DNA of 64,000 bases, from assembly GCF_003065425.1 (NCBI RefSeq), contig NZ_CP026949.1, forward strand, positions 620,001-684,000. The letters run 5' to 3'. Position numbers and translations under genes: made by a program. A model generated the notes under the pieces. It was given only the letters and a program-made list of their open reading frames with translations, searched no databases and was not told where the DNA came from. The stretch is from Mycetocola zhujimingii (GTDB lineage Bacteria > Actinomycetota > Actinomycetes > Actinomycetales > Microbacteriaceae). Below are positions 1 to 64,000 of this stretch, piece after piece; the first letter of the stretch is position 1; each line of letters starts with the position of its first letter.

Positions 1-775
1 CCTCCAGACGGTTTCGCTCAGCCCCGTCGCCGGCGATGACAATGTCAACTGGAGCGTGTGCGTTCTGGAGGAGGAGCGCTGCATCCAAAAGCGTCTCAAC
101 GCCCCGACCCCTCGCCAGTTGTCCGCCAAAGATGACGGTGAATCGCTCTAACTTAGAGAAGCCAGCGGATGGGAGTTCTCCCGAGGACGACCACGGCGGA
201 ATGATCAGCGTTCGCGCGCGGATCCTAGGATGATAGCTTCGGAAAAATGCCTCGTTCGCACTTGTCATAAGGGCGACATGATCGGCCGGAGAGATCGCCA
301 TTCGTTCGATGGCCTTCAGCACGGGCCCGAGCGCACGGGGTCGGATTCGACCGATTTCGAGCTGGTGGATTGGGAAGAAGTCCCAGAGGATGAGAGCGAG
401 GCGTTTGGCGACGCCCGACTTCCGAACACGGCCAGGAAAGCCCCAGCTGAAGCAGGCGATTGAAGTGAAGACGCACAAATCGTACGTCGAAGTCTTGGCA
501 ATTTTATAACCGAGGGTGTGTAGCCCTATTCCCGCTTGCAGGTACCCAAGCAGTTTTTGCAAAGCGCCGCGCCGGGTTTTCGTCGAGCCAACGCTCCAAG
601 CGGTGACTCCCTGTGCTTGGTCCGGCACTTCGCCTCTCGGATGCCCATTCTTGGCATCGTGCACGATGACATCGACCGAATGACCTCGCTCTGCGAGCAC
701 CCGACACAAATCGTCCAGAAGCCACGGTCGCGAGCCGTCTAAGGAATACGTGCCCGTAACCATGAGGATCTTCAC
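1..775 (-). CDS. Glycosyltransferase family 4 (GT-B), 3' end outside window
   Basis: A reverse-strand frame stays open from a GTG at 775 to the window edge, giving 258 residues without a stop. The product begins MKILMVTGTYSLDGSRPWLL, typical of the first beta strand and glycine loop of GT-B glycosyltransferases, and it reaches the segment FTVIFGGQLARGRGVETLLD, which marks the start of the C-terminal nucleotide-sugar domain of GT4 enzymes. A GGAG lies 5 bases before the GTG, so this start is preferred over the ATG at 763. The protein probably transfers a sugar to a polysaccharide or lipid carrier on the cytoplasmic face of the membrane; donor and acceptor cannot be told. It is divergent from UDP-glucose dehydrogenase, which fits an exopolysaccharide locus extending to the left. 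It uses rare TTA codons and is less GC-rich than the rest of the window, a hint of horizontal origin. Confidence 0.85.
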   Translation of the reverse strand, partial: MKILMVTGTYSLDGSRPWLLDDLCRVLAERGHSVDVIVHDAKNGHPRGEVPDQAQGVTAWSVGSTKTRRGALQKLLGYLQAGIGLHTLGYKIAKTSTYDLCVFTSIACFSWGFPGRVRKSGVAKRLALILWDFFPIHQLEIGRIRPRALGPVLKAIERMAISPADHVALMTSANEAFFRSYHPRIRARTLIIPPWSSSGELPSAGFSKLERFTVIFGGQLARGRGVETLLDAALLLQNAHAPVDIVIAGDGAERNRLE

Positions 776-988
776 ACAGACTCCAATTTCGGAGGCCAGT
801 CCCGGCCCGGCGCGTCAGCGTCCGGTTGACGAGCGCCCGAACGTACTCTATCGGGCGGCGGGCGCGTGGTTGGTGCAGCGCCGGCGTGTACCGCAATATC
901 CGGGCGGACCAGCCGCGCGCCTGAAACGCGAACGCATCACCGTTGATTCTTCATGCCGCACGCGCTGCGTAGATAGGGTTAATGCATC

Positions 989-2323
989 ATGAAAATTTCA
1001 GTTATCGGGTGTGGGTACCTTGGTGCAGTGCATGCGGCGTCGATGGCGTCGCTCGGACACGAAGTCATAGGTATCGACGTGGACGCTGCCAAGGTCGAGG
1101 CTTTGTCCGCTGGCCGAGCGCCGTTCTTCGAACCAGATCTCCCGGAACTGCTCCGCGAGGGAGTCGCGAGCGGGCTCCTGAAATTCAGTACCGATATCGC
1201 GGATGCCCGGGATTCCCGGGTCCATTTCGTTGCGGTGGGAACGCCGCAGCAAAAGAACGGTACGGGCGCTGACCTCACGTACGTGGACGCTGCCGTCGAT
1301 GCGCTTCTTCCTTACCTGAACGAGGGCGATCTCGTCGTCGGAAAATCAACAGTTCCAGTCGGTACTGCAGAACGCCTAGCGGTTGATGTTGAAGCAGCTG
1401 GCGCCGAACTCGCCTGGAATCCGGAATTTCTGCGTGAAGGATATGCGGTCAAGGACACGATCGCCCCCGATCGCCTCGTATACGGCGTGCGGCGCGACAG
1501 CGAGGTCCCGTCGCATCACACGAAGGACATGGATCACCGCCCTGCGGTCAAGCTGCTCAACGAGGTTTACGCACAGGCTATTGCGAATGGCACTCCACTC
1601 GTGGTCACCGATTACGCCACCGCGGAACTCGTGAAGGCCGCGGCCAACGCCTTCCTGGCCACAAAGATCTCCTTCATCAACGCTATGGCGGAGATCGCTG
1701 AGGTGACGGGCGCAGATGTCACCGAGCTCGCCGATGCCATCGGCCACGATGTTCGTATTGGTCGCAAGTTCTTGAACGCGGGCGCCGGCTTTGGGGGCGG
1801 ATGCCTTCCCAAGGACATCCGTGCATTCGCGGCCAGGGCGGAAGAGCTGGGCCGTGGCGAGTCGGTTGCGTTCCTGAAAGAAGTCGACGCGATCAACCTT
1901 CGGCGTCGGGATCGAGTGGTCGAGCTTGTGGTGGACGCGCTCGGTGGCAGTGCGTACAAGAAGAAAGTGGCAGTGCTCGGGCTCGCGTTCAAGCCCAATA
2001 GCGACGACACCCGCGACTCACCGGCTCTCGACGTTGCGGTTCGGCTGCATGGGCTCGGGGCGCAGGTTCTTGCCACCGACCCAGAAGCGATCGCCAACTC
2101 ACGCCTCCGTCATCCGCAGCTCTCATTCGGCACCACTGGCGAAGCCCTGGCGGACGCCGACGCTGTCGTTCTTGTGACCGAGTGGAACGAATACAAACAG
2201 CTTGACCCGGTCGAGGTCGCCTCGCTGGTCAACTCCGCTGTGATCGTGGATGGTCGGAACTGTCTCGATTCGAAGAAATGGCGTGCGGCAGGCTGGACTT
2301 ACATCGGTCTCGGGCGTCCCTAG
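989..2323 (+). CDS. ugd: UDP-glucose 6-dehydrogenase
   Basis: This 444-residue protein oxidises UDP-glucose to UDP-glucuronate with two NAD+, supplying a precursor for acidic exopolysaccharide. The N-terminus MKISVIGCGYLGAVHA is the Rossmann NAD-binding motif. The catalytic cysteine is C272 in GFGGGCLPKD, the family hallmark, and the C-terminal UDP-binding domain contains VLGLAFKPNSDDTRDSPALD. Length matches the family (about 430-450). The start has a weak GGGTT upstream, but the ATG fits the conserved N-terminus exactly. It is divergent from a glycosyltransferase and followed 66 bases later by an LCP family gene, both consistent with envelope polysaccharide assembly. Confidence in function is high. 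Confidence 0.95.
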   Translation: MKISVIGCGYLGAVHAASMASLGHEVIGIDVDAAKVEALSAGRAPFFEPDLPELLREGVASGLLKFSTDIADARDSRVHFVAVGTPQQKNGTGADLTYVDAAVDALLPYLNEGDLVVGKSTVPVGTAERLAVDVEAAGAELAWNPEFLREGYAVKDTIAPDRLVYGVRRDSEVPSHHTKDMDHRPAVKLLNEVYAQAIANGTPLVVTDYATAELVKAAANAFLATKISFINAMAEIAEVTGADVTELADAIGHDVRIGRKFLNAGAGFGGGCLPKDIRAFAARAEELGRGESVAFLKEVDAINLRRRDRVVELVVDALGGSAYKKKVAVLGLAFKPNSDDTRDSPALDVAVRLHGLGAQVLATDPEAIANSRLRHPQLSFGTTGEALADADAVVLVTEWNEYKQLDPVEVASLVNSAVIVDGRNCLDSKKWRAAGWTYIGLGRP

Positions 2324-2389
2324 CTTGTGGGGAGTGGAGTTGGCCGCGTATTCCGTGGTCTTCACTGCAACCTGCCCTAGGCTGGGCGA

Positions 2390-3394
2390 ATGACTGACGC
2401 CCCCGCGACTACGAAGAGCCACTGGGTGCGCAATACCCTGATTAGTCTCGCTATCTTGCTGGTTCTGGTCGTGACGGCCGGCGTTGTATTCGCGGCGACG
2501 GTCTCGACGTCGTTCACATCGAAATCGAAAACGATTGAAGACGTGTTCCCCGAGGAGGCCGCGCGCCCCCCGGCCGCCACTGGAGCAGCCGCGAGCGCGC
2601 AGAACATTCTCCTTCTCGGGTCCGATACTCGTGGCAAGGTCGACAGCCTGGACGATGCGGCCGGCGAGCGCTCGGACACCATGATGATCGCGCATATCCC
2701 AGCCAACCGTGATCACATCTACATCATGTCGATCATGCGCGACAGCTGGGTTGAAATCCCGGGCCACGGCGAGAACAAGATCAATGCGGCCCTCGCCTTA
2801 GGCGGAGTTCCGTTGGTGGTGCAGACCGTCGAGACCTTGATCTCCGCTCGTATCGATCGGGTGGCGATCATCGACTTCGAAGGTTTCAAAGGCGTCACGG
2901 ATGCTCTCGGGGGCGTGGATGTCGAGGTGTCCGATTCATTCACGACGGGAAAGCACACGTTCACCCAGGGCGTCCAGCACCTCGACGGGGAGCAGGCGCT
3001 GGCATTTGTGCGCGAGCGCTACTCGTTCTTCGATGGTGACTTCCAGCGTGCCCGCAATCAGCAGGCCTACCTCAAGGGAGTGCTCAACCAGATCCTGAGC
3101 GCCGATACGCTCCTCGACCCGGGGAAAATCTCGGGATTGGTCTCCGCGATCGCGCCGTACCTGACGGTCGATGACGGATTCACGCCGATTTATGTCGCGG
3201 GTCTGGGTCTTGAGCTGCGGGACTTGCGGTCGGCCGACCTGACGTTCTTTACGGCCCCGACGGCTGGCACGGGAACCTCCTCGGACGGACAGTCGATCGT
3301 CAACCTCGATCCCGCCCGGATGCCGATCGTTCAGGAGGCGTTCCGGACGGATACGCTGCATACCTATCAGCCGACCTTCGAGACGACGGGGTAA
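2390..3394 (+). CDS. LytR-CpsA-Psr (LCP) family glycopolymer transferase
   Basis: The 334-residue protein has a short cytoplasmic head, one membrane segment at about residues 15-37, and an extracellular LCP domain. LCP enzymes attach undecaprenyl-linked glycopolymers to peptidoglycan or related acceptors. Diagnostic segments are NILLLGSDTRG, the arginine-rich region SDTMMIAHIP...SIMRDSWVEIP, INAALALGG, the segment VAIIDFEGFKGVTDALGGVD, and the late VRERYSFFDGDFQRARNQQ. Its position after ugd suggests it attaches the local exopolysaccharide, which is inference. It is somewhat short for the family, lacking the C-terminal LytR_C extension. Confidence 0.9.
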   Translation: MTDAPATTKSHWVRNTLISLAILLVLVVTAGVVFAATVSTSFTSKSKTIEDVFPEEAARPPAATGAAASAQNILLLGSDTRGKVDSLDDAAGERSDTMMIAHIPANRDHIYIMSIMRDSWVEIPGHGENKINAALALGGVPLVVQTVETLISARIDRVAIIDFEGFKGVTDALGGVDVEVSDSFTTGKHTFTQGVQHLDGEQALAFVRERYSFFDGDFQRARNQQAYLKGVLNQILSADTLLDPGKISGLVSAIAPYLTVDDGFTPIYVAGLGLELRDLRSADLTFFTAPTAGTGTSSDGQSIVNLDPARMPIVQEAFRTDTLHTYQPTFETTG

Positions 3395-3556
3395 CACCCG
3401 GACAGCTGTTTGGAAAGGGCTGTCGAAGGGAACGCGCCGGCGGAATGGTGGCGCACGGCCGGGGTGAGGCGCAACCCCTGCCCTTGCACCAAATCTGATG
3501 CGTAGGGTGGAGGCCACCAGGGAGCGATGCCGCTGCCGCCTTCGAAAGGAAACACC

Positions 3557-3697
3557 ATGTCGAACACCGAACCGATGAGCTTCGACCCCACCCCCGAGCC
3601 GACGGTCATGAACCCGACCGACGTCGACTACGTGGGCGAAGAGCCTGAGGTCGACGACCGCGAGATCGACTCCCGCGACGCCGACGTCATCGAGTAG
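3557..3697 (+). CDS. Small acidic protein of unknown function (46 aa)
   Basis: A 46-residue frame begins MSNTEPMSFDPTPEPTVMNP and ends in a run rich in Asp and Glu. A clear GAAAGGA lies 7 bases before the ATG, which is the main reason for calling it a gene. No family is recognised. The protein is strongly acidic with no hydrophobic segment, so it is probably cytoplasmic and poorly structured. A GC-rich hairpin with a CCTTTTG tail follows directly. It resembles in style the acidic 68-residue protein at 6758. Confidence 0.6.
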   Translation: MSNTEPMSFDPTPEPTVMNPTDVDYVGEEPEVDDREIDSRDADVIE

Positions 3698-3713
3698 GGC
3701 TCGTCGTAGCCAT

Positions 3714-3753
3714 GGCGGCTCCCAGCGCTGAGGCGCCCGGGGGCCGCTCCTTT
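3714..3753 (+). terminator. Probable intrinsic terminator
   Basis: GCGGCTCCC and GGGGGCCGC can pair around a GC-rich loop, and the hairpin is followed by CCTTTTG. It lies just after the 46-residue acidic protein gene and before the thioesterase gene. Confidence 0.5.
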
Positions 3754-3810
3754 TGTGGAGGATCCACAGGCGTTACCGCGAACCCATCCCGATCTGTTTA
3801 GTCTTGCTGG

Positions 3811-4401
3811 GTGAATCTTCTCTGGCGCACCATCTTGCACTTCTGGATGTCGAAGCGCGCACACCGGCGTGACTCCGACGGTCTCCACCCCTACGACGTG
3901 TTTTCCACCTCATATCGGGTGCTCCCGACGGACATCGACTACCTCGGCCACCTCAACAATGGGCGTTACCTCTCGATCGCTGACCTGGGTCGCTTTGACA
4001 TGCTCATCCGCAGCGGACTGTGGGCTGAAATGCAACGGCTGGGCTGGTACCCGGTGGTGCAGAGCCTCACCATCAGCTACCGGAAGTCACTCCTGCCGTG
4101 GAAGAAGTTCGACGTTGAGACACGGTTCATGGGCTTCGATGACCGCGCTGTCTACGTGGAACAGCGCTTCGTTTATGAGGGCGAAATCTATGCTCGCCTC
4201 CACATGAAGGGCCGCTTCCTCAAGCGTGCCGGCGGCCATGTCTCGGTTGAGGAGATCCGACAGCTTGCCGGAGATCCCCGGGACGACTCCGAAATCGAGG
4301 GCTGGATTCACTCCTGGGCCTCCGATGTGGCTCTGCCATCCGTGAAGAGCCCGGCGCCCAGCGTCTGGGACTCCAACGACCGGCCCGTGCACCGGCACTG
4401 A
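3811..4401 (+). CDS. Acyl-CoA thioesterase-like protein (4HBT, hotdog fold)
   Basis: The 196-residue protein carries the hotdog-fold segment TDIDYLGHLNNGRYLSIADL, where the D-x-LGHLNN-xxY motif is typical of 4-hydroxybenzoyl-CoA-thioesterase-like proteins (4HBT_2 group). These enzymes hydrolyse acyl-CoA thioesters; the substrate here is unknown. The start is GTG (MNLLWRTILHFW), giving an amphipathic, partly hydrophobic first 15 residues. The C-terminal 40 residues beyond the hotdog core are hydrophilic. It converges on the unknown gene at 4594-4962 and is followed by a strong hairpin. Confidence 0.8.
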   Translation: MNLLWRTILHFWMSKRAHRRDSDGLHPYDVFSTSYRVLPTDIDYLGHLNNGRYLSIADLGRFDMLIRSGLWAEMQRLGWYPVVQSLTISYRKSLLPWKKFDVETRFMGFDDRAVYVEQRFVYEGEIYARLHMKGRFLKRAGGHVSVEEIRQLAGDPRDDSEIEGWIHSWASDVALPSVKSPAPSVWDSNDRPVHRH

Positions 4402-4463
4402 CTCAACAGCGCACCCGGCGCCACCAGCGCTGGGCGCGCTACTGGCATCCGTAGATGGAGTGA

Positions 4464-4506
4464 GGGTCGCCGTACTCGCCCGGACAGCGGGCGAGCGCGG
4501 CGACCC
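4464..4506. terminator. Bidirectional hairpin between convergent genes
   Basis: GGGTCGCCG at 4464-4472 pairs with CGGCGACCC at 4498-4506, with an inner CGCCCG/CGGGCG stem. It ends in CCCTTTG on the plus strand. It separates the thioesterase gene from the convergent gene at 4594. Confidence 0.6.
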
Positions 4507-4593
4507 TTTGTGCTGGCACCCCCGCGCCAGCACTGGCGGCTCGGACGCCGAGCCCCTGTGAGTAGGGCCCCCGTCGGTATCCGAGCGCGCCGC

Positions 4594-4962
4594 TTATGCG
4601 AACGTATGAACGTCCGAGTACAGTGGCGATTCGCTCGCGGCGCGAACCTCCCAGGTCGTCACCGGGGGGCGCGACACGACAGCCGTGTGTGAAGCGAGCA
4701 TGGCGACGCGGCGACGAAGGTCGCCGACCACCGCTTCGCTCACGACATCTCTCACCAGGGTGGGTTCGCTCTCAAACAGCATCCCGGCGCTGGGCACCAG
4801 CAAGAGTTCGACGCGTCCGGCCGAGCCGTCGCGGCGGGAGATCGGTAGCTCGACCACGTCGGACATGTTCGTCTCGACGAGGGCATGAGCGTAAGCGATG
4901 AGCGCGCGGGCGATGACATCACCTGTAACGAAGGTCGCACCCGCGTAGTGAATTTTCTTCAT
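4594..4962 (-). CDS. Conserved-looking protein of unknown function (122 aa)
   Basis: The product starts MKKIHYAGATFVTGDVIARA and has 122 residues. A GGGAGGA lies 8 bases before this ATG, so the longer frame that starts upstream is not used. The sequence mixes short beta-like stretches (DVVELPISRRDGSAGRVELL, then LVPSAGMLFES) with a helix (EPTLVRDVVSEAVVGDLRRR). There is no signal peptide or membrane segment. I recognise no family. It lies 150 bases downstream of the two GAF-ANTAR regulators and points the same way, so it could be co-transcribed with them. Confidence 0.7.
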   Translation of the reverse strand: MKKIHYAGATFVTGDVIARALIAYAHALVETNMSDVVELPISRRDGSAGRVELLLVPSAGMLFESEPTLVRDVVSEAVVGDLRRRVAMLASHTAVVSRPPVTTWEVRAASESPLYSDVHTFA

Positions 4963-5112
4963 GGTCGATGTCCTCCCAGTGATCAGCCCAGCGGTGTGGG
5001 CATCATCCCGGGGTCCGGGGGACAATCAACGCATCGGGTGCGCTTCGGCTCAGGCTACGCGCCAAGCCGGTATTAGGGAAGGGCCTGCGGCAAACGGAAT
5101 TCCGCGGGCGGG

Positions 5113-5826
5113 TCAGATGACGAGAGTGCGGTCCACAACCTGCTGTGCAACCGTGGAGAGAAGCATCCCGTTGTTGCGTGCGTAGGCCCTCAGGTTGAGG
5201 AAAGCCTCGTCGGTTGACGAGTTGTTGAGGAACGCCAGCACGCCCTTTGCCTGCTCGATCAGCACACGGGAGTTCAGCGCCGACTGCAACTGTGACCTGA
5301 CCGCATCGCTCTCGCTCAGCATCCGTTCGTGGAGGATGCCGATGGTCGCGACATCCGCCAGCGCCTGCGCGGCGCGCACATCGCGCTCGTCGAGGGTGCC
5401 CTCTTCCTTACGGAGCAGGTTGAGTGCGCCGATGCGGTTCTCCCGGAGGCGCATCGGCAGGGCGACGACGCCCCTGAAGCCCTGTTCGGCAGCACTGTCG
5501 ATGAACCGCCGCCACTTCTCCGGTCCCTCGCTGATGTTGGTGAGGGTCACGACCGAGCCCGTCGTGAACGCTTCGATGCAGGGGCCGGCATTGGCCGAGA
5601 GCTGCATCAGCTCCACGATGCTCGTCGCTTCACTCGTCGATGCGACGAGTTCAAGGTTCTCCGGAGAATCCCCGAGCAGGATGCCGGCGGCCGTGACATC
5701 GAAGAAGGTCTGGCAGCTCTCCACGAGCGTTTGCATCAGCCCGATGGCGTCATAGTCGCTGACGAGTGTGTCTGCGAGGGTCGCAAAAGCTTCGACGAAC
5801 TCGCCCTCACGTAGTGTCTTAGTCAT
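5113..5826 (-). CDS. GAF and ANTAR domain RNA-binding antiterminator
   Basis: The 237-residue protein has an N-terminal GAF sensor domain (about residues 15-165) and a C-terminal ANTAR domain (about 170-235) containing LNSRVLIEQAKGVLAFLNN and the following helical segment. ANTAR domains bind paired hairpins in nascent RNA and prevent termination. The start is the ATG at 5826 (MTKTLREGEFVEAF), which has a GGGGAGA 5 bases upstream and overlaps the end of the preceding GAF-ANTAR gene by 8 bases. No histidine kinase is adjacent, so the GAF domain probably senses a ligand or redox signal directly. The target RNAs are not identified in this window. Confidence 0.85.
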   Translation of the reverse strand: MTKTLREGEFVEAFATLADTLVSDYDAIGLMQTLVESCQTFFDVTAAGILLGDSPENLELVASTSEATSIVELMQLSANAGPCIEAFTTGSVVTLTNISEGPEKWRRFIDSAAEQGFRGVVALPMRLRENRIGALNLLRKEEGTLDERDVRAAQALADVATIGILHERMLSESDAVRSQLQSALNSRVLIEQAKGVLAFLNNSSTDEAFLNLRAYARNNGMLLSTVAQQVVDRTLVI

Positions 5827-6529
5827 GAGATCTCCCCGGCTGAGTTGATGTGGAAAGGTCCAGCTTGCGGGCGAGGATGTCTTGGGCAACCTCCTGGACC
5901 GGTCGTCCCGCGGCGAAGGCGTGAGCCTGGATAACCAGTCGGGCGTCATCGGGTGAGAGATTGAGTTGGGCGAGCACCATCCCCGTGGCCTGGTGGAGGG
6001 TGCGCCGAAAGAACGGGTTGTGCGGCTCGTGTGTGTCTGGCCGGTCGAACTTGTCGAGGGCCTGGCGGAGGACGAGGCGGCTCACCACGGCGGCAAGCGC
6101 AACCGAGCGCTGCGCATCGGCGGCGCTGAGTGCGCACGGAGTGGTGCAGTAGAGGTCGATCGCTCCGAGCCGCAGCGACCCGACGAGCATCGGGAAGGCG
6201 AAAATCGCCCCGATCTCTTCCTGCCGGAGCGCCTCAGAGAACGCGGGCCAGGTGCGTACCGGTTTGTTGCGTACATCGGGCTCGAGCACGGGACGAGCCG
6301 TCGAGAGCGCATCCCAGCACGGGCCTTCGCCGAGATCGAACTGCAGTTCGTCAAGCCTCGCGGCGCGTTCATTGGTGGCCGAAATGGTCTCGGTACCGAA
6401 CAGCGGCCCGAGCGTCGAGACCGCCGCGCCCTCGACGGGCAGGGTGTCGACAAACGGCCGCGTAAGGTCGGCGTTGTGACCCTCATCGCGGGTGAGGGAT
6501 TCCATCGCCAGGGTGAACACGTCAGTCAT
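5819..6529 (-). CDS. GAF and ANTAR domain RNA-binding antiterminator (second copy)
   Basis: This 236-residue protein has the same layout as its downstream neighbour: a GAF domain (about residues 30-165) and an ANTAR domain (FRRTLHQATGMVLAQLNLSP and following) at the C-terminus. The ATG at 6529 follows a GGCGG at usable spacing; a GTG at 6538 would add three residues, so the start is uncertain by 9 bases. The gene overlaps the next GAF-ANTAR gene by 8 bases, so the two are translationally coupled and may form a heteromer. The two copies are only moderately similar, so duplication is not recent. Confidence 0.85.
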   Translation of the reverse strand: MTDVFTLAMESLTRDEGHNADLTRPFVDTLPVEGAAVSTLGPLFGTETISATNERAARLDELQFDLGEGPCWDALSTARPVLEPDVRNKPVRTWPAFSEALRQEEIGAIFAFPMLVGSLRLGAIDLYCTTPCALSAADAQRSVALAAVVSRLVLRQALDKFDRPDTHEPHNPFFRRTLHQATGMVLAQLNLSPDDARLVIQAHAFAAGRPVQEVAQDILARKLDLSTSTQPGRSHD

Positions 6530-6757
6530 GACGGACACCGCCGTTGCGCTGTCCGCATCGCGTCTCGCGAATGTCTGATCGAATTCTCATAGTCGACCTA
6601 CGTTACCTGTCGGGCGGTCGATTGAGTAGTGCGTGCCCCGAGCGCGGCGGCATCCGCCCGTCTCAACGTGTGCCGACCATCCGGCTTCGCCGTCAAGGCC
6701 CTTTCGAGAGGCAGTGGCGCACCGTAGGGTTGGGGCACCAACCGAGAGGAGACAACC

Positions 6758-6964
6758 ATGTCTGACAACACTGGTGACCTGGGGCCTGACTCGACAATCC
6801 CCGACCACAAGACCGGCCTCGCAGCCGGATACACCGGCGAACCGTCGAGCTTTGAGCCCGAGGAGGACCCGGAACACCACTCCGACGACACGGATGCAGA
6901 CCCTGACGCAGGCGCAGATGCTGCGGCCGGCATCCAGACCGGTGACAAGCGGATCGAGAGCTGA
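6758..6964 (+). CDS. Small acidic protein of unknown function (68 aa)
   Basis: A GAGAGGAGA lies 7 bases before the ATG of this 68-residue protein. It begins MSDNTGDLGPDSTIP and contains a long Asp/Glu/His/Ala stretch (EEDPEHHSDDTDADPD). It has no hydrophobic core and is probably disordered. The next gene, a YozE-like protein, starts 3 bases after its stop, and an SDR gene follows directly, so the three probably form one operon. Function unknown. Confidence 0.7.
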   Translation: MSDNTGDLGPDSTIPDHKTGLAAGYTGEPSSFEPEEDPEHHSDDTDADPDAGADAAAGIQTGDKRIES

Positions 6965-6967
6965 GCC

Positions 6968-7180
6968 ATGACCTACACCTTCTCCGGCTGGCTCGCCAAG
7001 CAGAGCGACCGCGATGACGTGGTCGGCGAGCTTGCCCGCAGCGTGCAGAACGACGGACTCTTTCCCAAGCACGGTGACAAGGCCATCTTCGACGGCTATT
7101 TCAGCGCCGACAACACGGTGGCCGAAACACGTCAGGCGTTCGAACGCGCCTGGGACGAGTTCGAAGGGCTCCCCGGGTAG
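6968..7180 (+). CDS. YozE SAM-like family protein
   Basis: The 70-residue protein begins MTYTFSGWLAKQSDRDDVVG and continues through ELARSVQNDGLFPKHG. The W-L-x-K-Q-x-DRDD-x-x-G-x-LA pattern followed by D-x-x-FP is the signature of the YozE family, small all-helical proteins with a SAM-like fold and no settled function. Length matches the family (about 70-75). It sits 3 bases after the acidic 68-residue protein and directly before the SDR gene (stop TAG followed at once by ATG). Confidence 0.8.
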   Translation: MTYTFSGWLAKQSDRDDVVGELARSVQNDGLFPKHGDKAIFDGYFSADNTVAETRQAFERAWDEFEGLPG

Positions 7181-8200
7181 ATGCGCGTCGTCGTTGTAGG
7201 GGCTACGGGCAACATCGGCAGCGCCGTTCTGACCCGTCTGCGTGAAGAACCGTCCGTCACCGAAATCGTCGGTGTCGCGCGGCGCTCGCCGACGGCATCC
7301 GTCGCCCCCTACAGCGGGGTCTACTGGCACCAGCTCGACATCGGTGAGTCCACGGCGGCTGCACAGCTCGCCGGGATCTTTGCCGGTGCGGATGCCGTAA
7401 TCCACCTGGCCTGGGCGCTCCAGCCGAATCACGATGAAGAGCTGCTCTGGCGCACGAACGTGACCGGCACGAAGAACGTGCTCGCGGCCGCCGCCGCAGC
7501 ACGGGTCGGGCAGGTCGCGTACCCGTCGTCTGTCGCGGCGTACAGCCCTGGCCCCAAGACGCGTCGCGTGGACGAGAGCTGGCCAACCGGGGGAGTGCCG
7601 TCGTCGCACTACTCGCGCCACAAGGCGATCAACGAGCGCGCGCTCGACCGGTTCGAGGAAGAGAACCCGGCCATCGTCGTCACCCGGCTGCGGCCGGGAT
7701 TCGTGTTCAGCCGTGACGCTGCCACCGAGATCGCCGGCCTCTTTGTCGGCAAGGTGGTCCCGCTCGGCTGGCTCAAGTTCGTGCCGGTGCCGTTCGTGCC
7801 GCTGCCGCCGCAATTCGTCGCGCAGATCGTGCACTCGAGCGACGTCGCCGACGCGTTCTGGCGTGCCATCGACCGCCGGGCAGCCGGTGCCTTCAACCTG
7901 GCCGCCGAGCCGGTGATCAACGGCGAGGTCGTTGCATCCGTTCTCGACGCCAAATGGGTGCGGATCCGGCTTCGTGTCGCCCGGGCCGTTGCCTCGGTGA
8001 CGTGGAAGCTGCGGCTGCAGAACTCCGACCCGGGCTGGATCGACCTCGGCGCTCTCGTGCCGGTGATGTCGACGGAGCGGGCACGGCGGGAGCTGGGCTG
8101 GCAGCCGATGGTGTCGTCGACGGATGCGCTCGCTGAGATTCTCGAGGGCGTCGCCGAACACTCGCGGGTGGAGGCGTCGCCGCAGCTGCGCGGGGTGTAG
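7181..8200 (+). CDS. NAD-dependent epimerase/dehydratase family protein (extended SDR)
   Basis: This 339-residue protein starts MRVVVVGATGNIGSAVLTRL, the extended-SDR nucleotide-binding motif G-A-T-G-x-I-G. The active-site tyrosine and lysine are in YSRHKAINE, and a conserved serine is in YPSSVAAY. The C-terminal half is the variable substrate domain; the true substrate (nucleotide sugar, flavonoid-like alcohol, or other) cannot be inferred. It is translationally linked to the YozE-like gene. A copy of repeat H3 lies directly downstream, between it and the convergent GntR gene. Confidence 0.85.
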   Translation: MRVVVVGATGNIGSAVLTRLREEPSVTEIVGVARRSPTASVAPYSGVYWHQLDIGESTAAAQLAGIFAGADAVIHLAWALQPNHDEELLWRTNVTGTKNVLAAAAAARVGQVAYPSSVAAYSPGPKTRRVDESWPTGGVPSSHYSRHKAINERALDRFEEENPAIVVTRLRPGFVFSRDAATEIAGLFVGKVVPLGWLKFVPVPFVPLPPQFVAQIVHSSDVADAFWRAIDRRAAGAFNLAAEPVINGEVVASVLDAKWVRIRLRVARAVASVTWKLRLQNSDPGWIDLGALVPVMSTERARRELGWQPMVSSTDALAEILEGVAEHSRVEASPQLRGV

Positions 8201-8237
8201 GTACCCGCGCTCAGCGGGGGTGCCGTCCTACCGTCTG

Positions 8238-8311
8238 CTCGAGCGCTGCACTTCCAGCGTTGCGCTGCAGATGCTTCTGCAGCGCTGGGCAAGAATCTGC
8301 AGCGCTCGGCG
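8238..8311. repeat. H3 palindromic repeat, copy A
   Basis: This is one of six copies of an about 75-bp element. The outer arms CGAGCGCTGCA (8240-8250) and TGCAGCGCTCG (about 8298-8308) are perfect complements. Inside is a perfect hairpin GCGCTGCAGA-TGCT-TCTGCAGCGC. This copy lies between the convergent SDR and GntR genes. Confidence 0.85.
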
Positions 8312-8351
8312 CGCACCCGCGCACCCGCGCACCCGGTGACTGGGGCCGCTG

Positions 8352-9008
8352 CTAACCGACGAGGTTGGCGGCGGCCTCGTCCATGTGCGCGATGATTGTC
8401 GTGCGGGCCGTGGCTGCGTCGCCGGTTTCGATGGCGTCGACGATCTCGCTGTGCCGGTCGACCTGCATGTTGGAAATGGCGCGGTCGGCCCCAGCGAACA
8501 TGATGGACATACGGACGGTGCCCTCGAGCGCCTGCCACGATCGCATCAGGGTCTCATTGTCGGTGAGTCGGCACAGGGTGCGGTGGAAGTTGAGGTCGGA
8601 CTCGATCCGGTCTTCGAGGCCGTCTTTGGCTGCCCGCGTCATGCCCTCGATGGCGTCGCGGAGCTCGGCGATGACGGCGGAGCGATCGGGCAGGCCGCTG
8701 AGGATTCTGGCTGCGAGGGACTCAAGCACCGCCCGAACAGCAAAGACATCGCGGATCTCCTTGTCGCTCAGGCTGCGCACGCTGAGTCGCCCCCTGGCGC
8801 CGGCGGAGACGAGGCCTTCCTGCTGCAGTTCGCGCAGTGCCTCGCGCAGCGTGCCCCGGCTGATCTGCAGCGTCTCGGACAGTTCGGTTTCGACGAGGTG
8901 TGTTCCCGGGGGAAGCTCGCCGGTTGAGATGGCGCGGCGCAGGGCATCGAGAGCCTGCTGCCTGAGGCTCGTCCGCTCGAGTCCGAGCAGGGATGCCGGT
9001 GCCACCAT
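8352..9008 (-). CDS. GntR family transcriptional regulator, FCD (FadR) subfamily
   Basis: The 218-residue protein has an N-terminal winged helix (about residues 10-78), with LRQQALDALRRAISTGELPP leading into PGTHLVETELSETLQISRGT and the recognition helix RGTLREALRELQQEGLV. An FCD ligand-binding domain (about 85-215) follows, with DLNFHRTLCRLTDN and IVDAIETGDAATARTTIIAH carrying the metal-binding His residues typical of this group. It is most likely a repressor of the transketolase / MHS carrier / TIM-barrel / SDR genes next door, released by a sugar-derived metabolite (inference). An AAAGGAA precedes the ATG. TGTCGACA palindrome DNA sits in its own promoter region, suggesting autoregulation. 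Confidence 0.9.
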   Translation of the reverse strand: MVAPASLLGLERTSLRQQALDALRRAISTGELPPGTHLVETELSETLQISRGTLREALRELQQEGLVSAGARGRLSVRSLSDKEIRDVFAVRAVLESLAARILSGLPDRSAVIAELRDAIEGMTRAAKDGLEDRIESDLNFHRTLCRLTDNETLMRSWQALEGTVRMSIMFAGADRAISNMQVDRHSEIVDAIETGDAATARTTIIAHMDEAAANLVG

Positions 9009-9028
9009 GAGTGATTCCTTTGGTCAGT

Positions 9029-9036
9029 TGTCGACA
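9029..9036. promoter_or_regulatory. Candidate FCD-GntR operator upstream of the gntR gene
   Basis: TGTCGACA is a perfect 8-bp palindrome just upstream of the gntR start, and a further TGTCAA-type half site is about 12 bases away. It matches the TGT-NN-ACA pattern of the two candidate sites at 12558 and 12592 in the divergent carrier/isomerase promoter region, as expected for one regulator acting on all of them. Confidence 0.5.
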
Positions 9037-9070
9037 TTAAGAAGTTGACATTGATGCTAGCAAAGCGCGT

Positions 9071-9103
9071 GGCGCTCGAGCGGTGTAAAACCGCTCGAGC
9101 GCC
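9071..9103. terminator. Perfect 14-bp hairpin downstream of the transketolase genes
   Basis: GGCGCTCGAGCGGT at 9071-9084 pairs perfectly with ACCGCTCGAGCGCC at 9090-9103 around a 5-base loop. It lies just past the stop of the transketolase C-terminal subunit gene, reading on the minus strand, and before the gntR promoter. There is no T run, so it may act with Rho or stabilise the 3' end. Confidence 0.55.
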
Positions 9104-9125
9104 GTGCTTCCCCCTGTGGCCGCAT

Positions 9126-10121
9126 TCAATCGAGTTCGGAGAGGACTGTTGCGACGATTTTGTCGACCGACAGTCCGTAACGGTCGTGCAGTGTGGGCAG
9201 CGCCCCAGCGGCGAGGAACTCGTCGGGGAGCCCGATCGGCACCACCCGCTTGCCGAGTCCCGCCCGCACCGTCGCGCTCGCGACGGTCTCGAACAGCCCG
9301 CCGACGACCGAGTGGTTCTCAAGCGTCACGGCGAGGCGGTTGGTGTTGATCGCCCCGAGTACCGTCTCGCTGTCGAATGGCTTGATCGTCGGGGTGTGCA
9401 CGACCGCGACGTCCACTTTGTGTTTGGCGAGAGCATCCGCCGCCTGAAGCGCGCGCATCGTCATCAGCCCGCTGGAGATAAAGACGACGTCGGTGCCGCC
9501 ACGCAGCTCCTTGGCCTTGCCGAGTTCGAACGAGTAGTCATACTCGTCGAGCACGGTCGGCACCTTGCCGCGCAACAGGCGCAGGTAGGTGGGGCCGTCG
9601 CTCGCCGCGAGCTGCGGCACAGCCTGCTCGATATCGACCGAGTCACACGGGTCGACGATGGTGAGGTTCGGCATGCCGCGGAAGATCGCCATGTCCTCGG
9701 TGGCCTGGTGGCTCGGACCGTACCCGGTGGTGAGACCGGGCAGGCCGCCGACGATGTTGACGTTGAGGTTGGGCTCGGCGATGTCGAGGCAGAGGAAGTC
9801 ATACGCACGCCGCGCCGCGAACACCGAGTAGGTGGATGCGAACGGCACGAGTCCGGTCTCAGCGAACCCGGCGGCCGCACCGAACAGCAGCTGCTCGGCC
9901 ATGCCCATCTGGAAGAACCGCTCCGGGAACGCCTGGGCGAAGATGTGCATGTCGGTGTACTTGCCGAGGTCGGCGGTGAGGCCGACGATCCTGTCGTTCT
10001 CCTCGGCCGCCTTCACCAGCGCGTGCCCGAAGGGGGTCGGTGCCGTCTTCTGGCCGGGGTCGGCGAACGAGGCGATCATCGCCGAGGTCTTGAGCTTCGG
10101 TGTTGAGGTTGTCGTGCTCAT
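9126..10121 (-). CDS. Transketolase C-terminal subunit (split transketolase, PP and C domains)
   Basis: This 331-residue protein equals the pyrimidine-binding and C-terminal domains of transketolase. Recognisable parts are TPFGHALVKAAEENDRIVGL, the cofactor-activating glutamate region MGMAEQLLFGAAAGFAETG, FASTYSVFAARRAYDFLCLD, and the C-domain AVTLENHSVVGGLFETVASA. Split transketolases of this kind occur in specialised sugar pathways (for example apulose-4-phosphate or sulfosugar transketolases) rather than the main pentose phosphate pathway. The ATG at 10121 overlaps the stop of the N-terminal subunit gene by 4 bases (ATGA), so the two subunits are made together. Substrate unknown. Confidence 0.9.
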   Translation of the reverse strand: MSTTTSTPKLKTSAMIASFADPGQKTAPTPFGHALVKAAEENDRIVGLTADLGKYTDMHIFAQAFPERFFQMGMAEQLLFGAAAGFAETGLVPFASTYSVFAARRAYDFLCLDIAEPNLNVNIVGGLPGLTTGYGPSHQATEDMAIFRGMPNLTIVDPCDSVDIEQAVPQLAASDGPTYLRLLRGKVPTVLDEYDYSFELGKAKELRGGTDVVFISSGLMTMRALQAADALAKHKVDVAVVHTPTIKPFDSETVLGAINTNRLAVTLENHSVVGGLFETVASATVRAGLGKRVVPIGLPDEFLAAGALPTLHDRYGLSVDKIVATVLSELD

Positions 10122-11029
10122 GAGCGAGCCGTCCCTTCGTGTGCAGCGGCCTCGAAGCCCGCGGTCAGCTGGTCGCGGCAGATCTGCCACTCGCTCTCGT
10201 CGATGCGCATGAAGTGCGCCTTCTCCCGGTTCTCGAGCAACGGCACACCGCGGCCGACGAGCGTGTCACAGAGGATCATCGAAGGCCGGCCGGTGGCGGA
10301 TGCCTGCTCGCTCGCGTTCGAGAACGCCCGGACGAGCTGCTCAGGATCGTTGCCGTCCACCCGCTGCGTGAACCAGCCGAACGCTTCCCACTTCTCGGTG
10401 ACCGGTTCGGTGCTGAGCACGGTGTCGGTCTTGCCGTCGGCCTGGAGCGCGTTGATGTCGACCATCGCGGTGAGGTTGCCGAGCTGGTGGTGGTGCGCGC
10501 CCATCGCGGCTTCCCAGGTTGAGCCCTCGTCCAGCTCGCCGTCGGAGAGGAAGTTGAACACCCGGGCGTCCGAGCCCTGGAAGCGCAGGCCGAGCGCCAT
10601 GCCGACGGCGACGCCGAGTCCGTGGCCGAGCGAGCCGCCCGAGATCTCCATCCCTGGCGTGTAGCTCGCCATGCCGGACATCGGCAGTCGCGAGTCGTCG
10701 GACCCGTAGGTGTCGAGTTCATCGACCGGGACGATGCCCGCCTCGGCCAGCGCCGCGTAGTGGCCGATGGCGTAGTGCCCGGTCGAGAGCAGGAATCGGT
10801 CCCTGCCCTCCCACTCGGGCTCGTCCGGCCTGAACCGCAACTGGTCGGCGTAGACGGCGGCCATGATGTCGGCGGAACCGAGCGCCTGGCCGACGTAGCC
10901 CTGGCCCTGCACCTCTCCCATGTTGAGTGCGTAGTGGCGCATCCGGTAGGCGGCTGCGCCGACCCGCTCGACGCGATCCTCGAGTGAGGCGGCGGCGGCC
11001 GGTGGCCGCTCGTGTGTGAGCTGGCTCAT
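10118..11029 (-). CDS. Transketolase N-terminal subunit (split transketolase, thiamine-diphosphate-binding domain)
   Basis: The 303-residue protein is the thiamine-diphosphate/Mg-binding half of a split transketolase. ISGGSLGHGLGVAVGMALGL and FLSDGELDEGSTWEAAMGA followed by LTAMVDINALQADG form the cofactor motif. The usual GDG opening is SDG here, a mild variant. GAAGGAG precedes the ATG at 11029. The gene lies 1 base after the stop of the MHS carrier gene, so carrier and both enzyme subunits form one operon. The carrier presumably imports the substrate or a precursor. Confidence 0.9.
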   Translation of the reverse strand: MSQLTHERPPAAAASLEDRVERVGAAAYRMRHYALNMGEVQGQGYVGQALGSADIMAAVYADQLRFRPDEPEWEGRDRFLLSTGHYAIGHYAALAEAGIVPVDELDTYGSDDSRLPMSGMASYTPGMEISGGSLGHGLGVAVGMALGLRFQGSDARVFNFLSDGELDEGSTWEAAMGAHHHQLGNLTAMVDINALQADGKTDTVLSTEPVTEKWEAFGWFTQRVDGNDPEQLVRAFSNASEQASATGRPSMILCDTLVGRGVPLLENREKAHFMRIDESEWQICRDQLTAGFEAAAHEGTARS

Positions 11030-11030
11030 G

Positions 11031-12479
11031 TCAGGACACTCCTTCGTGGCTGGTGGGGGTGACGCGAGCGGCATCCGTGTGCTCCGAGGCATCCGCCCGG
11101 CGTGCGGCGTGCGAGTGCCGGGCGGCGCTCGAACCCTCGGTGGACACTGCCCGGTGCGCGACGTCGGCGGTCGTGGCCTGGTCGGCGAGCTGGCGTTCGC
11201 GCTTGCCCCAGGTCTCCCGGGTGATGAGCGCCGCCCAGAGGCCGATCGCCGCGTAGAAGCTGAACAGCAGCGCCGGTCCGACCCAGCCCATCCCGATGAA
11301 GAGGAGAGTGGTGACGAACGGGGTGAAGCCGGCGACCATAGCCGAGATCTGGTAGGCCAGTGATGCGCCCGACGACCTCGTGTTCGCATTGAACAGCTCG
11401 GGGAACCACGCGCCCTGTGCGCCGGCCAGTGAGTTCTGGCAGATGGCGTACGAGATCACCATCGTGGCGATGATGACCGGGAAGAGGCCGGTGTTGACGA
11501 GCAGGAACATCGGGATGCCGTAGAGCATGGCGAACAGGCACGACCAGATGTAGACCGGCCGCCGGCCGACACGGTCGGTGAGCCTGCCCCAGGCCATGGT
11601 GGCGAAGATGCCGATTCCGGATGCCACCACCAGGCCGATGAGGGTCTCCGACTTGTCTGCAAGCTCTGTGGTGTGCAGGTACGAGATCATGTACGTGATC
11701 GACACCGCGTAGCCCGCTGTCTCGGCGATCCGCAGGCCGATGCCGCGGACGATGTTGCGCCAGTCGGTCTTGATGACCTCGATGATTGGGTTCTTGACGA
11801 TCTGGCCGTGTTCCTTGACGTCTTCGAAGACGGGGGACTCGGGGACCTTCGCGCGGATGATGAGTCCGACGGCGACGAGCACGATGCTCGCGAGGAACGG
11901 GACCCGCCAGGCCCAGTCGCCGCCGAGCGATCCGCTGGCGAGGAAGACGAGGTTGGCGAGCAGGAGCCCGACCGGGAAGCCGGCCTGGACGATGCTCGTG
12001 TACTTGCCCTTCTGCTTCCACGGCGCGTGTTCGTAGCTCATCAGGATCGCGCCGCCCCACTCGGCGCCGAACGCGAGGCCCTGGACGATGCGTACGAGCA
12101 CCAGCAGGATCGGGGCGATGATGCCCGCCGTCTGATAGGTCGGCAGGAGCCCGATCGCGAACGTCGCGAGGCCCATCAGGATGAGGGATGCCACAAGCAC
12201 GGGCTTTCGGCCGAGCTTGTCGCCGAGGTGACCGCCGATGATGCCGCCGATCGGGCGGGCGGCGAAGCCGACACCCAGCGTGGCGAAAGCCGCGAGGGTG
12301 CCGGTGACCGGGTCTCCGCCCGGGAAGAAGGCGGTGCCGAAGTAGAGGGCCGCTGCCGTGCCGAAGCCGATGAAGTCGTAGGTCTCGATGACTGCGCCCA
12401 CACCGGAGCCGATGGCCACTTTTCGGGCATCTTTCGTTCCCGAGACTGGTCCGCGCATTGTCAGAGCGTCGTTGCTCAT
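11031..12479 (-). CDS. MFS transporter, metabolite:H+ symporter (MHS/ShiA-like) family
   Basis: The 482-residue protein has about 12 membrane helices. MHS-type marks are the N-terminal IGSGVGAVIETYDFIGFGTA, the loop 2-3 motif GGHLGDKLGRKPVLV, and GLAFGAEWGGAILMSYEHAP, with a second RLTDRVGRRPVYI loop midway. The family imports small organic acids and sugar acids with protons. The last 60 residues are hydrophilic and rich in His, Ala and Thr. The start MSNDALT has GAAAGG upstream. It heads the operon carrier / transketolase N / transketolase C and is divergent from the TIM-barrel isomerase gene. The promoter region between them holds two GntR-type palindromes. Confidence 0.9.
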   Translation of the reverse strand: MSNDALTMRGPVSGTKDARKVAIGSGVGAVIETYDFIGFGTAAALYFGTAFFPGGDPVTGTLAAFATLGVGFAARPIGGIIGGHLGDKLGRKPVLVASLILMGLATFAIGLLPTYQTAGIIAPILLVLVRIVQGLAFGAEWGGAILMSYEHAPWKQKGKYTSIVQAGFPVGLLLANLVFLASGSLGGDWAWRVPFLASIVLVAVGLIIRAKVPESPVFEDVKEHGQIVKNPIIEVIKTDWRNIVRGIGLRIAETAGYAVSITYMISYLHTTELADKSETLIGLVVASGIGIFATMAWGRLTDRVGRRPVYIWSCLFAMLYGIPMFLLVNTGLFPVIIATMVISYAICQNSLAGAQGAWFPELFNANTRSSGASLAYQISAMVAGFTPFVTTLLFIGMGWVGPALLFSFYAAIGLWAALITRETWGKRERQLADQATTADVAHRAVSTEGSSAARHSHAARRADASEHTDAARVTPTSHEGVS

Positions 12480-12557
12480 TGAAATACCTTTCAATCGCTG
12501 TGACTGTCGACCGCCGACAGCATCACGTTCAGGACAGTCTGAGCTTCTTGATCGAGC

Positions 12558-12566
12558 TTGTCAACA
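12558..12566. promoter_or_regulatory. Candidate GntR operator over the carrier promoter
   Basis: TTGTCAACA contains TGT-CA-ACA. On the minus strand the same bases give TTGACA, a good -35 box for the carrier operon, so a bound repressor would cover the promoter. Confidence 0.5.
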
Positions 12567-12591
12567 GGCAACATAAAACTGCTAGCCGTTG

Positions 12592-12603
12592 ACTGTTGAC
12601 AGT
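12592..12603. promoter_or_regulatory. Candidate GntR operator over the TIM-barrel / SDR promoter
   Basis: ACTGT-TG-ACAGT is a 5+5 inverted repeat. TTGACT (12589-12594) and TAGTCT (12612-12617), 17 bases apart, make a plausible promoter for the plus-strand genes. The inverted repeat begins inside the -35 box and runs into the spacer, which is a good position for repression. Confidence 0.5.
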
Positions 12604-12663
12604 GAAATCCGTAGTCTCGATTCACCGCGGTTGTCACTCACCGCTGACACTCAGAGGATCACA

Positions 12664-13530
12664 ATGACGTTTAACCCTCGCCTCGGCTGCTCGACGATCA
12701 GCTTCCGGCACCAGCGCCTGGCCGACGCGCTCGCCACAATTCGCGCGGCAGGCTTCGAGGAGGTCGACCTCGGCGCGCTGCCCGGCGTCTGCGACCACGT
12801 CCCCTTTGTTCTTGATGCGGATGCCGTCGGCGCTGTCGCCGAGACGGTACTCTCCTCAGGGCTGCGCGTGCGTTCGGTCAACGGCGATATCGGTGACCTG
12901 AACCGCGTGCTCTCAGCTCATGAGCGGGCGGCCCGGCGGGAGCACCTCGACATGCTGCTCTCGCTCACTCGGGCCATCGGCGCGCGGGCGCTCGTGCTGC
13001 CGTGCGGCGCGCTCGATCACGAACCCCTCCGCAGCCTCGACCAGGACCTCGACACCGTCGCCGCCGAATTGATCGCCGCGTCGGACCGAGCCCGAGAGGT
13101 CGGGGTGGAGCTCTGGACCGAGTCGCTCCACTTCCTCCGGCTGTGCTGGAACATCGACCGCGCGGCCCGACTCACCGGCCGGCTCACGGGTACCGGCGTG
13201 GGCATCGTGATGGACTTCAGCCACGTCACGGCATCCGGTGGATCGCCGATCGACTTCGTGGACCGCTTCGGCCCGGCCATCAGGCATGTTCACCTGCGTG
13301 ACGCCGTGCCGGGCAACATCCGTCTCAGCATCGGCAACGGTGTCGCCGACTTCGCCGGTGGGCTGCGGGCGCTCGCCGAGTCGGGTTATCGCGGGCACTT
13401 CTCACTCGAGCTGGAGACCGGCGACGTGACGGATGCCGAGCGGCCGGCGGCGGCCGTCGCGGCGGCATCCGTTCTCTCGCCCCTTCTCGGAACTCGCACC
13501 GATCCCGCCCTTCACTCTCTACTCTTCTGA
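12664..13530 (+). CDS. Sugar phosphate isomerase/epimerase family (xylose-isomerase-like TIM barrel)
   Basis: The 288-residue protein begins MTFNPRLGCSTISFRHQRLA, typical of the AP-endonuclease-2 / xylose-isomerase-like TIM-barrel family. Barrel strands carry metal-ligand candidates: E in GVELWTESLHF, D and H in GIVMDFSHVTASGG, H in IRHVHLRDAV and E in GHFSLELETGD. Such enzymes isomerise or epimerise sugars and keto acids using a divalent metal. The start at 12664 has AGAGGA upstream; longer in-frame starts lack one. It precedes an SDR gene by 27 bases and is divergent from the carrier/transketolase operon, which suggests a shared sugar catabolic route. Confidence 0.85.
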   Translation: MTFNPRLGCSTISFRHQRLADALATIRAAGFEEVDLGALPGVCDHVPFVLDADAVGAVAETVLSSGLRVRSVNGDIGDLNRVLSAHERAARREHLDMLLSLTRAIGARALVLPCGALDHEPLRSLDQDLDTVAAELIAASDRAREVGVELWTESLHFLRLCWNIDRAARLTGRLTGTGVGIVMDFSHVTASGGSPIDFVDRFGPAIRHVHLRDAVPGNIRLSIGNGVADFAGGLRALAESGYRGHFSLELETGDVTDAERPAAAVAAASVLSPLLGTRTDPALHSLLF

Positions 13531-13557
13531 CTGCCCAATCGATCTCAAGGAGACATC

Positions 13558-14334
13558 ATGACCGACAACATCCAGCGCACCGCCGTTCTCACGGGCGCTA
13601 CCTCCGACCGCGGAATCGGTGTGACCACCGCCAGGCGTTACGCCCGCGAGGGGTGGGCGATCGTCATTCTCGATCTCGACGGGGAGAAGTCCACGGCGGT
13701 CGCGGCGGAGATCAGCGCGGAGTTCGGGGTGCCGGCGTTTGGGCACCGGGTCGATGTGGCTGATGAGGCGTCGGTGCTCGCCGCCCAGGAAGCCGTTGCC
13801 GGCGAGGTGTCGGCCGGGCGGCTGCCCGCGATCGGAGCGCTCGCGAACATCGCGGGCATCACGTCGCCGGTGCCGTTCCTCGAGACCACGCTCGAGCTGT
13901 GGAACAAGGTGATGGCCGTCAACGCTACGGGCACCTACCTGGTGACGAAGGCGTTCCTGCCGGCGATGATCGAGAACCAGTGGGGGCGTATCGTGAACAT
14001 GTCGTCGGTGTCGGCGCAGCGTGGTGGTGGCGTGTTCGGCAAGGTGCCGTACTCGGCGGCGAAGGCGGCGATCCTCGGGTTCACGAAGGCACTCGCGCGG
14101 GAGCTCGGCGACAACGGCGTGACGGTGAACGCGGTGACGCCCGGTGCGGTCGACACGAACATCCGCGTGGGCAGCACGCCGGAACAGGAGGAGGCGATTG
14201 CGGCGGGCATTCCGCTCGGGCGCACGGCGACTGCCGAGGAGGTCGCCGCCGTGATCACGTTCCTGTCGTCGCAGGACGCCGGCTACGTCACCGGGACCAC
14301 CGTCGACATCAACGGTGGCAGCCACATCCACTAG
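13558..14334 (+). CDS. SDR family oxidoreductase (FabG-like)
   Basis: The 258-residue classical SDR has TGATSDRGIGVTTARRYA as its cofactor motif, NIAGI in place of NNAG, a catalytic serine in NMSSVSAQRG, and the pair YSAAK. The end TTVDINGGSHIH matches the family's C-terminus. It probably oxidises or reduces a sugar-derived hydroxyl in the pathway served by the neighbouring isomerase and split transketolase (inference from context). AAGGAGA precedes the ATG. The Asp after the second beta strand (ILDLDG) favours NAD(H) over NADP(H). Confidence 0.9.
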   Translation: MTDNIQRTAVLTGATSDRGIGVTTARRYAREGWAIVILDLDGEKSTAVAAEISAEFGVPAFGHRVDVADEASVLAAQEAVAGEVSAGRLPAIGALANIAGITSPVPFLETTLELWNKVMAVNATGTYLVTKAFLPAMIENQWGRIVNMSSVSAQRGGGVFGKVPYSAAKAAILGFTKALARELGDNGVTVNAVTPGAVDTNIRVGSTPEQEEAIAAGIPLGRTATAEEVAAVITFLSSQDAGYVTGTTVDINGGSHIH

Positions 14335-14354
14335 TCACCCCGGCGCGCCCTCCA

Positions 14355-14437
14355 CTCGAGCGCTGCACTTCCAGCGTTGCGCTGCAGATGCTTCTGCAGC
14401 GCCGGACAAGAATGTGCCGCGCTCGGTGCGTGAACCC
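14355..14437. repeat. H3 palindromic repeat, copy B
   Basis: Same element as at 8238. The inner hairpin GCGCTGCAGA-TGCT-TCTGCAGCGC is intact; the right flank has diverged (GCCGGACAAGAATG where other copies have GCTGGGCAAGGATC). It lies between the SDR gene and the alkaline phosphatase gene, both on the plus strand. Confidence 0.8.
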
Positions 14438-14559
14438 GCTGGGTGCTCAACGGTCACGCCCGGTTTGGTGCCCGTTCACGCGGAGTTTGCCCGTGCCCGC
14501 TTGGGTGGGAGCGTCCGCCGCTCGACGGACGCGAGACTCTCACAGGGGAACAACCAACA

Positions 14560-16461
14560 ATGCATGCACCTGACACCGTGCGCCGGCGCCGAATCGTGAC
14601 GTCCGTGGCATCCGCAATGCTGATCGCGGGGATCAGCATTGCCTCTCCGCTCGCCGCCTTCGCGGCGCCCGACGACAATGGCGGAGCAGCGCGCAACGAC
14701 TCGGACCAGACCGAGGCGCTGCGACAGTCGATTCTCGACAGCGACGCGAAGAACGTCATCCTGCTCATCGGCGATGGGATGGGCGACAGCGAGATCACCG
14801 TCGCTCGCAACTACGCCGAGGGCGCCGCTGGTGAGTTCGCCGGAATCGACGCACTGCCGCTGACCGGCCAGTACACGACGTACGCGCTCAACAAGGACGG
14901 CACCCCCAACTACGCGTCCGAGTCGGCGTCGACGGCATCCGGCTGGTCGACGGGAACCAAGACTTACAACGGGGCGCTCTCGGTCGACATCGCGGGTGAG
15001 GCCCAGTCGACGCTGCTCGAACTCGCCAAGGCGAACGGGCTGAAGACGGGCAACGTGTCGACGGCGGAGATTCAGGATGCCACGCCGGGCGCGGAGATCG
15101 CGCACGTGTCGGCGCGGTCCTGCTACGGGCCGACGGCCACCACGAAGACCTGCCCTGAGGCGGCGCTGGAGAACGGCGGGCTCGGCTCGATCTCGGAGCA
15201 GTTGCTCAACGTGCGCCCCGACGTGACGCTCGGTGGTGGGTCGAAGACCTTCAACGAAAAGGCGGTTGCAGGGCCGTGGCAGGGGCAGACGCTGTTCGAC
15301 CAGGCCGAAGAGCGCGGCTACCAGCTCGTGAACGACGCTGCTTCGCTCGCCGCGGTGTCGGCGGCCGACGCGACGGCGCCGGTGCTCGGCCTCTTCACCG
15401 AGGGCAACTTTCCGACCCGCTGGGTCGGGCCCGAGGCCACGGTGGGCGGCGGAGACCTCGCTCCGGTCAGCTGCACCGAGAACCCCGCGCGGCTCGACAC
15501 CGGACTCTCCCTCGGATCGTTGACCAGCAAGGCCATCGACCTGCTGGCATCCGACGACCAGGGCTTCTTCCTCCAGGTCGAGGGCGCGAGCATCGACAAG
15601 CGCGACCACGCTGCGGATGCCTGCGGCCAGATCGGTGAGACCGTCGACCTGGATGAGGCGGTGCAGGAGGCGCTCGAGTTCGCGAAGGCCGACGGTGACA
15701 CCCTCGTCGTCGTGACCGCTGACCACGCGCACACGAGCCAGATCCTCGGTTCGACGCCTCCCGGTTTGAGCGCACACCTGCTCACCGAAGAGGGCCAGCC
15801 GATGATCGTTGGCTACGGCACGGCTGAGGCTGGCGAGTCGCAGCAGCACACGGGTTCGCAGGTGCGCATCGCCGGGTACGGACCGGGTGCGGCCAATGTC
15901 GTCGGGCTCACCGACCAGACCGACCTGTTCTTCACCTCCGCGAACTCACTGTCGTTGAACCGTGACCTGGCCTCATTGAGTGCGGATGCCACGCTGTCGC
16001 TGTCCGCGTCGGCCGTGAAGCCCGGCGAGGAATTCACGGCCACGGTCGACGGTCTGGACGCCGACTGGCAGGTGGGTGGCGTGATCGAATCCGACCCGGT
16101 CGACCTCGGCCAGGCCGACGTTCTGCGGGGTGACGCATCGTTCACGGTGACGGCGCCCGCCGAGTTGGGGGAGCACACGGTTACCCTCACCGGGGTGCAG
16201 ACGGGAACCGTGCTGACGGCATCCGTCGTTGTCGCTGAAGACCCGGCGTCGGTGCCGGTGCCTGTGCCGGCGGCGCCGGCTGATCCTGCGGCGGGGGCTG
16301 CGGGTTCGGGTGCCGGGGGCGGCTCGGGTGTGGGCGGCTCGGGTGTGCTCGGCTCGACGGGTGCGGTGGTCGGTCCGCTGGCGGCGCTCGCCGCGCTGCT
16401 GATGGCGGCCGGCACGGTGCTCGCACTGCGGCACCGGCGCAGGCAGGGGCAGCTCGCGTAG
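14560..16461 (+). CDS. Secreted, probably wall-anchored alkaline phosphatase
   Basis: The 633-residue protein has a signal peptide ([20 protein letters not shown] then AAFAAP), then an alkaline phosphatase domain with [13 protein letters not shown] and [19 protein letters not shown] around the catalytic serine (S122, preceded by Glu where E. coli PhoA has Asp). Later metal-site segments are [18 protein letters not shown] and [12 protein letters not shown] beta-rich domain follows (about 490-580), then a Pro/Gly-rich stretch, LGSTG, a hydrophobic helix and [10 protein letters not shown]. That C-terminus looks like a sortase signal of the LxxTG type. The start [11 protein letters not shown] has AGGGGA upstream. 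It would release phosphate from organic phosphates outside the cell. Confidence 0.9.
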
Positions 16462-16570
16462 GGGGTCGTTCGTTCAGCCGCTCAGCGGGGCCGGTGAGTC
16501 GCGGGGGCGGCTGCCGGCCCCGCTGGTCTCTGTCGGTCTCGCTGCCGGCAGCTGTGCCTCACGCGATCCA

Positions 16571-17189
16571 CTCGAGCGCTGCACTTCCAGCGTTGCGCTG
16601 CAGATGCTTCTGCAGCGCTGGGCAAGGATCTGCAGCGCTCGGTGCGCACCCGCACTCGCGCGCACCCGCGCACCCGCACTCGGCGTGCACCCGCGCTCGC
16701 CGAACCCAGCCGCGCGACCGTCGGCATCCGTTTCGTGGGGATGCCGTCACGCCATTTACTTGAGCGCCGCACTTCCAGCGTTGCGCTGCAGATGCTTCTG
16801 CAGCGCTGGGCAATGATCTGCCGCGCTCGGTGCGCACCCGCGCTCGCCGAACCCAGCCGCGCGACCGCGGCATCCGTTTTCGTTGGGATGCCGTCACGCC
16901 ATTTACTCGACCGCTGCACTTCCAGCGTTGCGCTGCAGATGCTTCTGCAGCGCTGGGCAAGGATCTGCCGCGCTCGATGCGCACCCGCGCTCGGGGACAC
17001 CCGCGCACCCGTGCTGGCGGGCACCTGCGCTCGCCGCGCACCCGCGCTCGCCGAACCCAGCCGCGCGACCGCGGCATCCGTTTTCATTGGGTTGCAGTCG
17101 CGCCATCTACTCGAGCGCTGCACTTCCAGCGTTGCGCTGCAGATGCTTCTGCAGCGCTGGGCAAGGATCTGCCGCGCTCGATGCGTCCG
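16571..17189. repeat. Tandem array of four H3 palindromic repeat units (copies C-F)
   Basis: Copies of the about 75-bp H3 palindrome start near 16571, 16759, 16905 and 17110. They are joined by a conserved linker containing CGCTCGCCGAACCCAGCCGC and then CGGCATCC...GGATGCCG, itself a second inverted repeat. Spacing is 188, 146 and 205 bases. The difference is due to a variable number of CGCACCCG-like short repeats. The array fills almost the whole gap between the convergent alkaline phosphatase and ABM genes, and its last copy ends at the ABM stop codon. Open frames cross it on both strands but only translate the repeats. Confidence 0.85.
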
Positions 17190-17507
17190 CTAGAGCTGGC
17201 CCTGGATCTCGTCGCCCGCGGGGAGCGGCTCGAGGCGGGTGACCTCGACCGGGCGCGCCAGCTTGCCCTCGAGTGCGATGTTGAGCGCGGCGACCGCTGC
17301 GCCGCGGCCGTGGGCGTCGAGAAGCTCGGCGGACTCCCACTTTTCGATCATCATGATCGTGTTGTCGGGGGTGCGGTGGATCGCGTAGAGAATGCAGCCC
17401 GGCTCGTCGTGCACGGCGGCGATGGCGGGAACGAGTGCTTCATGCACCGCGTCGAACTGGCCGTCGACGGGAACGAAATGGGCGGTGACAACGATGGGCT
17501 GGGTCAT
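17190..17507 (-). CDS. Antibiotic biosynthesis monooxygenase (ABM) domain protein
   Basis: The 105-residue protein, starting MTQPIVVTAHFVPVDGQF, has the alpha/beta ferredoxin-like ABM fold. The segment EPGCILYAIHRTPDNTIMMI followed by EKWESAELLDAHGR is diagnostic (E-x-W-x-s-x-x-x-x-x-H). Family members are small quinol or haem monooxygenases or detoxification proteins; no specific substrate can be named. It lies 23 bases downstream of the second HMA gene on the same strand and could be part of the copper operon. Confidence 0.85.
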   Translation of the reverse strand: MTQPIVVTAHFVPVDGQFDAVHEALVPAIAAVHDEPGCILYAIHRTPDNTIMMIEKWESAELLDAHGRGAAVAALNIALEGKLARPVEVTRLEPLPAGDEIQGQL

Positions 17508-17530
17508 CCTGCGATGTTACAGGCGGCCGG

Positions 17531-18046
17531 TTAGCTCGCGGAGATCGGGCCGCTCACGAGCGTGAAGCCGGCCGCGTCGATTTCTGAACCGACGGCATCC
17601 GGATCGAGGTCCGTTGCACTGATCACGGTAACGACCGAGGTTCCGCCGGGGTTGAGGTCGACATCGACCGAGTCGACACCCTTGATGCGTTCGAGCGTGT
17701 TCATCATCGTGGCGATGCAGCGCCCGCGGGTCATCCCGGTGACGCCGAGCACCGACGACACCCGTGCCCGCGAGCCGGACACGCGCGGCGCACCGATCAC
17801 AGTGTCGGAGCGGACCATCGGAGCGGGCGCGGATGAGCAGGCGCATGCGCCGCCGTTTCCGCAGCCACCGGCGTTGCTTCCGCAGCCGCCCGCGTTACTC
17901 CCGCAGCCACCCGCACTGCTCCCGCCGCCACCCGCACTGCTCCCGCCGCTGCCGCAGACGCACTCGCCGCCGCAGCCGCCGCTCGGTTCGGAGTGTCCTG
18001 CGTCTTTGGCGGTCAGGCCGAGGTCGTTGAGGGGTCCTGTCGACAT
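17531..18046 (-). CDS. Cys/Gly-rich protein with degenerate heavy-metal-associated (HMA) domain
   Basis: The 171-residue protein has three parts. The first 25 residues start MSTGPLNDLGLTAKDAGHSE. A Gly/Ser/Cys-rich tract (about 24-75) follows, with GGCGGECVCGSGG and repeated GGCGSNA units holding some 9-10 cysteines. A C-terminal HMA-like domain (about 100-171) ends the protein. In that domain the metal motif reads GMTRGRC instead of GMTCxxC, so one of the two ligands is missing. The neighbouring HMA protein keeps both. Both share the N-terminal motif DLGLTA and a similar end (AGFTLVSGPISAS), so they arose by duplication. It may buffer Cu(I) through the Cys tract rather than the HMA domain (inference). 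Confidence 0.75.
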   Translation of the reverse strand: MSTGPLNDLGLTAKDAGHSEPSGGCGGECVCGSGGSSAGGGGSSAGGCGSNAGGCGSNAGGCGNGGACACSSAPAPMVRSDTVIGAPRVSGSRARVSSVLGVTGMTRGRCIATMMNTLERIKGVDSVDVDLNPGGTSVVTVISATDLDPDAVGSEIDAAGFTLVSGPISAS

Positions 18047-18060
18047 GGTGTCCCTGGCCT

Positions 18061-18516
18061 TTAGTCGGCCGAGAGCGGTGCGCTCACGAGCGCGTAACCG
18101 GCCTCTTCGATGGCCGCGGCAACGTGGGCTTTGTCCAGCGGAGCCTCGCTCATCACGACGACCGACGAAACACCCTCGGGGTTGAGCGTGATGTCGACAC
18201 CGTTCACGCCGTAGATCTCGGCCAGTTCCTCGGTGACGCTCTTCACGCAGTGCTCGCAGGTCATGCCCGACACGGAAAGCTCAGTCACGACGCTGCCCGC
18301 CGGTACGGATGCCGTGCCGCGGCTGATATTGACGCCGTGACCAGCCCCGTGACCGGCTGCCGCGCCGTGACCGCCGCACATGCATCCGCCGCCGCCGCGG
18401 CCGCATCCGCAACCGCCGCCCGAGCCCCCGCTCGCGTGGACATCGGTGAGGCCGAGGTCACGAATGGGGCGCTGCTCGCCGCGCGCGGTCAGGCCGAGGT
18501 CGGTGTGGTCGGTCAT
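18061..18516 (-). CDS. Heavy-metal-associated (CopZ-like) copper chaperone with Gly/Cys-rich N-terminus
   Basis: The 151-residue protein starts MTDHTDLGLTARGEQRPIRD, repeats DLGLTD, then has a Gly/Cys/His-rich tract (GGGCGCGRGGGGCMCGGHG). It ends with an HMA domain (about residues 80-151) carrying an intact VSGMTCEHCVKSVTEEL metal-binding motif. HMA proteins bind Cu(I) with the two cysteines and pass it to copper ATPases. CAAGGAGA precedes the ATG at 18516; a longer in-frame extension lacks this. It lies between csoR and the degenerate HMA gene and is probably co-transcribed with both. Confidence 0.85.
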   Translation of the reverse strand: MTDHTDLGLTARGEQRPIRDLGLTDVHASGGSGGGCGCGRGGGGCMCGGHGAAAGHGAGHGVNISRGTASVPAGSVVTELSVSGMTCEHCVKSVTEELAEIYGVNGVDITLNPEGVSSVVVMSEAPLDKAHVAAAIEEAGYALVSAPLSAD

Positions 18517-18545
18517 GAAATCTCCTTGGGATGGAACAGGGTCGG

Positions 18546-18827
18546 TTAGGAGCGGACGAGTCGGGCAATCGCGGCCGACGCCTCGCGGATCTTCTCTTCG
18601 GCGACAGGACCACCCTCGCGGGTCGCCTCCGCGACGCAGTGGGTGAGGTGATCGTCGAGCAGCTGCAGGGCGACGGTCTCGAGAGCCTTCGTCGCCGCTG
18701 ACACCTGCGTGAGGATGTCGATGCAATACACGTCGTCTTCGACCATGCGCTGGATACCGCGAACCTGGCCCTCCGCCCGGCGAAGCCGCTTCACGAGATC
18801 GGCCTTGTTGTCGACGTATCCATGCAT
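18546..18827 (-). CDS. csoR: Copper-sensing transcriptional repressor CsoR
   Basis: The 93-residue protein starts MHGYVDNKADLVKRLRRAEG, the CsoR/RcnR family N-terminus. The Cu(I) ligand set C-H-C is complete at C35 (DDVYCIDIL), H60 and C64 (LLDDHLTHCV), with the same spacing as Mycobacterium tuberculosis CsoR (36-61-65). It should repress in the absence of copper and release DNA when Cu(I) binds. GGAGG lies 5 bases before the ATG. Two ATACCC...GGGTAT operators lie in the divergent promoter region, one in front of csoR and one in front of the copper ATPase. Confidence 0.95.
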   Translation of the reverse strand: MHGYVDNKADLVKRLRRAEGQVRGIQRMVEDDVYCIDILTQVSAATKALETVALQLLDDHLTHCVAEATREGGPVAEEKIREASAAIARLVRS

Positions 18828-18853
18828 GATGACCTCCGTATGCTCCCTCCAAT

Positions 18854-18870
18854 ATACCCGGCAGGGGTAT
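18854..18870. promoter_or_regulatory. CsoR operator in the csoR promoter
   Basis: ATACCC-GGCAG-GGGTAT is an inverted repeat of the known CsoR type (C/G-rich arms flanked by AT). On the minus strand it lies between TTGCCC and TATATT, spaced 17 bases, so it occupies the promoter spacer and overlaps the -10. Confidence 0.8.
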
Positions 18871-18921
18871 TGGGGGCAATCGAGCGGATGCTGCCCGCTG
18901 AGCACTAAGCCTCTTGTGTAG

Positions 18922-18938
18922 ATACCCCTAGGGGGTAT
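18922..18938. promoter_or_regulatory. CsoR operator in the copper ATPase promoter
   Basis: ATACCCCTAGGGGGTAT is a near-perfect palindrome of CsoR type. TTGTGT (18914-18919) and TATATC (18936-18941), 16 bases apart, form a promoter around it. The expected start point is at or within about 2 bases of the ATPase ATG at 18950, so the mRNA is probably leaderless. Confidence 0.8.
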
Positions 18939-18949
18939 ATCTTTCCGGT

Positions 18950-21571
18950 ATGAAAGACCATGAAATTCCGGATGCCGGTGCGTCGCGGTCGGATCGCCAG
19001 GCGCCGGTTTCCCGCAGCGAAGACACGCCACACGAGGCGGGTGCGGCGAGCGATTACGCGGCTCACTCCGGGAGTGACACTGACCACGCCACTCATCTCG
19101 GGATGGATCACGACGCCATGAGTCGCGGTGCCGGACATGGTGGTGGTGACGAGCGGGGCGACCGCGCCGGGATGGACCGCGGCGTCGGCGGTCACGAGAG
19201 CCACACCGGGATGGCGCACGGCGGCGGCGGTCACGAGAGCCACACCGGGATGGCGCACGGCGGCGGCGGTCACGAGAGCCACACCGGGATGGCCCGCGGC
19301 GGCGGCGGGCACGAGAGCCACACCGGGATGGACCACGCCGGTATGGGTCACGGTGGCATGAACCACGGGGGCGGGCTCGAGCACCACGCCGGGATGGATC
19401 ACTCGGGTACGGACCACGCCGGGATGAACCACGTGGGTATGAACCACGCCGGCGGGCTCGAGAACCACGCCGGAATGGATCACTCAACCATGGGCCACGC
19501 CGGGATGGACCACTCGGCCATGGGCCACAGCGGGCACAGCGGTCACAGCGGACACGCCGGACACGCCGGCCACGGCGACCACGTCGGCCAGTTCCGCCGC
19601 CTGTTCTGGGTGATGCTCGTGATCGCGATCCCCGTCGTGGCGTTCAGCAGCATGTTCGCGTCAATCATCGGCTACTCGCTCCCCGACATCCCCTGGATCA
19701 GCTGGATCTCACCGGTCCTCGGCACCGTGATGTTCGTCTGGGGTGGCAGGCCGTTCCTCACCGGAGCGGTCGCCGAGATCAAAGCCCGCCAGCCGGGCAT
19801 GATGCTGCTCATCGGACTCGCCATCTCGGTGGCGTTCGCCGCATCCTGGGGCGCGAGCCTTGGCATCCTCGACCACCAGCTCGACTTCTGGTGGGAACTC
19901 GCCCTCCTCATCGTGATCATGCTGCTCGGGCACTGGATCGAGATGCGATCGCTGGCCCAGACGTCGTCGGCGCTCGACTCTCTTGCCGCGCTTATTCCGG
20001 ACGAGGCCGAGCGCGTCGACGGTGACAGCATCACCGTCGTGCCGCCGGCCGACCTTCGGGTGGGGGACCTCGTCGTTGTGCGGCCGGGAGGCCGGGTTCC
20101 CGCTGATGGACGTGTGGAGGACGGCACCGCCGACGTCGATGAGTCGATGATCACCGGTGAGTCGATGCCCGTCCGACGGGGGCCCGGCGACCCGGTCGTC
20201 GCCGGAACCGTCGCCACCGATTCGGCGCTGAGGGTGCGCGTGACGGCGGTCGGTGAGGACACGGCGCTTGCCGGCATCCGTCGGCTGGTGACCGATGCGC
20301 AGAACTCGACCTCGCGGGCGCAACGGCTGGCCGACAAGGCCGCGGGCTGGCTGTTCTGGTACGCGCTGGGTGCCGCCGCGATCACGGCTGTGGCGTGGAC
20401 GCTCCTCGGCACGCCCGACGAGGCGATCATCCGCACGATCACGGTGCTGGTGATTGCCTGCCCGCACGCGCTCGGCCTGGCGATTCCGCTCGTCGTGTCG
20501 ATCTCGACCGAGCGGGCCGCCCGCGCCGGCGTGCTCGTCAAGGATCGGCTCGCGCTCGAGAGCATGCGCACCGTCGATACCGTGCTGTTCGACAAGACCG
20601 GCACCCTCACCCGCGGCGAACCCGCTCTGGCTGGCATCGCGCCTGCTGACGGGTGGACCGAGGATGAGGTGCTCGCCCTCGCGGCAGCCGCCGAAGCTGA
20701 CAGCGAGCATCCGCTGGCGCGCGCCCTCGTTGCGGCGGCGGCGAGTCGCGGGGTGGCACTCGCGGCGGCATCCGATTTTCGGTCATCTCCCGCGGTGGGC
20801 GTCGAGGCGATGGTCGAGGGTCGGCGGGTGGAAGTGGGCGGCCCCGGCCTGCTCGAGCGGACGGGCGCGGCACCGCTGCCCGCGACCGCGGAGTGGAGCG
20901 ACCAGGGTGCGACGGTGCTGCACGCTCTCGTCGACGGGCGGGTCGCCGGTGCGTTTGCGTTGCGCGATGAGATCCGGCCGGAATCTCGGGATGCCGTCAG
21001 CGCGCTTCACGCCCGCCAGGTCCAGGTGGTGATGATTACCGGCGACGCCGAGGCCGTGGCACAGTCGGTGGCGGGTGAGCTGGGCATCGATCGGGTCTTC
21101 GCCGGCGTGCGCCCGGGGGACAAGGCGGCGAAGGTCGCCGAGTTGCAGGCCGAGGGGCGCAGGGTTGCGATGGTCGGAGACGGCGTGAACGACGCCCCGG
21201 CGCTCGCGCAGGCGGATGTCGGGCTCGCCATCGGGGCGGGGACCGACGTCGCGATCGCCTCCGCCGGCGTCATTCTGGCCAGCGATGACCCGCGAGCCGT
21301 GCTCTCCGTGATCGAGTTGTCGCGCGCGAGCTACCGCAAGATGCAGCAGAACCTCTGGTGGGCTGCCGGCTACAACCTCGTGTCGGTGCCGCTCGCCGCC
21401 GGGGTGCTCGCGCCGGTCGGTTTCGTGCTGCCGATGGCGGTCGGCGCCGTGCTCATGAGCCTGTCGACGATCATCGTCGCGCTCAACGCTCAGTTGCTGC
21501 GACGGCTCGACCTGCGGCCCGGTGCTGCTGCGGCGGTGTCGGCGCGGGCGGATGCCGTCCGCGCGAGATAG
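18950..21571 (+). CDS. copB: CopB-type copper-translocating P1B ATPase with His/Met-rich repeat N-terminus
   Basis: The 873-residue membrane ATPase exports copper. Residues 1-200 are a soluble tail dominated by His, Met and Gly, including four 13-residue repeats like GGGGHESHTGMAH and many DHAGM or GHSGHSG units. A P1B ATPase core follows: actuator motif ITGESMPV, membrane metal site CPH (C504-P505-H506), phosphorylation site DKTGTLT (D548), SEHPLARAL and GDGVNDAPALAQ. CPH instead of CPC places it in the CopB (P1B-3) branch rather than CopA. No ribosome-binding site precedes the ATG and the promoter -10 ends 8 bases before it, so translation is probably leaderless. CsoR control is indicated by the operator at 18922. 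Confidence 0.95.
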   Translation: MKDHEIPDAGASRSDRQAPVSRSEDTPHEAGAASDYAAHSGSDTDHATHLGMDHDAMSRGAGHGGGDERGDRAGMDRGVGGHESHTGMAHGGGGHESHTGMAHGGGGHESHTGMARGGGGHESHTGMDHAGMGHGGMNHGGGLEHHAGMDHSGTDHAGMNHVGMNHAGGLENHAGMDHSTMGHAGMDHSAMGHSGHSGHSGHAGHAGHGDHVGQFRRLFWVMLVIAIPVVAFSSMFASIIGYSLPDIPWISWISPVLGTVMFVWGGRPFLTGAVAEIKARQPGMMLLIGLAISVAFAASWGASLGILDHQLDFWWELALLIVIMLLGHWIEMRSLAQTSSALDSLAALIPDEAERVDGDSITVVPPADLRVGDLVVVRPGGRVPADGRVEDGTADVDESMITGESMPVRRGPGDPVVAGTVATDSALRVRVTAVGEDTALAGIRRLVTDAQNSTSRAQRLADKAAGWLFWYALGAAAITAVAWTLLGTPDEAIIRTITVLVIACPHALGLAIPLVVSISTERAARAGVLVKDRLALESMRTVDTVLFDKTGTLTRGEPALAGIAPADGWTEDEVLALAAAAEADSEHPLARALVAAAASRGVALAAASDFRSSPAVGVEAMVEGRRVEVGGPGLLERTGAAPLPATAEWSDQGATVLHALVDGRVAGAFALRDEIRPESRDAVSALHARQVQVVMITGDAEAVAQSVAGELGIDRVFAGVRPGDKAAKVAELQAEGRRVAMVGDGVNDAPALAQADVGLAIGAGTDVAIASAGVILASDDPRAVLSVIELSRASYRKMQQNLWWAAGYNLVSVPLAAGVLAPVGFVLPMAVGAVLMSLSTIIVALNAQLLRRLDLRPGAAAAVSARADAVRAR
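19190..19336 (+). repeat. Four in-frame 39-bp tandem repeats inside copB
   Basis: Units beginning GGTCACGAGAGCCACACC recur at 39-base intervals (19190, 19229, 19268, 19307). Each codes for 13 residues of the His/Met metal-binding tail. The copies are nearly identical in DNA, so repeat number may vary between strains. Confidence 0.85.
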
Positions 21572-21602
21572 GCGGGCTGAGGATGCCATCGGCGCGAGAT
21601 AG

Positions 21603-21667
21603 GGACAACGGCCTGAGATAAGGATCCTGGAGCCGGTTTGGTCCTTATCTGGGCGCTTTGTCCTTGT
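21603..21667. repeat. H2 palindromic repeat, diverged copy
   Basis: Left arm GGACAACGGCCTGAGATAAG with following GA (21603-21624) pairs imperfectly with TCCTTATCTGGGCGCTTTG then TCCTTGT (21642-21667). It lies between the convergent copB and CDGSH genes. See 26044 for better-conserved copies. Confidence 0.65.
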
Positions 21668-21717
21668 GTGGCGGTGCCTGCCGGCCCGTGCCGCGGCATC
21701 CGCCCGCTATACAACAC

Positions 21718-21780
21718 CGCGAGTTGCTGACTTTGCCCGGGTTAGGGCACCGCGGACCCGTGCAAACCCAGCAACTCGCG
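21718..21780. terminator. Long hairpin between convergent copB and CDGSH genes
   Basis: CGCGAGTTGCTG (21718-21729) pairs perfectly with CAGCAACTCGCG (21769-21780). Inside, TTTGC pairs with GCAAA and CGGGT with ACCCG. It has no T run on either strand. It could stop converging transcripts or be a single copy of another palindromic element. Confidence 0.5.
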
Positions 21781-21789
21781 AGCGGCGCG

Positions 21790-21993
21790 CTACGGCGCCT
21801 TGAACCCGATCGCCTTGTGTGTCCCGTCGCAGAACGGCTTGATCGCCGATACCCCGCACCGGCACAGAGCCACAGTCTTGCGGGTGCGCTCGATCGGCTC
21901 CCCGTCGGGCGTGGTGAGGTCCATCTCACCGCGCACGAGCAGCGGCCCGTTCGGGCAAGCGATGATCTGCGTGGGCTCGGGCTTACCAGCCAT
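21790..21993 (-). CDS. CDGSH iron-sulfur domain protein
   Basis: The 67-residue protein starts MAGKPEPTQIIACPNGPLLV and carries the motif CRCGVSAIKPFCDGTHK (C-x-C-x2-S-x3-P-x-C-D-G-T-H), which binds a [2Fe-2S] cluster with three Cys and one His. The ATG at 21993 comes 5 bases after the stop of the upstream oxidase gene; a GTG at 22002 that overlaps that stop by 4 bases is an alternative. The close link suggests the cluster protein is an electron donor to the oxidase, which is inference. Confidence 0.9.
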   Translation of the reverse strand: MAGKPEPTQIIACPNGPLLVRGEMDLTTPDGEPIERTRKTVALCRCGVSAIKPFCDGTHKAIGFKAP

Positions 21994-21998
21994 GCTCG

Positions 21999-23156
21999 TC
22001 ACGCTGCGGTCCCGGATGTCGTTGCTCGCGGCATCCGCAACGCTGACGCGCCTGCGCTCCACGCCTCGACCATGACCTGCCCGGCCCAGTCGTCGACGGT
22101 GAGGCAGGCTGCGGCACCGAACAGGATGTCGGGGAGCAGGTCGGGCTCGTCTTCGGCGAGGGCACCGGCGAGGTCGCGGCCCGCGATCTGCTCGTGCACG
22201 GCGTCAGCTTCAACGTGCTCGTCGAAGTACCAGCACACGGCGTCGTCGAATCCGTTGCGGCGGAATCCGCGCGCGTACAGCCCGTTCGGAATCGACGAGG
22301 TCATCTCGAACGCGGCGAGGTGCCCGGCGATCGCGCCGCGGAGACGGCGGTTCAGCCCGAACATCGACATCATGTTCTGCGATGCGAGGGTCACGGCGGG
22401 CACGAAGTCGAGGTAGGCGCCGTAGGTGGTGTCGAGACCGAGGCCCGTCATGGTGCCCGCGAAGATGGCGGCGTGCATGCGGTCGGGGCGGCCTCCGCCG
22501 TACTCGTCGGCCTGGATCTCCACGAGGGCCGCCTTGGGCCGACCCGAGAGCCGCGGAATCGCCCAGGAGTGCGGGTCTGCTTCCTTGAGCGTGTAAATGG
22601 AGCGGTGGATGAGGAACTCTTCGAGCTGCTCGCGGTTCGCCTTCGCCGCGACGAAGCGCGACAGGCTGGGCCCACTGCTCTCGGCACCGGTCAGGGTGAA
22701 GAGGGTGTCAGCGACGGCGGCCATGGTGGGCTCGGGAGCGTCCGGCACCGGAACGTCGCGCCGCAGTTGAGCTTCGAACGCCGCCTCGATCACGCGGCGG
22801 GCGGCGATGAGGTGCGGATGCCATTCCCACGCGTCGTTCGCGTCGGCGAGCGATCCGTAGTGCAGGCCATAGAGCAGGAACAGCGCCAGCTGAATGTCGT
22901 CGTCGTTCACGATGTCGATCGACGCGGCGACGGCGGCAGCGGCGTCGGCGGCGAGGTCGGCGGTCGCGGAGTCGTCGTCAGTTGGCGTCGTGCGAACGAG
23001 AGTGAGGATGCGGTTGCTCAGCGGGCCCCGCGCGGTGGGCGTCCGGGGTGCGCCGGTGGTGGCCGCGAGGCCGTCTGTTGCGGTCGAGTCACTCGATGCA
23101 GCGGGGGCGTCGGCAGTGTTCATCGGACGGGAGTCGGTGGGAAAGGTCAGTGCCAT
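21999..23156 (-). CDS. Iron-containing redox enzyme family protein (haem-oxygenase-fold oxidase)
   Basis: This 385-residue protein matches the iron-containing redox enzyme / haem-oxygenase-like diiron oxidase family. Likely ligand segments are KAALVEIQADEYGGGRPDRM-HAAIF and YFDEHVEADAVHEQ, which give the E...E-x6-H...D/E-x3-H-type set on helices. Members act on amino acids or fatty acids with O2; the substrate here is unknown. The first 70 residues are Ala/Thr/Ser/Asp-rich and probably disordered. The start MALTFPTDS has a weak AGAG upstream; an ATG at 23123 is possible. It is directly followed by a CDGSH gene. Confidence 0.8.
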   Translation of the reverse strand: MALTFPTDSRPMNTADAPAASSDSTATDGLAATTGAPRTPTARGPLSNRILTLVRTTPTDDDSATADLAADAAAAVAASIDIVNDDDIQLALFLLYGLHYGSLADANDAWEWHPHLIAARRVIEAAFEAQLRRDVPVPDAPEPTMAAVADTLFTLTGAESSGPSLSRFVAAKANREQLEEFLIHRSIYTLKEADPHSWAIPRLSGRPKAALVEIQADEYGGGRPDRMHAAIFAGTMTGLGLDTTYGAYLDFVPAVTLASQNMMSMFGLNRRLRGAIAGHLAAFEMTSSIPNGLYARGFRRNGFDDAVCWYFDEHVEADAVHEQIAGRDLAGALAEDEPDLLPDILFGAAACLTVDDWAGQVMVEAWSAGASALRMPRATTSGTAA

Positions 23157-23439
23157 ATCTCTACTCTGTGCAGCCCCTGCAGCGTCGTCAACCCCCGCTC
23201 CCCGATGCGGTATTTCGGCGCTTTTCGTGCTACGCATCCGGGTTTTTTGGGGGTGCGGGTCGCGCGTGCCGCGCACCATTGCCGACCGCATCGCCGACCG
23301 CATCCGCACCGTCGACAGCATCCGCGCGCCGACAGCATCCGTCCCGCGGAATATGACGGCGTGAGACACGCAACCGGGCACACGGGAAGCGGTCGTTCTA
23401 GGGTGAAGGCAGATCCCGATGACGACAAGGACGTGCACC

Positions 23440-24492
23440 ATGACAGGCATCCCCACTGTGGAGCTCGGCGACGGTCTCGCCACCTCCGCGCAGGGCCTCG
23501 GGGGCATGGCCCTCACCGACGTGTATGGCGCCGCCGACCCCGACCGGTCGGTCGCGACGATCAACCACGCGATCGACATCGGCGTGACCTTTCTCGACAC
23601 CGCGAACGTGTACGGGCAGGGCGCAAACGAGGAGCTCTTCGCCCGCGTGCTCAGGCACCGCCGCGCGGAGGTCGTGCTCGCGACCAAGTTCGGCATCCTG
23701 CCGACGCCCGACGACGGTGGGTTCCGGGCGAGGGGCGACGCTGCCTACGTGCACGAGTCGATCGACGCGAGCCTCACGCGACTCGGCACCGACAGCGTCG
23801 ACCTCTACTACTACCACCGCGTCGATTCGCGGGTGCCGATCGAGGAGACGGTTGGCGCGCTCGCCGAGCTGGTCACCGCGGGCAAGGTGCGGCACATCGG
23901 CCTCTCGGAGGTCACCGCCCTCGAACTCGAACGCGCACACGCGGTGCACCCGATCGCCGCTGTGCAGAGTGAGTGGTCGCTGTGGAGCCGCGACATCGAG
24001 GAGTATGTCATCCCCACCGCGGCGCGGCTCGGCATCGGGTTCGTCGCCTACTCACCGCTCGGTCGCGGGTTCCTGACGGGCGGGGTGACGGATGCCGCGG
24101 CGCTGGGTGAGAAGGATGCCCGGCGCAACTTCCCCCGCTTCAGCGACGAGAACTTCGCCGCCAACGTCGCGGCGGTTGAGGTTGTGCGGCAGGTGGCTGA
24201 CGTCGAAGGTCTCGCGCCCGCGCAGGTCGCGCTCGCCTGGGTTTACGCCTCGGGCCGGCGGCTTGGCGTTCCCGTGGTGCCGATTCCCGGCACCCGCAAA
24301 GCGCACCGGGTCGACGAGAACGCCGCGGCTGTCACGGCGACGCTCAGCGACGCCAGCCTCGCCCGGCTCGATGGTATTTACGCCGGCATCGAGGGCGAGC
24401 GGGCCAGCGATCCGCTCTACATCTCCCGCGGCAGAGAGCAGCGGGAGCACGCGCACGAGCGTCGCGCATCCGGAACGGAAGGACCCCGATGA
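23440..24492 (+). CDS. Aldo/keto reductase
   Basis: The 350-residue protein is an AKR TIM-barrel enzyme. It contains GVTFLDTANVYGQGANEELF with the catalytic Asp and Tyr, the Lys in VVLATKFGI, and the His in DLYYYHRVDSRVPIEETV. C-terminal NADPH-binding segments include VPVVPIPGTRKAHRVDEN. The ATG at 23440 has AAGGA upstream; an ATG 21 bases earlier is also in frame. It overlaps the following flavin monooxygenase gene by 4 bases (ATGA), so the two work together, perhaps reducing an aldehyde or ketone released by the monooxygenase (inference). Confidence 0.9.
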   Translation: MTGIPTVELGDGLATSAQGLGGMALTDVYGAADPDRSVATINHAIDIGVTFLDTANVYGQGANEELFARVLRHRRAEVVLATKFGILPTPDDGGFRARGDAAYVHESIDASLTRLGTDSVDLYYYHRVDSRVPIEETVGALAELVTAGKVRHIGLSEVTALELERAHAVHPIAAVQSEWSLWSRDIEEYVIPTAARLGIGFVAYSPLGRGFLTGGVTDAAALGEKDARRNFPRFSDENFAANVAAVEVVRQVADVEGLAPAQVALAWVYASGRRLGVPVVPIPGTRKAHRVDENAAAVTATLSDASLARLDGIYAGIEGERASDPLYISRGREQREHAHERRASGTEGPR

Positions 24493-25889
24493 CCGAGCCG
24501 AAGAAACTCATCGTCAACCTCTTCGAGATGAACTGTGTCAGCCACATCTCGCACGGGTTGTGGGTGCTGCCGGGCAACAACCGGCACCGGTTCAACGACA
24601 TCGACTACTGGACCGAACTCGCCCAGCTCCTCGAGGCCGGCGGCTTCGACGGCATCTTCCTGGCGGATGTGGTCGGCGCGTACGACGTGTTCCGCGACGG
24701 TCCGGAGACGGCGTTGCGCGAGGGCGTGCAGATCCCCAACAACGATCCGCTGCTGGTGATCCCGGCGATGGCCGCCGTCACCAAACACCTCGGCTTCGGC
24801 GTCACCTTCTCGACCACCTACGAACCGCCGTTCGCCTTCGCGCGCCGGATGAGCACACTCGACCACCTCACTAAAGGCCGCATCGGCTGGAACGTGGTCA
24901 CCTCGTACCTGCCCAACGCGGCGCGCAACTTCGGCCTCGACGGTGAAATGCCCAAGGCAACACGGTACGAGCGCGCCGATGAATACCTCGATGTGCTCTA
25001 CAAGCTGTGGGAGGGCTCGTGGGATGACGACGCGGTGCTCAACGACCGCGACAACCGGGTCTACACCGACCCCGACAAGGTCCGTTACATCAACCACGAG
25101 GGCGAGCACTTCAAGGTCGCCGGGCCGCACCTGAGCGAGCCCTCGCGGCAGCGCACGCCGGTGATCTACCAGGCCACCGGCTCGCCGGAGGGGATCGAGT
25201 TCGCCGGGCGTCACGCCGAGGTCGTGTTCACCGGCGGTCGTACCGTCGAGGACTTCCAGAAGAACGCGAACGAGATGCGGGATGCCGCGATCCGGCAGGG
25301 ACGCGACGGTGACGACATCCGTTTCATCGTCCAGGCTGGCGTTGTGGTCGGTCGCACCGACGAGGAGGTCGCGGCGAAGCTGCAGAGCTACCGCGAGAAT
25401 ACGAGCGTCGATGGCATCCTCGCGCACGGCAGTCTGCCGTTCGACCTGACCGCGTACCCGTCAGACGCGACCATCGCCACGGTGATCGACGACGTCGGAC
25501 CGCACCCGATGCTCTCGAGCATGGGACCCGAGACCACGGTCGAAGAGGCGCTCGGCCGCATCACCGCGGGCCGGGAGGGCCGCTTCTTCGTGGCGGGGAC
25601 GCCGCTCGAGGTCGCCGACACGATCGAGAGCTGGCTCGACGATGACGGGATCGACGGCATCAACCTGCGCCAGTACCACTCGTTCGAGACGGCGCGTGAT
25701 TTCATCGAGCTCGTCGTTCCCGAGCTGCGCAAGCGCGGGCGGATGCGCGAGAGTTACCCCGAGGGTGAGACCCTCCGCGAGCGGCTCTTCGGCGAGGGCA
25801 ACGCCCGCCTGCCTGAGCGCCACGTCGCGGCGCGGTATCGCGGGGGAGCGAACCTCGATGTGCCGGTGGAGCCGATCCGCTACCGCTGA
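24489..25889 (+). CDS. LLM class flavin-dependent monooxygenase (NtaA/SnaA/DszA family)
   Basis: The 466-residue protein is a bacterial-luciferase-like monooxygenase of the NtaA/SnaA/DszA branch. Typical segments are MNCVSHISHGLWVLPGNN, YWTELAQLLEAGGFDGIFLAD, LTKGRIGWNVVTSYLPNAA and SSMGPETTVEEALGRI. The family uses FMNH2 and O2 to attack sulfones, sulfonates, nitrilotriacetate and similar compounds. Length fits (about 440-470). With the SfnB/DszC-like flavoprotein and peptide-type ABC importer across the repeat-filled gap, it suggests scavenging of an organosulfur or aminopolycarboxylate compound. No flavin reductase gene is adjacent. Confidence 0.9.
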   Translation: MTEPKKLIVNLFEMNCVSHISHGLWVLPGNNRHRFNDIDYWTELAQLLEAGGFDGIFLADVVGAYDVFRDGPETALREGVQIPNNDPLLVIPAMAAVTKHLGFGVTFSTTYEPPFAFARRMSTLDHLTKGRIGWNVVTSYLPNAARNFGLDGEMPKATRYERADEYLDVLYKLWEGSWDDDAVLNDRDNRVYTDPDKVRYINHEGEHFKVAGPHLSEPSRQRTPVIYQATGSPEGIEFAGRHAEVVFTGGRTVEDFQKNANEMRDAAIRQGRDGDDIRFIVQAGVVVGRTDEEVAAKLQSYRENTSVDGILAHGSLPFDLTAYPSDATIATVIDDVGPHPMLSSMGPETTVEEALGRITAGREGRFFVAGTPLEVADTIESWLDDDGIDGINLRQYHSFETARDFIELVVPELRKRGRMRESYPEGETLRERLFGEGNARLPERHVAARYRGGANLDVPVEPIRYR

Positions 25890-25910
25890 CGGGGCGGCAT
25901 CGACAGGTTC

Positions 25911-25977
25911 GCAGGTGATCGCACGCTTATCAGGATGCGATGGCCGAGATGGTCCTGATAAGCGCGCGATGTCCTGT
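25911..25977. repeat. H1 palindromic repeat
   Basis: ATCGCACGCTTATCAGGA (25918-25935) pairs with TCCTGATAAGCGCGCGAT (25953-25970), one mismatch in 18. Outer CAGG/CCTG arms extend the stem. Confidence 0.85.
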
Positions 25978-26043
25978 TTGCGGGCGGCTGGAGAGCGGCG
26001 GTGCTGCCACGGCGAGCCAGCGAACGGATGCCGCCGCGCTGGC

Positions 26044-26112
26044 ACAAGGACAAAGCGCCGGGATAAGGACGGGATGGGGCCAACCGTCCTTGCCTCGGCG
26101 CTATTTCCTTGT
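26044..26112. repeat. H2 palindromic repeat
   Basis: Left arm ACAAGGACAAAGCGCCGGGA then TAAGGA (26044-26069) pairs imperfectly with TCCTTGCCTCGGCGCTATTT then CCTTGT (26087-26112) over about 26 bp. Confidence 0.85.
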
Positions 26113-26180
26113 CTCGGCTCGCTCGAGCGGGACGCGAGCGGGGAGTGGGCCTGGGTTTGCGGCATCCGCTCGACGGGTTT

Positions 26181-26247
26181 ACAGGTGATCGCACGCTTAT
26201 CAGGATGCGATGGCCGAGATCGTCCTGATAAGCGTGCGATGTCCTGT
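26181..26247. repeat. H1 palindromic repeat, best-conserved copy
   Basis: ATCGCACGCTTATCAGGA (26188-26205) and TCCTGATAAGCGTGCGAT (26223-26240) are perfect 18-bp complements, with outer ACAGG/CCTGT arms after a 2-base mismatch. The loop is 17 bases. Confidence 0.9.
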
Positions 26248-26322
26248 TTTGCGTGCGGCGCTGGGTGGTGCTCGAGCGGCGGAGAAGCAACGGCGGGATC
26301 GAACGGATGCTGCCGCGTCGGC

Positions 26323-26391
26323 ACAAGGAGATAGCGCCGAGATAAGGATGGGATGGGGCCGACCGTCCTTGCCTCGGCGCTTTTTCCTTAT
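26323..26391. repeat. H2 palindromic repeat
   Basis: Arms at 26323-26348 and 26366-26391 follow the H2 pattern (AGCGCCGAGATAAGGA against TCCTTGCCTCGGCGCT). The loop GGATGGGGCCGACC is nearly the same as in the neighbouring H2 copies. Confidence 0.85.
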
Positions 26392-26464
26392 CTCGGCTCG
26401 CTGGAGCGGGACGCGAGCGGGGAGAGCGCCTGGGTCGGCGGCATCCGGATGCCGCCGCGCCGAC

Positions 26465-26533
26465 ACAAGGAGAAAGCGCCGAGATAAGGATGGGATGGGG
26501 CCGACCGTCCTTGCCTCGGCGCTATTTCCTTAG
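26465..26533. repeat. H2 palindromic repeat overlapping a stop codon
   Basis: Arms at 26465-26490 and 26508-26533. The right arm covers the stop codon (26530-26532) of the flavoprotein gene on the minus strand, so the element abuts or replaced the original gene end. Confidence 0.85.
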
Positions 26534-27774
26534 CTCGGCACCGCCGCAGCCTCGCGCAGCTCCTTCCACGCGGCATTGGGCGCCCGATCGTTGAGGAAGA
26601 ACTCGCCGACCGTGCGCTTCTTGTAGATCACCGGGTTGTGCGACGACACCGTGCGTGCGTTCCGCCAGTGCCGGTCGAGCTTGCGGGCCGACGACGCAGC
26701 GGATGCCCCACCCACCTCAAAAAGTCGGGTCGCGGCGGCAAGCACCACGTCGACGATCGCGACCTGGGCCGAATACACGGCGATCTCGGCCGCCGTAACC
26801 GCGGCGTCGTCGAGCGTGCCGTCCGTGTTCGTGCGGTACGCGGCATCCACCGCAGCAGCCGCGCTCGCCACGAGGGCATCGGCCGTGAATGACGCGGCCG
26901 CCACCTCGCCGACGACGCTCTGCACGAGCGGATCCTCGCGCGGCAACGGGTTACTCGCCGTGATGAACGTGCGCGTGCGCGGCCGAACGTACTCAACGGT
27001 GTCGGTGAGCACCGCCTTGCCGATCCCGGCGAGAGTGGCAACGAGCACCAATTGGAAGAACGCCGTCACATGGTTGATGCGGGCGTCGGTGTAGCGGGTG
27101 ATGTCATCGGCGTCGACCTCCGCGTGGTCGAAGATCGTCGTACCGCTCCCGGTCAGCCGCTGCCCGAATCCGTCCCAGTCATCGAGGCGCTCGACGCCGG
27201 GGTCGTCGGTGCGCACCACGTACGAAACCCGCCCGCCGTCGGCATCCCGCGCGCTCCCGCTCACCCAGTCGGCAAAGATCGTGCCGGTGCTGTAGTACTT
27301 CTTCCCCGTGACGAAGAACCTGCCGTTCTCCTCCGAGACCACCGTGCTGACCTCGGCGAGTGACGCGCCGGTCAACTCGCTCGACGCGTTGCCGACGAGA
27401 TCACCCGCGGCGACCCGGCGCAGCCACTTCTCCCGCACCTCGGCATCCGGATGAACGAGTCGCGTCTCAACGAACGCAAAGTGGCCACGCAGCAGCTGCG
27501 GGAGGTTCGAGTCGGCGGCCCCAAGCTCGCTCAACAGGCGCGCGAGCTGGCCGACCGTTGCACCGAAGCCGCCGTACTCCCGCGGGACCCGCACCGCACC
27601 GAAGCGCTCGGCCTTGAGCCACGCGACCGCCTCGAACGGAAGTGCCCGCTCGGCCTCCCGCTCGACGGCGCCCTCCCGAATGCGCTCGAAGACCGGCGCG
27701 AACAGGCCGCTGAGCTCGTCATCGCTGAGTGCCCGGGCTGTGGTGTCGGTTGTGGTGTCGAGAAGGGTGGTCAT
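26530..27774 (-). CDS. Acyl-CoA dehydrogenase-like flavoprotein (SfnB/DszC type)
   Basis: The 414-residue protein has the acyl-CoA dehydrogenase fold. Segments include LKAERFGAVRVPREYGGFGA, LVGNASSELTGASLAEVST, FFVTGKKYYSTGTIFADWVS and WRNARTVSSHNPVIYKKRTV. The YSTG and HNP features match the SfnB / DszC monooxygenase-like branch rather than true acyl-CoA dehydrogenases; those enzymes use FMNH2 to oxidise sulfur compounds. The start MTTLLDTTT at 27774 has no strong ribosome-binding site. It lies downstream of the ABC importer genes with a 46-base gap, so it is likely the last gene of that operon. Confidence 0.85.
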   Translation of the reverse strand: MTTLLDTTTDTTARALSDDELSGLFAPVFERIREGAVEREAERALPFEAVAWLKAERFGAVRVPREYGGFGATVGQLARLLSELGAADSNLPQLLRGHFAFVETRLVHPDAEVREKWLRRVAAGDLVGNASSELTGASLAEVSTVVSEENGRFFVTGKKYYSTGTIFADWVSGSARDADGGRVSYVVRTDDPGVERLDDWDGFGQRLTGSGTTIFDHAEVDADDITRYTDARINHVTAFFQLVLVATLAGIGKAVLTDTVEYVRPRTRTFITASNPLPREDPLVQSVVGEVAAASFTADALVASAAAAVDAAYRTNTDGTLDDAAVTAAEIAVYSAQVAIVDVVLAAATRLFEVGGASAASSARKLDRHWRNARTVSSHNPVIYKKRTVGEFFLNDRAPNAAWKELREAAAVPS

Positions 27775-27820
27775 CGTCGTCTGCTTTCGTTGCGGTTCAG
27801 TAAGTGGGGTGCGGATGCCG

Positions 27821-29635
27821 TCAGCCGCGTGCGGAATCAAAGTGGGGCAACGCATCGAGCAGGCCCCTGGTGTACCCGTGTGCCGGCCGGCTGAAGACCT
27901 CGTCGACGGCGCCCGCCTCGACGACGCGGCCGTCTTTCATGACGAGGACCTCGTCGCTGACGTGGAAGATCACCCCGAGGTCGTGCGAGATGAAGAGGTA
28001 CGTCAGATCGAGTTCGTCCTGCAGGTCGGCGAGCAGGTCGAGGACCTGCGCCTGCACCGACACGTCGAGCGCCGACACCGGCTCGTCGAGGACGAGCAGT
28101 GCCGGGTTCGCGGCCAGAGCCCGTGCGATCGCCACCCGCTGGCGCTGGCCGCCCGAGAGTTCAATCGGTCGCCGGTCGAGGTGTGCCGCCCCGAGCCTCA
28201 CAAGCCCGAGCAGTTCGGACACCCGGGCCGCGCGATCAACGCGCGAGGCTCGTCCGCTGGCCGACACCGCCTCGCCGATGATGCGCGACACCGTGTACCG
28301 CGGATCGAACGAACTCAGCGGGTCCTGGTAGACCACCTGGACCTGCCGACGCAGCCGCGTGCGCTCCGCCGGCGTCGCCGATGCCCACGATACCGAGTCG
28401 ATCGACACCGAACCCGAGTCCGGCGTCTCGAGGTTCGCGAGGATCCGCGCCGTCGTGGTCTTGCCCGACCCCGATTCGCCGACGATCCCGAGCGTGGTTC
28501 CGCGGCGGATGCTGAACGATACGTCATCTACGACGGTGCGCCGCGTGCGGTCGTGGCCGGGGAAGCTCTTGCTGATGCGTTCGACAACGACGAGAGGGGC
28601 GGCGTCACGGTCCCGTTTCGGCCTGGTGTGCGTGGCCGTGGGGTCGGAGCCGGTCGCGCCTGAGGTCGCGCCCAAACCGGTCAGGCCCGCGTTCGAGTCC
28701 GCGCGAGCCACACTCGCGCCCGCATCCGTGCCCTCGACCGGCGCCGACAGTCGCCTGCGCCGCGAGCTGGGGGAGGGCACCGCCGCGATGAGGGTCTTCG
28801 TGTAGCTGTGTTGCGGGTCGAAGAGCACGGCATCCGTTGTGCCTTCCTCCACGATCTCACCATGTTGCATGACGGCGATCCGGTCGGCGATGCGGGCGAC
28901 GACAGACAGGTCGTGGCTGACGACGAGCATGCCGGTTGAGGAGCCTTTGAGCGTCTCGAGCAGCCGGATGATCTGCGCCGCGATCGAGGCGTCGAGTGCG
29001 GTCGTGGGTTCGTCGGCGATAAGGAACTCGGGGTCTGCGGCGATCGCGGACGCGATGAGGGCGCGCTGGCGGAGGCCTCCCGACAGCTGGGACGGGAGCT
29101 GGGCGTACCGCAGTTCCGGTTCGGGTACGCCGACGCGAGCGAGAAGGTCGAACACCTTCGCGGTGCGCTCGCGGCGCGACAGGGAGGTGTGCAGTTTGAG
29201 AGGCTCAGCGATTTCGGCACCGACCGTGCGGAGGACATCGAGCGAGGAGAGGGCATCCTGAAGCACGAAGCCGATCCGGTCGCCGCGGGTGGAGCGCCAC
29301 TGCCGGTCCGACCAGGTGCGTGTGTCGGCGCCGTCGAAGCTGAGCCGGTCGGCGCGAACCGTCGAACCCAGCCCGGCGAGGCCGACGAGGCTGCGGGCGG
29401 TGACGGACTTGCCTGAACCGGACTCGCCGACGAGCGCGAGGCACTGGCCCCTGTCGATGCGGAAGGACACGTCGCGCACCACCGTCGTGGCGTCGTGACC
29501 CGCACCGAAGCCGACCGTGAGGCCCTCGACATTGACGAGAGCGGGGGCGGCGGCACCCGCGGCGGCACCGGCACCGGCGAAGGAATCGACCCGGGCCCCA
29601 ACGGCGGACCCAACAGCGGAATCGCGCGCGCTCAC
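27821..29635 (-). CDS. ABC transporter ATP-binding protein, two fused ATPase domains (DppD-DppF type)
   Basis: The 604-residue protein has two ABC domains. The first has Walker A GESGSGKSVTA, signature LSGGLRQRALIA and Walker B FLIADEPTTALD. The second has GESGSGKTTTA, LSGGQRQRVAIA and LLVLDEPVSALD. A linker of about 60 residues joins them. It powers import of peptides or similar solutes by the adjacent permeases. The GTG start at 29635 overlaps the stop of the DppC-like gene by 4 bases (GTGA). The first 30 residues are Ala/Gly/Ser-rich and precede the first domain. Confidence 0.92.
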   Translation of the reverse strand: MSARDSAVGSAVGARVDSFAGAGAAAGAAAPALVNVEGLTVGFGAGHDATTVVRDVSFRIDRGQCLALVGESGSGKSVTARSLVGLAGLGSTVRADRLSFDGADTRTWSDRQWRSTRGDRIGFVLQDALSSLDVLRTVGAEIAEPLKLHTSLSRRERTAKVFDLLARVGVPEPELRYAQLPSQLSGGLRQRALIASAIAADPEFLIADEPTTALDASIAAQIIRLLETLKGSSTGMLVVSHDLSVVARIADRIAVMQHGEIVEEGTTDAVLFDPQHSYTKTLIAAVPSPSSRRRRLSAPVEGTDAGASVARADSNAGLTGLGATSGATGSDPTATHTRPKRDRDAAPLVVVERISKSFPGHDRTRRTVVDDVSFSIRRGTTLGIVGESGSGKTTTARILANLETPDSGSVSIDSVSWASATPAERTRLRRQVQVVYQDPLSSFDPRYTVSRIIGEAVSASGRASRVDRAARVSELLGLVRLGAAHLDRRPIELSGGQRQRVAIARALAANPALLVLDEPVSALDVSVQAQVLDLLADLQDELDLTYLFISHDLGVIFHVSDEVLVMKDGRVVEAGAVDEVFSRPAHGYTRGLLDALPHFDSARG

Positions 29636-30549
29636 CGGGCCACCCGCCCTTCGGAACGGCGGCGGAGGTCGCGGCCCACCGCGGTGATGGCGAGCACCGT
29701 CGCGACGAGGAACGCCGACGGTACGAGGATCAGCCAGGGCGCGTTGGAGATGAAGTTGCGACCGACCGAGAGCATCGCGCCCCACTCGGGAGCGGGTGGC
29801 GGCGTGCCGAGGCCGAGGAAACTCAGCGAGGCGCCGGCACCGATGGCCCCGCCGACACCGATCGTGGCGAGCACGAGAACCGGCTTGATGGCGTTCGGCA
29901 GCACGTGGGTGAGAACCACCCGCAGCCGCGAAAAACCGAGGGTCGTGGCAGCCTCGACGTACGCCGACTGTCGCACGATGTGCGTTTGCGCACGCACGAG
30001 CCTGGCGTAGTACGCGATGCCGGCGGCTCCGATCGCGAGAATGGCGTTGAGGGTCCCCCCGCCGATGAGCGCGATCACGACGAGCGCGAGAAGCAGCTCG
30101 GGAACGGCGAGCGTCACGTCGAGGAACCGCATGACGGCGCTCTCCACGAACCGGTTGCTGAGCCCGGCGAACAGGCCGATGATGGTGCCGAACACCACGC
30201 CGATCGCCGTTGCCGCGAGCCCGATCAGCAGCGACGTGCCCGCTCCGTGAACGACGCGGCTGTAGACATCCGCCCCCGATTCGTCGGTTCCGAAGATGTG
30301 GCCGGGTCCAGGGGGAGTGAAGCTGTCTGCCGGAGAAACCTCGAGGGGGTCGACGGATGTCAGTAGCTGCGGCGCGAGGGCGGCGACCGTCACCCAGACG
30401 AGAAAGAGCACGGCGAGCGTGAGGCCGGGGCGGAACTTCCGCCGCCGTGCACGCCGAACCGGATTGACCGGTGCCGGTGCGAGCGTGGGGACGACGAGCC
30501 CGTCGTCGATGGTGGCGCGGGGTGTCTGGTGCGAAATGTCAACGGTCAC
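29632..30549 (-). CDS. ABC transporter permease (DppC/OppC type)
   Basis: The 305-residue membrane protein has an N-terminal helix (about residues 37-57), a periplasmic-type segment with PPGPGHIFGTDESGADVYSR characteristic of OppC permeases, then five more helices. The EAA loop reads EAATTLGFSRLRVVLTHVLP. The GTG start at 30549 (MTVDISHQTPR) overlaps the DppB-like stop by 4 bases. Part of a five-gene unit: binding protein, DppB, DppC, double ATPase and SfnB/DszC-like flavoprotein. Confidence 0.92.
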   Translation of the reverse strand: MTVDISHQTPRATIDDGLVVPTLAPAPVNPVRRARRRKFRPGLTLAVLFLVWVTVAALAPQLLTSVDPLEVSPADSFTPPGPGHIFGTDESGADVYSRVVHGAGTSLLIGLAATAIGVVFGTIIGLFAGLSNRFVESAVMRFLDVTLAVPELLLALVVIALIGGGTLNAILAIGAAGIAYYARLVRAQTHIVRQSAYVEAATTLGFSRLRVVLTHVLPNAIKPVLVLATIGVGGAIGAGASLSFLGLGTPPPAPEWGAMLSVGRNFISNAPWLILVPSAFLVATVLAITAVGRDLRRRSEGRVAR

Positions 30550-31478
30550 GATGTGACTACTCTCGGATCGACGAGCGTGTACAGAATGTCGACGACGAGG
30601 TTGACGACGACGTAGACGGCGGCGGAGATCAGGACGATCCCCATGACCACCGGAAGGTCCTTGTTGTAGACCGAGCTGAGCATGAGCCCGCCGACCCCCT
30701 GCCGGGAGAACAGCGTCTCCACGATCACCGACCCGCCGAGGAGGGTCGCGACGACGAAGCCGGACATCGTGATGGTGGGGAGGACGGCGTGCCGGAGGGC
30801 ATGGATGATCCGCACCGGGGTGTCCCGCATCCCGCGCGCTCGGGCCGTGAGGATGAACGGCTGTTCGAGCACGTCCTCGAGTTCGTTGCGCAGCACCTGC
30901 GAGAGCGAACCGACGAGCGACAACGCGAGGGTGAACGCGGGCAGGATGAGCGGAACCAGTCCGTCGCCGCCACCGGCAGGAACGAGCCGCAGCGTGAACG
31001 AGAACACGATGAGCAGTCCGAAGCCGATGATGAAGCTCGGGGTCGCGGCGAGCACGACCTCGATGCCCGAGATGATCGACCGCAACCACGGGGTGCGCTG
31101 GGCGGTGAGCACCGCGATCGCGACGGTCAGGACGAGAGCGAGGACGGCGGCGGTTCCGGCCAGGACGGCGGTTGGGCCGACCTGCTGGCCGATGGCATCC
31201 GTTACCGGCATTCTCAGCCGGTAGGACTCACCGAGGTCGCCCTGCAGGAGGTGGGTGAAGTAGTGCAGGTACTGCACCAGGAAAGGCTGGTCGAGGAGGT
31301 AGTCGGCGCGAACCTGGGCGAGGGCCTCGGCGGAGGGACGAGCGTCCGCTCCGCCGAGGATGATCAGGGCCGTGTCGCCGGGGGTGATGTACAGCGCGAG
31401 GAACGTGAGCGTTGCAGCTCCCCAGAGTACGAAGACGCCGAGGAGAAGGCGCGTCGAGATGCGGCGGAGGATGGTCAT
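30546..31478 (-). CDS. ABC transporter permease (DppB/OppB type)
   Basis: The 310-residue protein starts MTILRRISTRLLLGVFVLWG and contains the OppB-type segment TFLALYITPGDTALIILGG. Six membrane helices are visible, and the EAA loop TARARGMRDTPVRIIHALRH contacts the ATPase. The ATG overlaps the stop of the binding-protein gene (ATGA). Confidence 0.92.
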   Translation of the reverse strand: MTILRRISTRLLLGVFVLWGAATLTFLALYITPGDTALIILGGADARPSAEALAQVRADYLLDQPFLVQYLHYFTHLLQGDLGESYRLRMPVTDAIGQQVGPTAVLAGTAAVLALVLTVAIAVLTAQRTPWLRSIISGIEVVLAATPSFIIGFGLLIVFSFTLRLVPAGGGDGLVPLILPAFTLALSLVGSLSQVLRNELEDVLEQPFILTARARGMRDTPVRIIHALRHAVLPTITMSGFVVATLLGGSVIVETLFSRQGVGGLMLSSVYNKDLPVVMGIVLISAAVYVVVNLVVDILYTLVDPRVVTS

Positions 31479-33124
31479 TGCTCGAGCCAGGCTGTCGTGA
31501 AGACGGGCACCGGGTGTGAGGTGTCTGTCGTGATGCCCTTCAGCGCGCTCTTCGAGTACGCCCACTGGCTGTGGTTCTCGTAGAGCGGCAGGCCGGGAAC
31601 CAGCTCGAGCAGGCGGTGCTGCACGAGCGAGTAGGCCTCGCGCGCCTCATCGCCATCGGGAGCCTGGCGGGTGGCGGTGAGCAGTTCATCGAGCTCAGGG
31701 TCCGACAGGTATGCCGCGTTCTGGCCGATCCGTTCGCCGGTGATTTCGCTGGAGTTGTAACGGATGAACAGGGCGTCAGGCGTGTTCGTGTGCCACACTC
31801 CGGCGATGCCGTCGTAGTCCCCGGCGTATCGGATCTCGGTGAGCTGCGCGAGCGGATACTGGTTGACCTGCAGTTCGATGCCCACCTTCTTGACCTCGCC
31901 CTGGAGCTGCACCAGGAGGGCACTCGGTGTCGCGCTCTCCACGGTCGGCACAACGACGGTGAGTCGCTTGCCGTCCTTCGTGCGGTAGCCGTCGCTGTCG
32001 CGCGTCGCCCAGCCCGCCTCGTCGAGGAGGTCGTTGGCCCTGTCAGGGTCGTAGGTGAGTACGCCCTCGGTCGACTCGTCGTAGTACGGCGTCTCGGACG
32101 AGAGGTAGTTGTCCTTGACGTTGAACGTGTTGAAGCCGACGCTGTCGGTGACGGCTTCGCGGTCGACAGCGGCGACAAACGCTTCACGAACGCGGATGTC
32201 GTCGAACGGCGCCCGCGAGAGGTTGAAGTGCAGCACGTTGGGGCTGCCGGCCCGCACGAGGTTCTCGTACACGAACTGGTCGTTGGCCTGGATGGCCTCC
32301 GCGTTCTGCGGCGGGAGGTTCTCGGTGATGTCGTACTGGCCGGAGACGAGCGTCTCGTAGCGGATGACCGCCTCGGGCACCACGGTGATCTCGATGCCGT
32401 CGAGGTGCGCCTCTCCGTCGTAATCGAGCCACTCGGGGCCCCAGTTGTAGCCCTCACGCTTGACGTAGCTGATGCTCTGTCCCACTTGGTAGTCCTCGAC
32501 CACGAACGGCCCCGAACCGATCGGGTTCTGGCACAGCGTCTCGGGAGACTCGGTGATCGCCGTGCCCGAGGTCATGGCCAGCCAGGACTGGGCCAGCCCG
32601 TAGAGGAACGGGGTGTACGCGTAGGCGAGGTGTGCCTCGAAGGTGTACTCGTCGACGACGGTGCCGTCGACGTACGGCGCGATGTACGCGGCGGCGAGCG
32701 GCGACTTCGTGGCTGGGTCCCTCATGTGCTCGAGGTTCTGCCCGAGCACCTCGGCGTTCCACGGTGAGCCGTCGCTGAACGTCACACCCTCCTGGAGGTG
32801 GAAGGTGTACGTCTTTCCGTCGTCCGAGATCTCCCAGCTCTCCGCGAGATACGGCGCGATGTTGCCGTCGGCGTCGAGCGTGACGAGGTTGTCGTAGATG
32901 ATGCGCCCGAGCAGCTGGTGCTGAGTCGCTGAGATCGAGTGGGCGTCGAGGCAGCCGGGTTCGGCCGAGATGGACAGTGCGAGGGTGCCGCCCTCGACCG
33001 GTTCGCCGGTGGTCGAGGTGTCGCCGGCACCGGAGCCCGATGCGCAGCCCGTGAGCAGCAGCGTCGTGCCCATGATGAGTGCGAGGCCTGAAACGAGGGC
33101 GGACCGTGCGCGTCGTGAAGTCAT
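31475..33124 (-). CDS. ABC transporter substrate-binding lipoprotein (DppA/OppA, SBP family 5)
   Basis: The 549-residue protein has a lipoprotein signal with lipobox LLLTGC (C27), so it is anchored outside the membrane. Family-5 binding-protein marks are LGRIIYDNLVTLDADGNIAP, LAESWEISDDGKTYTFHLQE, GVTFSDGSPWNAEVLGQN and NPIGSGPFVVEDY. These proteins bind peptides, nickel chelates, opines and similar solutes; with the flavin enzymes nearby an organosulfur or amine ligand is plausible. CTGGAGAA precedes the ATG. Three GTTACG repeats spaced 20 bases lie 90-135 bases upstream. Confidence 0.92.
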   Translation of the reverse strand: MTSRRARSALVSGLALIMGTTLLLTGCASGSGAGDTSTTGEPVEGGTLALSISAEPGCLDAHSISATQHQLLGRIIYDNLVTLDADGNIAPYLAESWEISDDGKTYTFHLQEGVTFSDGSPWNAEVLGQNLEHMRDPATKSPLAAAYIAPYVDGTVVDEYTFEAHLAYAYTPFLYGLAQSWLAMTSGTAITESPETLCQNPIGSGPFVVEDYQVGQSISYVKREGYNWGPEWLDYDGEAHLDGIEITVVPEAVIRYETLVSGQYDITENLPPQNAEAIQANDQFVYENLVRAGSPNVLHFNLSRAPFDDIRVREAFVAAVDREAVTDSVGFNTFNVKDNYLSSETPYYDESTEGVLTYDPDRANDLLDEAGWATRDSDGYRTKDGKRLTVVVPTVESATPSALLVQLQGEVKKVGIELQVNQYPLAQLTEIRYAGDYDGIAGVWHTNTPDALFIRYNSSEITGERIGQNAAYLSDPELDELLTATRQAPDGDEAREAYSLVQHRLLELVPGLPLYENHSQWAYSKSALKGITTDTSHPVPVFTTAWLEQ

Positions 33125-33213
33125 GGGTTCTTCTCCAGGGTGTCGGCGCCCCAGCGGAAAGCTCAGGCGAGTACCCCAAGAATGACGAGGTTCCCTCACC
33201 CGTCCAACTCACG

Positions 33214-33259
33214 GTTACGACATGTTGGCTCCCGTTACGTTCTGTTGTGCAGCGTTACG
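33214..33259. promoter_or_regulatory. Three 20-bp-phased GTTACG direct repeats upstream of the ABC importer operon
   Basis: GTTACG occurs at 33214, 33234 and 33254, exactly 20 bases apart, with TGTTG at matching positions 33223 and 33243. Near two-turn phasing puts the sites on one face of the helix, as for an activator or repressor binding cooperatively. The nearest downstream gene is the binding-protein gene on the minus strand. Confidence 0.5.
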
Positions 33260-33351
33260 ATTTCGCGCCGTTCTGCCCACAGTGCTTCGTCATATTTCGC
33301 ACACCTGGGCCGTTGTAGGGCATACTCGCCCGGCATCCGTTCGACGGTTCT

Positions 33352-33418
33352 GCAAGAGATCGCACGCTGATCAGGGCGAGAACGCCGACTCTGTCCTGAT
33401 CAGCGCACTATCTCCTGT
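33352..33418. repeat. H1 palindromic repeat, diverged copy
   Basis: CGCTGATCAGG (33365-33375) pairs with CCTGATCAGCG (33395-33405). The flanking ATCGCA and AGAGATC/ATCTCCT parts follow the H1 layout. Confidence 0.7.
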
Positions 33419-33488
33419 CACCCGGGCGTGGCCGGTGGCGGTGGCGTGCGGATGCCGTCGGCCGGGCGTGCGGATGCCGTCACACCGG

Positions 33489-33560
33489 GACAAGGACAAA
33501 GGCCCGAGATAAGGACGCAAGCGCCGCGAACGTCCTTATGCCAGCGCGATGTCCTTGTGC
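33489..33560. repeat. H2 palindromic repeat, diverged copy
   Basis: GACAAGGACAAAGGCCCGAG then ATAAGGAC (33489-33515) faces GTCCTTATGCCAGCGCGAT then GTCCTTGT (33532-33559). The outer GACAAGGAC and inner ATAAGGAC arms pair well; the middle is diverged. Confidence 0.7.
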
Positions 33561-33618
33561 GGGGACGCGGTGAGAGGATGCCGTGGCGCTGGCAGCAGCC
33601 GGCGGCCTCAGGAGAGAG

Positions 33619-33942
33619 CTACGCGGACGGCTCCGGCTTGGCCGCGGTTGCCGGCGGCTCGGGAACAATTTCGAGCCCCGACACGGAGTTCGACGACCGG
33701 ACGAGCGCCTGCACCCATGCCGGGTTGATGATCGGGCTCTTGCCGCCGTAGTACTGGAAGGTCAGCGAAATCGCCGAGTGGATCCAGATCGTGGTGCGGC
33801 CAAGACCGTTGGCCTTCTCGCTCCAGGTGAAGGCAAACGATTCACCGCGGCGCAGCTTGGCAAGCATGACGATCTGCAGGTGGGAGAGGATACGATCGTC
33901 GATCGATGCTGTCACTTTTGAGTCGTAAGTGAGCGTTCCCAC
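33619..33942 (-). CDS. DUF7882-like protein of unknown function (107 aa)
   Basis: The 107-residue protein contains DDRILSHLQIVMLAKLRRGE followed by SFAFTW, then GLGRTTIWIHSAISLTFQYY. This matches a family I recall as common in Microbacteriaceae, sometimes mislabelled as ATP-dependent DNA ligase. It has no ligase motif, signal or membrane segment. The GTG start at 33942 has GGAGG at 9 bases. Function unknown. Confidence 0.75.
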   Translation of the reverse strand: MGTLTYDSKVTASIDDRILSHLQIVMLAKLRRGESFAFTWSEKANGLGRTTIWIHSAISLTFQYYGGKSPIINPAWVQALVRSSNSVSGLEIVPEPPATAAKPEPSA

Positions 33943-34073
33943 CGGGCGGACCTCCGTATTTACTCTGTCGCCTCTCGGGGTCTCCGACAGGGCTTCTTGA
34001 TTCTAGGGCTGCGCACCGCCGATACCGGAATCGGCCACGCGCCCGGACGGGGACTTGACAGCGTTCCTGTCGG

Positions 34074-35504
34074 TCACACAGTGACGACGGTCACCCGGTC
34101 CTTGCCCGCGTTCTTCGACTGGTACATCGCGGCGTCCGCCAGTTTCAGGATGCCGTCTGTCGTGACCTCCGATTGAGCGTCAGGTGCGAGGAGCGCGACG
34201 CCGACGGAAGCAGACACCGGGAACTCGTCGGGAACGTCGATGAGCGGTTCTTTCACCGCGGCGCGGATCCTGTCGGTGACGTGGCCGACGGCATCCGCGT
34301 CTGTGTCTTCGCAGACGATCACGAACTCGTCGCCGCCGTACCTGGCGATGGTGTCGTTGGTTCGGACTGAGGTTTTAAGGCGCTCGCCGATCTGCCGCAG
34401 AACCTCGTCGCCGATGGCGTGGCCGCAATTGTCGTTGACAACTTTGAACCCGTCGAGATCAAGGAAAACGACGGCGAGGGGACGTCCGCTCCTGGTCGCT
34501 GTCGCGAGTGCCTGCGTCAGCCTGACCTGCAGCACCTTGCGGTTCCCGAGGCCGGTGAGCTGATCGCACAACGCCATCCTCGCCAGCTGCGCCTGCAAAC
34601 GGATGCGGCCCAGAACGTGCGCCGCCTGCCTCGCGAGCGTTGTGAAGAGTTCGACGGCCTCGTCGTCGATATCCCGTCGCCGCCCGAAGAAGCAGACGAC
34701 CGCGCCGATCGGACGTCCAGCCTCCATGAGCGGAACAGCGCTCACCGTTTCGAGACGGGCGGAACGCAGAACGGATGCCGTCTCTTCCGACCGAAGGTCT
34801 TCCTCCTCGGAGGTCGACACGGTGACGACCCTGCCGAGTTCCATCGCACGCTGCTCTGGCATGCCGGGAACATGCATCAGATGCCGGAGCGGGTGGGTGC
34901 CTGCTGCAACGGAAAGGGTCCCGGACTGGTCGGCGAAGAGAACTGCCGTGTGGGTCGCGGTGAATGCCTCGCGCGCGCTCTCGGCGAGTGCCTCGGCGAG
35001 TGCCTCCTCGGTTTCGGCGATCGTGAACGCGCTCGACGCCGACTGGAGCACCCGGATCCACGCCTCGGAGGCTTCTGCGGCGCGCCGGGCAGTAAGGAGT
35101 TCGCGCTCGTAGTCGCGACGCTCGGTCGAGTCGAAAACCGCGATCCGGACCTCGCCGGACTCGTCGGCCTGGACTCCGTTGACGAGAGTGGGCAGCGTCG
35201 ACCCGTCTGCACACAACAGGGAGAGTGCGATCTCGTCGACCCGCCCCCGCAACCGCAGCACGGGGAGGTACCGCGTCTCGTGGAAGAGTCGGCTGCCGAC
35301 GGTGAGGAGTGATTGAAAGGAGCGCCCGGTGACGTCGGCGGGCGTGAGTCCCACCATGCGAAGGAAGGTGGTGTTCGCCGCTGTGATCGTTCCATCGGCG
35401 TCAGTGACGAGGTACCCGCACGGCGCGTGTTCGAAGAGTTCCTCGAAGTCGAGCTGGCTCGCGGTCAACGCCTGGTTGGGCGCATCATCGCCGGTGATGG
35501 TCAC
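34074..35504 (-). CDS. PAS-GAF-GGDEF diguanylate cyclase
   Basis: The 476-residue protein has a PAS domain (about residues 17-130, LFEHAPCGYLVTDADGTITA and VFDSTERRDYERELL), a helical linker, a GAF domain (about 150-295) and a GGDEF domain (about 305-470). The active site RYGGDEFVIV is intact, and an RTND sequence five residues before GGDEF is the product-inhibition I-site. It should make cyclic-di-GMP. The GTG start at 35504 overlaps the stop of an RsbQ-like hydrolase gene by 4 bases. In Bacillus subtilis RsbQ partners a PAS-containing phosphatase RsbP, so here the PAS output appears to be a cyclase (inference). Confidence 0.92.
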   Translation of the reverse strand: MTITGDDAPNQALTASQLDFEELFEHAPCGYLVTDADGTITAANTTFLRMVGLTPADVTGRSFQSLLTVGSRLFHETRYLPVLRLRGRVDEIALSLLCADGSTLPTLVNGVQADESGEVRIAVFDSTERRDYERELLTARRAAEASEAWIRVLQSASSAFTIAETEEALAEALAESAREAFTATHTAVLFADQSGTLSVAAGTHPLRHLMHVPGMPEQRAMELGRVVTVSTSEEEDLRSEETASVLRSARLETVSAVPLMEAGRPIGAVVCFFGRRRDIDDEAVELFTTLARQAAHVLGRIRLQAQLARMALCDQLTGLGNRKVLQVRLTQALATATRSGRPLAVVFLDLDGFKVVNDNCGHAIGDEVLRQIGERLKTSVRTNDTIARYGGDEFVIVCEDTDADAVGHVTDRIRAAVKEPLIDVPDEFPVSASVGVALLAPDAQSEVTTDGILKLADAAMYQSKNAGKDRVTVVTV

Positions 35505-36313
35505 CGCAGGTATGCCTTGATCTGGGTGGTCAGCTCGTCGGGGGCGGAGAGGTTGGGGCAGTGCCCTGTCGCCTCGAGTACGACGAGCGTGCTTCCGGGG
35601 ATCGACCTGTGTACGTACTGTCCGACCGGGAGCGGAGCGATGATGTCCTCCTGGCACTGCAACACCAGGGTCGGCGTGGTGACGTTCGGCAGGTCGTGCC
35701 GGTTGTCGGAGAGAAAAGTCACCCGTGCAAAGTGTCCGGCGATCGTGGGATCGGTGCGGCAGAAGCTCTCGGTGAGAGATTCGCCCAACTCGGGACGTGA
35801 ACTGTGGCCCATGATGAGCGGTGCCATCGCCGCCGACCAGCCCAGGTAGTTGGCATCGAGCGCGTCGAGCAGGGAGTCGATGTCTTCCTGTTCGAAACCG
35901 CCCGTGTAGTTTTCGGTGTTGACGTAACGCGGCGACGGGCCGACGAGGACGAGTGCTCCGAAGCGCCCGGCGTCCTGCGTCGTCGCGAGAACACCGATCA
36001 TTGCGCTCACCGAGTGACCGACGAACACGACATCCGTCAGGTCGAGGTCCTCAAGAATCTCGAGAACATCGTCGGCGTACCCGTGCAGGGAGTCGTACTT
36101 ACCCGCGTCGTACGCCGAGAGGTCGCTCGCTCCGGCGCCGACATGGTCGAACCGGACGACGAGGTAGTCGTCTTCGAACTGCGGCGCTACCTGGCTCCAC
36201 ATTTCGGAGCTGCACCCGAAGCCGTGTGCAAAAACAATGGGCCGACCGGCGGGGTTTCCCGTCACCGAAACGTTGTTTCGTTTGCGGACGGGTGTCGTTG
36301 CGTCTGTAATCAT
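35501..36313 (-). CDS. RsbQ-like alpha/beta hydrolase
   Basis: The 270-residue protein resembles Bacillus subtilis RsbQ along its whole length. Shared segments include IVFAHGFGCSSEMW, RFDHVGAGASDLSAYD, VVFVGHSVSAMIGVLA, FCRTDPTIAGHFARVTFLSD and LQCQEDIIAP. The catalytic triad is S101, D223 and H251. RsbQ and its plant relatives KAI2/D14 bind a small hydrophobic ligand and signal through a partner. AGGAGCC lies 5 bases before the ATG. It overlaps the PAS-GAF-GGDEF gene, implying it feeds a signal to that PAS domain, with cyclic-di-GMP as output. Confidence 0.92.
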   Translation of the reverse strand: MITDATTPVRKRNNVSVTGNPAGRPIVFAHGFGCSSEMWSQVAPQFEDDYLVVRFDHVGAGASDLSAYDAGKYDSLHGYADDVLEILEDLDLTDVVFVGHSVSAMIGVLATTQDAGRFGALVLVGPSPRYVNTENYTGGFEQEDIDSLLDALDANYLGWSAAMAPLIMGHSSRPELGESLTESFCRTDPTIAGHFARVTFLSDNRHDLPNVTTPTLVLQCQEDIIAPLPVGQYVHRSIPGSTLVVLEATGHCPNLSAPDELTTQIKAYLR

Positions 36314-36374
36314 TTGCGGCTCCTGCTGTGCACCACTGAAATCCGAGAACCGCTCATCGGTACCGCCGTTTGGT

Positions 36375-36397
36375 GGCTCCAAAATATTAGTGGAGCC
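36375..36397. promoter_or_regulatory. Inverted repeat in the divergent RsbQ / EAL promoter region
   Basis: GGCTCCA (36375-36381) and TGGAGCC (36391-36397) flank AAATATTAG, which contains a -10-like TAATATTT on the minus strand. This is a candidate operator for the RsbQ operon, 62 bases before its start. Confidence 0.4.
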
Positions 36398-36601
36398 GGG
36401 TCGCGGCGAGCAACGCGTGTACCTTTCCGACAGAGAGGGCCCCCCACAGGCACCCCGTCGCGGATTATACGCACAAGGTGCCCGAAACGGCGAGCGTAGA
36501 TTTCGTGTGCGGGGCGTTGCACGATGAGCTATGCGATTTTGCCAGCGAACTCTTCAGGCCGCTCTCCGAACTAACGGAGCGGCGAGATCGGGCAGGCCGC
36601 A

Positions 36602-37354
36602 ATGACCCTCGAAGACGACCTCCAGGGTTCTGTCGCGAGGCACGAGATCGAGGCGTATTTCCAGCCACAGATCGACGTCGCAACCGGTGAGATCACCGCG
36701 GTCGAAGCGCTGGCACGGTGGCGGCATCCGGTGCAGGGGCTCATCCCGCCGGTTGACTTCATCCCCATTGCCGAGCGCACCGGCATCATCCACGAGATCG
36801 GTGCCTTCATGCTGGAGGAGGGAGTCCGTCACGCCGCCAGGTGGCGACGAGACGGACTCTCAATCCACGTCTCGGTGAACGTCTCCGCTGTGCAGCTCGC
36901 GACGCCCGACGTTTTCGAGCAGTTGCACGCACTCCTTGGTGAGCACCAACTGCCTAACGGCACACTCACCATCGAGATCACCGAATCGCAGGTGATCACG
37001 GATCTCGCCGATGTCGCCACCCGGCTCCACCGCCTGCGCGCGATCGGTCTCGGCGTCTCGCTCGATGACTTCGGGACCGGGCATTCATCGCTCGCCCAAA
37101 TCAGGGACCTGCCGATCACCGAACTCAAGATCGACAAGTCACTGATCCAGGAAAACACGAGCAACGGGGCACTGATCGCCGTTGCAGTGGCGCTGCTCCA
37201 GGAGCGTGGTGTGCAGGTGGTTGCCGAGGGCGTCGAGACGGCGGAACACCTCGACCTCGTGCAGCGCATTCACTGTGACCGGGCGCAGGGCTACCTCTTC
37301 GGTCGCCCCGTGCCCGTCGACGAACTGGACCCGGTCCTGGCCGGTGCGCAGTGA
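36602..37354 (+). CDS. EAL domain cyclic-di-GMP phosphodiesterase
   Basis: The 250-residue protein is a stand-alone EAL domain. Metal and substrate residues are kept: EALARW, SVNVSAVQL, IEITESQ, DDFGTGHSSL, LKIDKSL and VVAEGVET, so it should cleave cyclic-di-GMP. There is no sensor domain; control would be by expression or by a partner. It is divergent from the RsbQ / PAS-GAF-GGDEF pair, so synthesis and breakdown of the second messenger are encoded side by side. A hairpin at 36558-36583 lies in its leader just before the start, and the ribosome-binding site is weak. Confidence 0.92.
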   Translation: MTLEDDLQGSVARHEIEAYFQPQIDVATGEITAVEALARWRHPVQGLIPPVDFIPIAERTGIIHEIGAFMLEEGVRHAARWRRDGLSIHVSVNVSAVQLATPDVFEQLHALLGEHQLPNGTLTIEITESQVITDLADVATRLHRLRAIGLGVSLDDFGTGHSSLAQIRDLPITELKIDKSLIQENTSNGALIAVAVALLQERGVQVVAEGVETAEHLDLVQRIHCDRAQGYLFGRPVPVDELDPVLAGAQ

Positions 37355-37383
37355 GCGCACTGCCGCCCGGATGCCTGAGGGCG

Positions 37384-37692
37384 TCAGAGGCCGCTGAAGG
37401 AGTCGTCTTCGATCGGCACAGAGTTCTCGTTGCCGGAATCGGCTCCATTATCGCCGCCGACTTCGATCTGGCTCCACACAACGGGCATGCCGGGGGAGAA
37501 CAGAATATCCAGGCCGGGCCCACCGCGTAGCGGTGGAATGGTGACGTAGCCGCCGCCAGCCTGAATGGCCTTGAGGATCTGTGCCCTCAGCTCGGACACC
37601 GGGTCCGGAAGAAAGTAGTCACGTCCGTCGACGGTCAGCCTGTGAACAATCACTTGGTATTTCCTGTCTGTGCCTGGCGAGGACTCACCCAT
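37384..37692 (-). CDS. Protein of unknown function (102 aa)
   Basis: The product starts MGESSPGTDRKYQVIVHRLT, and GAGG lies 5 bases upstream. The middle (AQILKAIQAGGGYVTIPPLR) looks like a compact alpha/beta unit. The C-terminal 25 residues are acidic. No family recognised, no signal or membrane segment. It converges with the EAL gene, separated by 29 bases. Confidence 0.65.
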   Translation of the reverse strand: MGESSPGTDRKYQVIVHRLTVDGRDYFLPDPVSELRAQILKAIQAGGGYVTIPPLRGGPGLDILFSPGMPVVWSQIEVGGDNGADSGNENSVPIEDDSFSGL

Positions 37693-37783
37693 CGCATCCT
37701 CACCAACGTTAGTGGCTCATGCAACCAGATCGGGTCTGGAGCGAGGGGCTTGCGCTTTCCGGGTGCGGTGGTAGTGCTGGTCG

Positions 37784-38146
37784 CTAGCTCGTGACGAGCT
37801 CGGGCTGCGGGGGGCGGGGAGCACCGGGGATGAGCCCGAGCGAGGCAAGCAGGAGGTCGGGTTCGTCGCGAACCTCGGCGTAGCAATACCAGGCCGGGCC
37901 CTCCGGGCCGATCATCTCGAACCGCGCCGTCGAGCCGCTCGCGAAGGGGGCGTCGCGTTGAACCACCATGGCGCAGCTCACGTCAGCGGTGCGGGTTGCC
38001 GTTGACACGGTGACGAGGATGCCGGGCAGGATCAGGGCGATGACGCCGATGATGACAAGGAAGCGCAGGGGGCGGAGCATCCGCTGTGAGGGCAGTGGCC
38101 TGCCGTCACTCGGTTCGTAGCCGTCGAGCTCCGGGTAATTGGTCAC
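37784..38146 (-). CDS. Single-pass membrane protein of unknown function (120 aa)
   Basis: The product has one membrane helix (RFLVIIGVIALILPGILVTV, residues 28-47) after a short Pro-containing cytoplasmic head, then an outside domain of about 70 residues with two cysteines (ADVSCAMVV and WYCYAEV) that may form a disulfide. The GTG start (MTNYPELDGYEPS) lacks a clear ribosome-binding site. It lies 83 bases downstream of the DMT exporter gene on the same strand. Confidence 0.65.
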   Translation of the reverse strand: MTNYPELDGYEPSDGRPLPSQRMLRPLRFLVIIGVIALILPGILVTVSTATRTADVSCAMVVQRDAPFASGSTARFEMIGPEGPAWYCYAEVRDEPDLLLASLGLIPGAPRPPQPELVTS

Positions 38147-38229
38147 TGAGTCATTTTGTCATCGATGGCTGGGAACTGTGCGCGTCGCGTCGAGCGCAAG
38201 CCGCGGGGTTGCCCTGCTCGCGCGGCGTT

Positions 38230-39132
38230 TCACGCGACCGGTTCGCCGAGGCCGGTCAGGCGCCTGGACCGAGTGGCAGCGGATCTCACGGCTCCAACGC
38301 TGGCGAGGATGACGAGGCCGATGGCGACCCAGCCGAGAACCGTGAGGTGCTGGTGGAGCACGATCACTCCGACGACCGCCGCTGTCGCGGGTGCGAGGCT
38401 CATCAGGATGGAAAATGCCGACGCGGCGAGACGCCGAAGGGCGAACAGTTCGAGGGCGTAGGGGATAGCGGACGACAGGACGGCAACGGCTGCCCCGAGG
38501 GCGAGGATGCCCGGTTCGAAGAGCACGGCTCCGGCAGTCGCGATGCCGAATGGCAGGGTCACCAGCGCGCCGATGGTCATGGCAATGGCGAGTCCGTCGA
38601 GCTTTGGGAACCGTGCGCCCGTTCGCGCCGAGAGCAGGATGTACGCCATCCAGCAGGAGCCGGCACCGGCGGCGAAGAGCACGCCGATGGGATCGAGTTC
38701 GTCGACTCCGCCCCAGCCGAGCAGGCCAACACCGGCGACCGCGAGAACCGCCCAGAGCCAGCTCGATGCCCGGCGGCTCACGATTACCGAGAGGACCAGC
38801 GGACCGAGCACCTCGATGGTGACCGCCGCGCCAAGGGGGAGTCTCTCGAGCGCGAGGTAGAACAGGACATTCATCGCGGCGAGAATGAGGCCGAAGCCGC
38901 CGACGGTGATCCAGTCAGCCCGCGAGTATCCGCCGAGCGCCGGCCGGGCGACGATCAGGAGCAGCAGGGCGGCGAAGACGAGGCGCAGGGCCACCATGCC
39001 TACCGGATCGACGACAGGAAACAGGAGCACAGCAAACGACGCACCGATTTCCTGGCAGAGCAGGCCGCCGAGAACGAGAGCGACACCGAGAGTCGCGCCC
39101 TGCGATGCGGGGTGCGGTGCTGTCGAGGTCAT
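38230..39132 (-). CDS. DMT superfamily exporter (EamA family, RhtA-like)
   Basis: The 300-residue protein has ten membrane helices arranged as two EamA repeats. Segments such as VALRLVFAALLLLIVARPAL, NVLFYLALERLPLGAAVTIE and IPYALELFALRRLAASAFSI then LMSLAPATAAVVGVIVL match RhtA-type threonine/homoserine exporters. Amino acid export is likely but the substrate is unproved. It is divergent from the hydrolase gene at 39328. Confidence 0.88.
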   Translation of the reverse strand: MTSTAPHPASQGATLGVALVLGGLLCQEIGASFAVLLFPVVDPVGMVALRLVFAALLLLIVARPALGGYSRADWITVGGFGLILAAMNVLFYLALERLPLGAAVTIEVLGPLVLSVIVSRRASSWLWAVLAVAGVGLLGWGGVDELDPIGVLFAAGAGSCWMAYILLSARTGARFPKLDGLAIAMTIGALVTLPFGIATAGAVLFEPGILALGAAVAVLSSAIPYALELFALRRLAASAFSILMSLAPATAAVVGVIVLHQHLTVLGWVAIGLVILASVGAVRSAATRSRRLTGLGEPVA

Positions 39133-39327
39133 GGTGTCGAGCGTAGGGCCGCACTGCCTGCTTCATGAAATGGCACGGCCTGCGGGCCTCGTTGTGAGGG
39201 CGGGTGACGGCGACGGAAGGTGGTGGGGTTCACGCGGCGCCGCCTCGGTGCCCTAGACGGCATCCGTGTGTGGGGAATATGGTCGCAGTCAACGCAGGTT
39301 TCTGAACGGACAGAACGGGGGTGCGAT

Positions 39328-40176
39328 ATGGGAGGCAGTCTCCTTACCGACACCGAGTTGCGTGAGATCGAACAAGCGAATGAGTCAGGACGCCCGCCGA
39401 TTGTGTTTGTGCACGGTCTCTGGCTGCTGTCGTCGAGCTGGGACCGGTGGCGGACGCTGTTCGAAGATGCCGGGTATGCCACACTCGCACCGATCTGGCC
39501 CGACGACCCCGCCACGGTCGTTGCGGCGCGGCAGGACCCCGCCGTGTTCGCACACAAGATGGTCGGACAGGTCACCGAGCACTTTCTGGATGCCATCGGT
39601 CACCTGACCGCGAAACCCGCCATCATCGGTCACTCGTTCGGTGGCCTGATCGCCCAGAGCCTCGCCGGCACCGGTGAGGCGGCCGTGACCGTCGCGGTTT
39701 CGCCCGCTCCGTTCCGGGGCGTCCTGTCGCTGCCGCTGTCGTCGCTCAAGGCCGCAGCGCCGGTGCTCAGCAACCCGGTCAACGCCACGCGCGCGGTCTC
39801 GCTCACCTACGAGCAATTCGCCTACGGCTGGACGAACGCCCTCGACGACGAGGAGGGGCGGGCGCTGTACGACGAATTCCACGTCGCTGCGGCCGGCATC
39901 CCGCTGTTTGAAACGGCAACGGCGAATATCAACCCGTTCAGCAAGATCATCGTCGATACCCGGAACCCCGACCGCGGCCCGCTGCTGATCATCTCGGGGG
40001 AGCAGGACCACATGATCCCCTGGGCCATCGCGCAGGCCGGGTTCAAGCAGCAGGAACACAACCCGGGGCACACGGAGATCATCGAGATGCCGCACCGTGG
40101 TCACTCGCTCACGATCGACCACGGCTGGCGGGACGTCGCCGAGGTCGCGCTGTCGTTCGTCAGGGAGCACAGGTAG
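39328..40176 (+). CDS. Alpha/beta fold hydrolase
   Basis: The 282-residue protein has the oxyanion-hole segment IVFVHGLWLLSSSW, the nucleophile in IIGHSFGGLIAQSLAG, an acid in IISGEQDHMIPW and the His in PHRGHSLTIDHGW. The ATG at 39328 follows GGGGG. This is a common esterase / haloperoxidase-like type; the substrate cannot be told. Confidence 0.88.
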   Translation: MGGSLLTDTELREIEQANESGRPPIVFVHGLWLLSSSWDRWRTLFEDAGYATLAPIWPDDPATVVAARQDPAVFAHKMVGQVTEHFLDAIGHLTAKPAIIGHSFGGLIAQSLAGTGEAAVTVAVSPAPFRGVLSLPLSSLKAAAPVLSNPVNATRAVSLTYEQFAYGWTNALDDEEGRALYDEFHVAAAGIPLFETATANINPFSKIIVDTRNPDRGPLLIISGEQDHMIPWAIAQAGFKQQEHNPGHTEIIEMPHRGHSLTIDHGWRDVAEVALSFVREHR

Positions 40177-40275
40177 CCTGCGGGTCGCTGGTCGCTGCTC
40201 GGCGCGCTGAGGCGAGCCGTCGGGGGTGCCGAGCGTGGCCGGTAGGCTCGAGGGGACAGAAACTGGAGTCGCCAC

Positions 40276-41085
40276 ATGGGGCAACGCTCGACGCCCCGCG
40301 CGTCCACCCTGGTCGGAGCGCTCGTCGCTCTCACCGCCGCCATCGCGCTGGTGGTATCGATACTCAACCCGCAGGATGCGCCGCCAGCGACCCTGCCATC
40401 CACGTCGCAGACACCAATACCGGGTGAGCCGACCGACGAAGGCACGGCAAGCGGTACCGGCGGCACCGGCCCCATGGCATCCGTCCCGATCGTGGGAACA
40501 GCGAGCGAGACACTGGCCGCACTCCCGACCAAGGGTCGCGCGCCGAAGACCGGATACGACCGCACCGACTCCTTCGGCAGGGCGTGGATCGACGTCGACG
40601 GTAACGGTTGCGACACCCGCAACGATATCCTCGCCCGCGATCTCACCGAGATTCTCCTCGAGGGTGACTGCCGGGTGATGGCGGGCTCGCTCGACAACAT
40701 CTACGGCGGCATCGACGTCGAGTTCACCCGTGGGCAGGACACCTCCACCGCTGTGCAGGTCGACCACGTCGTTGCACTCATGAACGCGTGGGAGACCGGT
40801 GCCCAGCAGCTCAGCCAGGCTCAGCGCGAGGCGCTCGCCAACGATCCGCTCAACCTGCAGGCGACGGATGCCTCCTCCAACGGACAGAAGCAGGCGGGCG
40901 ACGCGGCAACCTGGCTCCCGCCCGCACACAGCTATCGCTGTGAATATGTGGCGCGGCAGGTGTCGGTGAAGGCCGTCTACCAGCTGTGGGTGACCGCTGC
41001 CGAGCGCGCCGCGATCGAAGGCGTGCTCGCGACCTGCCCTGGCCAGCCCGCCTACGGTTCGACGCTGGTGCCGGTGGCGCGATAG
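40276..41085 (+). CDS. Secreted or membrane-anchored HNH endonuclease family protein (DUF1524-like)
   Basis: The 269-residue protein has one N-terminal hydrophobic helix (TLVGALVALTAAIALVVSIL), a Pro/Thr/Gly-rich linker, and a C-terminal HNH/DUF1524-like nuclease domain. Active-site elements are VQVDHVVALMNAWETGA and ANDPLNLQATDASSNGQKQ. Family members cut DNA or RNA non-specifically outside the cell. A role in nutrient scavenging or competition is possible but unproved. It is followed by tRNA-Pro. Confidence 0.85.
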   Translation: MGQRSTPRASTLVGALVALTAAIALVVSILNPQDAPPATLPSTSQTPIPGEPTDEGTASGTGGTGPMASVPIVGTASETLAALPTKGRAPKTGYDRTDSFGRAWIDVDGNGCDTRNDILARDLTEILLEGDCRVMAGSLDNIYGGIDVEFTRGQDTSTAVQVDHVVALMNAWETGAQQLSQAQREALANDPLNLQATDASSNGQKQAGDAATWLPPAHSYRCEYVARQVSVKAVYQLWVTAAERAAIEGVLATCPGQPAYGSTLVPVAR

Positions 41086-41220
41086 GGCCAGTGTGTGAGG
41101 GGCGATGCCCGGTTTGGGCGCGAACCCTCGGCGGCATTTACCTGCTCGCATTTGGCGGCATCCGCCCGCGTCATCCGCGAGGTGAATTATCGGCTATCCT
41201 TATTGAGGCCCTTGGGCCAT

Positions 41221-41294
<74 letters not shown>

Positions 41295-41302
41295 CAGATA
41301 AG

Positions 41303-41337
41303 CCGTTCGGTTCTTACAGAACCGGGCGGTTTTTTTG
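41303..41337 (+). terminator. Intrinsic terminator after tRNA-Pro
   Basis: CCGTTCGGTTCT and AGAACCGGGCGG pair with two mismatches around TAC and are followed by TTTTTTTG. Confidence 0.85.
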
Positions 41338-41352
41338 TTTCCCGATTCCTGG

Positions 41353-41420
41353 CACAAGGAAAAAGCGCCGAGGAAAGGATGCCGGTGGCCGGCTGATCCT
41401 TTCCTCAGCGCGGTTTCCTT
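41353..41420. repeat. H2 palindromic repeat
   Basis: CACAAGGAAAAAGCGCCGAG then GAAAGGAT (41353-41380) faces ATCCTTTCCTCAGCGCGG then TTTCCTT (41396-41420). Compensating changes (AGGAAAGGAT with ATCCTTTCCT) keep the inner stem perfect although the sequence differs from other copies. Confidence 0.8.
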
Positions 41421-41439
41421 CGCTGGGGGCTGCCGCTCG

Positions 41440-42420
41440 CTAGTCGCGGGCGACGAGGGTGAGCAGAGTCGCCTCCGGGGGGCAGGCGAACCGTACCGGC
41501 GCGTAAATCGAGGTGCCGAGGCCCGCGCTCACGTGCAGGAACGCGGAACGGAAGGCGTGACGCCACAGGCTCAGGCCCTTGACCTGTTCGCGTGGAATGT
41601 CGCAGTTGGTGACGAGCGCACCGAACCGCGGAAGGCAGACCTGGCCTCCGTGGGTGTGCCCGGCGAGAATGAGGTCAGCGCCGTGGTTCACGAACGAGTT
41701 GAGCACCCGCTGGTATGGCGCGTGGGCCACCCCGATGTGCACAACGCTGTCAGGGTCGGTGCCAGTGCCGTCGAAGGACTCGTCATCGTTCTGCGCGTCG
41801 AGCAGGCCAGTGAGCAGGTCGAGGCGGTCGGCGCCGATGTGCGGGTCGTCGACGCCGAAGACGTTGAAAGTGGTGCCCTTGAGAGTGACGGTACCAACGG
41901 CGTTGTTCAGGGACTGCCAGCCGAGGGCATCCGTGAAGAATGACTCGAGGCGGGCGGTATCTAGGTTGCGTTGCGGCTTCTGGGGAGCAGATCCGTTCGA
42001 CGACGGCCCCTTGAAGTACTTGAGCCAGCTCTTCCGCATCGGGCCGTAGTAGTCGTTGGATCCGTTGACGTAGAGCCCGCGGATGCCGCCGAAGTCGGCG
42101 AAGGCGCGCTCGATGCCGGGGATGCCGTCTTCGTGGCCGAGGTTGTCGCCGGTGTCAACGATCAGGTCGGGGTTGAGCTTCGCGAGCTCGCGCACCCAGG
42201 CCTGCTTGTCGCGCTGCCAGGGCGCCATGTGCAGGTCGGAGAGGTGGAGGACGGTGACGGGTGCTGCGCCCCTCGGCAAGACGGGAACGGTCTCCTCACG
42301 GAGCGTGAACCGTTTCCGTTCGACGAGTGAGCCCCACGCGAATGTAGCGGCACCAATCAGGGCCAGGGCGCCGAAGGCTGCCCCGACCCTGTTGGTCACG
42401 CGCTGCGGTGACCCGCTCAA
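41440..42420 (-). CDS. Metallophosphoesterase (YkuE-like), membrane-anchored
   Basis: The 326-residue protein has an N-terminal membrane helix ([20 protein letters not shown]) and a calcineurin-like phosphoesterase domain with [29 protein letters not shown] and [13 protein letters not shown], which supply the two-metal site. Relatives act on UDP-sugars, lipids or cyclic nucleotides. The start is uncertain: a TTG at 42420 overlaps the stop of the penicillin-binding protein gene, and a GTG at 42399 is the next choice. Linkage to that gene suggests an envelope role. Confidence 0.85.
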
Positions 42421-44975
42421 TCGCAGTTCTGTCGTGTGACGGTGATGGTCACTGTCTGGCCGGCAGCCAGCGTGGAATCAGCCGCTGGGTTCTGCTTGGA
42501 GACGACGCCCTTGCCCGGAGGGGCATCGGGATTCGCTTCACACTCCGCCGCCACCTCGTATCCGACGCCTTCCAGGGTCTTCTTCGCTGCATCCGGGTCT
42601 GCCTGAACCACGTTCGGGACCGCGAGCGGGGCGACGCCGGTGCTCGGGTGCAGAGTGATCGTCGAACCGGTGGCGGCGTCGGTGCCGGCGGCAGGATCGG
42701 TGGACGCGACGAGGCCTGCGCCAACGCTCGAGTCGACCGGGCTGCCAACCTGGACCGCGAAGCCTGACTTCTCGAGGATTGTCGATGCGGCTTCAACGGA
42801 CTGGCCAGCGACCTCGGGGACGGCGACGCGCTTGGACTTGATCAGCGAGTCTGACGGGTTCGGGAATGCTTCCCCGCCGTACTTCGCGATCGATGCCTTG
42901 AGAATCCCGGCGAAGACCCCGAACTTGGCGCTGAAGCCGGACTGTCCCTTATTCACGCGGACGTTGTACATGTTCGATGTTCCGGACACGTTTCCGATCC
43001 AGAGGGAGGTGATGGCCTCGCTGGTGCCGCCGGTGACCCAGGAGTGCCTGGCCTCATCTGCGGTACCCGTCTTGCCCATCAGGGGAGCGCCAGGTACGGC
43101 TGCGCGAGCTGCGGTACCACCGGCTTTGAATACGGTCTCCATGGCAAACGTCGCAGCGTTGGCAACCTCAGGGGCTACCGCCTGCGTGCAGGTGCTCTTG
43201 GGCGCCGGGATTTCGGCACCATCGGGGCCGAACACCTTGTCGATGGCGATCGGTGTGCAGGTGAGACCGGAGGCGGCGATACCGGCCATTCCGGTTGCTA
43301 CGGAAAGCGGGGACACTTCGTTGGCGCCGAGCAGGGTGCCGGGGAAGCGCTCAAGAGGCTTGCCGTCTGCGCGTTTCACTCCCATGGCTTCTGCGCCCTT
43401 GAAGATGGAGCACATGTCGAGCTTCTGAGCCATCGCGACGAACGCCGTGTTCACCGAGCGGCGCGTGGCGTCGATGGGGGTAATGGAGCCGGAGCTCGAG
43501 CCGTCGTAGTTCTTGGGGTTGTATGGCTCCGTGTAGTTTCCGACGCAGCTGTCCTTCCACTTGGTGAAGGTTCGCCTCTCGCCGTTCACAGACTCGTTGA
43601 GCGAGTGGCCCTCTTTCAACCAGTCGAGGAGAATAAACGCCTTGAAGGTCGATCCCATCTGGAACCCGGATGATCCGCCGTAAGCCTTGTCGGTGTTGTA
43701 GTTCACCGAGGTGTACTCGTTGCTCGTGGCGGTGAGTGCGGCGTCATTGCTGAATGTCTTGTTCTGGGCCATGGCCAGAACGCGACCGGTTCCCGGCTGC
43801 ACGGTTGTTGCTGCGGCACCGATGTTGGTGCGAGCCATGGTGTGAGGAATCGATGCGTCGATCGACGCCTGGCTTGCGGCCTGAATGTCGAGGTCGAGCG
43901 TCGTGTAGATCTGAAGTCCACCGCGGCGAAGAGCTGCGGCACGTTCCTCCGGTGTTTCACCGAATGCGGCGTCCTGCTTGACGATCCAGGTCACGTAGTC
44001 ACAGAAGTAGGCAGAGTTGCCTGCCGTCTGGCATCCGGTGCTTGGCTGCGTGATGGCGGGAGTGATGGGCGCTGCGATGGCCGCCGCGTGCTGCTCTGCA
44101 GTGATCTTGCCGTGCTCGAGCATGTCGTTGAGCACGTAGTCGCGTCGGATCTTGGTCTTCGAGTAACCGTCGGCCTCGCCGTTGATTTCGTTGGCCGGCT
44201 TGTCGATCCGAAGGTTGTTGGGGTTGTTGACCATGGCGACGAGGGTGGCTGCCTGCTCGACGTTGAGGTCGATGGCGTTCACGTTGAAGTAGTACTTCGC
44301 CGCCGCCTGGATGCCGTAGGTGCGGGCGCCGAAGTTGGCGATGTTCAGGTAGCCGAGGAGGATGTCGTCTTTCGAGTAGTCCTTCTCAACGCCGATCGCG
44401 AGCCGCATCTCCTTGAGCTTGCGGGCTGCTCCGTCGGCGCCGGATGCCTTCGTGGCCTCGTCAGCACACGCGTTCAGCTCTTCGGTGGATGGCGATTCGA
44501 CCTCGCACTGCTGGATGAGGACGTTCTTCACGTACTGCTGGGTGATGGTTGACCCACCCTGCGTCGTGCCGCCGACCACGTAGGTCTTGAAGATTGCGCG
44601 CGCGGTACCGATCATGTCGACGCCACCGTGCTCGAAGAAGCGAGGGTCCTCTGCCGCTACGGCTGCGTCCTTCGCGAACTGCGACACCTGGTCGCTCGTC
44701 ACTTCTTCACGGTTCTGGTCGTAGAACGAGGCGAGCAGGGGAGTGCTGCCGTCGGACGCCGTGGCGTAAATGTTGGTCTTCTCCATCGACTGGCCCACCT
44801 TGAGGTAGTCGGGGAGTTCGTTGAAGACGCCAATCGTGCTGTTGGCGGTCATGCCGGTGACGGCAAGTGCGGGCGTGACGGCAGCGGTAACGAGTATTCC
44901 GGCTGCGACACTCAGGCCGATGAACCCGAGGAAGCCCCCGAGCACACCACTAGCCGTGCGTTTTTGTTCAGGCAT
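42417..44975 (-). CDS. Bifunctional class A penicillin-binding protein with PASTA domains
   Basis: The 852-residue protein builds and cross-links peptidoglycan. It has one membrane anchor (residues 15-40), then a glycosyltransferase domain with AAEDPRFFEHGGVD (catalytic Glu), GGSTITQQYVKN and RKLKEMRLAIGVEKDYSKDD. A transpeptidase domain follows with GSTFK (nucleophile Ser), SVN and KTGTA. Two PASTA domains lie at the C-terminus (about 715-785 and 785-852: VPEVAGQSVEAAS and VPNVVQADPDAAKK). PASTA modules bind muropeptides, as in mycobacterial PonA-type enzymes. It overlaps the metallophosphoesterase gene by 4 bases. Confidence 0.95.
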   Translation of the reverse strand: MPEQKRTASGVLGGFLGFIGLSVAAGILVTAAVTPALAVTGMTANSTIGVFNELPDYLKVGQSMEKTNIYATASDGSTPLLASFYDQNREEVTSDQVSQFAKDAAVAAEDPRFFEHGGVDMIGTARAIFKTYVVGGTTQGGSTITQQYVKNVLIQQCEVESPSTEELNACADEATKASGADGAARKLKEMRLAIGVEKDYSKDDILLGYLNIANFGARTYGIQAAAKYYFNVNAIDLNVEQAATLVAMVNNPNNLRIDKPANEINGEADGYSKTKIRRDYVLNDMLEHGKITAEQHAAAIAAPITPAITQPSTGCQTAGNSAYFCDYVTWIVKQDAAFGETPEERAAALRRGGLQIYTTLDLDIQAASQASIDASIPHTMARTNIGAAATTVQPGTGRVLAMAQNKTFSNDAALTATSNEYTSVNYNTDKAYGGSSGFQMGSTFKAFILLDWLKEGHSLNESVNGERRTFTKWKDSCVGNYTEPYNPKNYDGSSSGSITPIDATRRSVNTAFVAMAQKLDMCSIFKGAEAMGVKRADGKPLERFPGTLLGANEVSPLSVATGMAGIAASGLTCTPIAIDKVFGPDGAEIPAPKSTCTQAVAPEVANAATFAMETVFKAGGTAARAAVPGAPLMGKTGTADEARHSWVTGGTSEAITSLWIGNVSGTSNMYNVRVNKGQSGFSAKFGVFAGILKASIAKYGGEAFPNPSDSLIKSKRVAVPEVAGQSVEAASTILEKSGFAVQVGSPVDSSVGAGLVASTDPAAGTDAATGSTITLHPSTGVAPLAVPNVVQADPDAAKKTLEGVGYEVAAECEANPDAPPGKGVVSKQNPAADSTLAAGQTVTITVTRQNCD

Positions 44976-45104
44976 AGGATCACTTTAAGCGACAAATCTG
45001 TAAAAGCGCCTTAATGGGTGCTCTGGTGGGTCCTCGGTGTGCCGCTGTAGCCGCACTTTCGGGCATCCCGCCGTCGCGATTCGCACCGACACAAAAGGAT
45101 AAAC

Positions 45105-45266
45105 ATGCCTCGCTGGGAGTACCTCACGACCCCCCTCATGATTCACAACACCGCCGCGATCCTCAACAACTGGGGTTCAGACGGCTGGGAGCTCGTCCAG
45201 GTTGTGAACGGGCCGGAAGGTGGCCTCGTTGCCTACCTGAAGCGCCCAGTCGCCGAGGCCAGCTAG
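45105..45266 (+). CDS. DUF4177-like small protein (53 aa)
   Basis: The 53-residue protein starts MPRWEYLTTPLMIHNTAAIL and contains NNWGSDGWELVQVV. The W-E-Y...L-N-x-W-G-x-x-GWELV pattern is that of DUF4177 proteins. AAAGGATAAAC precedes the ATG. The next gene, RidA family, starts with a GTG that shares the last base of this gene's TAG. Function unknown. Confidence 0.8.
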   Translation: MPRWEYLTTPLMIHNTAAILNNWGSDGWELVQVVNGPEGGLVAYLKRPVAEAS

Positions 45267-45727
45267 TGTCGCGCATCGCCGACCGGCTCGCTGAACTCGG
45301 CTTTACGCTTCCGCCCGTTGCAGCACCCGTCGCCGCCTACGTGCCTGCCGTCGTTCAGGGGAACCTCGTGTACACCTCGGGGCAGCTCCCGTTCGTCGAC
45401 GGTGCCCTGCCCGCGACCGGCAAGGTCGGTGGGGCCGTGTCCGCTGAGGACGCCCAGTCGTACGCGGCGACCTGTGCGCTCAACGCGCTTGCCGCTGCCG
45501 AGAGCGTGATCGGCTCGCTCGACCGCGTCACCCAGGTGGTGAAGGTCACGGGCTTCGTGGCATCCGACACCGCGTTTACCGGGCAGCCGGGCGTCATCAA
45601 CGGGGCGTCCAAGCTGCTCGGCGAGATCTTCGGTGAGTCGGGCATCCACGCCCGCTCGGCTGTGGGTGTCGCTGTGCTGCCCCTGGATGCGCCCGTCGAG
45701 GTGGAGCTCATCCTCGCGTTCGCGTAG
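45266..45727 (+). CDS. RidA family protein
   Basis: The 153-residue protein begins with GTG (MSRIADRLAELGFTLPPVA) and contains LVYTSGQLPFVDGALPATGK, RVTQVVKVTGFVASDTAF and AVGVAVLPLDAPVEVELILA. RidA proteins hydrolyse reactive enamine/imine intermediates such as those from threonine dehydratase. The GAGG upstream and one-base overlap with the DUF4177-like gene support this start. The position of the usual active-site Arg holds a residue unlike classic RidA (AVLPLDAPVEVELI), so this may be a Rid1-3-like subgroup with altered activity. Confidence 0.88.
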   Translation: MSRIADRLAELGFTLPPVAAPVAAYVPAVVQGNLVYTSGQLPFVDGALPATGKVGGAVSAEDAQSYAATCALNALAAAESVIGSLDRVTQVVKVTGFVASDTAFTGQPGVINGASKLLGEIFGESGIHARSAVGVAVLPLDAPVEVELILAFA

Positions 45728-45769
45728 TCGGGTTTGCGCCCGCTTCTCACGTTTGAGTAGTCGAGTTTT

Positions 45770-45834
45770 CAGGCAGTCGCACGATTAGCAGGACCAAAAG
45801 CCGAGAAAGCACCTGTAAATCGTGCGATTGCCTG
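45770..45834. repeat. H1 palindromic repeat
   Basis: CAGGCAGTCGCACGATTAG with CAGG (45770-45792) pairs with CCTGTAAATCGTGCGATTG then CCTG (45812-45834) with a few mismatches. It lies between two plus-strand genes, not a convergent pair. Confidence 0.75.
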
Positions 45835-45940
45835 TTAACCGGTCGGCGTCCCTGCCCTCACCAGAGCCCGCTCAGCGTTCTCTTGTCCCCAGATCACCGG
45901 GCGAGCACCCTCGGGGTCGAGCGCGCCTCACACTCGACCC

Positions 45941-46777
45941 ATGGACGTCGAACGGTGGCTCACGCAGCATCAGAGGATCGCACATACCGCCGATCTCCTC
46001 AATCAGGGTGCGACGGGGTACAGCATCCGCCGGGCGGTCGCGAAGGGCTCAGTCCGCCGCGTTCGGCGCGACTGGATCGCGACCGCCGACTGTGACCCTG
46101 CGCTCGTGCTCGCTGCCGAGTTCGGCGGCCGTCTCACCTGCCTGACGGCGGCGAGGAGGATCGGGCTTTGGACACTCGATGATGATGACCGCCTGCACAT
46201 CGTCGTGCCGCCGAACGCCGGGCGGCTGGGCACGCACCTCGGCGTCCGCGTCCATTGGGGCACTGCGCGGGTTCCGATCGGCAGGTATGACCTCGTGGAT
46301 CCCATCGAGAACGTGCTGCTGCATGTCGCTGAGTGCCAGGGGTTCGAGTCGGCGGTGACGGTGTTCGATTCGGCGCTGCGGAAGCATGTCATCAGCGTCC
46401 AGCAGCTCGCGCTCTTGCCGTCGCGGTCGCGCCAGTTCATTCGAGCGAGGGATGCCGCCACCGAGCTGTCCGATTCCGGCATCGAGTCATTGCCCCGGTT
46501 GCGCTTGAGGAGGCACGGCATCGTGATGCGCCAGCAGGTGGTCATAGACGGGCACCCTGTCGACGGGTTGATCGGCGATAAATTGGTGATCCAGATCGAC
46601 GGCTACGGCCCGCATTCCGATGCGAAGCAACGCAGGCGCGACCTCGCTCAGGATGCTCGCCTCCGCCTCATGGGCTACACGGTGTTGCGGTTCGACTACC
46701 ACCAGATCCTCGGGCAGTGGGAGTTCGTCGAGTCCACCATCCTCAGCGCCATGGCCCAGGGCCTGCATGTCGCTTAG
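45941..46777 (+). CDS. DUF559/VSR-like protein with AbiEi-type N-terminal domain
   Basis: The 278-residue protein has an N-terminal winged-helix-like segment (RIAHTADLLNQGATGYSIRR then AVAKGSVRRVRRDWIA) as in AbiEi-type antitoxin N-domains. The C-terminal DUF559 fold resembles very-short-patch endonucleases: HPVDGLIGDKLVIQIDGYGP then RRRDLAQDARLRLMGYTVLR. The E-x-D of true nucleases is Q-I-D here. Such proteins are common in Microbacteriaceae and no function is established. No toxin partner (AbiEii nucleotidyltransferase) is adjacent. Confidence 0.82.
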   Translation: MDVERWLTQHQRIAHTADLLNQGATGYSIRRAVAKGSVRRVRRDWIATADCDPALVLAAEFGGRLTCLTAARRIGLWTLDDDDRLHIVVPPNAGRLGTHLGVRVHWGTARVPIGRYDLVDPIENVLLHVAECQGFESAVTVFDSALRKHVISVQQLALLPSRSRQFIRARDAATELSDSGIESLPRLRLRRHGIVMRQQVVIDGHPVDGLIGDKLVIQIDGYGPHSDAKQRRRDLAQDARLRLMGYTVLRFDYHQILGQWEFVESTILSAMAQGLHVA

Positions 46778-46810
46778 ACCGAACCGACGCGCGTCACGGC
46801 ATCCGGTTAA

Positions 46811-46875
46811 CAGGAAATCGCACGATTAGCAGGATGCTTTTGCGAAAGCGGTCCTGATAAACGTGCGATTTCCTG
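46811..46875. repeat. H1 palindromic repeat with partial duplication of its right arm
   Basis: CAGGAAATCGCACGATTAGC then AGGA (46811-46834) pairs with TCCTGATAAACGTGCGATTT then CCTG (46852-46875), two mismatches. TCCTGATAAACGTGCG occurs again directly after (46870-46885), so part of the arm is duplicated. It lies between convergent genes. Confidence 0.85.
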
Positions 46876-46891
46876 ATAAACGTGCGTAGCG

Positions 46892-48870
46892 CTACTTCGC
46901 CGTCACCTGGCCCGTGATGATCTGCATCACCGTGGTGTCAGCAAGCGTCGTCGTGTCGCCTACATCGCGGCCCTCGGCGACATCCCGCAGCAGGCGCCGC
47001 ATGATCTTGCCCGAGCGGGTCTTCGGCAGCTCGTTGACGACGAAGACGTCGCGGGGCCGCGCGATGGGTCCGATCTGCTCACCGACGTGCGACCGCAGCA
47101 CAGCCGCGATGTCCTCGACGGCGGCAGACTCCTCGAGCATGCTCTCCTTGATGATGACGAAGGCGACAACGGCTTGCCCCGTCGTGTCATCGTGGGCGCC
47201 GACGACTGCAGCTTCAGCGGTGAACGCGTGCGCCACAAGCGACGACTCGATCTCGGCTGTCGAGAGCCGGTGTCCGGAGATGTTCATCACGTCGTCCACG
47301 CGTCCGAGCAGCCAGATGTCGCCGTCGTCGTCGAGCCGGGCGCCATCGCCGGCGAAGTAGAGGTTCTTGTCGCCGAACTTCTCCCAGTAGGTCTCCTTGA
47401 ACCGCTCCGGGTCGCCCCAGATCCCGCGGAGCATCGACGGCCATGGCTCGGTGACCACGAGCAGTCCGCCGTTACCACTGCCGACATGCTCACCGTCATC
47501 GTCGACGACGTCGATCGAGATGCCGGGGATCGGCACCTGGGCGCTGCCGGGCTTGGTCTCGGTGACACCGGGCAGTGCCGAGATCATGATTGCCCCGGTC
47601 TCGGTCTGCCACCAGGTGTCAACGATCGGCGCCAGCTTGTCGCCGATGACCTTGCGGTACCACATCCACGCCTCGGGGTTGATGGGTTCGCCGACGCTTC
47701 CGAGCAGACGAATCGACGACAGATCGAACTTCTTCGGGATCTTGCGACCCAGCTTCATGAACGAACGGATGGCGGTCGGCGCGGTGTAGAAGGTCGTCAC
47801 CTTGTACTTCTCGATGATTTCCCACCAGCGACCGGGGTGCGGTGTGTCTGGAGTGCCCTCGTACAGCACCTGCGTCGTGCCGTTCGCGAGCGGACCGTAG
47901 ACGACGTAGCTGTGGCCGGTGATCCAGCCGACGTCCGCGGTGCACCAGTACACGTCAGATTCGGGCTTGAGGTCGAACACCATCTTGTGGGTGAACGCCG
48001 ACTGGGTGAGGTACCCGCCCGAGGTGTGCAGGATGCCCTTCGGCTTCCCGGTTGTGCCCGAGGTGTAGAGGATGAACAACGGGTTCTCAGCCGGGAACGG
48101 CTGTGCCTCGTGTTCGGCCTCCGCCTTCGCCATCTCCTCGTGCCACCACAGGTCGCGATCGGTCCAGTCGACCTCGTTCTCACCGCGCTTGACCACGAGC
48201 ACATTGGTGACCGTCTCCTGGGGGCCGAGGTCGCCGCGTGCCTCGAGTGCGGCATCCACCGCGGGCTTCAGGGCACTGACCTTGCCCTTGCGCCAGCCAC
48301 CGTCTGCGGTGATGACGAGCTTGGCGCTCGCGTCGTCAACGCGAGAACGGATGCTGTCGGCGCTGAATCCTCCGAAGATCACCGAGTGCACGGCGCCCAG
48401 TCGGGCGACGGCGAGCATCGAGATGACCGCCTCGGGGATCATGGGCAGGTAGATCGCGACCCGGTCGCCCTGGCCGATGCCGAGCCCGGCGAGGACGTTC
48501 GCGGCGCGCTTGACCTCGGCTGTCAGTTCGGCATAGGTGACCGTGCGGCTGTCACCCTGCTCGCCCTCCCAGTGGAATGCGACGCGCTCGCCGTTGCCAG
48601 CCTCGACGTGCCGGTCGAGGCAGTTGTACGCCACGTTGAGTTCGCCGTCGTCGAACCACTTGGCGAACGGCGGGTTCGACCAGTCGAGGGTCCGGGTGAA
48701 CGGGGTGTTCCAGTGCAGCAGCTCACGCGACTGCTTTGCCCAGAACTCGAGGCGGTCAGCGCTGGCCTCGTCATAGAGTGCGGCTGTGGCGACGGCATTC
48801 TGCGAAAATTCTTCGCTCGGAGGAAACTTGCGGGTTTCGTGCAGGAGGTTGTCGATTTGGGGATTCATGT
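46892..48870 (-). CDS. acs: Acetyl-CoA synthetase (AMP-forming)
   Basis: The 658-residue enzyme makes acetyl-CoA from acetate, ATP and CoA through acetyl-AMP. Motifs are the ATP-binding loop YTSGTTGKPKGILHTSGGYL, WWQTETGAIMISALPG, the hinge region YFAGDGARLDDDGDIWLLGR and VDDVMNISGHRLSTAE, and the acetylation-site lysine in PKTRSGKIMRRLLR. The start MNPQIDNLLHE at 48870 is somewhat far from AAGGAG but is the best fit to family length (about 650). It is divergent from the 6C-like RNA and tad genes, an arrangement seen in other actinobacteria. Confidence 0.96.
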
Positions 48871-49056
48871 TGTGGGTACTCGCTCCTTTGCGACGCGTGG
48901 TCCGGGTCACTTCTGTGTAACTCATACAGACTGTACCGCGAATGATCCCGGGTGGGCGGGTGTCGAAAATGGGCCCACAATGGGCGGTCCTCTCTTTGGG
49001 GGACTTTGGGGGCCTTTTCCGCTTGCGTGCGGACCTATTCCGCGTACACTGGGCTT

Positions 49057-49163
49057 CGGCCGAATTCACAATTCGATCATGCGGTGTGCGGATTATCCCC
49101 CAGTCCAGCACCGCCAGTGGCGGCATCCATTTCCCCCGATGGATGCCGCCGCTCTCATTTTTG
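49057..49163 (+). ncRNA. 6C-like small RNA
   Basis: Two hairpins with cytosine-rich loops stand in tandem. Hairpin 1 pairs GCGGTG (49081-49086) with CACCGC (49109-49114) and GGA with TCC, leaving loop TTATCCCCCAG. Hairpin 2 is a perfect 12-bp stem GGCGGCATCCAT / ATGGATGCCGCC (49119-49150) with loop TTCCCCCG, followed by CTCATTTTTG. This is the layout of the actinobacterial 6C RNA, whose mycobacterial member lies beside the ssd/tad genes, as here. TTGCGT (49023) and TACACT (49045), 16 bases apart, form a plausible promoter, giving an RNA of about 105 bases. The runs are five C, not six. Confidence 0.7.
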
Positions 49164-49285
49164 CCGTCGACCGGACGCGACCGCTCGTCGGGTGGAGTCC
49201 TCCCCAGCCAAGGCGTGGGCGTGAGTTTTCCACAGAAGTTTGAGACCACGCGGAACACGGCCCCGTCCTCACTAGCGTTGCCGCT

Positions 49286-50701
49286 ATGAGTACTCGATTC
49301 GTCGCCACCCCGGCTGCGTTCGCCGACTCTGCATCGGGTGCCCCGCCTCCTGCCGCCAGCCCACATCCGGTGACCATCACCGCTTCGGTAGCCACAAACA
49401 CGGCCGAAGTTGCGAAAGATCGGTTCGTTCCGTCAGCACCGCCGACTTCGGTCGGACCCCGTCGGTCAGGCGGCTTGCCTCGCTCAGGGGGAGCGTCGCA
49501 GAACAGTACCGGTGAAGCCCCAGTCGGGCTCGTCGACGCGTCCCCCGACGTCGGCGGCCCGGCTGGCCCGGCTGGCCCGGCGGGCTCGCCGGGTTCCGTG
49601 GGAGAGGATGGCCCACCGGGTTTCGCCGGGCCGGACGGCGCACCCGGCCCGACGGGGATCGCGAATGCCGGACGACCGCTCGCGGTAGCGGCCCATCGGG
49701 CTGGCTCCCCGGGCGCGCGCCCAGCCCGTGTCGGCAGGTCCTCGCCGACAGCTGTACGTCTCCGCCTGAGCCTTGCCGCTGAGTTCGGTCCGCTCGGTCA
49801 GTACCTGGTCGAGGACGCCGTCACCGACATCTTTATTAACGGCGAGTATGGCGGCCTGTGGATCGACCGCGGAGACGGCCTGCAGCACGATCAGCGGGTG
49901 ACGCTCTCCGAGCGGGAAGCCCGCGACCTGGCTGTGCGTCTGGTCGGCCTCGGCGGGCGACATATCGACGAAGCAACGCCGTGTATGGACGTGAGGCTGC
50001 CCGGCGGCATCCGTGTCCACGCCGTCCTTCCTCCGGTGTCGGTCACCGGGACCCTGATCAGCATCCGCGTGCCGCAGGTGCGGCGACTGGATCTCTCCGA
50101 ACTGGGCGCGGCAGGCATGTTCGGCAGCGGGACGGCGATCGAACTTGCCGCGGCGGTCCGGGAGCGCACCAACCTGCTCATCACCGGCGCTGCCGGCACG
50201 GGTAAGACGACGTTGCTCGGGGCGATGCTCGCGAGCGCGCCGTCAACCGAACGCATCGTGGCCATCGAGGACGTCGCCGAGCTCGGTGTGGAGCACCCGC
50301 ACTTCGTCTCGCTGGAATCGCGGCAGCCCAATCTGGAGGGTGCCGGTGCGATCAGCATGGACCGGCTCGTGCGGGAGGCACTGAGGATGCGCCCCGACCG
50401 GCTCGTGGTGGGGGAGTGCCGCGGCGCTGAGGTGCGCGAATTGCTTGCCGCACTGAATACGGGCCATGACGGTGGTGCAGGAACCCTCCATGCCAACTCG
50501 CTCGCCGATGTTCCCGCGCGGATCGAAGCGCTTGGCGCCCTCGCAGGAATGACAGCGGATGCCGTCGCCAGGCAAACAGTGAGTGCCATCGGCCTGGTCA
50601 TTCACCTCGAGCGTGTCGACGGGGTGCGTCGGGTTGCGCGCCAGGGCCGGTTCGCTCTTGACCCAGCCGGGCGGCTGGCCATTACCGAGGCGCCGGGGTG
50701 A
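49286..50701 (+). CDS. tadA: TadA/CpaF-type pilus assembly ATPase with collagen-like N-terminus
   Basis: The 471-residue protein ends in a CpaF/TadA secretion ATPase domain (about residues 160-460): VEDAVTDIFINGEYGGLWID, Walker A GAAGTGKT (301-308), Asp box IVAIEDVAEL, RPDRLVVGECRGAE (Walker B region) and His box NTGHDGGAGTLHANS. It powers tad-type pilus assembly at the inner membrane. The first 155 residues are unusual: Pro/Ala/Gly/Ser-rich, with eleven uninterrupted Gly-X-Y triplets at residues 91-123 (GPAGPAGPAGSPGSVGEDGP and onward). No ribosome-binding site precedes the ATG, so the start is less certain, but no good downstream start precedes the ATPase domain. Confidence 0.88.
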   Translation: MSTRFVATPAAFADSASGAPPPAASPHPVTITASVATNTAEVAKDRFVPSAPPTSVGPRRSGGLPRSGGASQNSTGEAPVGLVDASPDVGGPAGPAGPAGSPGSVGEDGPPGFAGPDGAPGPTGIANAGRPLAVAAHRAGSPGARPARVGRSSPTAVRLRLSLAAEFGPLGQYLVEDAVTDIFINGEYGGLWIDRGDGLQHDQRVTLSEREARDLAVRLVGLGGRHIDEATPCMDVRLPGGIRVHAVLPPVSVTGTLISIRVPQVRRLDLSELGAAGMFGSGTAIELAAAVRERTNLLITGAAGTGKTTLLGAMLASAPSTERIVAIEDVAELGVEHPHFVSLESRQPNLEGAGAISMDRLVREALRMRPDRLVVGECRGAEVRELLAALNTGHDGGAGTLHANSLADVPARIEALGALAGMTADAVARQTVSAIGLVIHLERVDGVRRVARQGRFALDPAGRLAITEAPG

Positions 50702-51786
50702 GAGACCCAACGCCCGGGGTCGAACACATCGCCGCCATCACCGAGCGACTCGCCGTGTTGCTCGGTGCCGGGGTCACGCCGACAGCGGCATGGCAGTACC
50801 TCGCCGACTCCCAGGCGCGCGCTGCCCCCCGTGGCGACGAGCTGATTCGCGAGGTGGTCACGGCCGCCGCGCTCGCAGCGAGAGACGGGATCGACGTGCC
50901 AGCGGCGATCGTCGGGGTGGCGCCGAAAGGGCCGGACGGCCACGCCTGGCGAGCTGTGGCGGCAGCGTGGGCTGTTGCCGTTGGAACCGGCGCACGGCTG
51001 GCGCCGTGCCTGAACCAGCTGGCCCGGTCGCAGCGTGCGCTCGGCCAGGCTCAGCGCGATATCGACGCCGCGCTCGCTGGTCCCCGGTCCACCTCGCGGT
51101 TCGTGACGGTGCTGCCGGTCGTCGGGCTGCTCTTCGGTTCCGTACTCGGCTTTGACACGCTCGGCACCTTGTTCACCACGCCACCCGGTCTCGTCTGCCT
51201 GGCGGCCGGCACCATGCTCACTATCCTTTCGTGGCGCTGGTCGAACCGGATGGTGAACCGTGCGCTTCCCATGACGAGCGCCCCCGGCCTCGAGATCGAC
51301 CTGCTGGCCATCGCGCTGTCGTCGGGCGCGTCAGTAGAGCGCTCACGAGCCGCCGTGAATGAAGCCCTCGAGAGATGCGAGCTGAGTCCAAAGAACGATC
51401 AGGCGCGGTCGGCCGCCGCCGATACCAGGGTGCGGTCGGAAGGCGGGGCTCTCGACGCGACGACTGTGCCGGTGGGCCGGGCGGCGGTGCGGCACTCCAA
51501 CGCCACGCGGCACCGTCACCGAGCAGGCTCGGAGAGCACAGCGGCAGCCATCGAGGATGTCCTCGCCCTTTCACGCTCCGCCGGGATCCCTGCCGCCGAT
51601 CTTCTGCGTGGCGAGGCCGCCCGGATGCGCCGCGACGCGAGGTCCGAAGCACAGCGAGCCGCAGCCGCCCTCGGTACGCGCCTCATGATTCCACTCGGTG
51701 CATGCATTCTTCCCGCCTTCATGCTCGTCGGTGTCGCACCGGTTTTGCTGAGCGTGTTGTCCTCCACAGTGTCGGGGTTTGGGTGA
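50698..51786 (+). CDS. TadB/TadC-like type II secretion F family protein, probably fused
   Basis: The 362-residue membrane protein begins with GTG overlapping the tadA stop (GTGA). Its N-terminal part (EHIAAITERLAVLLGAGVTP) and its C-terminal part (EIDLLAIALSSGASVERSRA, then IEDVLALSRSAGIPAADLLR) both look like halves of T2SSF domains. Membrane helices are near residues 138-158, 162-182 and 335-355. Many actinobacteria have separate tadB and tadC genes here; one longer gene suggests a fusion. A hydrophilic insert of about 50 residues (residues 230-280) separates the parts. It forms the inner-membrane platform of the pilus machine. Confidence 0.82.
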   Translation: MRDPTPGVEHIAAITERLAVLLGAGVTPTAAWQYLADSQARAAPRGDELIREVVTAAALAARDGIDVPAAIVGVAPKGPDGHAWRAVAAAWAVAVGTGARLAPCLNQLARSQRALGQAQRDIDAALAGPRSTSRFVTVLPVVGLLFGSVLGFDTLGTLFTTPPGLVCLAAGTMLTILSWRWSNRMVNRALPMTSAPGLEIDLLAIALSSGASVERSRAAVNEALERCELSPKNDQARSAAADTRVRSEGGALDATTVPVGRAAVRHSNATRHRHRAGSESTAAAIEDVLALSRSAGIPAADLLRGEAARMRRDARSEAQRAAAALGTRLMIPLGACILPAFMLVGVAPVLLSVLSSTVSGFG

Positions 51787-51892
51787 TGTCTTCACGAGGT
51801 CGGACCCGGCCCGCCACGGCCGATCGCGCGGCGGCACGATGGGAGCCCAGGCAACACCATCGAGCATCGTCGCGATGCGGAAGGAGAACAGA

Positions 51893-52147
51893 ATGAGCAC
51901 GCCACGGGAGACTTTCGGACAGGAATCAACTGCCACCGGATCAGCGAGTACCGGGCACCCCCGCGCGCGGTGGAGGGCAGTCCTCGCGAGGCTCGGCGAC
52001 GAAGAAGGCGCCGCGACGGCGGAGTACGCGATTGCGACTATGGCTGCGGTTGGCTTCGCCGGCTTGCTCGTTGTCATCATGAGATCCGACGAGGTCAGGA
52101 CCATCCTGACCGACCTCGTGCGACGCGCACTGACCTTCAACGGGTGA
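51893..52147 (+). CDS. DUF4244 family pilin-like protein (84 aa)
   Basis: The 84-residue protein has a hydrophilic head then DEEGAATAEYAIATMAAVGF followed by AGLLVVIM. This is a class III prepilin-like pattern with Glu five residues after the Gly, the expected prepilin peptidase cut site. AAGGAGA precedes the ATG. It is probably the major Flp-type pilin of the tad locus. No prepilin peptidase gene lies in the window. Confidence 0.85.
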   Translation: MSTPRETFGQESTATGSASTGHPRARWRAVLARLGDEEGAATAEYAIATMAAVGFAGLLVVIMRSDEVRTILTDLVRRALTFNG

Positions 52148-52521
52148 CCACGGTGACCTCCTGGGCGAGAGCGGCCCACCGCGTGGGCGCCGACGCCGGA
52201 AGCGTGACGGCGGAGTTCGCCGTGGCGCTGCCCGCCGTCATTCTCGTGCTGGCGGGGTGCCTCGGTGCCGTTCAGGTTGCGTCCCAGCAGGTTCGGTTAG
52301 CGGATGCCGCCGCAGACGCGGCCCGTACCCTCGCGCGTGGCGATTCCGTTGAGGTTGCCAGCGCTCGGGTGTCACGGGTGGCGGGCGCCGCAGCGATGAC
52401 GACGTCCACGAGCGGGGATTTCGTTTGTGTTGAGCTCAGCGCACCTGCAGGTATCGGTCCGACGGCGCTTGCGGGCATCCGCATTCGGGCGTCTGGCTGT
52501 GCACTGGCCGGCGGACTGTGA
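52144..52521 (+). CDS. TadE-like pseudopilin
   Basis: The 125-residue protein starts with GTG overlapping the pilin stop (GTGA) and has DAGSVTAEFAVALPAVILVL then AGCLGAVQVASQQ, a TadE-type hydrophobic N-terminal helix with the conserved Glu. Two cysteines in the outside domain (FVCVELS and ASGCALAG) could form a disulfide. It is likely a minor pilin or assembly factor. Confidence 0.85.
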   Translation: MTTVTSWARAAHRVGADAGSVTAEFAVALPAVILVLAGCLGAVQVASQQVRLADAAADAARTLARGDSVEVASARVSRVAGAAAMTTSTSGDFVCVELSAPAGIGPTALAGIRIRASGCALAGGL

Positions 52522-52533
52522 CCGGGGTGGCAC

Positions 52534-53007
52534 GTGACTGAGGAGGTGGGTCGCACGCGGTCGCCAGGGGCAGGTTGGCGCTGGGCAGGCAGGGGCGATC
52601 GGGCCGTTAGGGGTAGCCGGGCCGCTGGAGGTAGCCGGGACGGTAGAGAAGAGGGGAGCGGGTCCATTCTCATCGTCGCAGTGGTGGCGTCCCTGCTGCT
52701 CCTGACCGGGCTGGCCCTTCCCCTCAACCAGGCGCTGACCGTGAGGCAGCAGGTGGCCAACGCGGCAGACGCCGCAGCGCTCGCCGCGGCCGACACGGCG
52801 TCCGGTGTCGTGGCCGGAATACCGTGTGAGAACGCGGCGGAGGCCGCGCGGCTCAACGGCTCGGTCCTGGGCGACTGCACCATCGACGGGGTTGAAGCGA
52901 GAGTAATCGCCACCCGGTCTGTTCTCGGACTGACCGTGAGCGTCGCGTCGCGGGCCGGGCAACCACCGGGGGAGGTCGCAGGCGGTGGGCGGGGTCCTCC
53001 CGGGTAG
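52534..53007 (+). CDS. Helicase/secretion-neighbourhood TadE-like protein
   Basis: The 157-residue protein starts with GTG and carries REEGSGSILIVAVVASLLLL then TGLALPLNQALTVRQQVAN and AADAAALAAADTASG. This is the TadG/TadE-like pattern of the family named for its actinobacterial helicase/secretion neighbourhood. Here the usual DEAD/DEAH helicase does not follow; a RidA gene does. Two cysteines (GIPCENA and GDCTIDG) are conserved in style. Its first 40 residues and last 20 are Gly/Arg-rich. Confidence 0.82.
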   Translation: MTEEVGRTRSPGAGWRWAGRGDRAVRGSRAAGGSRDGREEGSGSILIVAVVASLLLLTGLALPLNQALTVRQQVANAADAAALAAADTASGVVAGIPCENAAEAARLNGSVLGDCTIDGVEARVIATRSVLGLTVSVASRAGQPPGEVAGGGRGPPG

Positions 53008-53201
53008 CGGTGGGTAGCTGCGGAATCACTCAGCGCGGGCAAGGGCGAACCACACGCCGACGAAGGACCCACGGGTGTGTGAGGACTGGCAAACAGGGGC
53101 CCCGGAGAAGCTGAAAGGGGCTGGTGCCTGCCTTCGGCCCCGGCGATACTCGGTCGAAACGGCAGAGTCCGTGCACGAGATCGAAAAAAAGGAGAACCGC
53201 G

Positions 53202-53588
53202 ATGGCCGCTCTTGTCACTCCGGTGGATCCGCCGGAAATGTATCAGAACCCGGCGTTTGCCCAGGGCATGATCGCCCCCGCCGGGCGGATGTTGTATGTC
53301 GGCGGGCAGAACGGCGCTGATAGTTCTGGTGCTCTCCTGACCGGACTCGGCGCGCAAACGGAACAGGCGTTGCATAACCTGATCGCTGTCCTCAACGAAG
53401 GAGGAACCGGCCCGGAGAACGTGGTGAAGCTGACCATCTACCTCGCTGCGGGCGTCGATCCGCACGAGGCATACGCGGCAACCGGCGCGGTCTGGGGTGA
53501 CCGACGAACGGCCATTACCGTGCTCGCGGTATCGCCGGCCCGGGAAGATGCGCTCGTGGAGATCGATGCTATCGCCGCAATACCGTGA
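53202..53588 (+). CDS. RidA family protein (second copy in window)
   Basis: The 128-residue protein starts MAALVTPVDPPEMYQNPAFA and contains MLYVGGQNGADSSGALLTGL and ENVVKLTIYLAAGVD, then AWG-like and RRTAITVLAV segments. The Arg in DRRTAITVL and the Glu in LVEIDAIAAIP match active RidA proteins more closely than the copy at 45266. AAAAGGAGAA precedes the ATG. Confidence 0.88.
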   Translation: MAALVTPVDPPEMYQNPAFAQGMIAPAGRMLYVGGQNGADSSGALLTGLGAQTEQALHNLIAVLNEGGTGPENVVKLTIYLAAGVDPHEAYAATGAVWGDRRTAITVLAVSPAREDALVEIDAIAAIP

Positions 53589-53608
53589 TCCGCGGAGCCG
53601 GGTCGGGG

Positions 53609-53860
53609 TCAGGACTCCGGTGCGTCGTCGAAGTTCGTGGTGAGGTACCGATAGTTCACGGCGCTGGGGCGATCCGAGTCCTCGGCTTCGAACTCCTGGC
53701 CCGCGGTACGTGCATAGACATAGGTCTTGCCTCCGCTGGCGGCGATCTCCACAGTCGGGCGGGGGTCGCCGGACTCAAGGAAATCGGCGGCCATGGTTTT
53801 GCCCTCCAGCGGCCCGTCGGTGAGTTTTGCGGTGTAGTTGCTCGTCGAGGATGCGCTCAT
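53609..53860 (-). CDS. Protein of unknown function (83 aa)
   Basis: The product starts MSASSTSNYTAKLTDGPLEG and looks like a small beta-rich domain (GKTYVYARTAGQEFEAEDSD, VNYRYLTTNFD). No signal or membrane segment. It lies convergent to the RidA gene and divergent from topA. The start has a weak ribosome-binding site. No family recognised with confidence. Confidence 0.65.
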   Translation of the reverse strand: MSASSTSNYTAKLTDGPLEGKTMAADFLESGDPRPTVEIAASGGKTYVYARTAGQEFEAEDSDRPSAVNYRYLTTNFDDAPES

Positions 53861-54002
53861 AGAGCCATTCTGCTCTTTCCCTTTGTCTTTTCAAGGGGCG
53901 AAGGTGCTTCTTCGCGACGCGCCCGATGCGTCTTATGCGGAGCCGGGGATTAGGTGTCCCCCAGCAAAGGGTGTGTATGGTGTGCACGACGAAAGGAGTC
54001 GG

Positions 54003-56918
54003 GTGCCAGGCACAAAAAAGCTGGTCATTGTTGAGTCACCGACCAAAATGAAGTCCATCGCCGGATACCTCGGTGAGGGCTATGAGGTTCTGAGTTCCGT
54101 GGGACACATTCGTGATCTCGCCGAGCCGAAAAACCTCCCGGCTGAACTCAAGAAGGGCGCGTTCGGTAAGTTTGCCGTCGACGTCGACAATGACTTCGAG
54201 CCCTACTACGTGGTCTCCGACAACAAGAAGAAGACGGTGGCAGAGCTCAAGCGAGCGCTGAAGAACGCCGACGAACTCCTGCTCGCGACTGATGAGGACC
54301 GCGAGGGCGAAGCCATCGCGTGGCACCTGCTCCAGGTGCTGCAGCCCAAGGTTCCTGTGAAGCGCATGGTGTTCCACGAGATCACCAAGGACGCGATCCT
54401 CGCCGCGAAAGACAACACCCGCGACCTCGACGTCGCCCTCGTCGACGCGCAGGAGACCCGACGAATCCTCGACCGTATATATGGGTATGAAATTTCACCC
54501 GTTTTGTGGCGCAAGGTCGGCCCGAGCCTCTCCGCCGGTCGCGTGCAGTCTGCTGCCACCCGGCTGATTGTCGACCGCGAACGTGAGCGCCTCGCGTTCA
54601 CCGCTGCCCAGTACTGGGACCTGACGGCCCAGGCCGCACCGGATGCCGACGCTACTCACTTCGAAGCGCGACTCGTTCGTCTCGACGGGCAGCGTGTTGC
54701 CACCGGTCGCGACTTCGATGACACCGGAAAGCTGACGAGCAAGGCTGTACCGCTCGACGAGCAGGCCGCGCAGGCCGTCGCCGCAGCGCTGGCGAGCCCC
54801 TCGGCATCCGCTGTCGTCTCCAAGGTCGAGTCGAAGCCGTACTCACGTCGCCCCGCTGCCCCGTTCACGACGTCGACGCTCCAGCAGGAGGCGGCGCGCA
54901 AGCTGCGCTTCTCCGCTCGCCAGACCATGAGCGTTGCCCAGTCTCTGTACGAGAACGGGTACATCACCTACATGCGAACCGACTCGCCCTCGCTCTCGAG
55001 CCAGGCGATCAAGGCGGCCCGCGACCAGGCAACTTCCCTCTACGGCGCAGACACGATTCCTGACAAGCCGCGCATCTACGCCGGCAAGAACAAGAGCGCG
55101 CAGGAAGCCCACGAGGCCATCCGGCCCTCCGGCGACACCTTCCGCACACCGTCATCGCTGTCCTCGAGCCTCCGCGGCCAGGACTTCAAGCTCTACGAGC
55201 TGATCTGGAAGCGCACCGTCGCCAGCCAGATGGCCGACGCCAAGGGCCAGACCGCAACGGTGACCATCGAGGCGCAGGCAGACGGCAAGACCGCCGAGCT
55301 GACGGCATCCGGAACCGTCATCACCTTCCGCGGATTCCTCCACGCCTACGAAGAAGGCCAGGACGAAGAACGCAACGCGAGTGACAACGCCGCCCGCGAA
55401 GCCAAGCTCCCGCCGCTGACCCAGGGCCAGAAGCTGATCCTCACCGACGTCGAGGCCAAGGGGCACGAGACCTCGCCGCCCCCGCGCTACACGGAGGCGA
55501 GCCTCGTCAAGACGCTCGAAGAGCTGGGTATCGGTCGCCCGTCGACGTACGCGCAGACCATCGCGACGATCACCGACCGCGGGTATGTGACCGCGCGCGG
55601 CCAGGCGCTTATCCCGTCGTGGATCGCGTTCAGCGTGATCCGTCTGCTCGAGGAGCATTTCACCGACCTCGTCCAGTACGACTTCACAGCGGAGATGGAA
55701 GAGGACCTCGACCGCATCGCCGGTGGAGAGCAGGACCGCACCGAGTGGCTCAAGTCCTTCTATTACGGTGGCGGTGACCACCGAGGCCTCCGCACCGTCG
55801 TCGACAACCTGGGTGAGATCGATGCCCGCGAGATCAACTCGCTCCGGCTCAGCGACACCGTGACGATCCGGATCGGCAAGTACGGCCCCTACCTTGAAGT
55901 GACGGATGCCTCGGCACCGGCTCAGGAAGACGGATCGCCGGCTGTTCCGCGACGCATCAACATCCCCGAAGACCTGGCTCCTGACGAGCTCACGCTCGGC
56001 AAGGCTCAGGAACTCATCGACGCTCCGGTGCTCACCGACCGTGTCATCGGAGTGAACCCGGAGAACGGCAAGGAAATCCTCGCGAAGGACGGACGGTTCG
56101 GACCGTACGTCACCGAGGTCGAGCCCGAGCCTGGGGCCGCCGAGGAGAAGGTCGACCTCACCACCGGTGAAGTCACCGACGCTCCGAAGAAGAAGGCACC
56201 GGCGAAGAAGAAGGCTGCAGCGGTCAAACCGCGGACGGCATCCCTCTTCAAGTCGATGTCGCTGGATTCGATCGACCTCGACACGGCGCTCAAGCTGCTC
56301 GACCTGCCGCGCGTCGTTGGAGTCGACCCCGAGTCAGGTGAAGAGATCACCGCGCAGAACGGGCGGTTCGGTCCGTACCTGAAGAAGGGCACTGACTCGC
56401 GGTCGCTCGAGAACGAAGACCAGATCTTCGAGATCGAACTTCCGGCCGCGCTCGAGATCTTTGCCCAGCCGAAGTACGGCAACCGCCGTGCATCGAGCGC
56501 GCTCAAGGAATTCGAGGCTGACCCGGTCAGCGGCAAGCCGATCAAGGTGAAGGACGGCCGATTCGGGCCGTACGTCACCGATGGCGTCACGAACGCGACG
56601 ATCCCCAAGGCCGAGTCGGTCGAGGAGGTCGACTTCGACCGTGCGGTCCAGCTGCTCGCCGACAAGCGCGCCAAGGGCCCGGCTGCTCCGCGCAAGAAGG
56701 CCGCTGCGAAGAAGCCCGCTGCGAAGAAGCCTGCGGCGAAGAAACCCGCTGCCAAGAAGCCCGCTGCCAAGAAGGCGACGACGACCACAGTGAAGAAGCC
56801 AACAGCCGCAGCAGCGGCGAAGGCAGCGGCCGCGTCGAAGACCGGAGTGTCGACAAAGACGGCGGCTGCCAGGAAGCCGGCCGCGAAGAAGACCGCCGCT
56901 TCGGCAACCGCTGAGTAA
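54003..56918 (+). CDS. topA: DNA topoisomerase I
   Basis: The 971-residue enzyme relaxes negative supercoils. It has a TOPRIM domain (LVIVESPTKMKSIAGYLGE and ATDEDREGEAIAWHLLQ), the nucleophile Y323 in GYITYMRTDS, and the ETSPPPRYTEASLVKTLEEL plus GIGRPSTYA region. Instead of zinc fingers there are several topoisomerase C-terminal repeats (GRFGPYVT and GRFGPYLKKG), as in other actinobacteria. The last 90 residues form a basic Lys/Ala/Pro tail with at least five KKPAA units that should bind DNA. AAAGGAG precedes the GTG at 54003, making longer frames unlikely. It overlaps tmk by one base. Confidence 0.96.
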   Translation: MPGTKKLVIVESPTKMKSIAGYLGEGYEVLSSVGHIRDLAEPKNLPAELKKGAFGKFAVDVDNDFEPYYVVSDNKKKTVAELKRALKNADELLLATDEDREGEAIAWHLLQVLQPKVPVKRMVFHEITKDAILAAKDNTRDLDVALVDAQETRRILDRIYGYEISPVLWRKVGPSLSAGRVQSAATRLIVDRERERLAFTAAQYWDLTAQAAPDADATHFEARLVRLDGQRVATGRDFDDTGKLTSKAVPLDEQAAQAVAAALASPSASAVVSKVESKPYSRRPAAPFTTSTLQQEAARKLRFSARQTMSVAQSLYENGYITYMRTDSPSLSSQAIKAARDQATSLYGADTIPDKPRIYAGKNKSAQEAHEAIRPSGDTFRTPSSLSSSLRGQDFKLYELIWKRTVASQMADAKGQTATVTIEAQADGKTAELTASGTVITFRGFLHAYEEGQDEERNASDNAAREAKLPPLTQGQKLILTDVEAKGHETSPPPRYTEASLVKTLEELGIGRPSTYAQTIATITDRGYVTARGQALIPSWIAFSVIRLLEEHFTDLVQYDFTAEMEEDLDRIAGGEQDRTEWLKSFYYGGGDHRGLRTVVDNLGEIDAREINSLRLSDTVTIRIGKYGPYLEVTDASAPAQEDGSPAVPRRINIPEDLAPDELTLGKAQELIDAPVLTDRVIGVNPENGKEILAKDGRFGPYVTEVEPEPGAAEEKVDLTTGEVTDAPKKKAPAKKKAAAVKPRTASLFKSMSLDSIDLDTALKLLDLPRVVGVDPESGEEITAQNGRFGPYLKKGTDSRSLENEDQIFEIELPAALEIFAQPKYGNRRASSALKEFEADPVSGKPIKVKDGRFGPYVTDGVTNATIPKAESVEEVDFDRAVQLLADKRAKGPAAPRKKAAAKKPAAKKPAAKKPAAKKPAAKKATTTTVKKPTAAAAAKAAAASKTGVSTKTAAARKPAAKKTAASATAE

Positions 56919-57553
56919 TGGCGGCATCAGACGGATACCCCGGGCTGTTCATCACCCTCGAGGGTGGTGACGGCTCGGGCAAGTCGACGCAAGCCGCCGA
57001 GCTTGAGTCGTGGTTGCTGGAACAGGGGCGCGTCGTCGTGCGCACCCGTGAACCGGGCGGCACCGACTTCGGCGTCGAGGTGCGGGAGATCGTGCTGCAC
57101 CACCGTGGCGATATCACTCCGAGGGCAGAGGCCCTGCTCTATGCCGCAGACCGTGCGCACCACATAGCAACGAAGGTGCGGCCAGCCCTCGAGCGTGGTG
57201 AAGTGGTCCTCCAGGACCGCTATATCGACTCCTCTCTCGCCTACCAGGGTGCTGGGCGCGAGCTCGGCATCGACGAGGTGCGACAACTGTCGATGTGGGC
57301 GACCGGGGGACTGCTGCCAGACCTCACCGTCCTGCTCGACCTCAACGAGGATGCCGCACGGCTTCGGCTCGACGCGTCCCGTACCCGGTACGACCGCCTC
57401 GAAGCGGAGAAGTCGGCGTTCCATCGTCGCGTGCGCGAGGTCTACCTCGAGCTTGCTGCTGCGGAACCTGAGCGATTTTTGGTGCTGGATGCCACGGCAT
57501 CCGTCGCATCGCTCGCCGAGGGCATCCGTTCGCGGGTGGCGACGCTCCTGTAG
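56918..57553 (+). CDS. tmk: Thymidylate kinase
   Basis: The 211-residue enzyme phosphorylates dTMP. It has P-loop EGGDGSGKSTQ, the DR(Y/H) motif VLQDRYIDSSLAYQG, REPGGT, and a lid region with RTRYDRLEAEKSAFHRRVRE. The ATG shares an A with the topA stop (TAATG). Adjacent to holB, as in many bacteria. Confidence 0.95.
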   Translation: MAASDGYPGLFITLEGGDGSGKSTQAAELESWLLEQGRVVVRTREPGGTDFGVEVREIVLHHRGDITPRAEALLYAADRAHHIATKVRPALERGEVVLQDRYIDSSLAYQGAGRELGIDEVRQLSMWATGGLLPDLTVLLDLNEDAARLRLDASRTRYDRLEAEKSAFHRRVREVYLELAAAEPERFLVLDATASVASLAEGIRSRVATLL

Positions 57554-57619
57554 CCGCACACGAGGGCAGTGCTCCTGGTACGCGCGGGCGCTGTCAGTCG
57601 TCACGGGTAGGCTGGGACC

Positions 57620-58762
57620 ATGGCCACCTGGGATGACGTCATTGGGCAGGGCGACGCTGTATCGCTCCTGCGCGACGCCGCATCCGACCGCGGAGGCGAG
57701 TCTCACGGGTCGATGACTCACGCATGGCTGATCACCGGTCCGCCGGGGTCAGGGCGCTCCAACCTCGCCTATGCATTCGCCTCGGCATTGCTCAGTTCCG
57801 AGCCCGACGGCGACCCGGTCACCTCGAGGCAGGTCGACGCCCGCACCCACCCCGACCTGACCGTCCTCTCGACATCGAACGTCATCATCAAGATCGACGA
57901 GGTCCGCGAACTCGTGCGCAGTTCGCAGTTCTCACCCGCGATCGGCCGGTACCGCGTCATGGTCATCGAAGACGCCGACCGCATGGCGGAACGCACCTCG
58001 AACGTGCTGCTCAAGGCACTCGAAGAGCCACCGGAACGCACCGTTTGGGTGCTGTGCGCGCCCAGCGAAGCCGACCTCATCCCCACGATCCGGTCACGCG
58101 TGCGTGCTGTTCGGCTGCGGGTGCCGTCGGTCGACGAGGTCGCCGGCCTGATCTCCCGCCGCGACGGTGTCGACGCCGAAACCGCTGAGCGCGCCGCCCG
58201 GCTTGCGCAGAGCCATGTGGGCATGGCGCACCGGTTGGCGACGGATGCCGGCGCCCGCGAGAGGCGCGACGAAACGCTCACCGCTGCCCTCGGCATCCGC
58301 AGTGTGTCTGATGCTGTGCGTGCCGCTGCGCGCATGATGGAGATCGCCGGAGACGACGCGAAGGCGTTCACCGAGCAGAAGGATGCCGAGGAGCGGGAGC
58401 ATGCGCTGCGTTCGCTCGGCGTCGAACCGGGCCAGAACCTGCCGCCAGCGCTCCGGTCGCAGATCCGATCGCTCGAAGAAGACCAGAAGCGCCGCGCGAC
58501 CCGCAGCCTCCGCGACGGAATCGACAGGATCCTCGTCGACCTGCTCTCGCTCTATCGCGACATCATCATGTTGCAGCTCGGGCGAAGCGAGACCGTCATC
58601 AACCGCGAACTCCTCGACCAGCTCGAGGAGGCAGGCGAGGCCCGCACCCCGGCCGAGACCATGGCGACGATGGATGCCATCCAGCAGACCCGACGGCGCA
58701 TCGAGGGCAACGTTGCCCCTGCCCTCGCCCTCGAGGCCATGCTGGTGACCGCGATCCGGTGA
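57620..58762 (+). CDS. holB: DNA polymerase III subunit delta'
   Basis: The 380-residue clamp-loader protein has an AAA+ core. Its P-loop reads ITGPPGSGRSNLAYAFA, where Arg replaces the usual Lys (GSGRS), as expected for the ATP-inactive delta' subunit. Further segments are VRELVRSSQFSPAIGRYRVM, VIEDADRMAERTSNVLLKAL and EEPPERTVWVLCAPS. The zinc-binding cysteines of E. coli delta' are absent, as is usual in actinobacteria. It follows tmk by 66 bases. Confidence 0.93.
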   Translation: MATWDDVIGQGDAVSLLRDAASDRGGESHGSMTHAWLITGPPGSGRSNLAYAFASALLSSEPDGDPVTSRQVDARTHPDLTVLSTSNVIIKIDEVRELVRSSQFSPAIGRYRVMVIEDADRMAERTSNVLLKALEEPPERTVWVLCAPSEADLIPTIRSRVRAVRLRVPSVDEVAGLISRRDGVDAETAERAARLAQSHVGMAHRLATDAGARERRDETLTAALGIRSVSDAVRAAARMMEIAGDDAKAFTEQKDAEEREHALRSLGVEPGQNLPPALRSQIRSLEEDQKRRATRSLRDGIDRILVDLLSLYRDIIMLQLGRSETVINRELLDQLEEAGEARTPAETMATMDAIQQTRRRIEGNVAPALALEAMLVTAIR

Positions 58763-58847
58763 CCGGTCAGCGATACTGAACACGAACACACTGAACACAG
58801 CAGAGACACCGAACAACAACGGCACCGACCAGGCGGAGATGACTCGA

Positions 58848-60431
58848 GTGACAGATCCACAGCGACGCGGCGGGATGCGTCAGGCACACACCGGCAGGAA
58901 AGTCACGGGCATTGTCGCTCTGACGGTCGCTCTCGTCATGACGATGAGCGGATGCGTGACGGCGTTCTTCCCCGACACCAAGCCGGGCGCTGTGTCGACC
59001 TCGACGCCAAGCGCGGAAGACGTGGCGGAAAACCTGCGCGAGTTCTACGGGCAAAACGTCGTCTGGTCGAACTGTGAGCGGTCGTTCGAGTGCGCGACCG
59101 TCGCCGCGCCGATGGACTGGGAGAACCCGGAAGACGGTGAGATCGAACTGGCCCTCATCCGGCAGCAGGCGCCAGGAGACGCGATCGGTTCGCTGTTCGT
59201 CAACCCCGGCGGGCCGGGTGCCTCCGGCTACGACTTCGTGCGCGACTCGGTGGACTATGCCACCGACAGCAGGCTGCAGGAGCGCTTCGACATCGTCGGG
59301 TTCGACCCCCGCGGCGTCGGGCGATCGACGCCCGTCACCTGCCTCGACGCCGAGGAGATGGACGAGTACCTCTACGGGCTCGCCGCCTCTGAGCGCGGCA
59401 GCGAGGCCTGGATCGATGAGCTCGAAGCGAGCGCCAAAGAGTACGGTGACGCCTGCGCCGCCAACACCGGGGAGTCCCTCGAATTCACCGACACGGTCAG
59501 CGCCGCGCGTGACCTGGACCTGATGCGCGCCGTGCTCGGAGACGACAAGCTGTACTACCTCGGCTACTCGTACGGAACGTTCCTCGGCGCCACGTACGCG
59601 GAGCTGTACCCGAAGAAAGCCGGACGGCTCGTGCTCGACGGCGCCATCGACCCGTCGACGAGCAACTTCGAGGTCAACCTCACGCAGGCCAAGGGCTTCG
59701 AGAGTGCGCTCCGCGCCTATCTCGAAGACTGCCTCGGTAGCTCTGAATGCCCGTTCAGCGGAACGGTCGACGACGCGATGGCCACCATCGGCGCCCTGCT
59801 CACCTCGGTCGACGCGTCCCCGATCAAGAACACCGATGGTCGCATGCTCGGCGCGAACAGCCTGCTCACCGCCATCATCTACCCGCTGTACTCACCCGAG
59901 TCCGGCTGGCCGCTGCTCAGCGAGATGTTCGCGGACGTCATGAGTGGCAGCGCTGAGTACGCGTTCTCCTTCGCGGATGCCTACAACGGCAGAAACGAAG
60001 ACGGCACGTACAGCGACAATTCCACTGAAGCATTCAGCGCGTACAACTGCCGGGATTACACCTACAACGACGACCCGGCGAAGATGGCGGAAGAGGCGGC
60101 GGCGCTGGCTGAGGCCGCACCGACCATCGGGCCGTTCTTCGGCTACGGCGACATCGGCTGCGCGAACTGGCCGTACCCCGACGGCGCAGAACGCAAAAAG
60201 ATCACTGCCGAGGGCGCGCCCCCGATTCTTGTCGTCGGTACGACCAACGACCCGGAAACGCCGTATGTGTGGGCTGAAGCACTCGCCGACCAGCTGGAAA
60301 GCGGCGTTCTCGTGACCTACGAGGGCGAGGGTCACACCGGATACAACAAGGGCAGCGAGTGCGTGAACTCGGTCGTCGACGACTACCTGATCTCCGGCGA
60401 GGTGCCGACGGAGGACCCGAAGTGCTCCTGA
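58848..60431 (+). CDS. Lipoprotein alpha/beta hydrolase, tripeptidyl aminopeptidase-like
   Basis: The 527-residue protein has a lipoprotein signal (GIVALTVALVMTMSGC) and an alpha/beta hydrolase core: LFVNPGGPGASGYDFVRDSV, FDPRGVGRSTPVTC, nucleophile in YYLGYSYGTFLGATYAELYP, Asp in VVGTTNDPETPY and His in YEGEGHTGYNKGSECVN. The TAP-like C-terminal domain is present. Relatives in Streptomyces cut tripeptides or esters outside the cell. The GTG at 58848 is preferred because AGGCGGAG is 9 bases upstream; the ATG at 58839 would sit directly on that sequence. Confidence 0.9.
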   Translation: MTDPQRRGGMRQAHTGRKVTGIVALTVALVMTMSGCVTAFFPDTKPGAVSTSTPSAEDVAENLREFYGQNVVWSNCERSFECATVAAPMDWENPEDGEIELALIRQQAPGDAIGSLFVNPGGPGASGYDFVRDSVDYATDSRLQERFDIVGFDPRGVGRSTPVTCLDAEEMDEYLYGLAASERGSEAWIDELEASAKEYGDACAANTGESLEFTDTVSAARDLDLMRAVLGDDKLYYLGYSYGTFLGATYAELYPKKAGRLVLDGAIDPSTSNFEVNLTQAKGFESALRAYLEDCLGSSECPFSGTVDDAMATIGALLTSVDASPIKNTDGRMLGANSLLTAIIYPLYSPESGWPLLSEMFADVMSGSAEYAFSFADAYNGRNEDGTYSDNSTEAFSAYNCRDYTYNDDPAKMAEEAAALAEAAPTIGPFFGYGDIGCANWPYPDGAERKKITAEGAPPILVVGTTNDPETPYVWAEALADQLESGVLVTYEGEGHTGYNKGSECVNSVVDDYLISGEVPTEDPKCS

Positions 60432-60507
60432 CATGGTCGTGACTGTCTCGAAGACAATGTAAGATCGATAGCTGTGTGCGTCGCATCCGTTCTCGGAAGC
60501 GGAACAC

Positions 60508-60583
60508 GCCGCCTTAGCTCAGTCGGCAGAGCGTTTCACTCGTAATGAAAAGGTCGTGGGTTCGATTCCCACAGGCGGCTCCA
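60508..60583 (+). tRNA. tRNA-Thr (anticodon CGT)
   Basis: The acceptor arms GCCGCCT (60508-60514) and AGGCGGC (60573-60579) pair. Anticodon arm TTTCA-CTCGTAA-TGAAA carries CGT, and the T arm is GTGGGTTCGATTCCCAC. CCA is encoded (60581-60583). Confidence 0.97.
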
Positions 60584-60589
60584 CACAGA

Positions 60590-60623
60590 AACAGGGATCG
60601 AAGCTTCGGCTTCGGTCCCTGTT
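60590..60623 (+). terminator. Hairpin terminator after tRNA-Thr
   Basis: AACAGGGA-TCGAAGC pairs with GCTTCG-GTCCCTGTT around a TTCG tetraloop. The tail CTCGTTA is only weakly T-rich. Confidence 0.75.
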
Positions 60624-60722
60624 CTCGTTAGCGCGCGATCCGTACCGGGGCATCACAGCGGAGCGCTGGCTCGGTGGTGTCAACCCCATCCGGTACCGCA
60701 GCCTGACGCTTATGCTCTCTCC

Positions 60723-62021
60723 GTGATCGAACTCGATCTACCCGGTTTGGTATTCGCGGCAATCGGGCTGACAACGCTGGCTGCCGCGCTTCTCCCACGT
60801 TTCCTGTGGCGTCTCCCGATATCGACACCCATGGTGTTTCTCGCCGCCGGGATCGCGGGGTTCGCGTTGATACCCGACCTGCCGGACCCTGACCCTCTCG
60901 CGCACACGGAGATCGCACTTCACCTGACCGAGGTCTGTGTCATCGTCTCGCTGATGGGCGCAGGGCTGGCGATCAACCGACCAGTCGGCTGGAAACGGTG
61001 GTCGACCACGTGGCGTCTTCTCGCCATCACCATGCCGTTGTCCATCCTCGCCGTTACAGTACTCGGCGTCAGTGCGCTTGGACTTGGTGTCGCGAGCGCA
61101 CTTCTTCTTGGGGCGGCGCTGGCGCCGACCGACCCGGTTCTCGCCACGGAGGTGCAGGTCAGCGAACCGGTCGTCGACGAGGAGGTGGATGATGACGAAG
61201 CCCGACTCGCACTCACCTCCGAAGCGGGGCTCAATGACGGGCTGGCATTCCCGTTCACCTACGCGGCGATCGCCATCAGCATTGCCGGTATCGCGCCGGG
61301 CGGCTGGCTGGGGGAATGGGTCGCTGTGGATCTCGCCTGGCGCCTCAGCATGGGGTTTCTCGGCGGAATCGCCGTGGGGTGGTTGCTGGGAAAGTTGTTC
61401 TTCTCCCGTGCCGGCGAACGTCTGAAACTGACCGAGCGGGCCGAGGGATTCATTGCCCTCGCCGCGACCTTCCTCGCGTACGGCGTCACAGAATTGGTCG
61501 AGGGTTACGGGTTCGTCGCAGTGTTCGTGTGCGCGTGCACCATTCGAGCTGCCGAGCGGGCGCACGGATATCACCGGGTGCTGCACAATTTCGTCGAGCA
61601 GGTCGAGCGGCTGCTCACCGTCGTTGTGCTCATCCTCCTCGGCGGTGCCATCGCCCGGGGAGTGTTTGACAGCCTGCAGTGGGTCGATGTGGTCGTTGCG
61701 GCGCTGTTTCTTCTCGTCATCCGTCCTTTGGCGGGTTGGATCGGGCTGGCTTTCGGGAAGACCGGCCCACGAGAACGCGGCGTTATCTCGTTCTTCGGGG
61801 TTCGAGGCGTCGGATCCCTGTTCTACATCGCGTATGGACTTCAGCACGGGAACTTTACGCATCCGGATCGTCTCTGGGCCATTGCGTCACTCGTCGTCCT
61901 CGGATCCATCGTTATCCACGGTGTCGTCGCGACGCCCGCGATGAACTATCTGGATCGCCGACGGGCCAGGGCGGCGAAACAGTCGGCTGAGGACATCGGA
62001 CCCACTGAGACCCACGTCTGA
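60723..62021 (+). CDS. Cation:proton antiporter (CPA1 family)
   Basis: The 432-residue protein has about 12 membrane helices. The CPA1 ion-binding features are LAPTDPVLATEV and SEAGLNDGLAFPF (the ND pair), plus a conserved Arg-rich late helix VIRPLAGWIGLA and GVRGVGSLFYIAYGL. It should exchange Na+ or K+ for H+ for pH and salt control. The GTG start has no strong ribosome-binding site. It follows tRNA-Thr and precedes the Pr6Pr-like gene. Confidence 0.88.
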   Translation: MIELDLPGLVFAAIGLTTLAAALLPRFLWRLPISTPMVFLAAGIAGFALIPDLPDPDPLAHTEIALHLTEVCVIVSLMGAGLAINRPVGWKRWSTTWRLLAITMPLSILAVTVLGVSALGLGVASALLLGAALAPTDPVLATEVQVSEPVVDEEVDDDEARLALTSEAGLNDGLAFPFTYAAIAISIAGIAPGGWLGEWVAVDLAWRLSMGFLGGIAVGWLLGKLFFSRAGERLKLTERAEGFIALAATFLAYGVTELVEGYGFVAVFVCACTIRAAERAHGYHRVLHNFVEQVERLLTVVVLILLGGAIARGVFDSLQWVDVVVAALFLLVIRPLAGWIGLAFGKTGPRERGVISFFGVRGVGSLFYIAYGLQHGNFTHPDRLWAIASLVVLGSIVIHGVVATPAMNYLDRRRARAAKQSAEDIGPTETHV

Positions 62022-62100
62022 ACGTATCGGCTCGTAAGCAGGCGGCAGTGGCGGCCGTAAACTGATCGCCACCCGATTCGACCTCGTGGAAAGAGGGCCT

Positions 62101-62721
62101 TTGCGATTCGTTCTTGCCGCCGTGCGCATCGTGGTTCTCGCCGTGACCGTCTGGGCGTTGCTCTCCCGCACAAGCTGCTTCTACCTCTACGGCTCCTGCA
62201 TAGCGATCAATGTCCTGAGTTACTTCACCATTCAGAGCCACATCATCATGGTCGTCGCGTTGGCGTTGTCCGTGGTCTGTGGAATCGCCGGCCGTACGGA
62301 GCCGCAATGGCTGACCGTCCTCCGGCTTCTCGCGACGACCTACGTCGTGGTATCCGGTGCTGTGTTCGCGCTCCTGATCGTCGACGACACACTGTCGCCC
62401 TTCCTGCTGCAGGCGCCCATGTCATCGAAGCTGCTCCACTTTGTGCTGCCGATCTATGCGGTGGGAGATTTCATCTTCGGAACGCGAAGTCGCCTGCCAT
62501 GGTCCGCCATCTGGGTGTCGTTGGCGTTTCCCATCCTGTGGGCGGCGTACACGCTCGTGCGGGGAAGAACGGCCAATTGGTATCCGTACTTCTTCCTGGA
62601 TCCAGACGCTGCCGGCGGGTACGGGATGATCAGTATTTACGCGCTGGTGTTGGCGATCGCGATAGTCGCTCTTGCCTCCCTCCTGGTGGCGTCCACCAGA
62701 ACCAGGTCGCGGCTGCGCTAG
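62101..62721 (+). CDS. Pr6Pr-like membrane protein
   Basis: The product has about 206 residues and six membrane helices. Segments such as CIAINVLSYFTIQSHIIMVV, LLHFVLPIYAVGDFIFG and NWYPYFFLDPDAAGGYG match the Pr6Pr (FAR-17a/AIG1-like) family, in which the Thr and His of the N-x-x-S-Y-F-T and LLHF segments correspond to the active site of androgen-dependent lipid hydrolases. Function in bacteria is not established. GAAAGAGGG sits 4 bases before a TTG at 62101; a GTG at 62086 would add five residues but lacks such a site. Confidence 0.8.
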   Translation: MRFVLAAVRIVVLAVTVWALLSRTSCFYLYGSCIAINVLSYFTIQSHIIMVVALALSVVCGIAGRTEPQWLTVLRLLATTYVVVSGAVFALLIVDDTLSPFLLQAPMSSKLLHFVLPIYAVGDFIFGTRSRLPWSAIWVSLAFPILWAAYTLVRGRTANWYPYFFLDPDAAGGYGMISIYALVLAIAIVALASLLVASTRTRSRLR

Positions 62722-62856
62722 CCGGGCCGCGCGCAGTGCGGGGGACGAGGCGGGCATCGCAGGCGCAGGGCGCGCCGCTTGCCGGGACGGGATCGGACGT
62801 GACCCCCGAAGGGTGGGCTATCGAGCCGCGGCGCCGCGCTGATACGGTCTATCCTG

Positions 62857-62946
62857 GCACGCGAACCCTCCGGGTTGGCGTGCACCCGACTGTGCCCCCA
62901 ATCGGGAGCCCCTCCAGTCGCCATTCTGGCGGTGGGAGGGGTTTTT
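62857..62946 (+). ncRNA. Structured transcript of unknown type ending in an intrinsic terminator
   Basis: Three hairpins follow each other without an open frame. The first pairs GCACGC with GCGTGC and AACCC with GGGTT (62857-62883). The second pairs CCCGA with TCGGG (62885-62906) around a loop containing five C. The third, CCCCTCC/GGAGGGG with inner CGCC/GGCG (62909-62941), is followed by TTTTT. TATCCT near 62850 could be a -10. It may be a small RNA or the 3' end of a longer transcript. One C-rich loop recalls 6C RNA, but the second is missing. Confidence 0.5.
62909..62946 (+). terminator. Intrinsic terminator
   Basis: CCCCTCC (62909-62915) and GGAGGGG (62935-62941) pair, with an inner CGCC/GGCG stem, followed by five T. 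Clear in the plus direction only. Confidence 0.85.
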
Positions 62947-63104
62947 CTCTCATCGACCTGTATCCGACTCAGCCTAAATCAGCGCGTTCGGTGAGCCCAG
63001 TCCCCTATGAGGGGGACCGGCTGAGGCGGCAGGAGACGACGGCGTTCTCGTCCCTGTGGGGGATTGTCCCTTCCGCGGCGGATTGCCGCCAGTAGTGTAG
63101 ACCC

Positions 63105-64000
63105 GTGACTACAACTGGGCTCCGCTGGGGCATTCTCGGACCGGGCGGCATCGCCAAGGCATTCGCATCAGACCTCGTTCTCCACAACTTCACTGTTCAG
63201 GCCGTCGGGTCGCGGCGTCTGGACAGCGCGCGTGAGTTCGCCGAGCAATTCGATATCCCGAACGTCCACGGAAGCTACGAGGATCTGGTGGCCGACCCGG
63301 AGGTCGATGTCATCTATATCGCCACCCCTCATCCCTTCCACGCGGAACAGGCGCTTCTCGCCCTCGACGCCGGCAAGCACGTGCTGGTCGAAAAGCCCTT
63401 CACCCTCAACAAACCCGAAGCCGAAGCGGTTGCCGAGCGCGCACGCGAGCGCGGTCTCGTCGTGCTCGAAGCGATGTGGACCCGATTCCTGCCGCACATG
63501 ATCCGCATCCGCGAGGTCATCGAGTCCGGAGCCATCGGCGAGGCGCACTCGATCATTGCCGACCATACCCAGGATCTTCCCGATGACCCGGAACACCGGA
63601 TCAACGACCTTGCACTCGGTGGCGGCGCCCTGCTCGACCTCGGAATCTACCCGATCTCATTCGCGAACGACCTGTTCGGTACGCCGGACAGGGTGCAGGC
63701 ATCCGCAACGTTCAAAGCCACTGGCGCCGACGCAAGCGTCGCAACGCTGTTCGGCTACGGTGACAAGCGCATCGCCACCACGCTGTCGGCGAGCGACACC
63801 AAGGGCCCGAACGTGGCGAGCATCATCGGTACCGAAGGTCGCATCGACATCGACGCGGTCTGGTACACCCCCACGTCATTCACCGTGTATGACGCCACCA
63901 GCACAGCGACCGAGACCTATGAGTCGACGGTGACCGGTCGCGGCATGCACTTCCAGGCTGCCGAGCTGGAGCGCGTTGTTGCCGCCGGCGAGTCGGAGAG
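63105..64000 (+). CDS. Gfo/Idh/MocA family oxidoreductase, 3' end outside window
   Basis: The frame is open from a GTG at 63105 to the window end, 298 residues. It starts MTTTGLRWGILGPGGIAKAF, the Rossmann motif of the family, and contains VIYIATPHPFHAEQALLALD, the catalytic EKP in HVLVEKPFTLNK and GGGALLDLGIYPISFANDLF. Family members oxidise sugars or related alcohols with NAD(P)+. No ribosome-binding site is present; TAGTGT just before the GTG may be a -10 box, implying a leaderless mRNA. Confidence 0.92.
   Translation, partial: MTTTGLRWGILGPGGIAKAFASDLVLHNFTVQAVGSRRLDSAREFAEQFDIPNVHGSYEDLVADPEVDVIYIATPHPFHAEQALLALDAGKHVLVEKPFTLNKPEAEAVAERARERGLVVLEAMWTRFLPHMIRIREVIESGAIGEAHSIIADHTQDLPDDPEHRINDLALGGGALLDLGIYPISFANDLFGTPDRVQASATFKATGADASVATLFGYGDKRIATTLSASDTKGPNVASIIGTEGRIDIDAVWYTPTSFTVYDATSTATETYESTVTGRGMHFQAAELERVVAAGESE

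Follow-up and report, generated by a model that had tools for sequence, protein, structure and literature searches.

An RsbQ homologue gene and an adjoining PAS-GAF-GGDEF cyclase gene in Mycetocola zhujimingii: a probable c-di-GMP version of the RsbQ-PAS sensor in Microbacteriaceae

RESULTS

Gene organization of the locus

The window analyzed here, 64,000 nucleotides of the Mycetocola zhujimingii genome, carries an rsbQ homologue and a PAS-GAF-GGDEF gene in one operon, with an EAL gene divergent from them. With a probability of roughly 70%, this locus encodes a Microbacteriaceae form of the two-part RsbQ-PAS sensor already known, its output being c-di-GMP; RsbQ would switch the cyclase, and the EAL protein would oppose it. 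The first-pass annotation of this DNA had proposed that RsbQ-PAS is wired here to c-di-GMP synthesis rather than to a phosphatase, and the proposal is supported: the linkage is conserved, the PAS carries an RsbP-type signature, and the active-site motifs are intact. The wiring itself has been known since 2011, when Nadezhdin, Brody, and Price reported that RsbQ-PAS pairs can end in a phosphatase, a kinase, or a diguanylate cyclase (main text of PMC3183031); RsbQ-PAS-cyclase pairs are mentioned anew in a 2025 text (PMC12143880). What is new is the uniform GGDEF output, mostly with GAF, throughout the family and the grouping of its nonfused RsbQs, both detailed below.

The rsbQ homologue (positions 35501 to 36313, minus strand) reads from an ATG at 36313 to a stop at 35501 to 35503 and encodes an alpha/beta hydrolase of 270 amino acids. 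Its product has the complete triad (S101, D223, and H251) previously ascribed to it and a four-helix lid at about residues 142 to 200. The closest solved structure by sequence is Bacillus subtilis RsbQ (1wom; E = 9.4e-85), and both the Ser-His-Asp triad and the lidded fold nearest RsbQ place the protein in the RsbQ hydrolase family. The triad Asp and His are conserved in all 146 RsbQs compared, and the Ser is conserved in 145. The fold also resembles KAI2/D14.

The partner gene (34074 to 35504, minus strand; product of 476 amino acids) was delimited by Pfam, the gene overlap, and an AF2 model. Its start codon is most likely GTG at 35504, as read from the sequence, so that GTGA at 35501 to 35504 overlaps the rsbQ stop by 4 bp, in line with the overlap first noted. 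The encoded protein comprises, all on the minus strand, an RsbP-type PAS domain (about residues 20 to 127; 35124 to 35447), a signaling helix (35019 to 35126) called from the AF2 model and conservation, a GAF domain (34611 to 35015; Pfam GAF_2, E = 4.2e-12), and a GGDEF domain (34095 to 34574; E = 3.1e-43); PAS, GAF, and GGDEF all exceed the Pfam cutoffs. The segment RTNDTIARYGGDEF holds the two diguanylate cyclase hallmarks, an intact GGDEF active-site motif and, five residues ahead of it, the predicted RxxD inhibitory site (RTND). Where the sigma-B energy-stress route has a PPM phosphatase as the RsbQ target, the partner here is thus a GGDEF protein, with GAF inserted; also in contrast to the B. 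subtilis RsbQ-RsbP system, the genome yielded no match to SpoIIE-type PPM phosphatases (PF07228, E <= 0.001). Neither HD-GYP nor PilZ was matched in this genome. We make no claim of a c-di-GMP receptor for the one MshEN protein that it encodes, a PilB-like ATPase, the c-di-GMP motif of this domain not being clearly kept.

The divergent gene (36602 to 37354, plus strand) encodes a stand-alone EAL-domain phosphodiesterase of 250 amino acids without a further Pfam domain (EAL, E = 1.2e-69), which a genome search returned as the sole EAL match. All seven EAL signature motifs considered, which presumably hold the catalytic residues, are present, matching the active-looking enzyme of the first reading. 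The inverted repeat reported between the divergent genes did not hold up as an operator: its arms of 8 to 10 nt are spaced by 97 to 162 nt, and perfect arms reach 8 nt at most, a length attained in 32 of 60 dinucleotide shuffles, i.e., at chance level. The conserved element of the rsbQ-EAL gap is instead the ATTATACGCACA box (36464 to 36475, plus strand), which all six sampled genomes of the genus carry unchanged and which is a possible promoter or operator. A scan of positions 33900 to 37450 for sigma-70-type promoters returned none.

RsbQ and PAS-GGDEF genes are linked across Microbacteriaceae

Within 299 Microbacteriaceae genomes, 52 contain RsbQ-class genes, at 57 places. A complete adjacent PAS partner occurs at 54 of these, and all 54 partners have GGDEF, which was detected by Pfam in 53/53 and by phmmer and motif in the remaining one, L123; most also have GAF as an insertion. 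At the remaining places, the partner is cut after PAS (L122), RsbQ itself is cut at a contig end (L159), or there is no PAS partner (L165). The reverse search of the same genomes with PAS plus linker (E <= 1e-8) gave 58 matches, 55 of which adjoin RsbQ and 3 of which do not; genome G036 (locus L228) has a PAS-GAF-GGDEF gene without an adjacent RsbQ, and two weaker PAS matches in G267 also stand without RsbQ. Linkage of RsbQ and cyclase genes hence far exceeds chance. Absence of such linkage in relatives had been set beforehand as a refuting outcome; the linkage held in both directions, leaving the proposal unrefuted.

The EAL gene is also a frequent neighbor: 34 of the 52 genomes have it no more than 5 kb from RsbQ, where about 0.3 EAL genes would be expected by chance; the other 18 have none within that distance, including 4 without any EAL. 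EAL is present in 48/52 RsbQ genomes versus 10/28 chosen controls without RsbQ (Fisher P = 1.4e-7, uncorrected for relatedness). Six assemblies (G021, G039, G076, G103, G261, and G298) have a single GGDEF and a single EAL, and the two lie together at the RsbQ locus; G113 and G245, whose cyclases are cut at contig ends, were left out of this set.

Output domains and the RsbQ tree

Output differs among taxa. PPM phosphatase dominates in non-Microbacteriaceae Actinomycetota (39/43), related families of the order show PAS-GGDEF-EAL (5/24) and kinase (3/24) partners, and outside Actinomycetota the output is a kinase in 38 of 38 cases. Before counting, we removed L025 and L043 (no partner open reading frame found), L026 and L209 (wrong frame), L222 (no PAS partner), 12 Bacteroidota loci whose neighbor is a non-PAS protein, and the named Microbacteriaceae L005 to L011 and L013, among which L005 to L007 duplicate L115, L116, and L118. 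L081 (Nocardioides) counts in both groups A2 and A3, and from a further survey list of 55 places only those with loci were examined, 27 of them new. No open reading frame carrying both an RsbQ and a PAS match, i.e., a natural fusion, was found in 136 loci plus the window.

In an unrooted FastTree phylogeny of RsbQ, which carries a long-branch join warning for L221 and L223, the RsbQs of the 46 nonfused Microbacteriaceae partners cluster together. GG[DE]EF is intact in 43/45 nonfused partners of the Microbacteriaceae group A1, which excludes L122, L123, L159, and L165. A single clade for all c-di-GMP outputs was considered and rejected: merging the GGDEF and GGDEF-EAL labels still leaves 8 changes on the tree, and the fused branch thus does not join the nonfused one. 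GG[DE]EF is absent from six of the eight fused PAS-GGDEF-EAL partners; of the seven EAL motifs, each of the eight retains at least six. With GGDEF mostly degenerate and fused to EAL in that branch, RsbQ may drive degradation there.

The PAS domain, the linker helix, and the predicted RsbQ contact

PAS_9 matches residues 29 to 125 of 477 (this numbering, also that of the AF2 model, runs one higher than in the 476-residue protein) and is the most N-terminal domain of the cyclase. The position of rsbQ directly upstream of a gene with an N-terminal RsbP-type PAS is that of an RsbQ-PAS bipartite module. The RsbP class residues in B. subtilis are C10, L13, L48, Q53, F55, C56, Y59, E72, and P86 (PMC3183031). 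We placed these nine positions on the window PAS with a constant offset and the motif description of that paper rather than from an RsbP alignment. Residues C29, L32, L67, R72, F74, P81, E91, and P105 of the window PAS fall at class positions, and on this mapping C29, L32, L67, F74, E91, and P105 agree with the nine-residue set; R72, the equivalent of Q53, is basic and was read as class letter b. Two positions clearly differ by the same mapping: H75 (C56 in B. subtilis), a residue frequent among PPM-group partners (30/42), and R78 (Y59 in B. subtilis), which deviates from the H found in other groups. B. subtilis RsbQ binds the RsbP PAS directly, F55, to which F74 corresponds by offset, is required for that binding (F55A is a binding defect), and alanine at Y59 is null (PMC3183031).

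RsbQ-PAS modules lack a DIT motif after PAS, and in most of them the linker, 21 residues or longer, is helical and potentially coiled-coil. The window cyclase has DST at this place, and the AF2 model (pLDDT, 93.2; pTM, 0.71) connects its domains by two long helices, 128 to 163, a single helix, and 282 to 313. Linker residues R129, E133, and L136 are common to all three output classes, R129 and E133 each being retained in 133 of 134 partners across them. RsbQ residue 37 is acidic in 36/47 pairs with PAS R78, in 0/7 Microbacteriaceae pairs without R78, and in 0/80 remaining pairs. On the tree, this covariation amounts to about one independent event and is therefore a lead rather than contact evidence; when pairs were shuffled within output classes, other column pairs ranked top.

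DISCUSSION

We propose that a small, probably hydrophobic, molecule would enter the lidded serine-hydrolase pocket of RsbQ and that the ligand-bound protein would dock on the F-alpha helix of PAS and on the initial turns of the helical linker. Docking would shift the packing of the PAS-to-GAF helix and of the second, GAF-to-GGDEF, helix and so set cyclase activity, with product inhibition at the RxxD site limiting the output. The divergent EAL protein, which has no sensor domain, would be a dedicated c-di-GMP sink opposing the cyclase. In this scheme, we infer the ligand and its action through RsbQ, direct RsbQ-PAS contact, the sign of the switch, the enzymatic activities, and the downstream receptor.

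RsbQ could instead be an enzyme supplying a product that PAS binds, PAS then being the sensor (model 1 of Nadezhdin et al.). The near invariance of the triad fits this scheme, being expected if catalysis matters, as does the normal domain predicted for PAS by AF2. KAI2/D14 relatives, however, are receptors built on the same triad. The conserved F-alpha and the binding defect of B. subtilis F55A (PMC3183031) suggest a docking surface, and on balance we regard a supplier role for RsbQ as rather unlikely. That RsbQ is a metabolic hydrolase merely sharing the operon, the cyclase obeying its own PAS and GAF ligands, would suit the cyclase retained without adjacent RsbQ in G036 and the return of no RsbQ-cyclase pair experiment from the literature covered by our search. 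The linkage in both directions, the RsbP-class PAS signature, and the finding that RsbQ binds PAS directly in B. subtilis (PMC3183031) make it very improbable.

Another alternative is that c-di-GMP breakdown is what the module mainly governs among the fused partners, and perhaps to some extent in the window, with synthesis secondary. The motif pattern of the fused partners favors it, but GG[DE]EF is intact in the window and in nearly all nonfused A1 partners and the EAL of the window is a separate protein, so that we consider it quite improbable. A bolder reading may be put forward tentatively: a KAI2/D14-like receptor would be the main, in some species the sole, c-di-GMP input in one family, within a complete receptor-cyclase-phosphodiesterase island and with a retuned contact (acidic RsbQ residue 37 and PAS R78), and in the other branch such a receptor, paired with a protein of mostly dead GGDEF and intact EAL, would reverse the sign of the signal.

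In the window, as in the pairs of Nadezhdin, Brody, and Price, RsbQ lies directly upstream of a diguanylate cyclase that bears an RsbP-type PAS at its N terminus; a difference is the GAF between PAS and GGDEF, a domain that the main text of PMC3183031 never names. Three cyclases in that paper bore a C-terminal phosphodiesterase domain, whereas the EAL of the window is a separate, divergent gene. Moorella RsbT/RsbU-domain control of GGDEF, as cited in PMC12143880, similarly reuses a general-stress partner module on a cyclase via a helical linker, with another partner protein and sensor domain than in the window. Set against its plant relatives KAI2 and D14, the karrikin and strigolactone receptors, the RsbQ of the window has a PAS protein as its neighbor rather than an F-box protein, which those hormone receptors bind in a ligand-dependent way, or a transcriptional corepressor.

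The system described here would show the rewiring of one small-molecule receptor between phosphatase, kinase, cyclase, and phosphodiesterase outputs. Where the RsbQ locus carries the sole cyclase and the sole phosphodiesterase of a species, a plain c-di-GMP reporter would be a low-background readout of RsbQ, and the Microbacteriaceae variant could thereby help to identify the molecule that RsbQ senses.

Conserved linkage of rsbQ to a PAS-GGDEF partner

Searching 299 Microbacteriaceae genomes with the RsbQ query returned 57 places scoring at least 232 bits in 52 genomes, and a clean score gap separated this class from the next matches, which were other hydrolases (≤107 bits). A complete PAS-GGDEF partner adjoins RsbQ at 54 of the 57 places (53 by Pfam plus locus L123); of the remaining loci, L122 is truncated at a contig end once past the PAS, RsbQ itself is cut at L159, and L165 has no PAS partner. 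In the reverse search of the same genomes, the PAS plus linker query gave 58 matches at E ≤ 1e-8, 55 of which adjoin RsbQ, while three do not (one in genome G036 and two weaker ones in G267). By both counts, the linkage of rsbQ (35501-36313, minus strand) to the PAS-GAF-GGDEF cyclase gene (34074-35504, minus strand) is conserved in relatives. The G036 exception (L228, G036:C2, 4989-6410) is a full PAS-GAF-GGDEF protein of the RsbQ class with no adjoining RsbQ, and the ORF upstream of it has a weak GH39 match. At L150 (G122:C5), the catalytic Ser of RsbQ is replaced by Cys; that genome has another RsbQ as well.

According to Pfam, GAF_2 occurs in 44 of 53 Microbacteriaceae partners and an EAL domain in 8 of 53. 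With start codons chosen by rule, rsbQ and the partner gene share a four-base overlap in 42 of 53 cases, and a divergent EAL gene, as at 36602-37354 (plus strand) in the window, lies upstream of rsbQ at 21 of the 57 places. The first-pass annotation of this locus was confirmed, except for the inverted repeat proposed between the divergent genes, which was not borne out. The rsbQ-EAL intergenic region contains a ATTATACGCACA box (36464-36475) that is exact in six of six genus genomes sampled and has a single occurrence in the window when one mismatch is allowed. The locus is flanked by a DUF7882 protein gene (33619-33942, minus strand; E=1.5e-34) and, beyond the EAL gene and on the opposite strand to it, a 102-residue ORF (37384-37692, minus strand) with no Pfam match.

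Distribution of outputs

In Actinomycetota outside Microbacteriaceae, 39 of 43 partners were SpoIIE/PPM proteins, two were kinases and two had GGDEF (L221 and L224, the latter adjoining a doubtful RsbQ of 35% identity). Outside Actinomycetota, all 38 partners were kinases (Pfam; L081 assigned to its proper group). Related families of the same order, sampled at 24 loci that are a subset of the places found and were labeled by phmmer on short flanks, had 15 PPM, 5 PAS-GGDEF-EAL and 3 kinase outputs, with 1 unresolved. Among the loci examined, PAS-GAF-GGDEF was confined to Microbacteriaceae, with L235, L236 and L238 counted among these. In an unrooted FastTree of 172 RsbQs, which carried one long-branch warning, one starred group (99) comprised the 49 RsbQs from Microbacteriaceae whose partner cyclase is non-fused. 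Output labels required 8 changes on this tree versus 93 when shuffled. Merging the GGDEF and GGDEF-EAL labels did not lower the number of changes; RsbQ therefore seems to have acquired a c-di-GMP output on more than one occasion.

No PAS neighbor was present at 12 further Bacteroidota RsbQ loci, in Pontibacter, Rufibacter and Adhaeribacter. Ten of them (L033, L036, L039, L046, L050, L053, L054, L066, L070 and L080) share a family of ∼150 residues encoded just downstream of rsbQ, which had no Pfam match in two members and no NCBIfam match in three. It presumably resembles a STAS/SEC14-type protein and may be a new RsbQ partner.

The probable RsbQ-PAS contact

Nadezhdin, Brody and Price 2011 describe 45 adjacent-gene pairs of RsbQ and an RsbP-PAS protein whose output is a PPM phosphatase, a histidine kinase or a diguanylate cyclase. 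Cyclase pairs occur in both Gram lineages, and a C-terminal phosphodiesterase domain is present in three of these cyclases; in the F-alpha helix of PAS, the F55A change impaired binding of RsbQ (PMC3183031). A 2025 eLife paper presents a complex modeled with AlphaFold2, containing two molecules each of RsbP and RsbQ, that places RsbQ at a joint PAS/linker surface, and restates the coupling of the module to GGDEF proteins (PMC12143880). A cyclase driven by RsbQ is thus no new idea; the proposed RsbQ-PAS-to-c-di-GMP mechanism finds support as one instance of a module already described. A literature search of open-licence papers found no experiments on an RsbQ-cyclase pair.

Nine RsbP positions were mapped onto the window PAS from the motif description in PMC3183031, with a constant offset of 19 rather than by alignment to RsbP. 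There is a match at F74, E91 and P105 (and P81), whereas R78 takes the place of Bacillus subtilis Y59. Arginine occupies position 78 in 47 of 54 partners from Microbacteriaceae; histidine is found there in 40 of 42 partners from other actinobacteria and in 32 of 38 of the rest. At RsbQ position 37, 36 of the 47 pairs with PAS R78 have an acidic residue, against 0 of 87 other pairs; the opposite charges would be consistent with a re-tuned contact, but this is a lead only, because the tree gives about one independent comparison. Where the linker helix begins, R129 and E133 are each retained by 133 of 134 partners regardless of output, which agrees with the published model, where RsbQ contacts PAS and linker alike. 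Across the three output classes, RsbQ shares its majority residue (≥80% in each class) at 79 of 262 positions, including the triad, so the input side looks alike though the outputs differ.

The phosphodiesterase and the sign of the output

Of 53 partners, 45 have an intact GG[DE]EF motif (43 of the 45 non-fused proteins and 2 of the 8 fused PAS-GGDEF-EAL proteins), and 43 of 53 combine it with an RxxD site. All eight fused partners keep six or seven of seven EAL motifs; a degenerate GGDEF combined with kept EAL motifs was seen at L160, L161, L162, L166, L167 and L168. Because GGDEF is mostly degenerate and the EAL motifs are kept, these sequences suggest that RsbQ in the fused branch controls c-di-GMP breakdown rather than synthesis, a possible reversal of output sign.

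EAL was present in 48 of 52 RsbQ genomes versus 10 of 28 hand-picked RsbQ-less controls (Fisher p = 1.4e-7, relatedness not corrected). It lay ≤5 kb from RsbQ in 34 of 52 genomes (26 counted as a separate gene, 8 as a fused partner), where ∼0.3 EAL genes would be expected by chance. Outside Microbacteriaceae, an EAL ORF was found at 3 of 72 named loci (L024, L048 and L059; flanks up to 6 kb). In 19 of the 26 RsbQ genomes with a single EAL match, that match falls at the RsbQ locus. Six genomes have a single GGDEF and a single EAL, both of them at that locus (G021, G076, G103, the incomplete assemblies G039 [83%] and G298 [63%], and G261, with 6% contamination).

In the window's genome, the EAL gene is the sole EAL match, and HD-GYP had no match. 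One of four GGDEF matches is the RsbQ-linked cyclase. The only other cyclase with an intact motif is a PAS_2-GAF-PHY-GGDEF bacteriophytochrome (L227, G000:C1:145795-146259); two tandem proteins (L226, G000:C1:557162 and 558315) match GGDEF weakly and are without GG[DE]EF. A PilB/GspE-like ATPase with an MshEN domain (L225, 4753-6444; G000:C1:2466141) is a possible c-di-GMP receptor, its binding motif being uncertain.

In the favored reading, ligand-bound RsbQ would dock onto PAS and linker, and docking would lead the helices to re-pack the cyclase dimer; the RxxD site would cap the product, which the EAL protein, devoid of a sensor domain, would drain. Alternatively, RsbQ may supply the PAS ligand rather than act as the receptor, and sequence does not separate these two roles. 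What is new is that one family usually has the architecture with GAF, that a phosphodiesterase is paired with it, and that near-minimal c-di-GMP networks have the RsbQ locus as their core.
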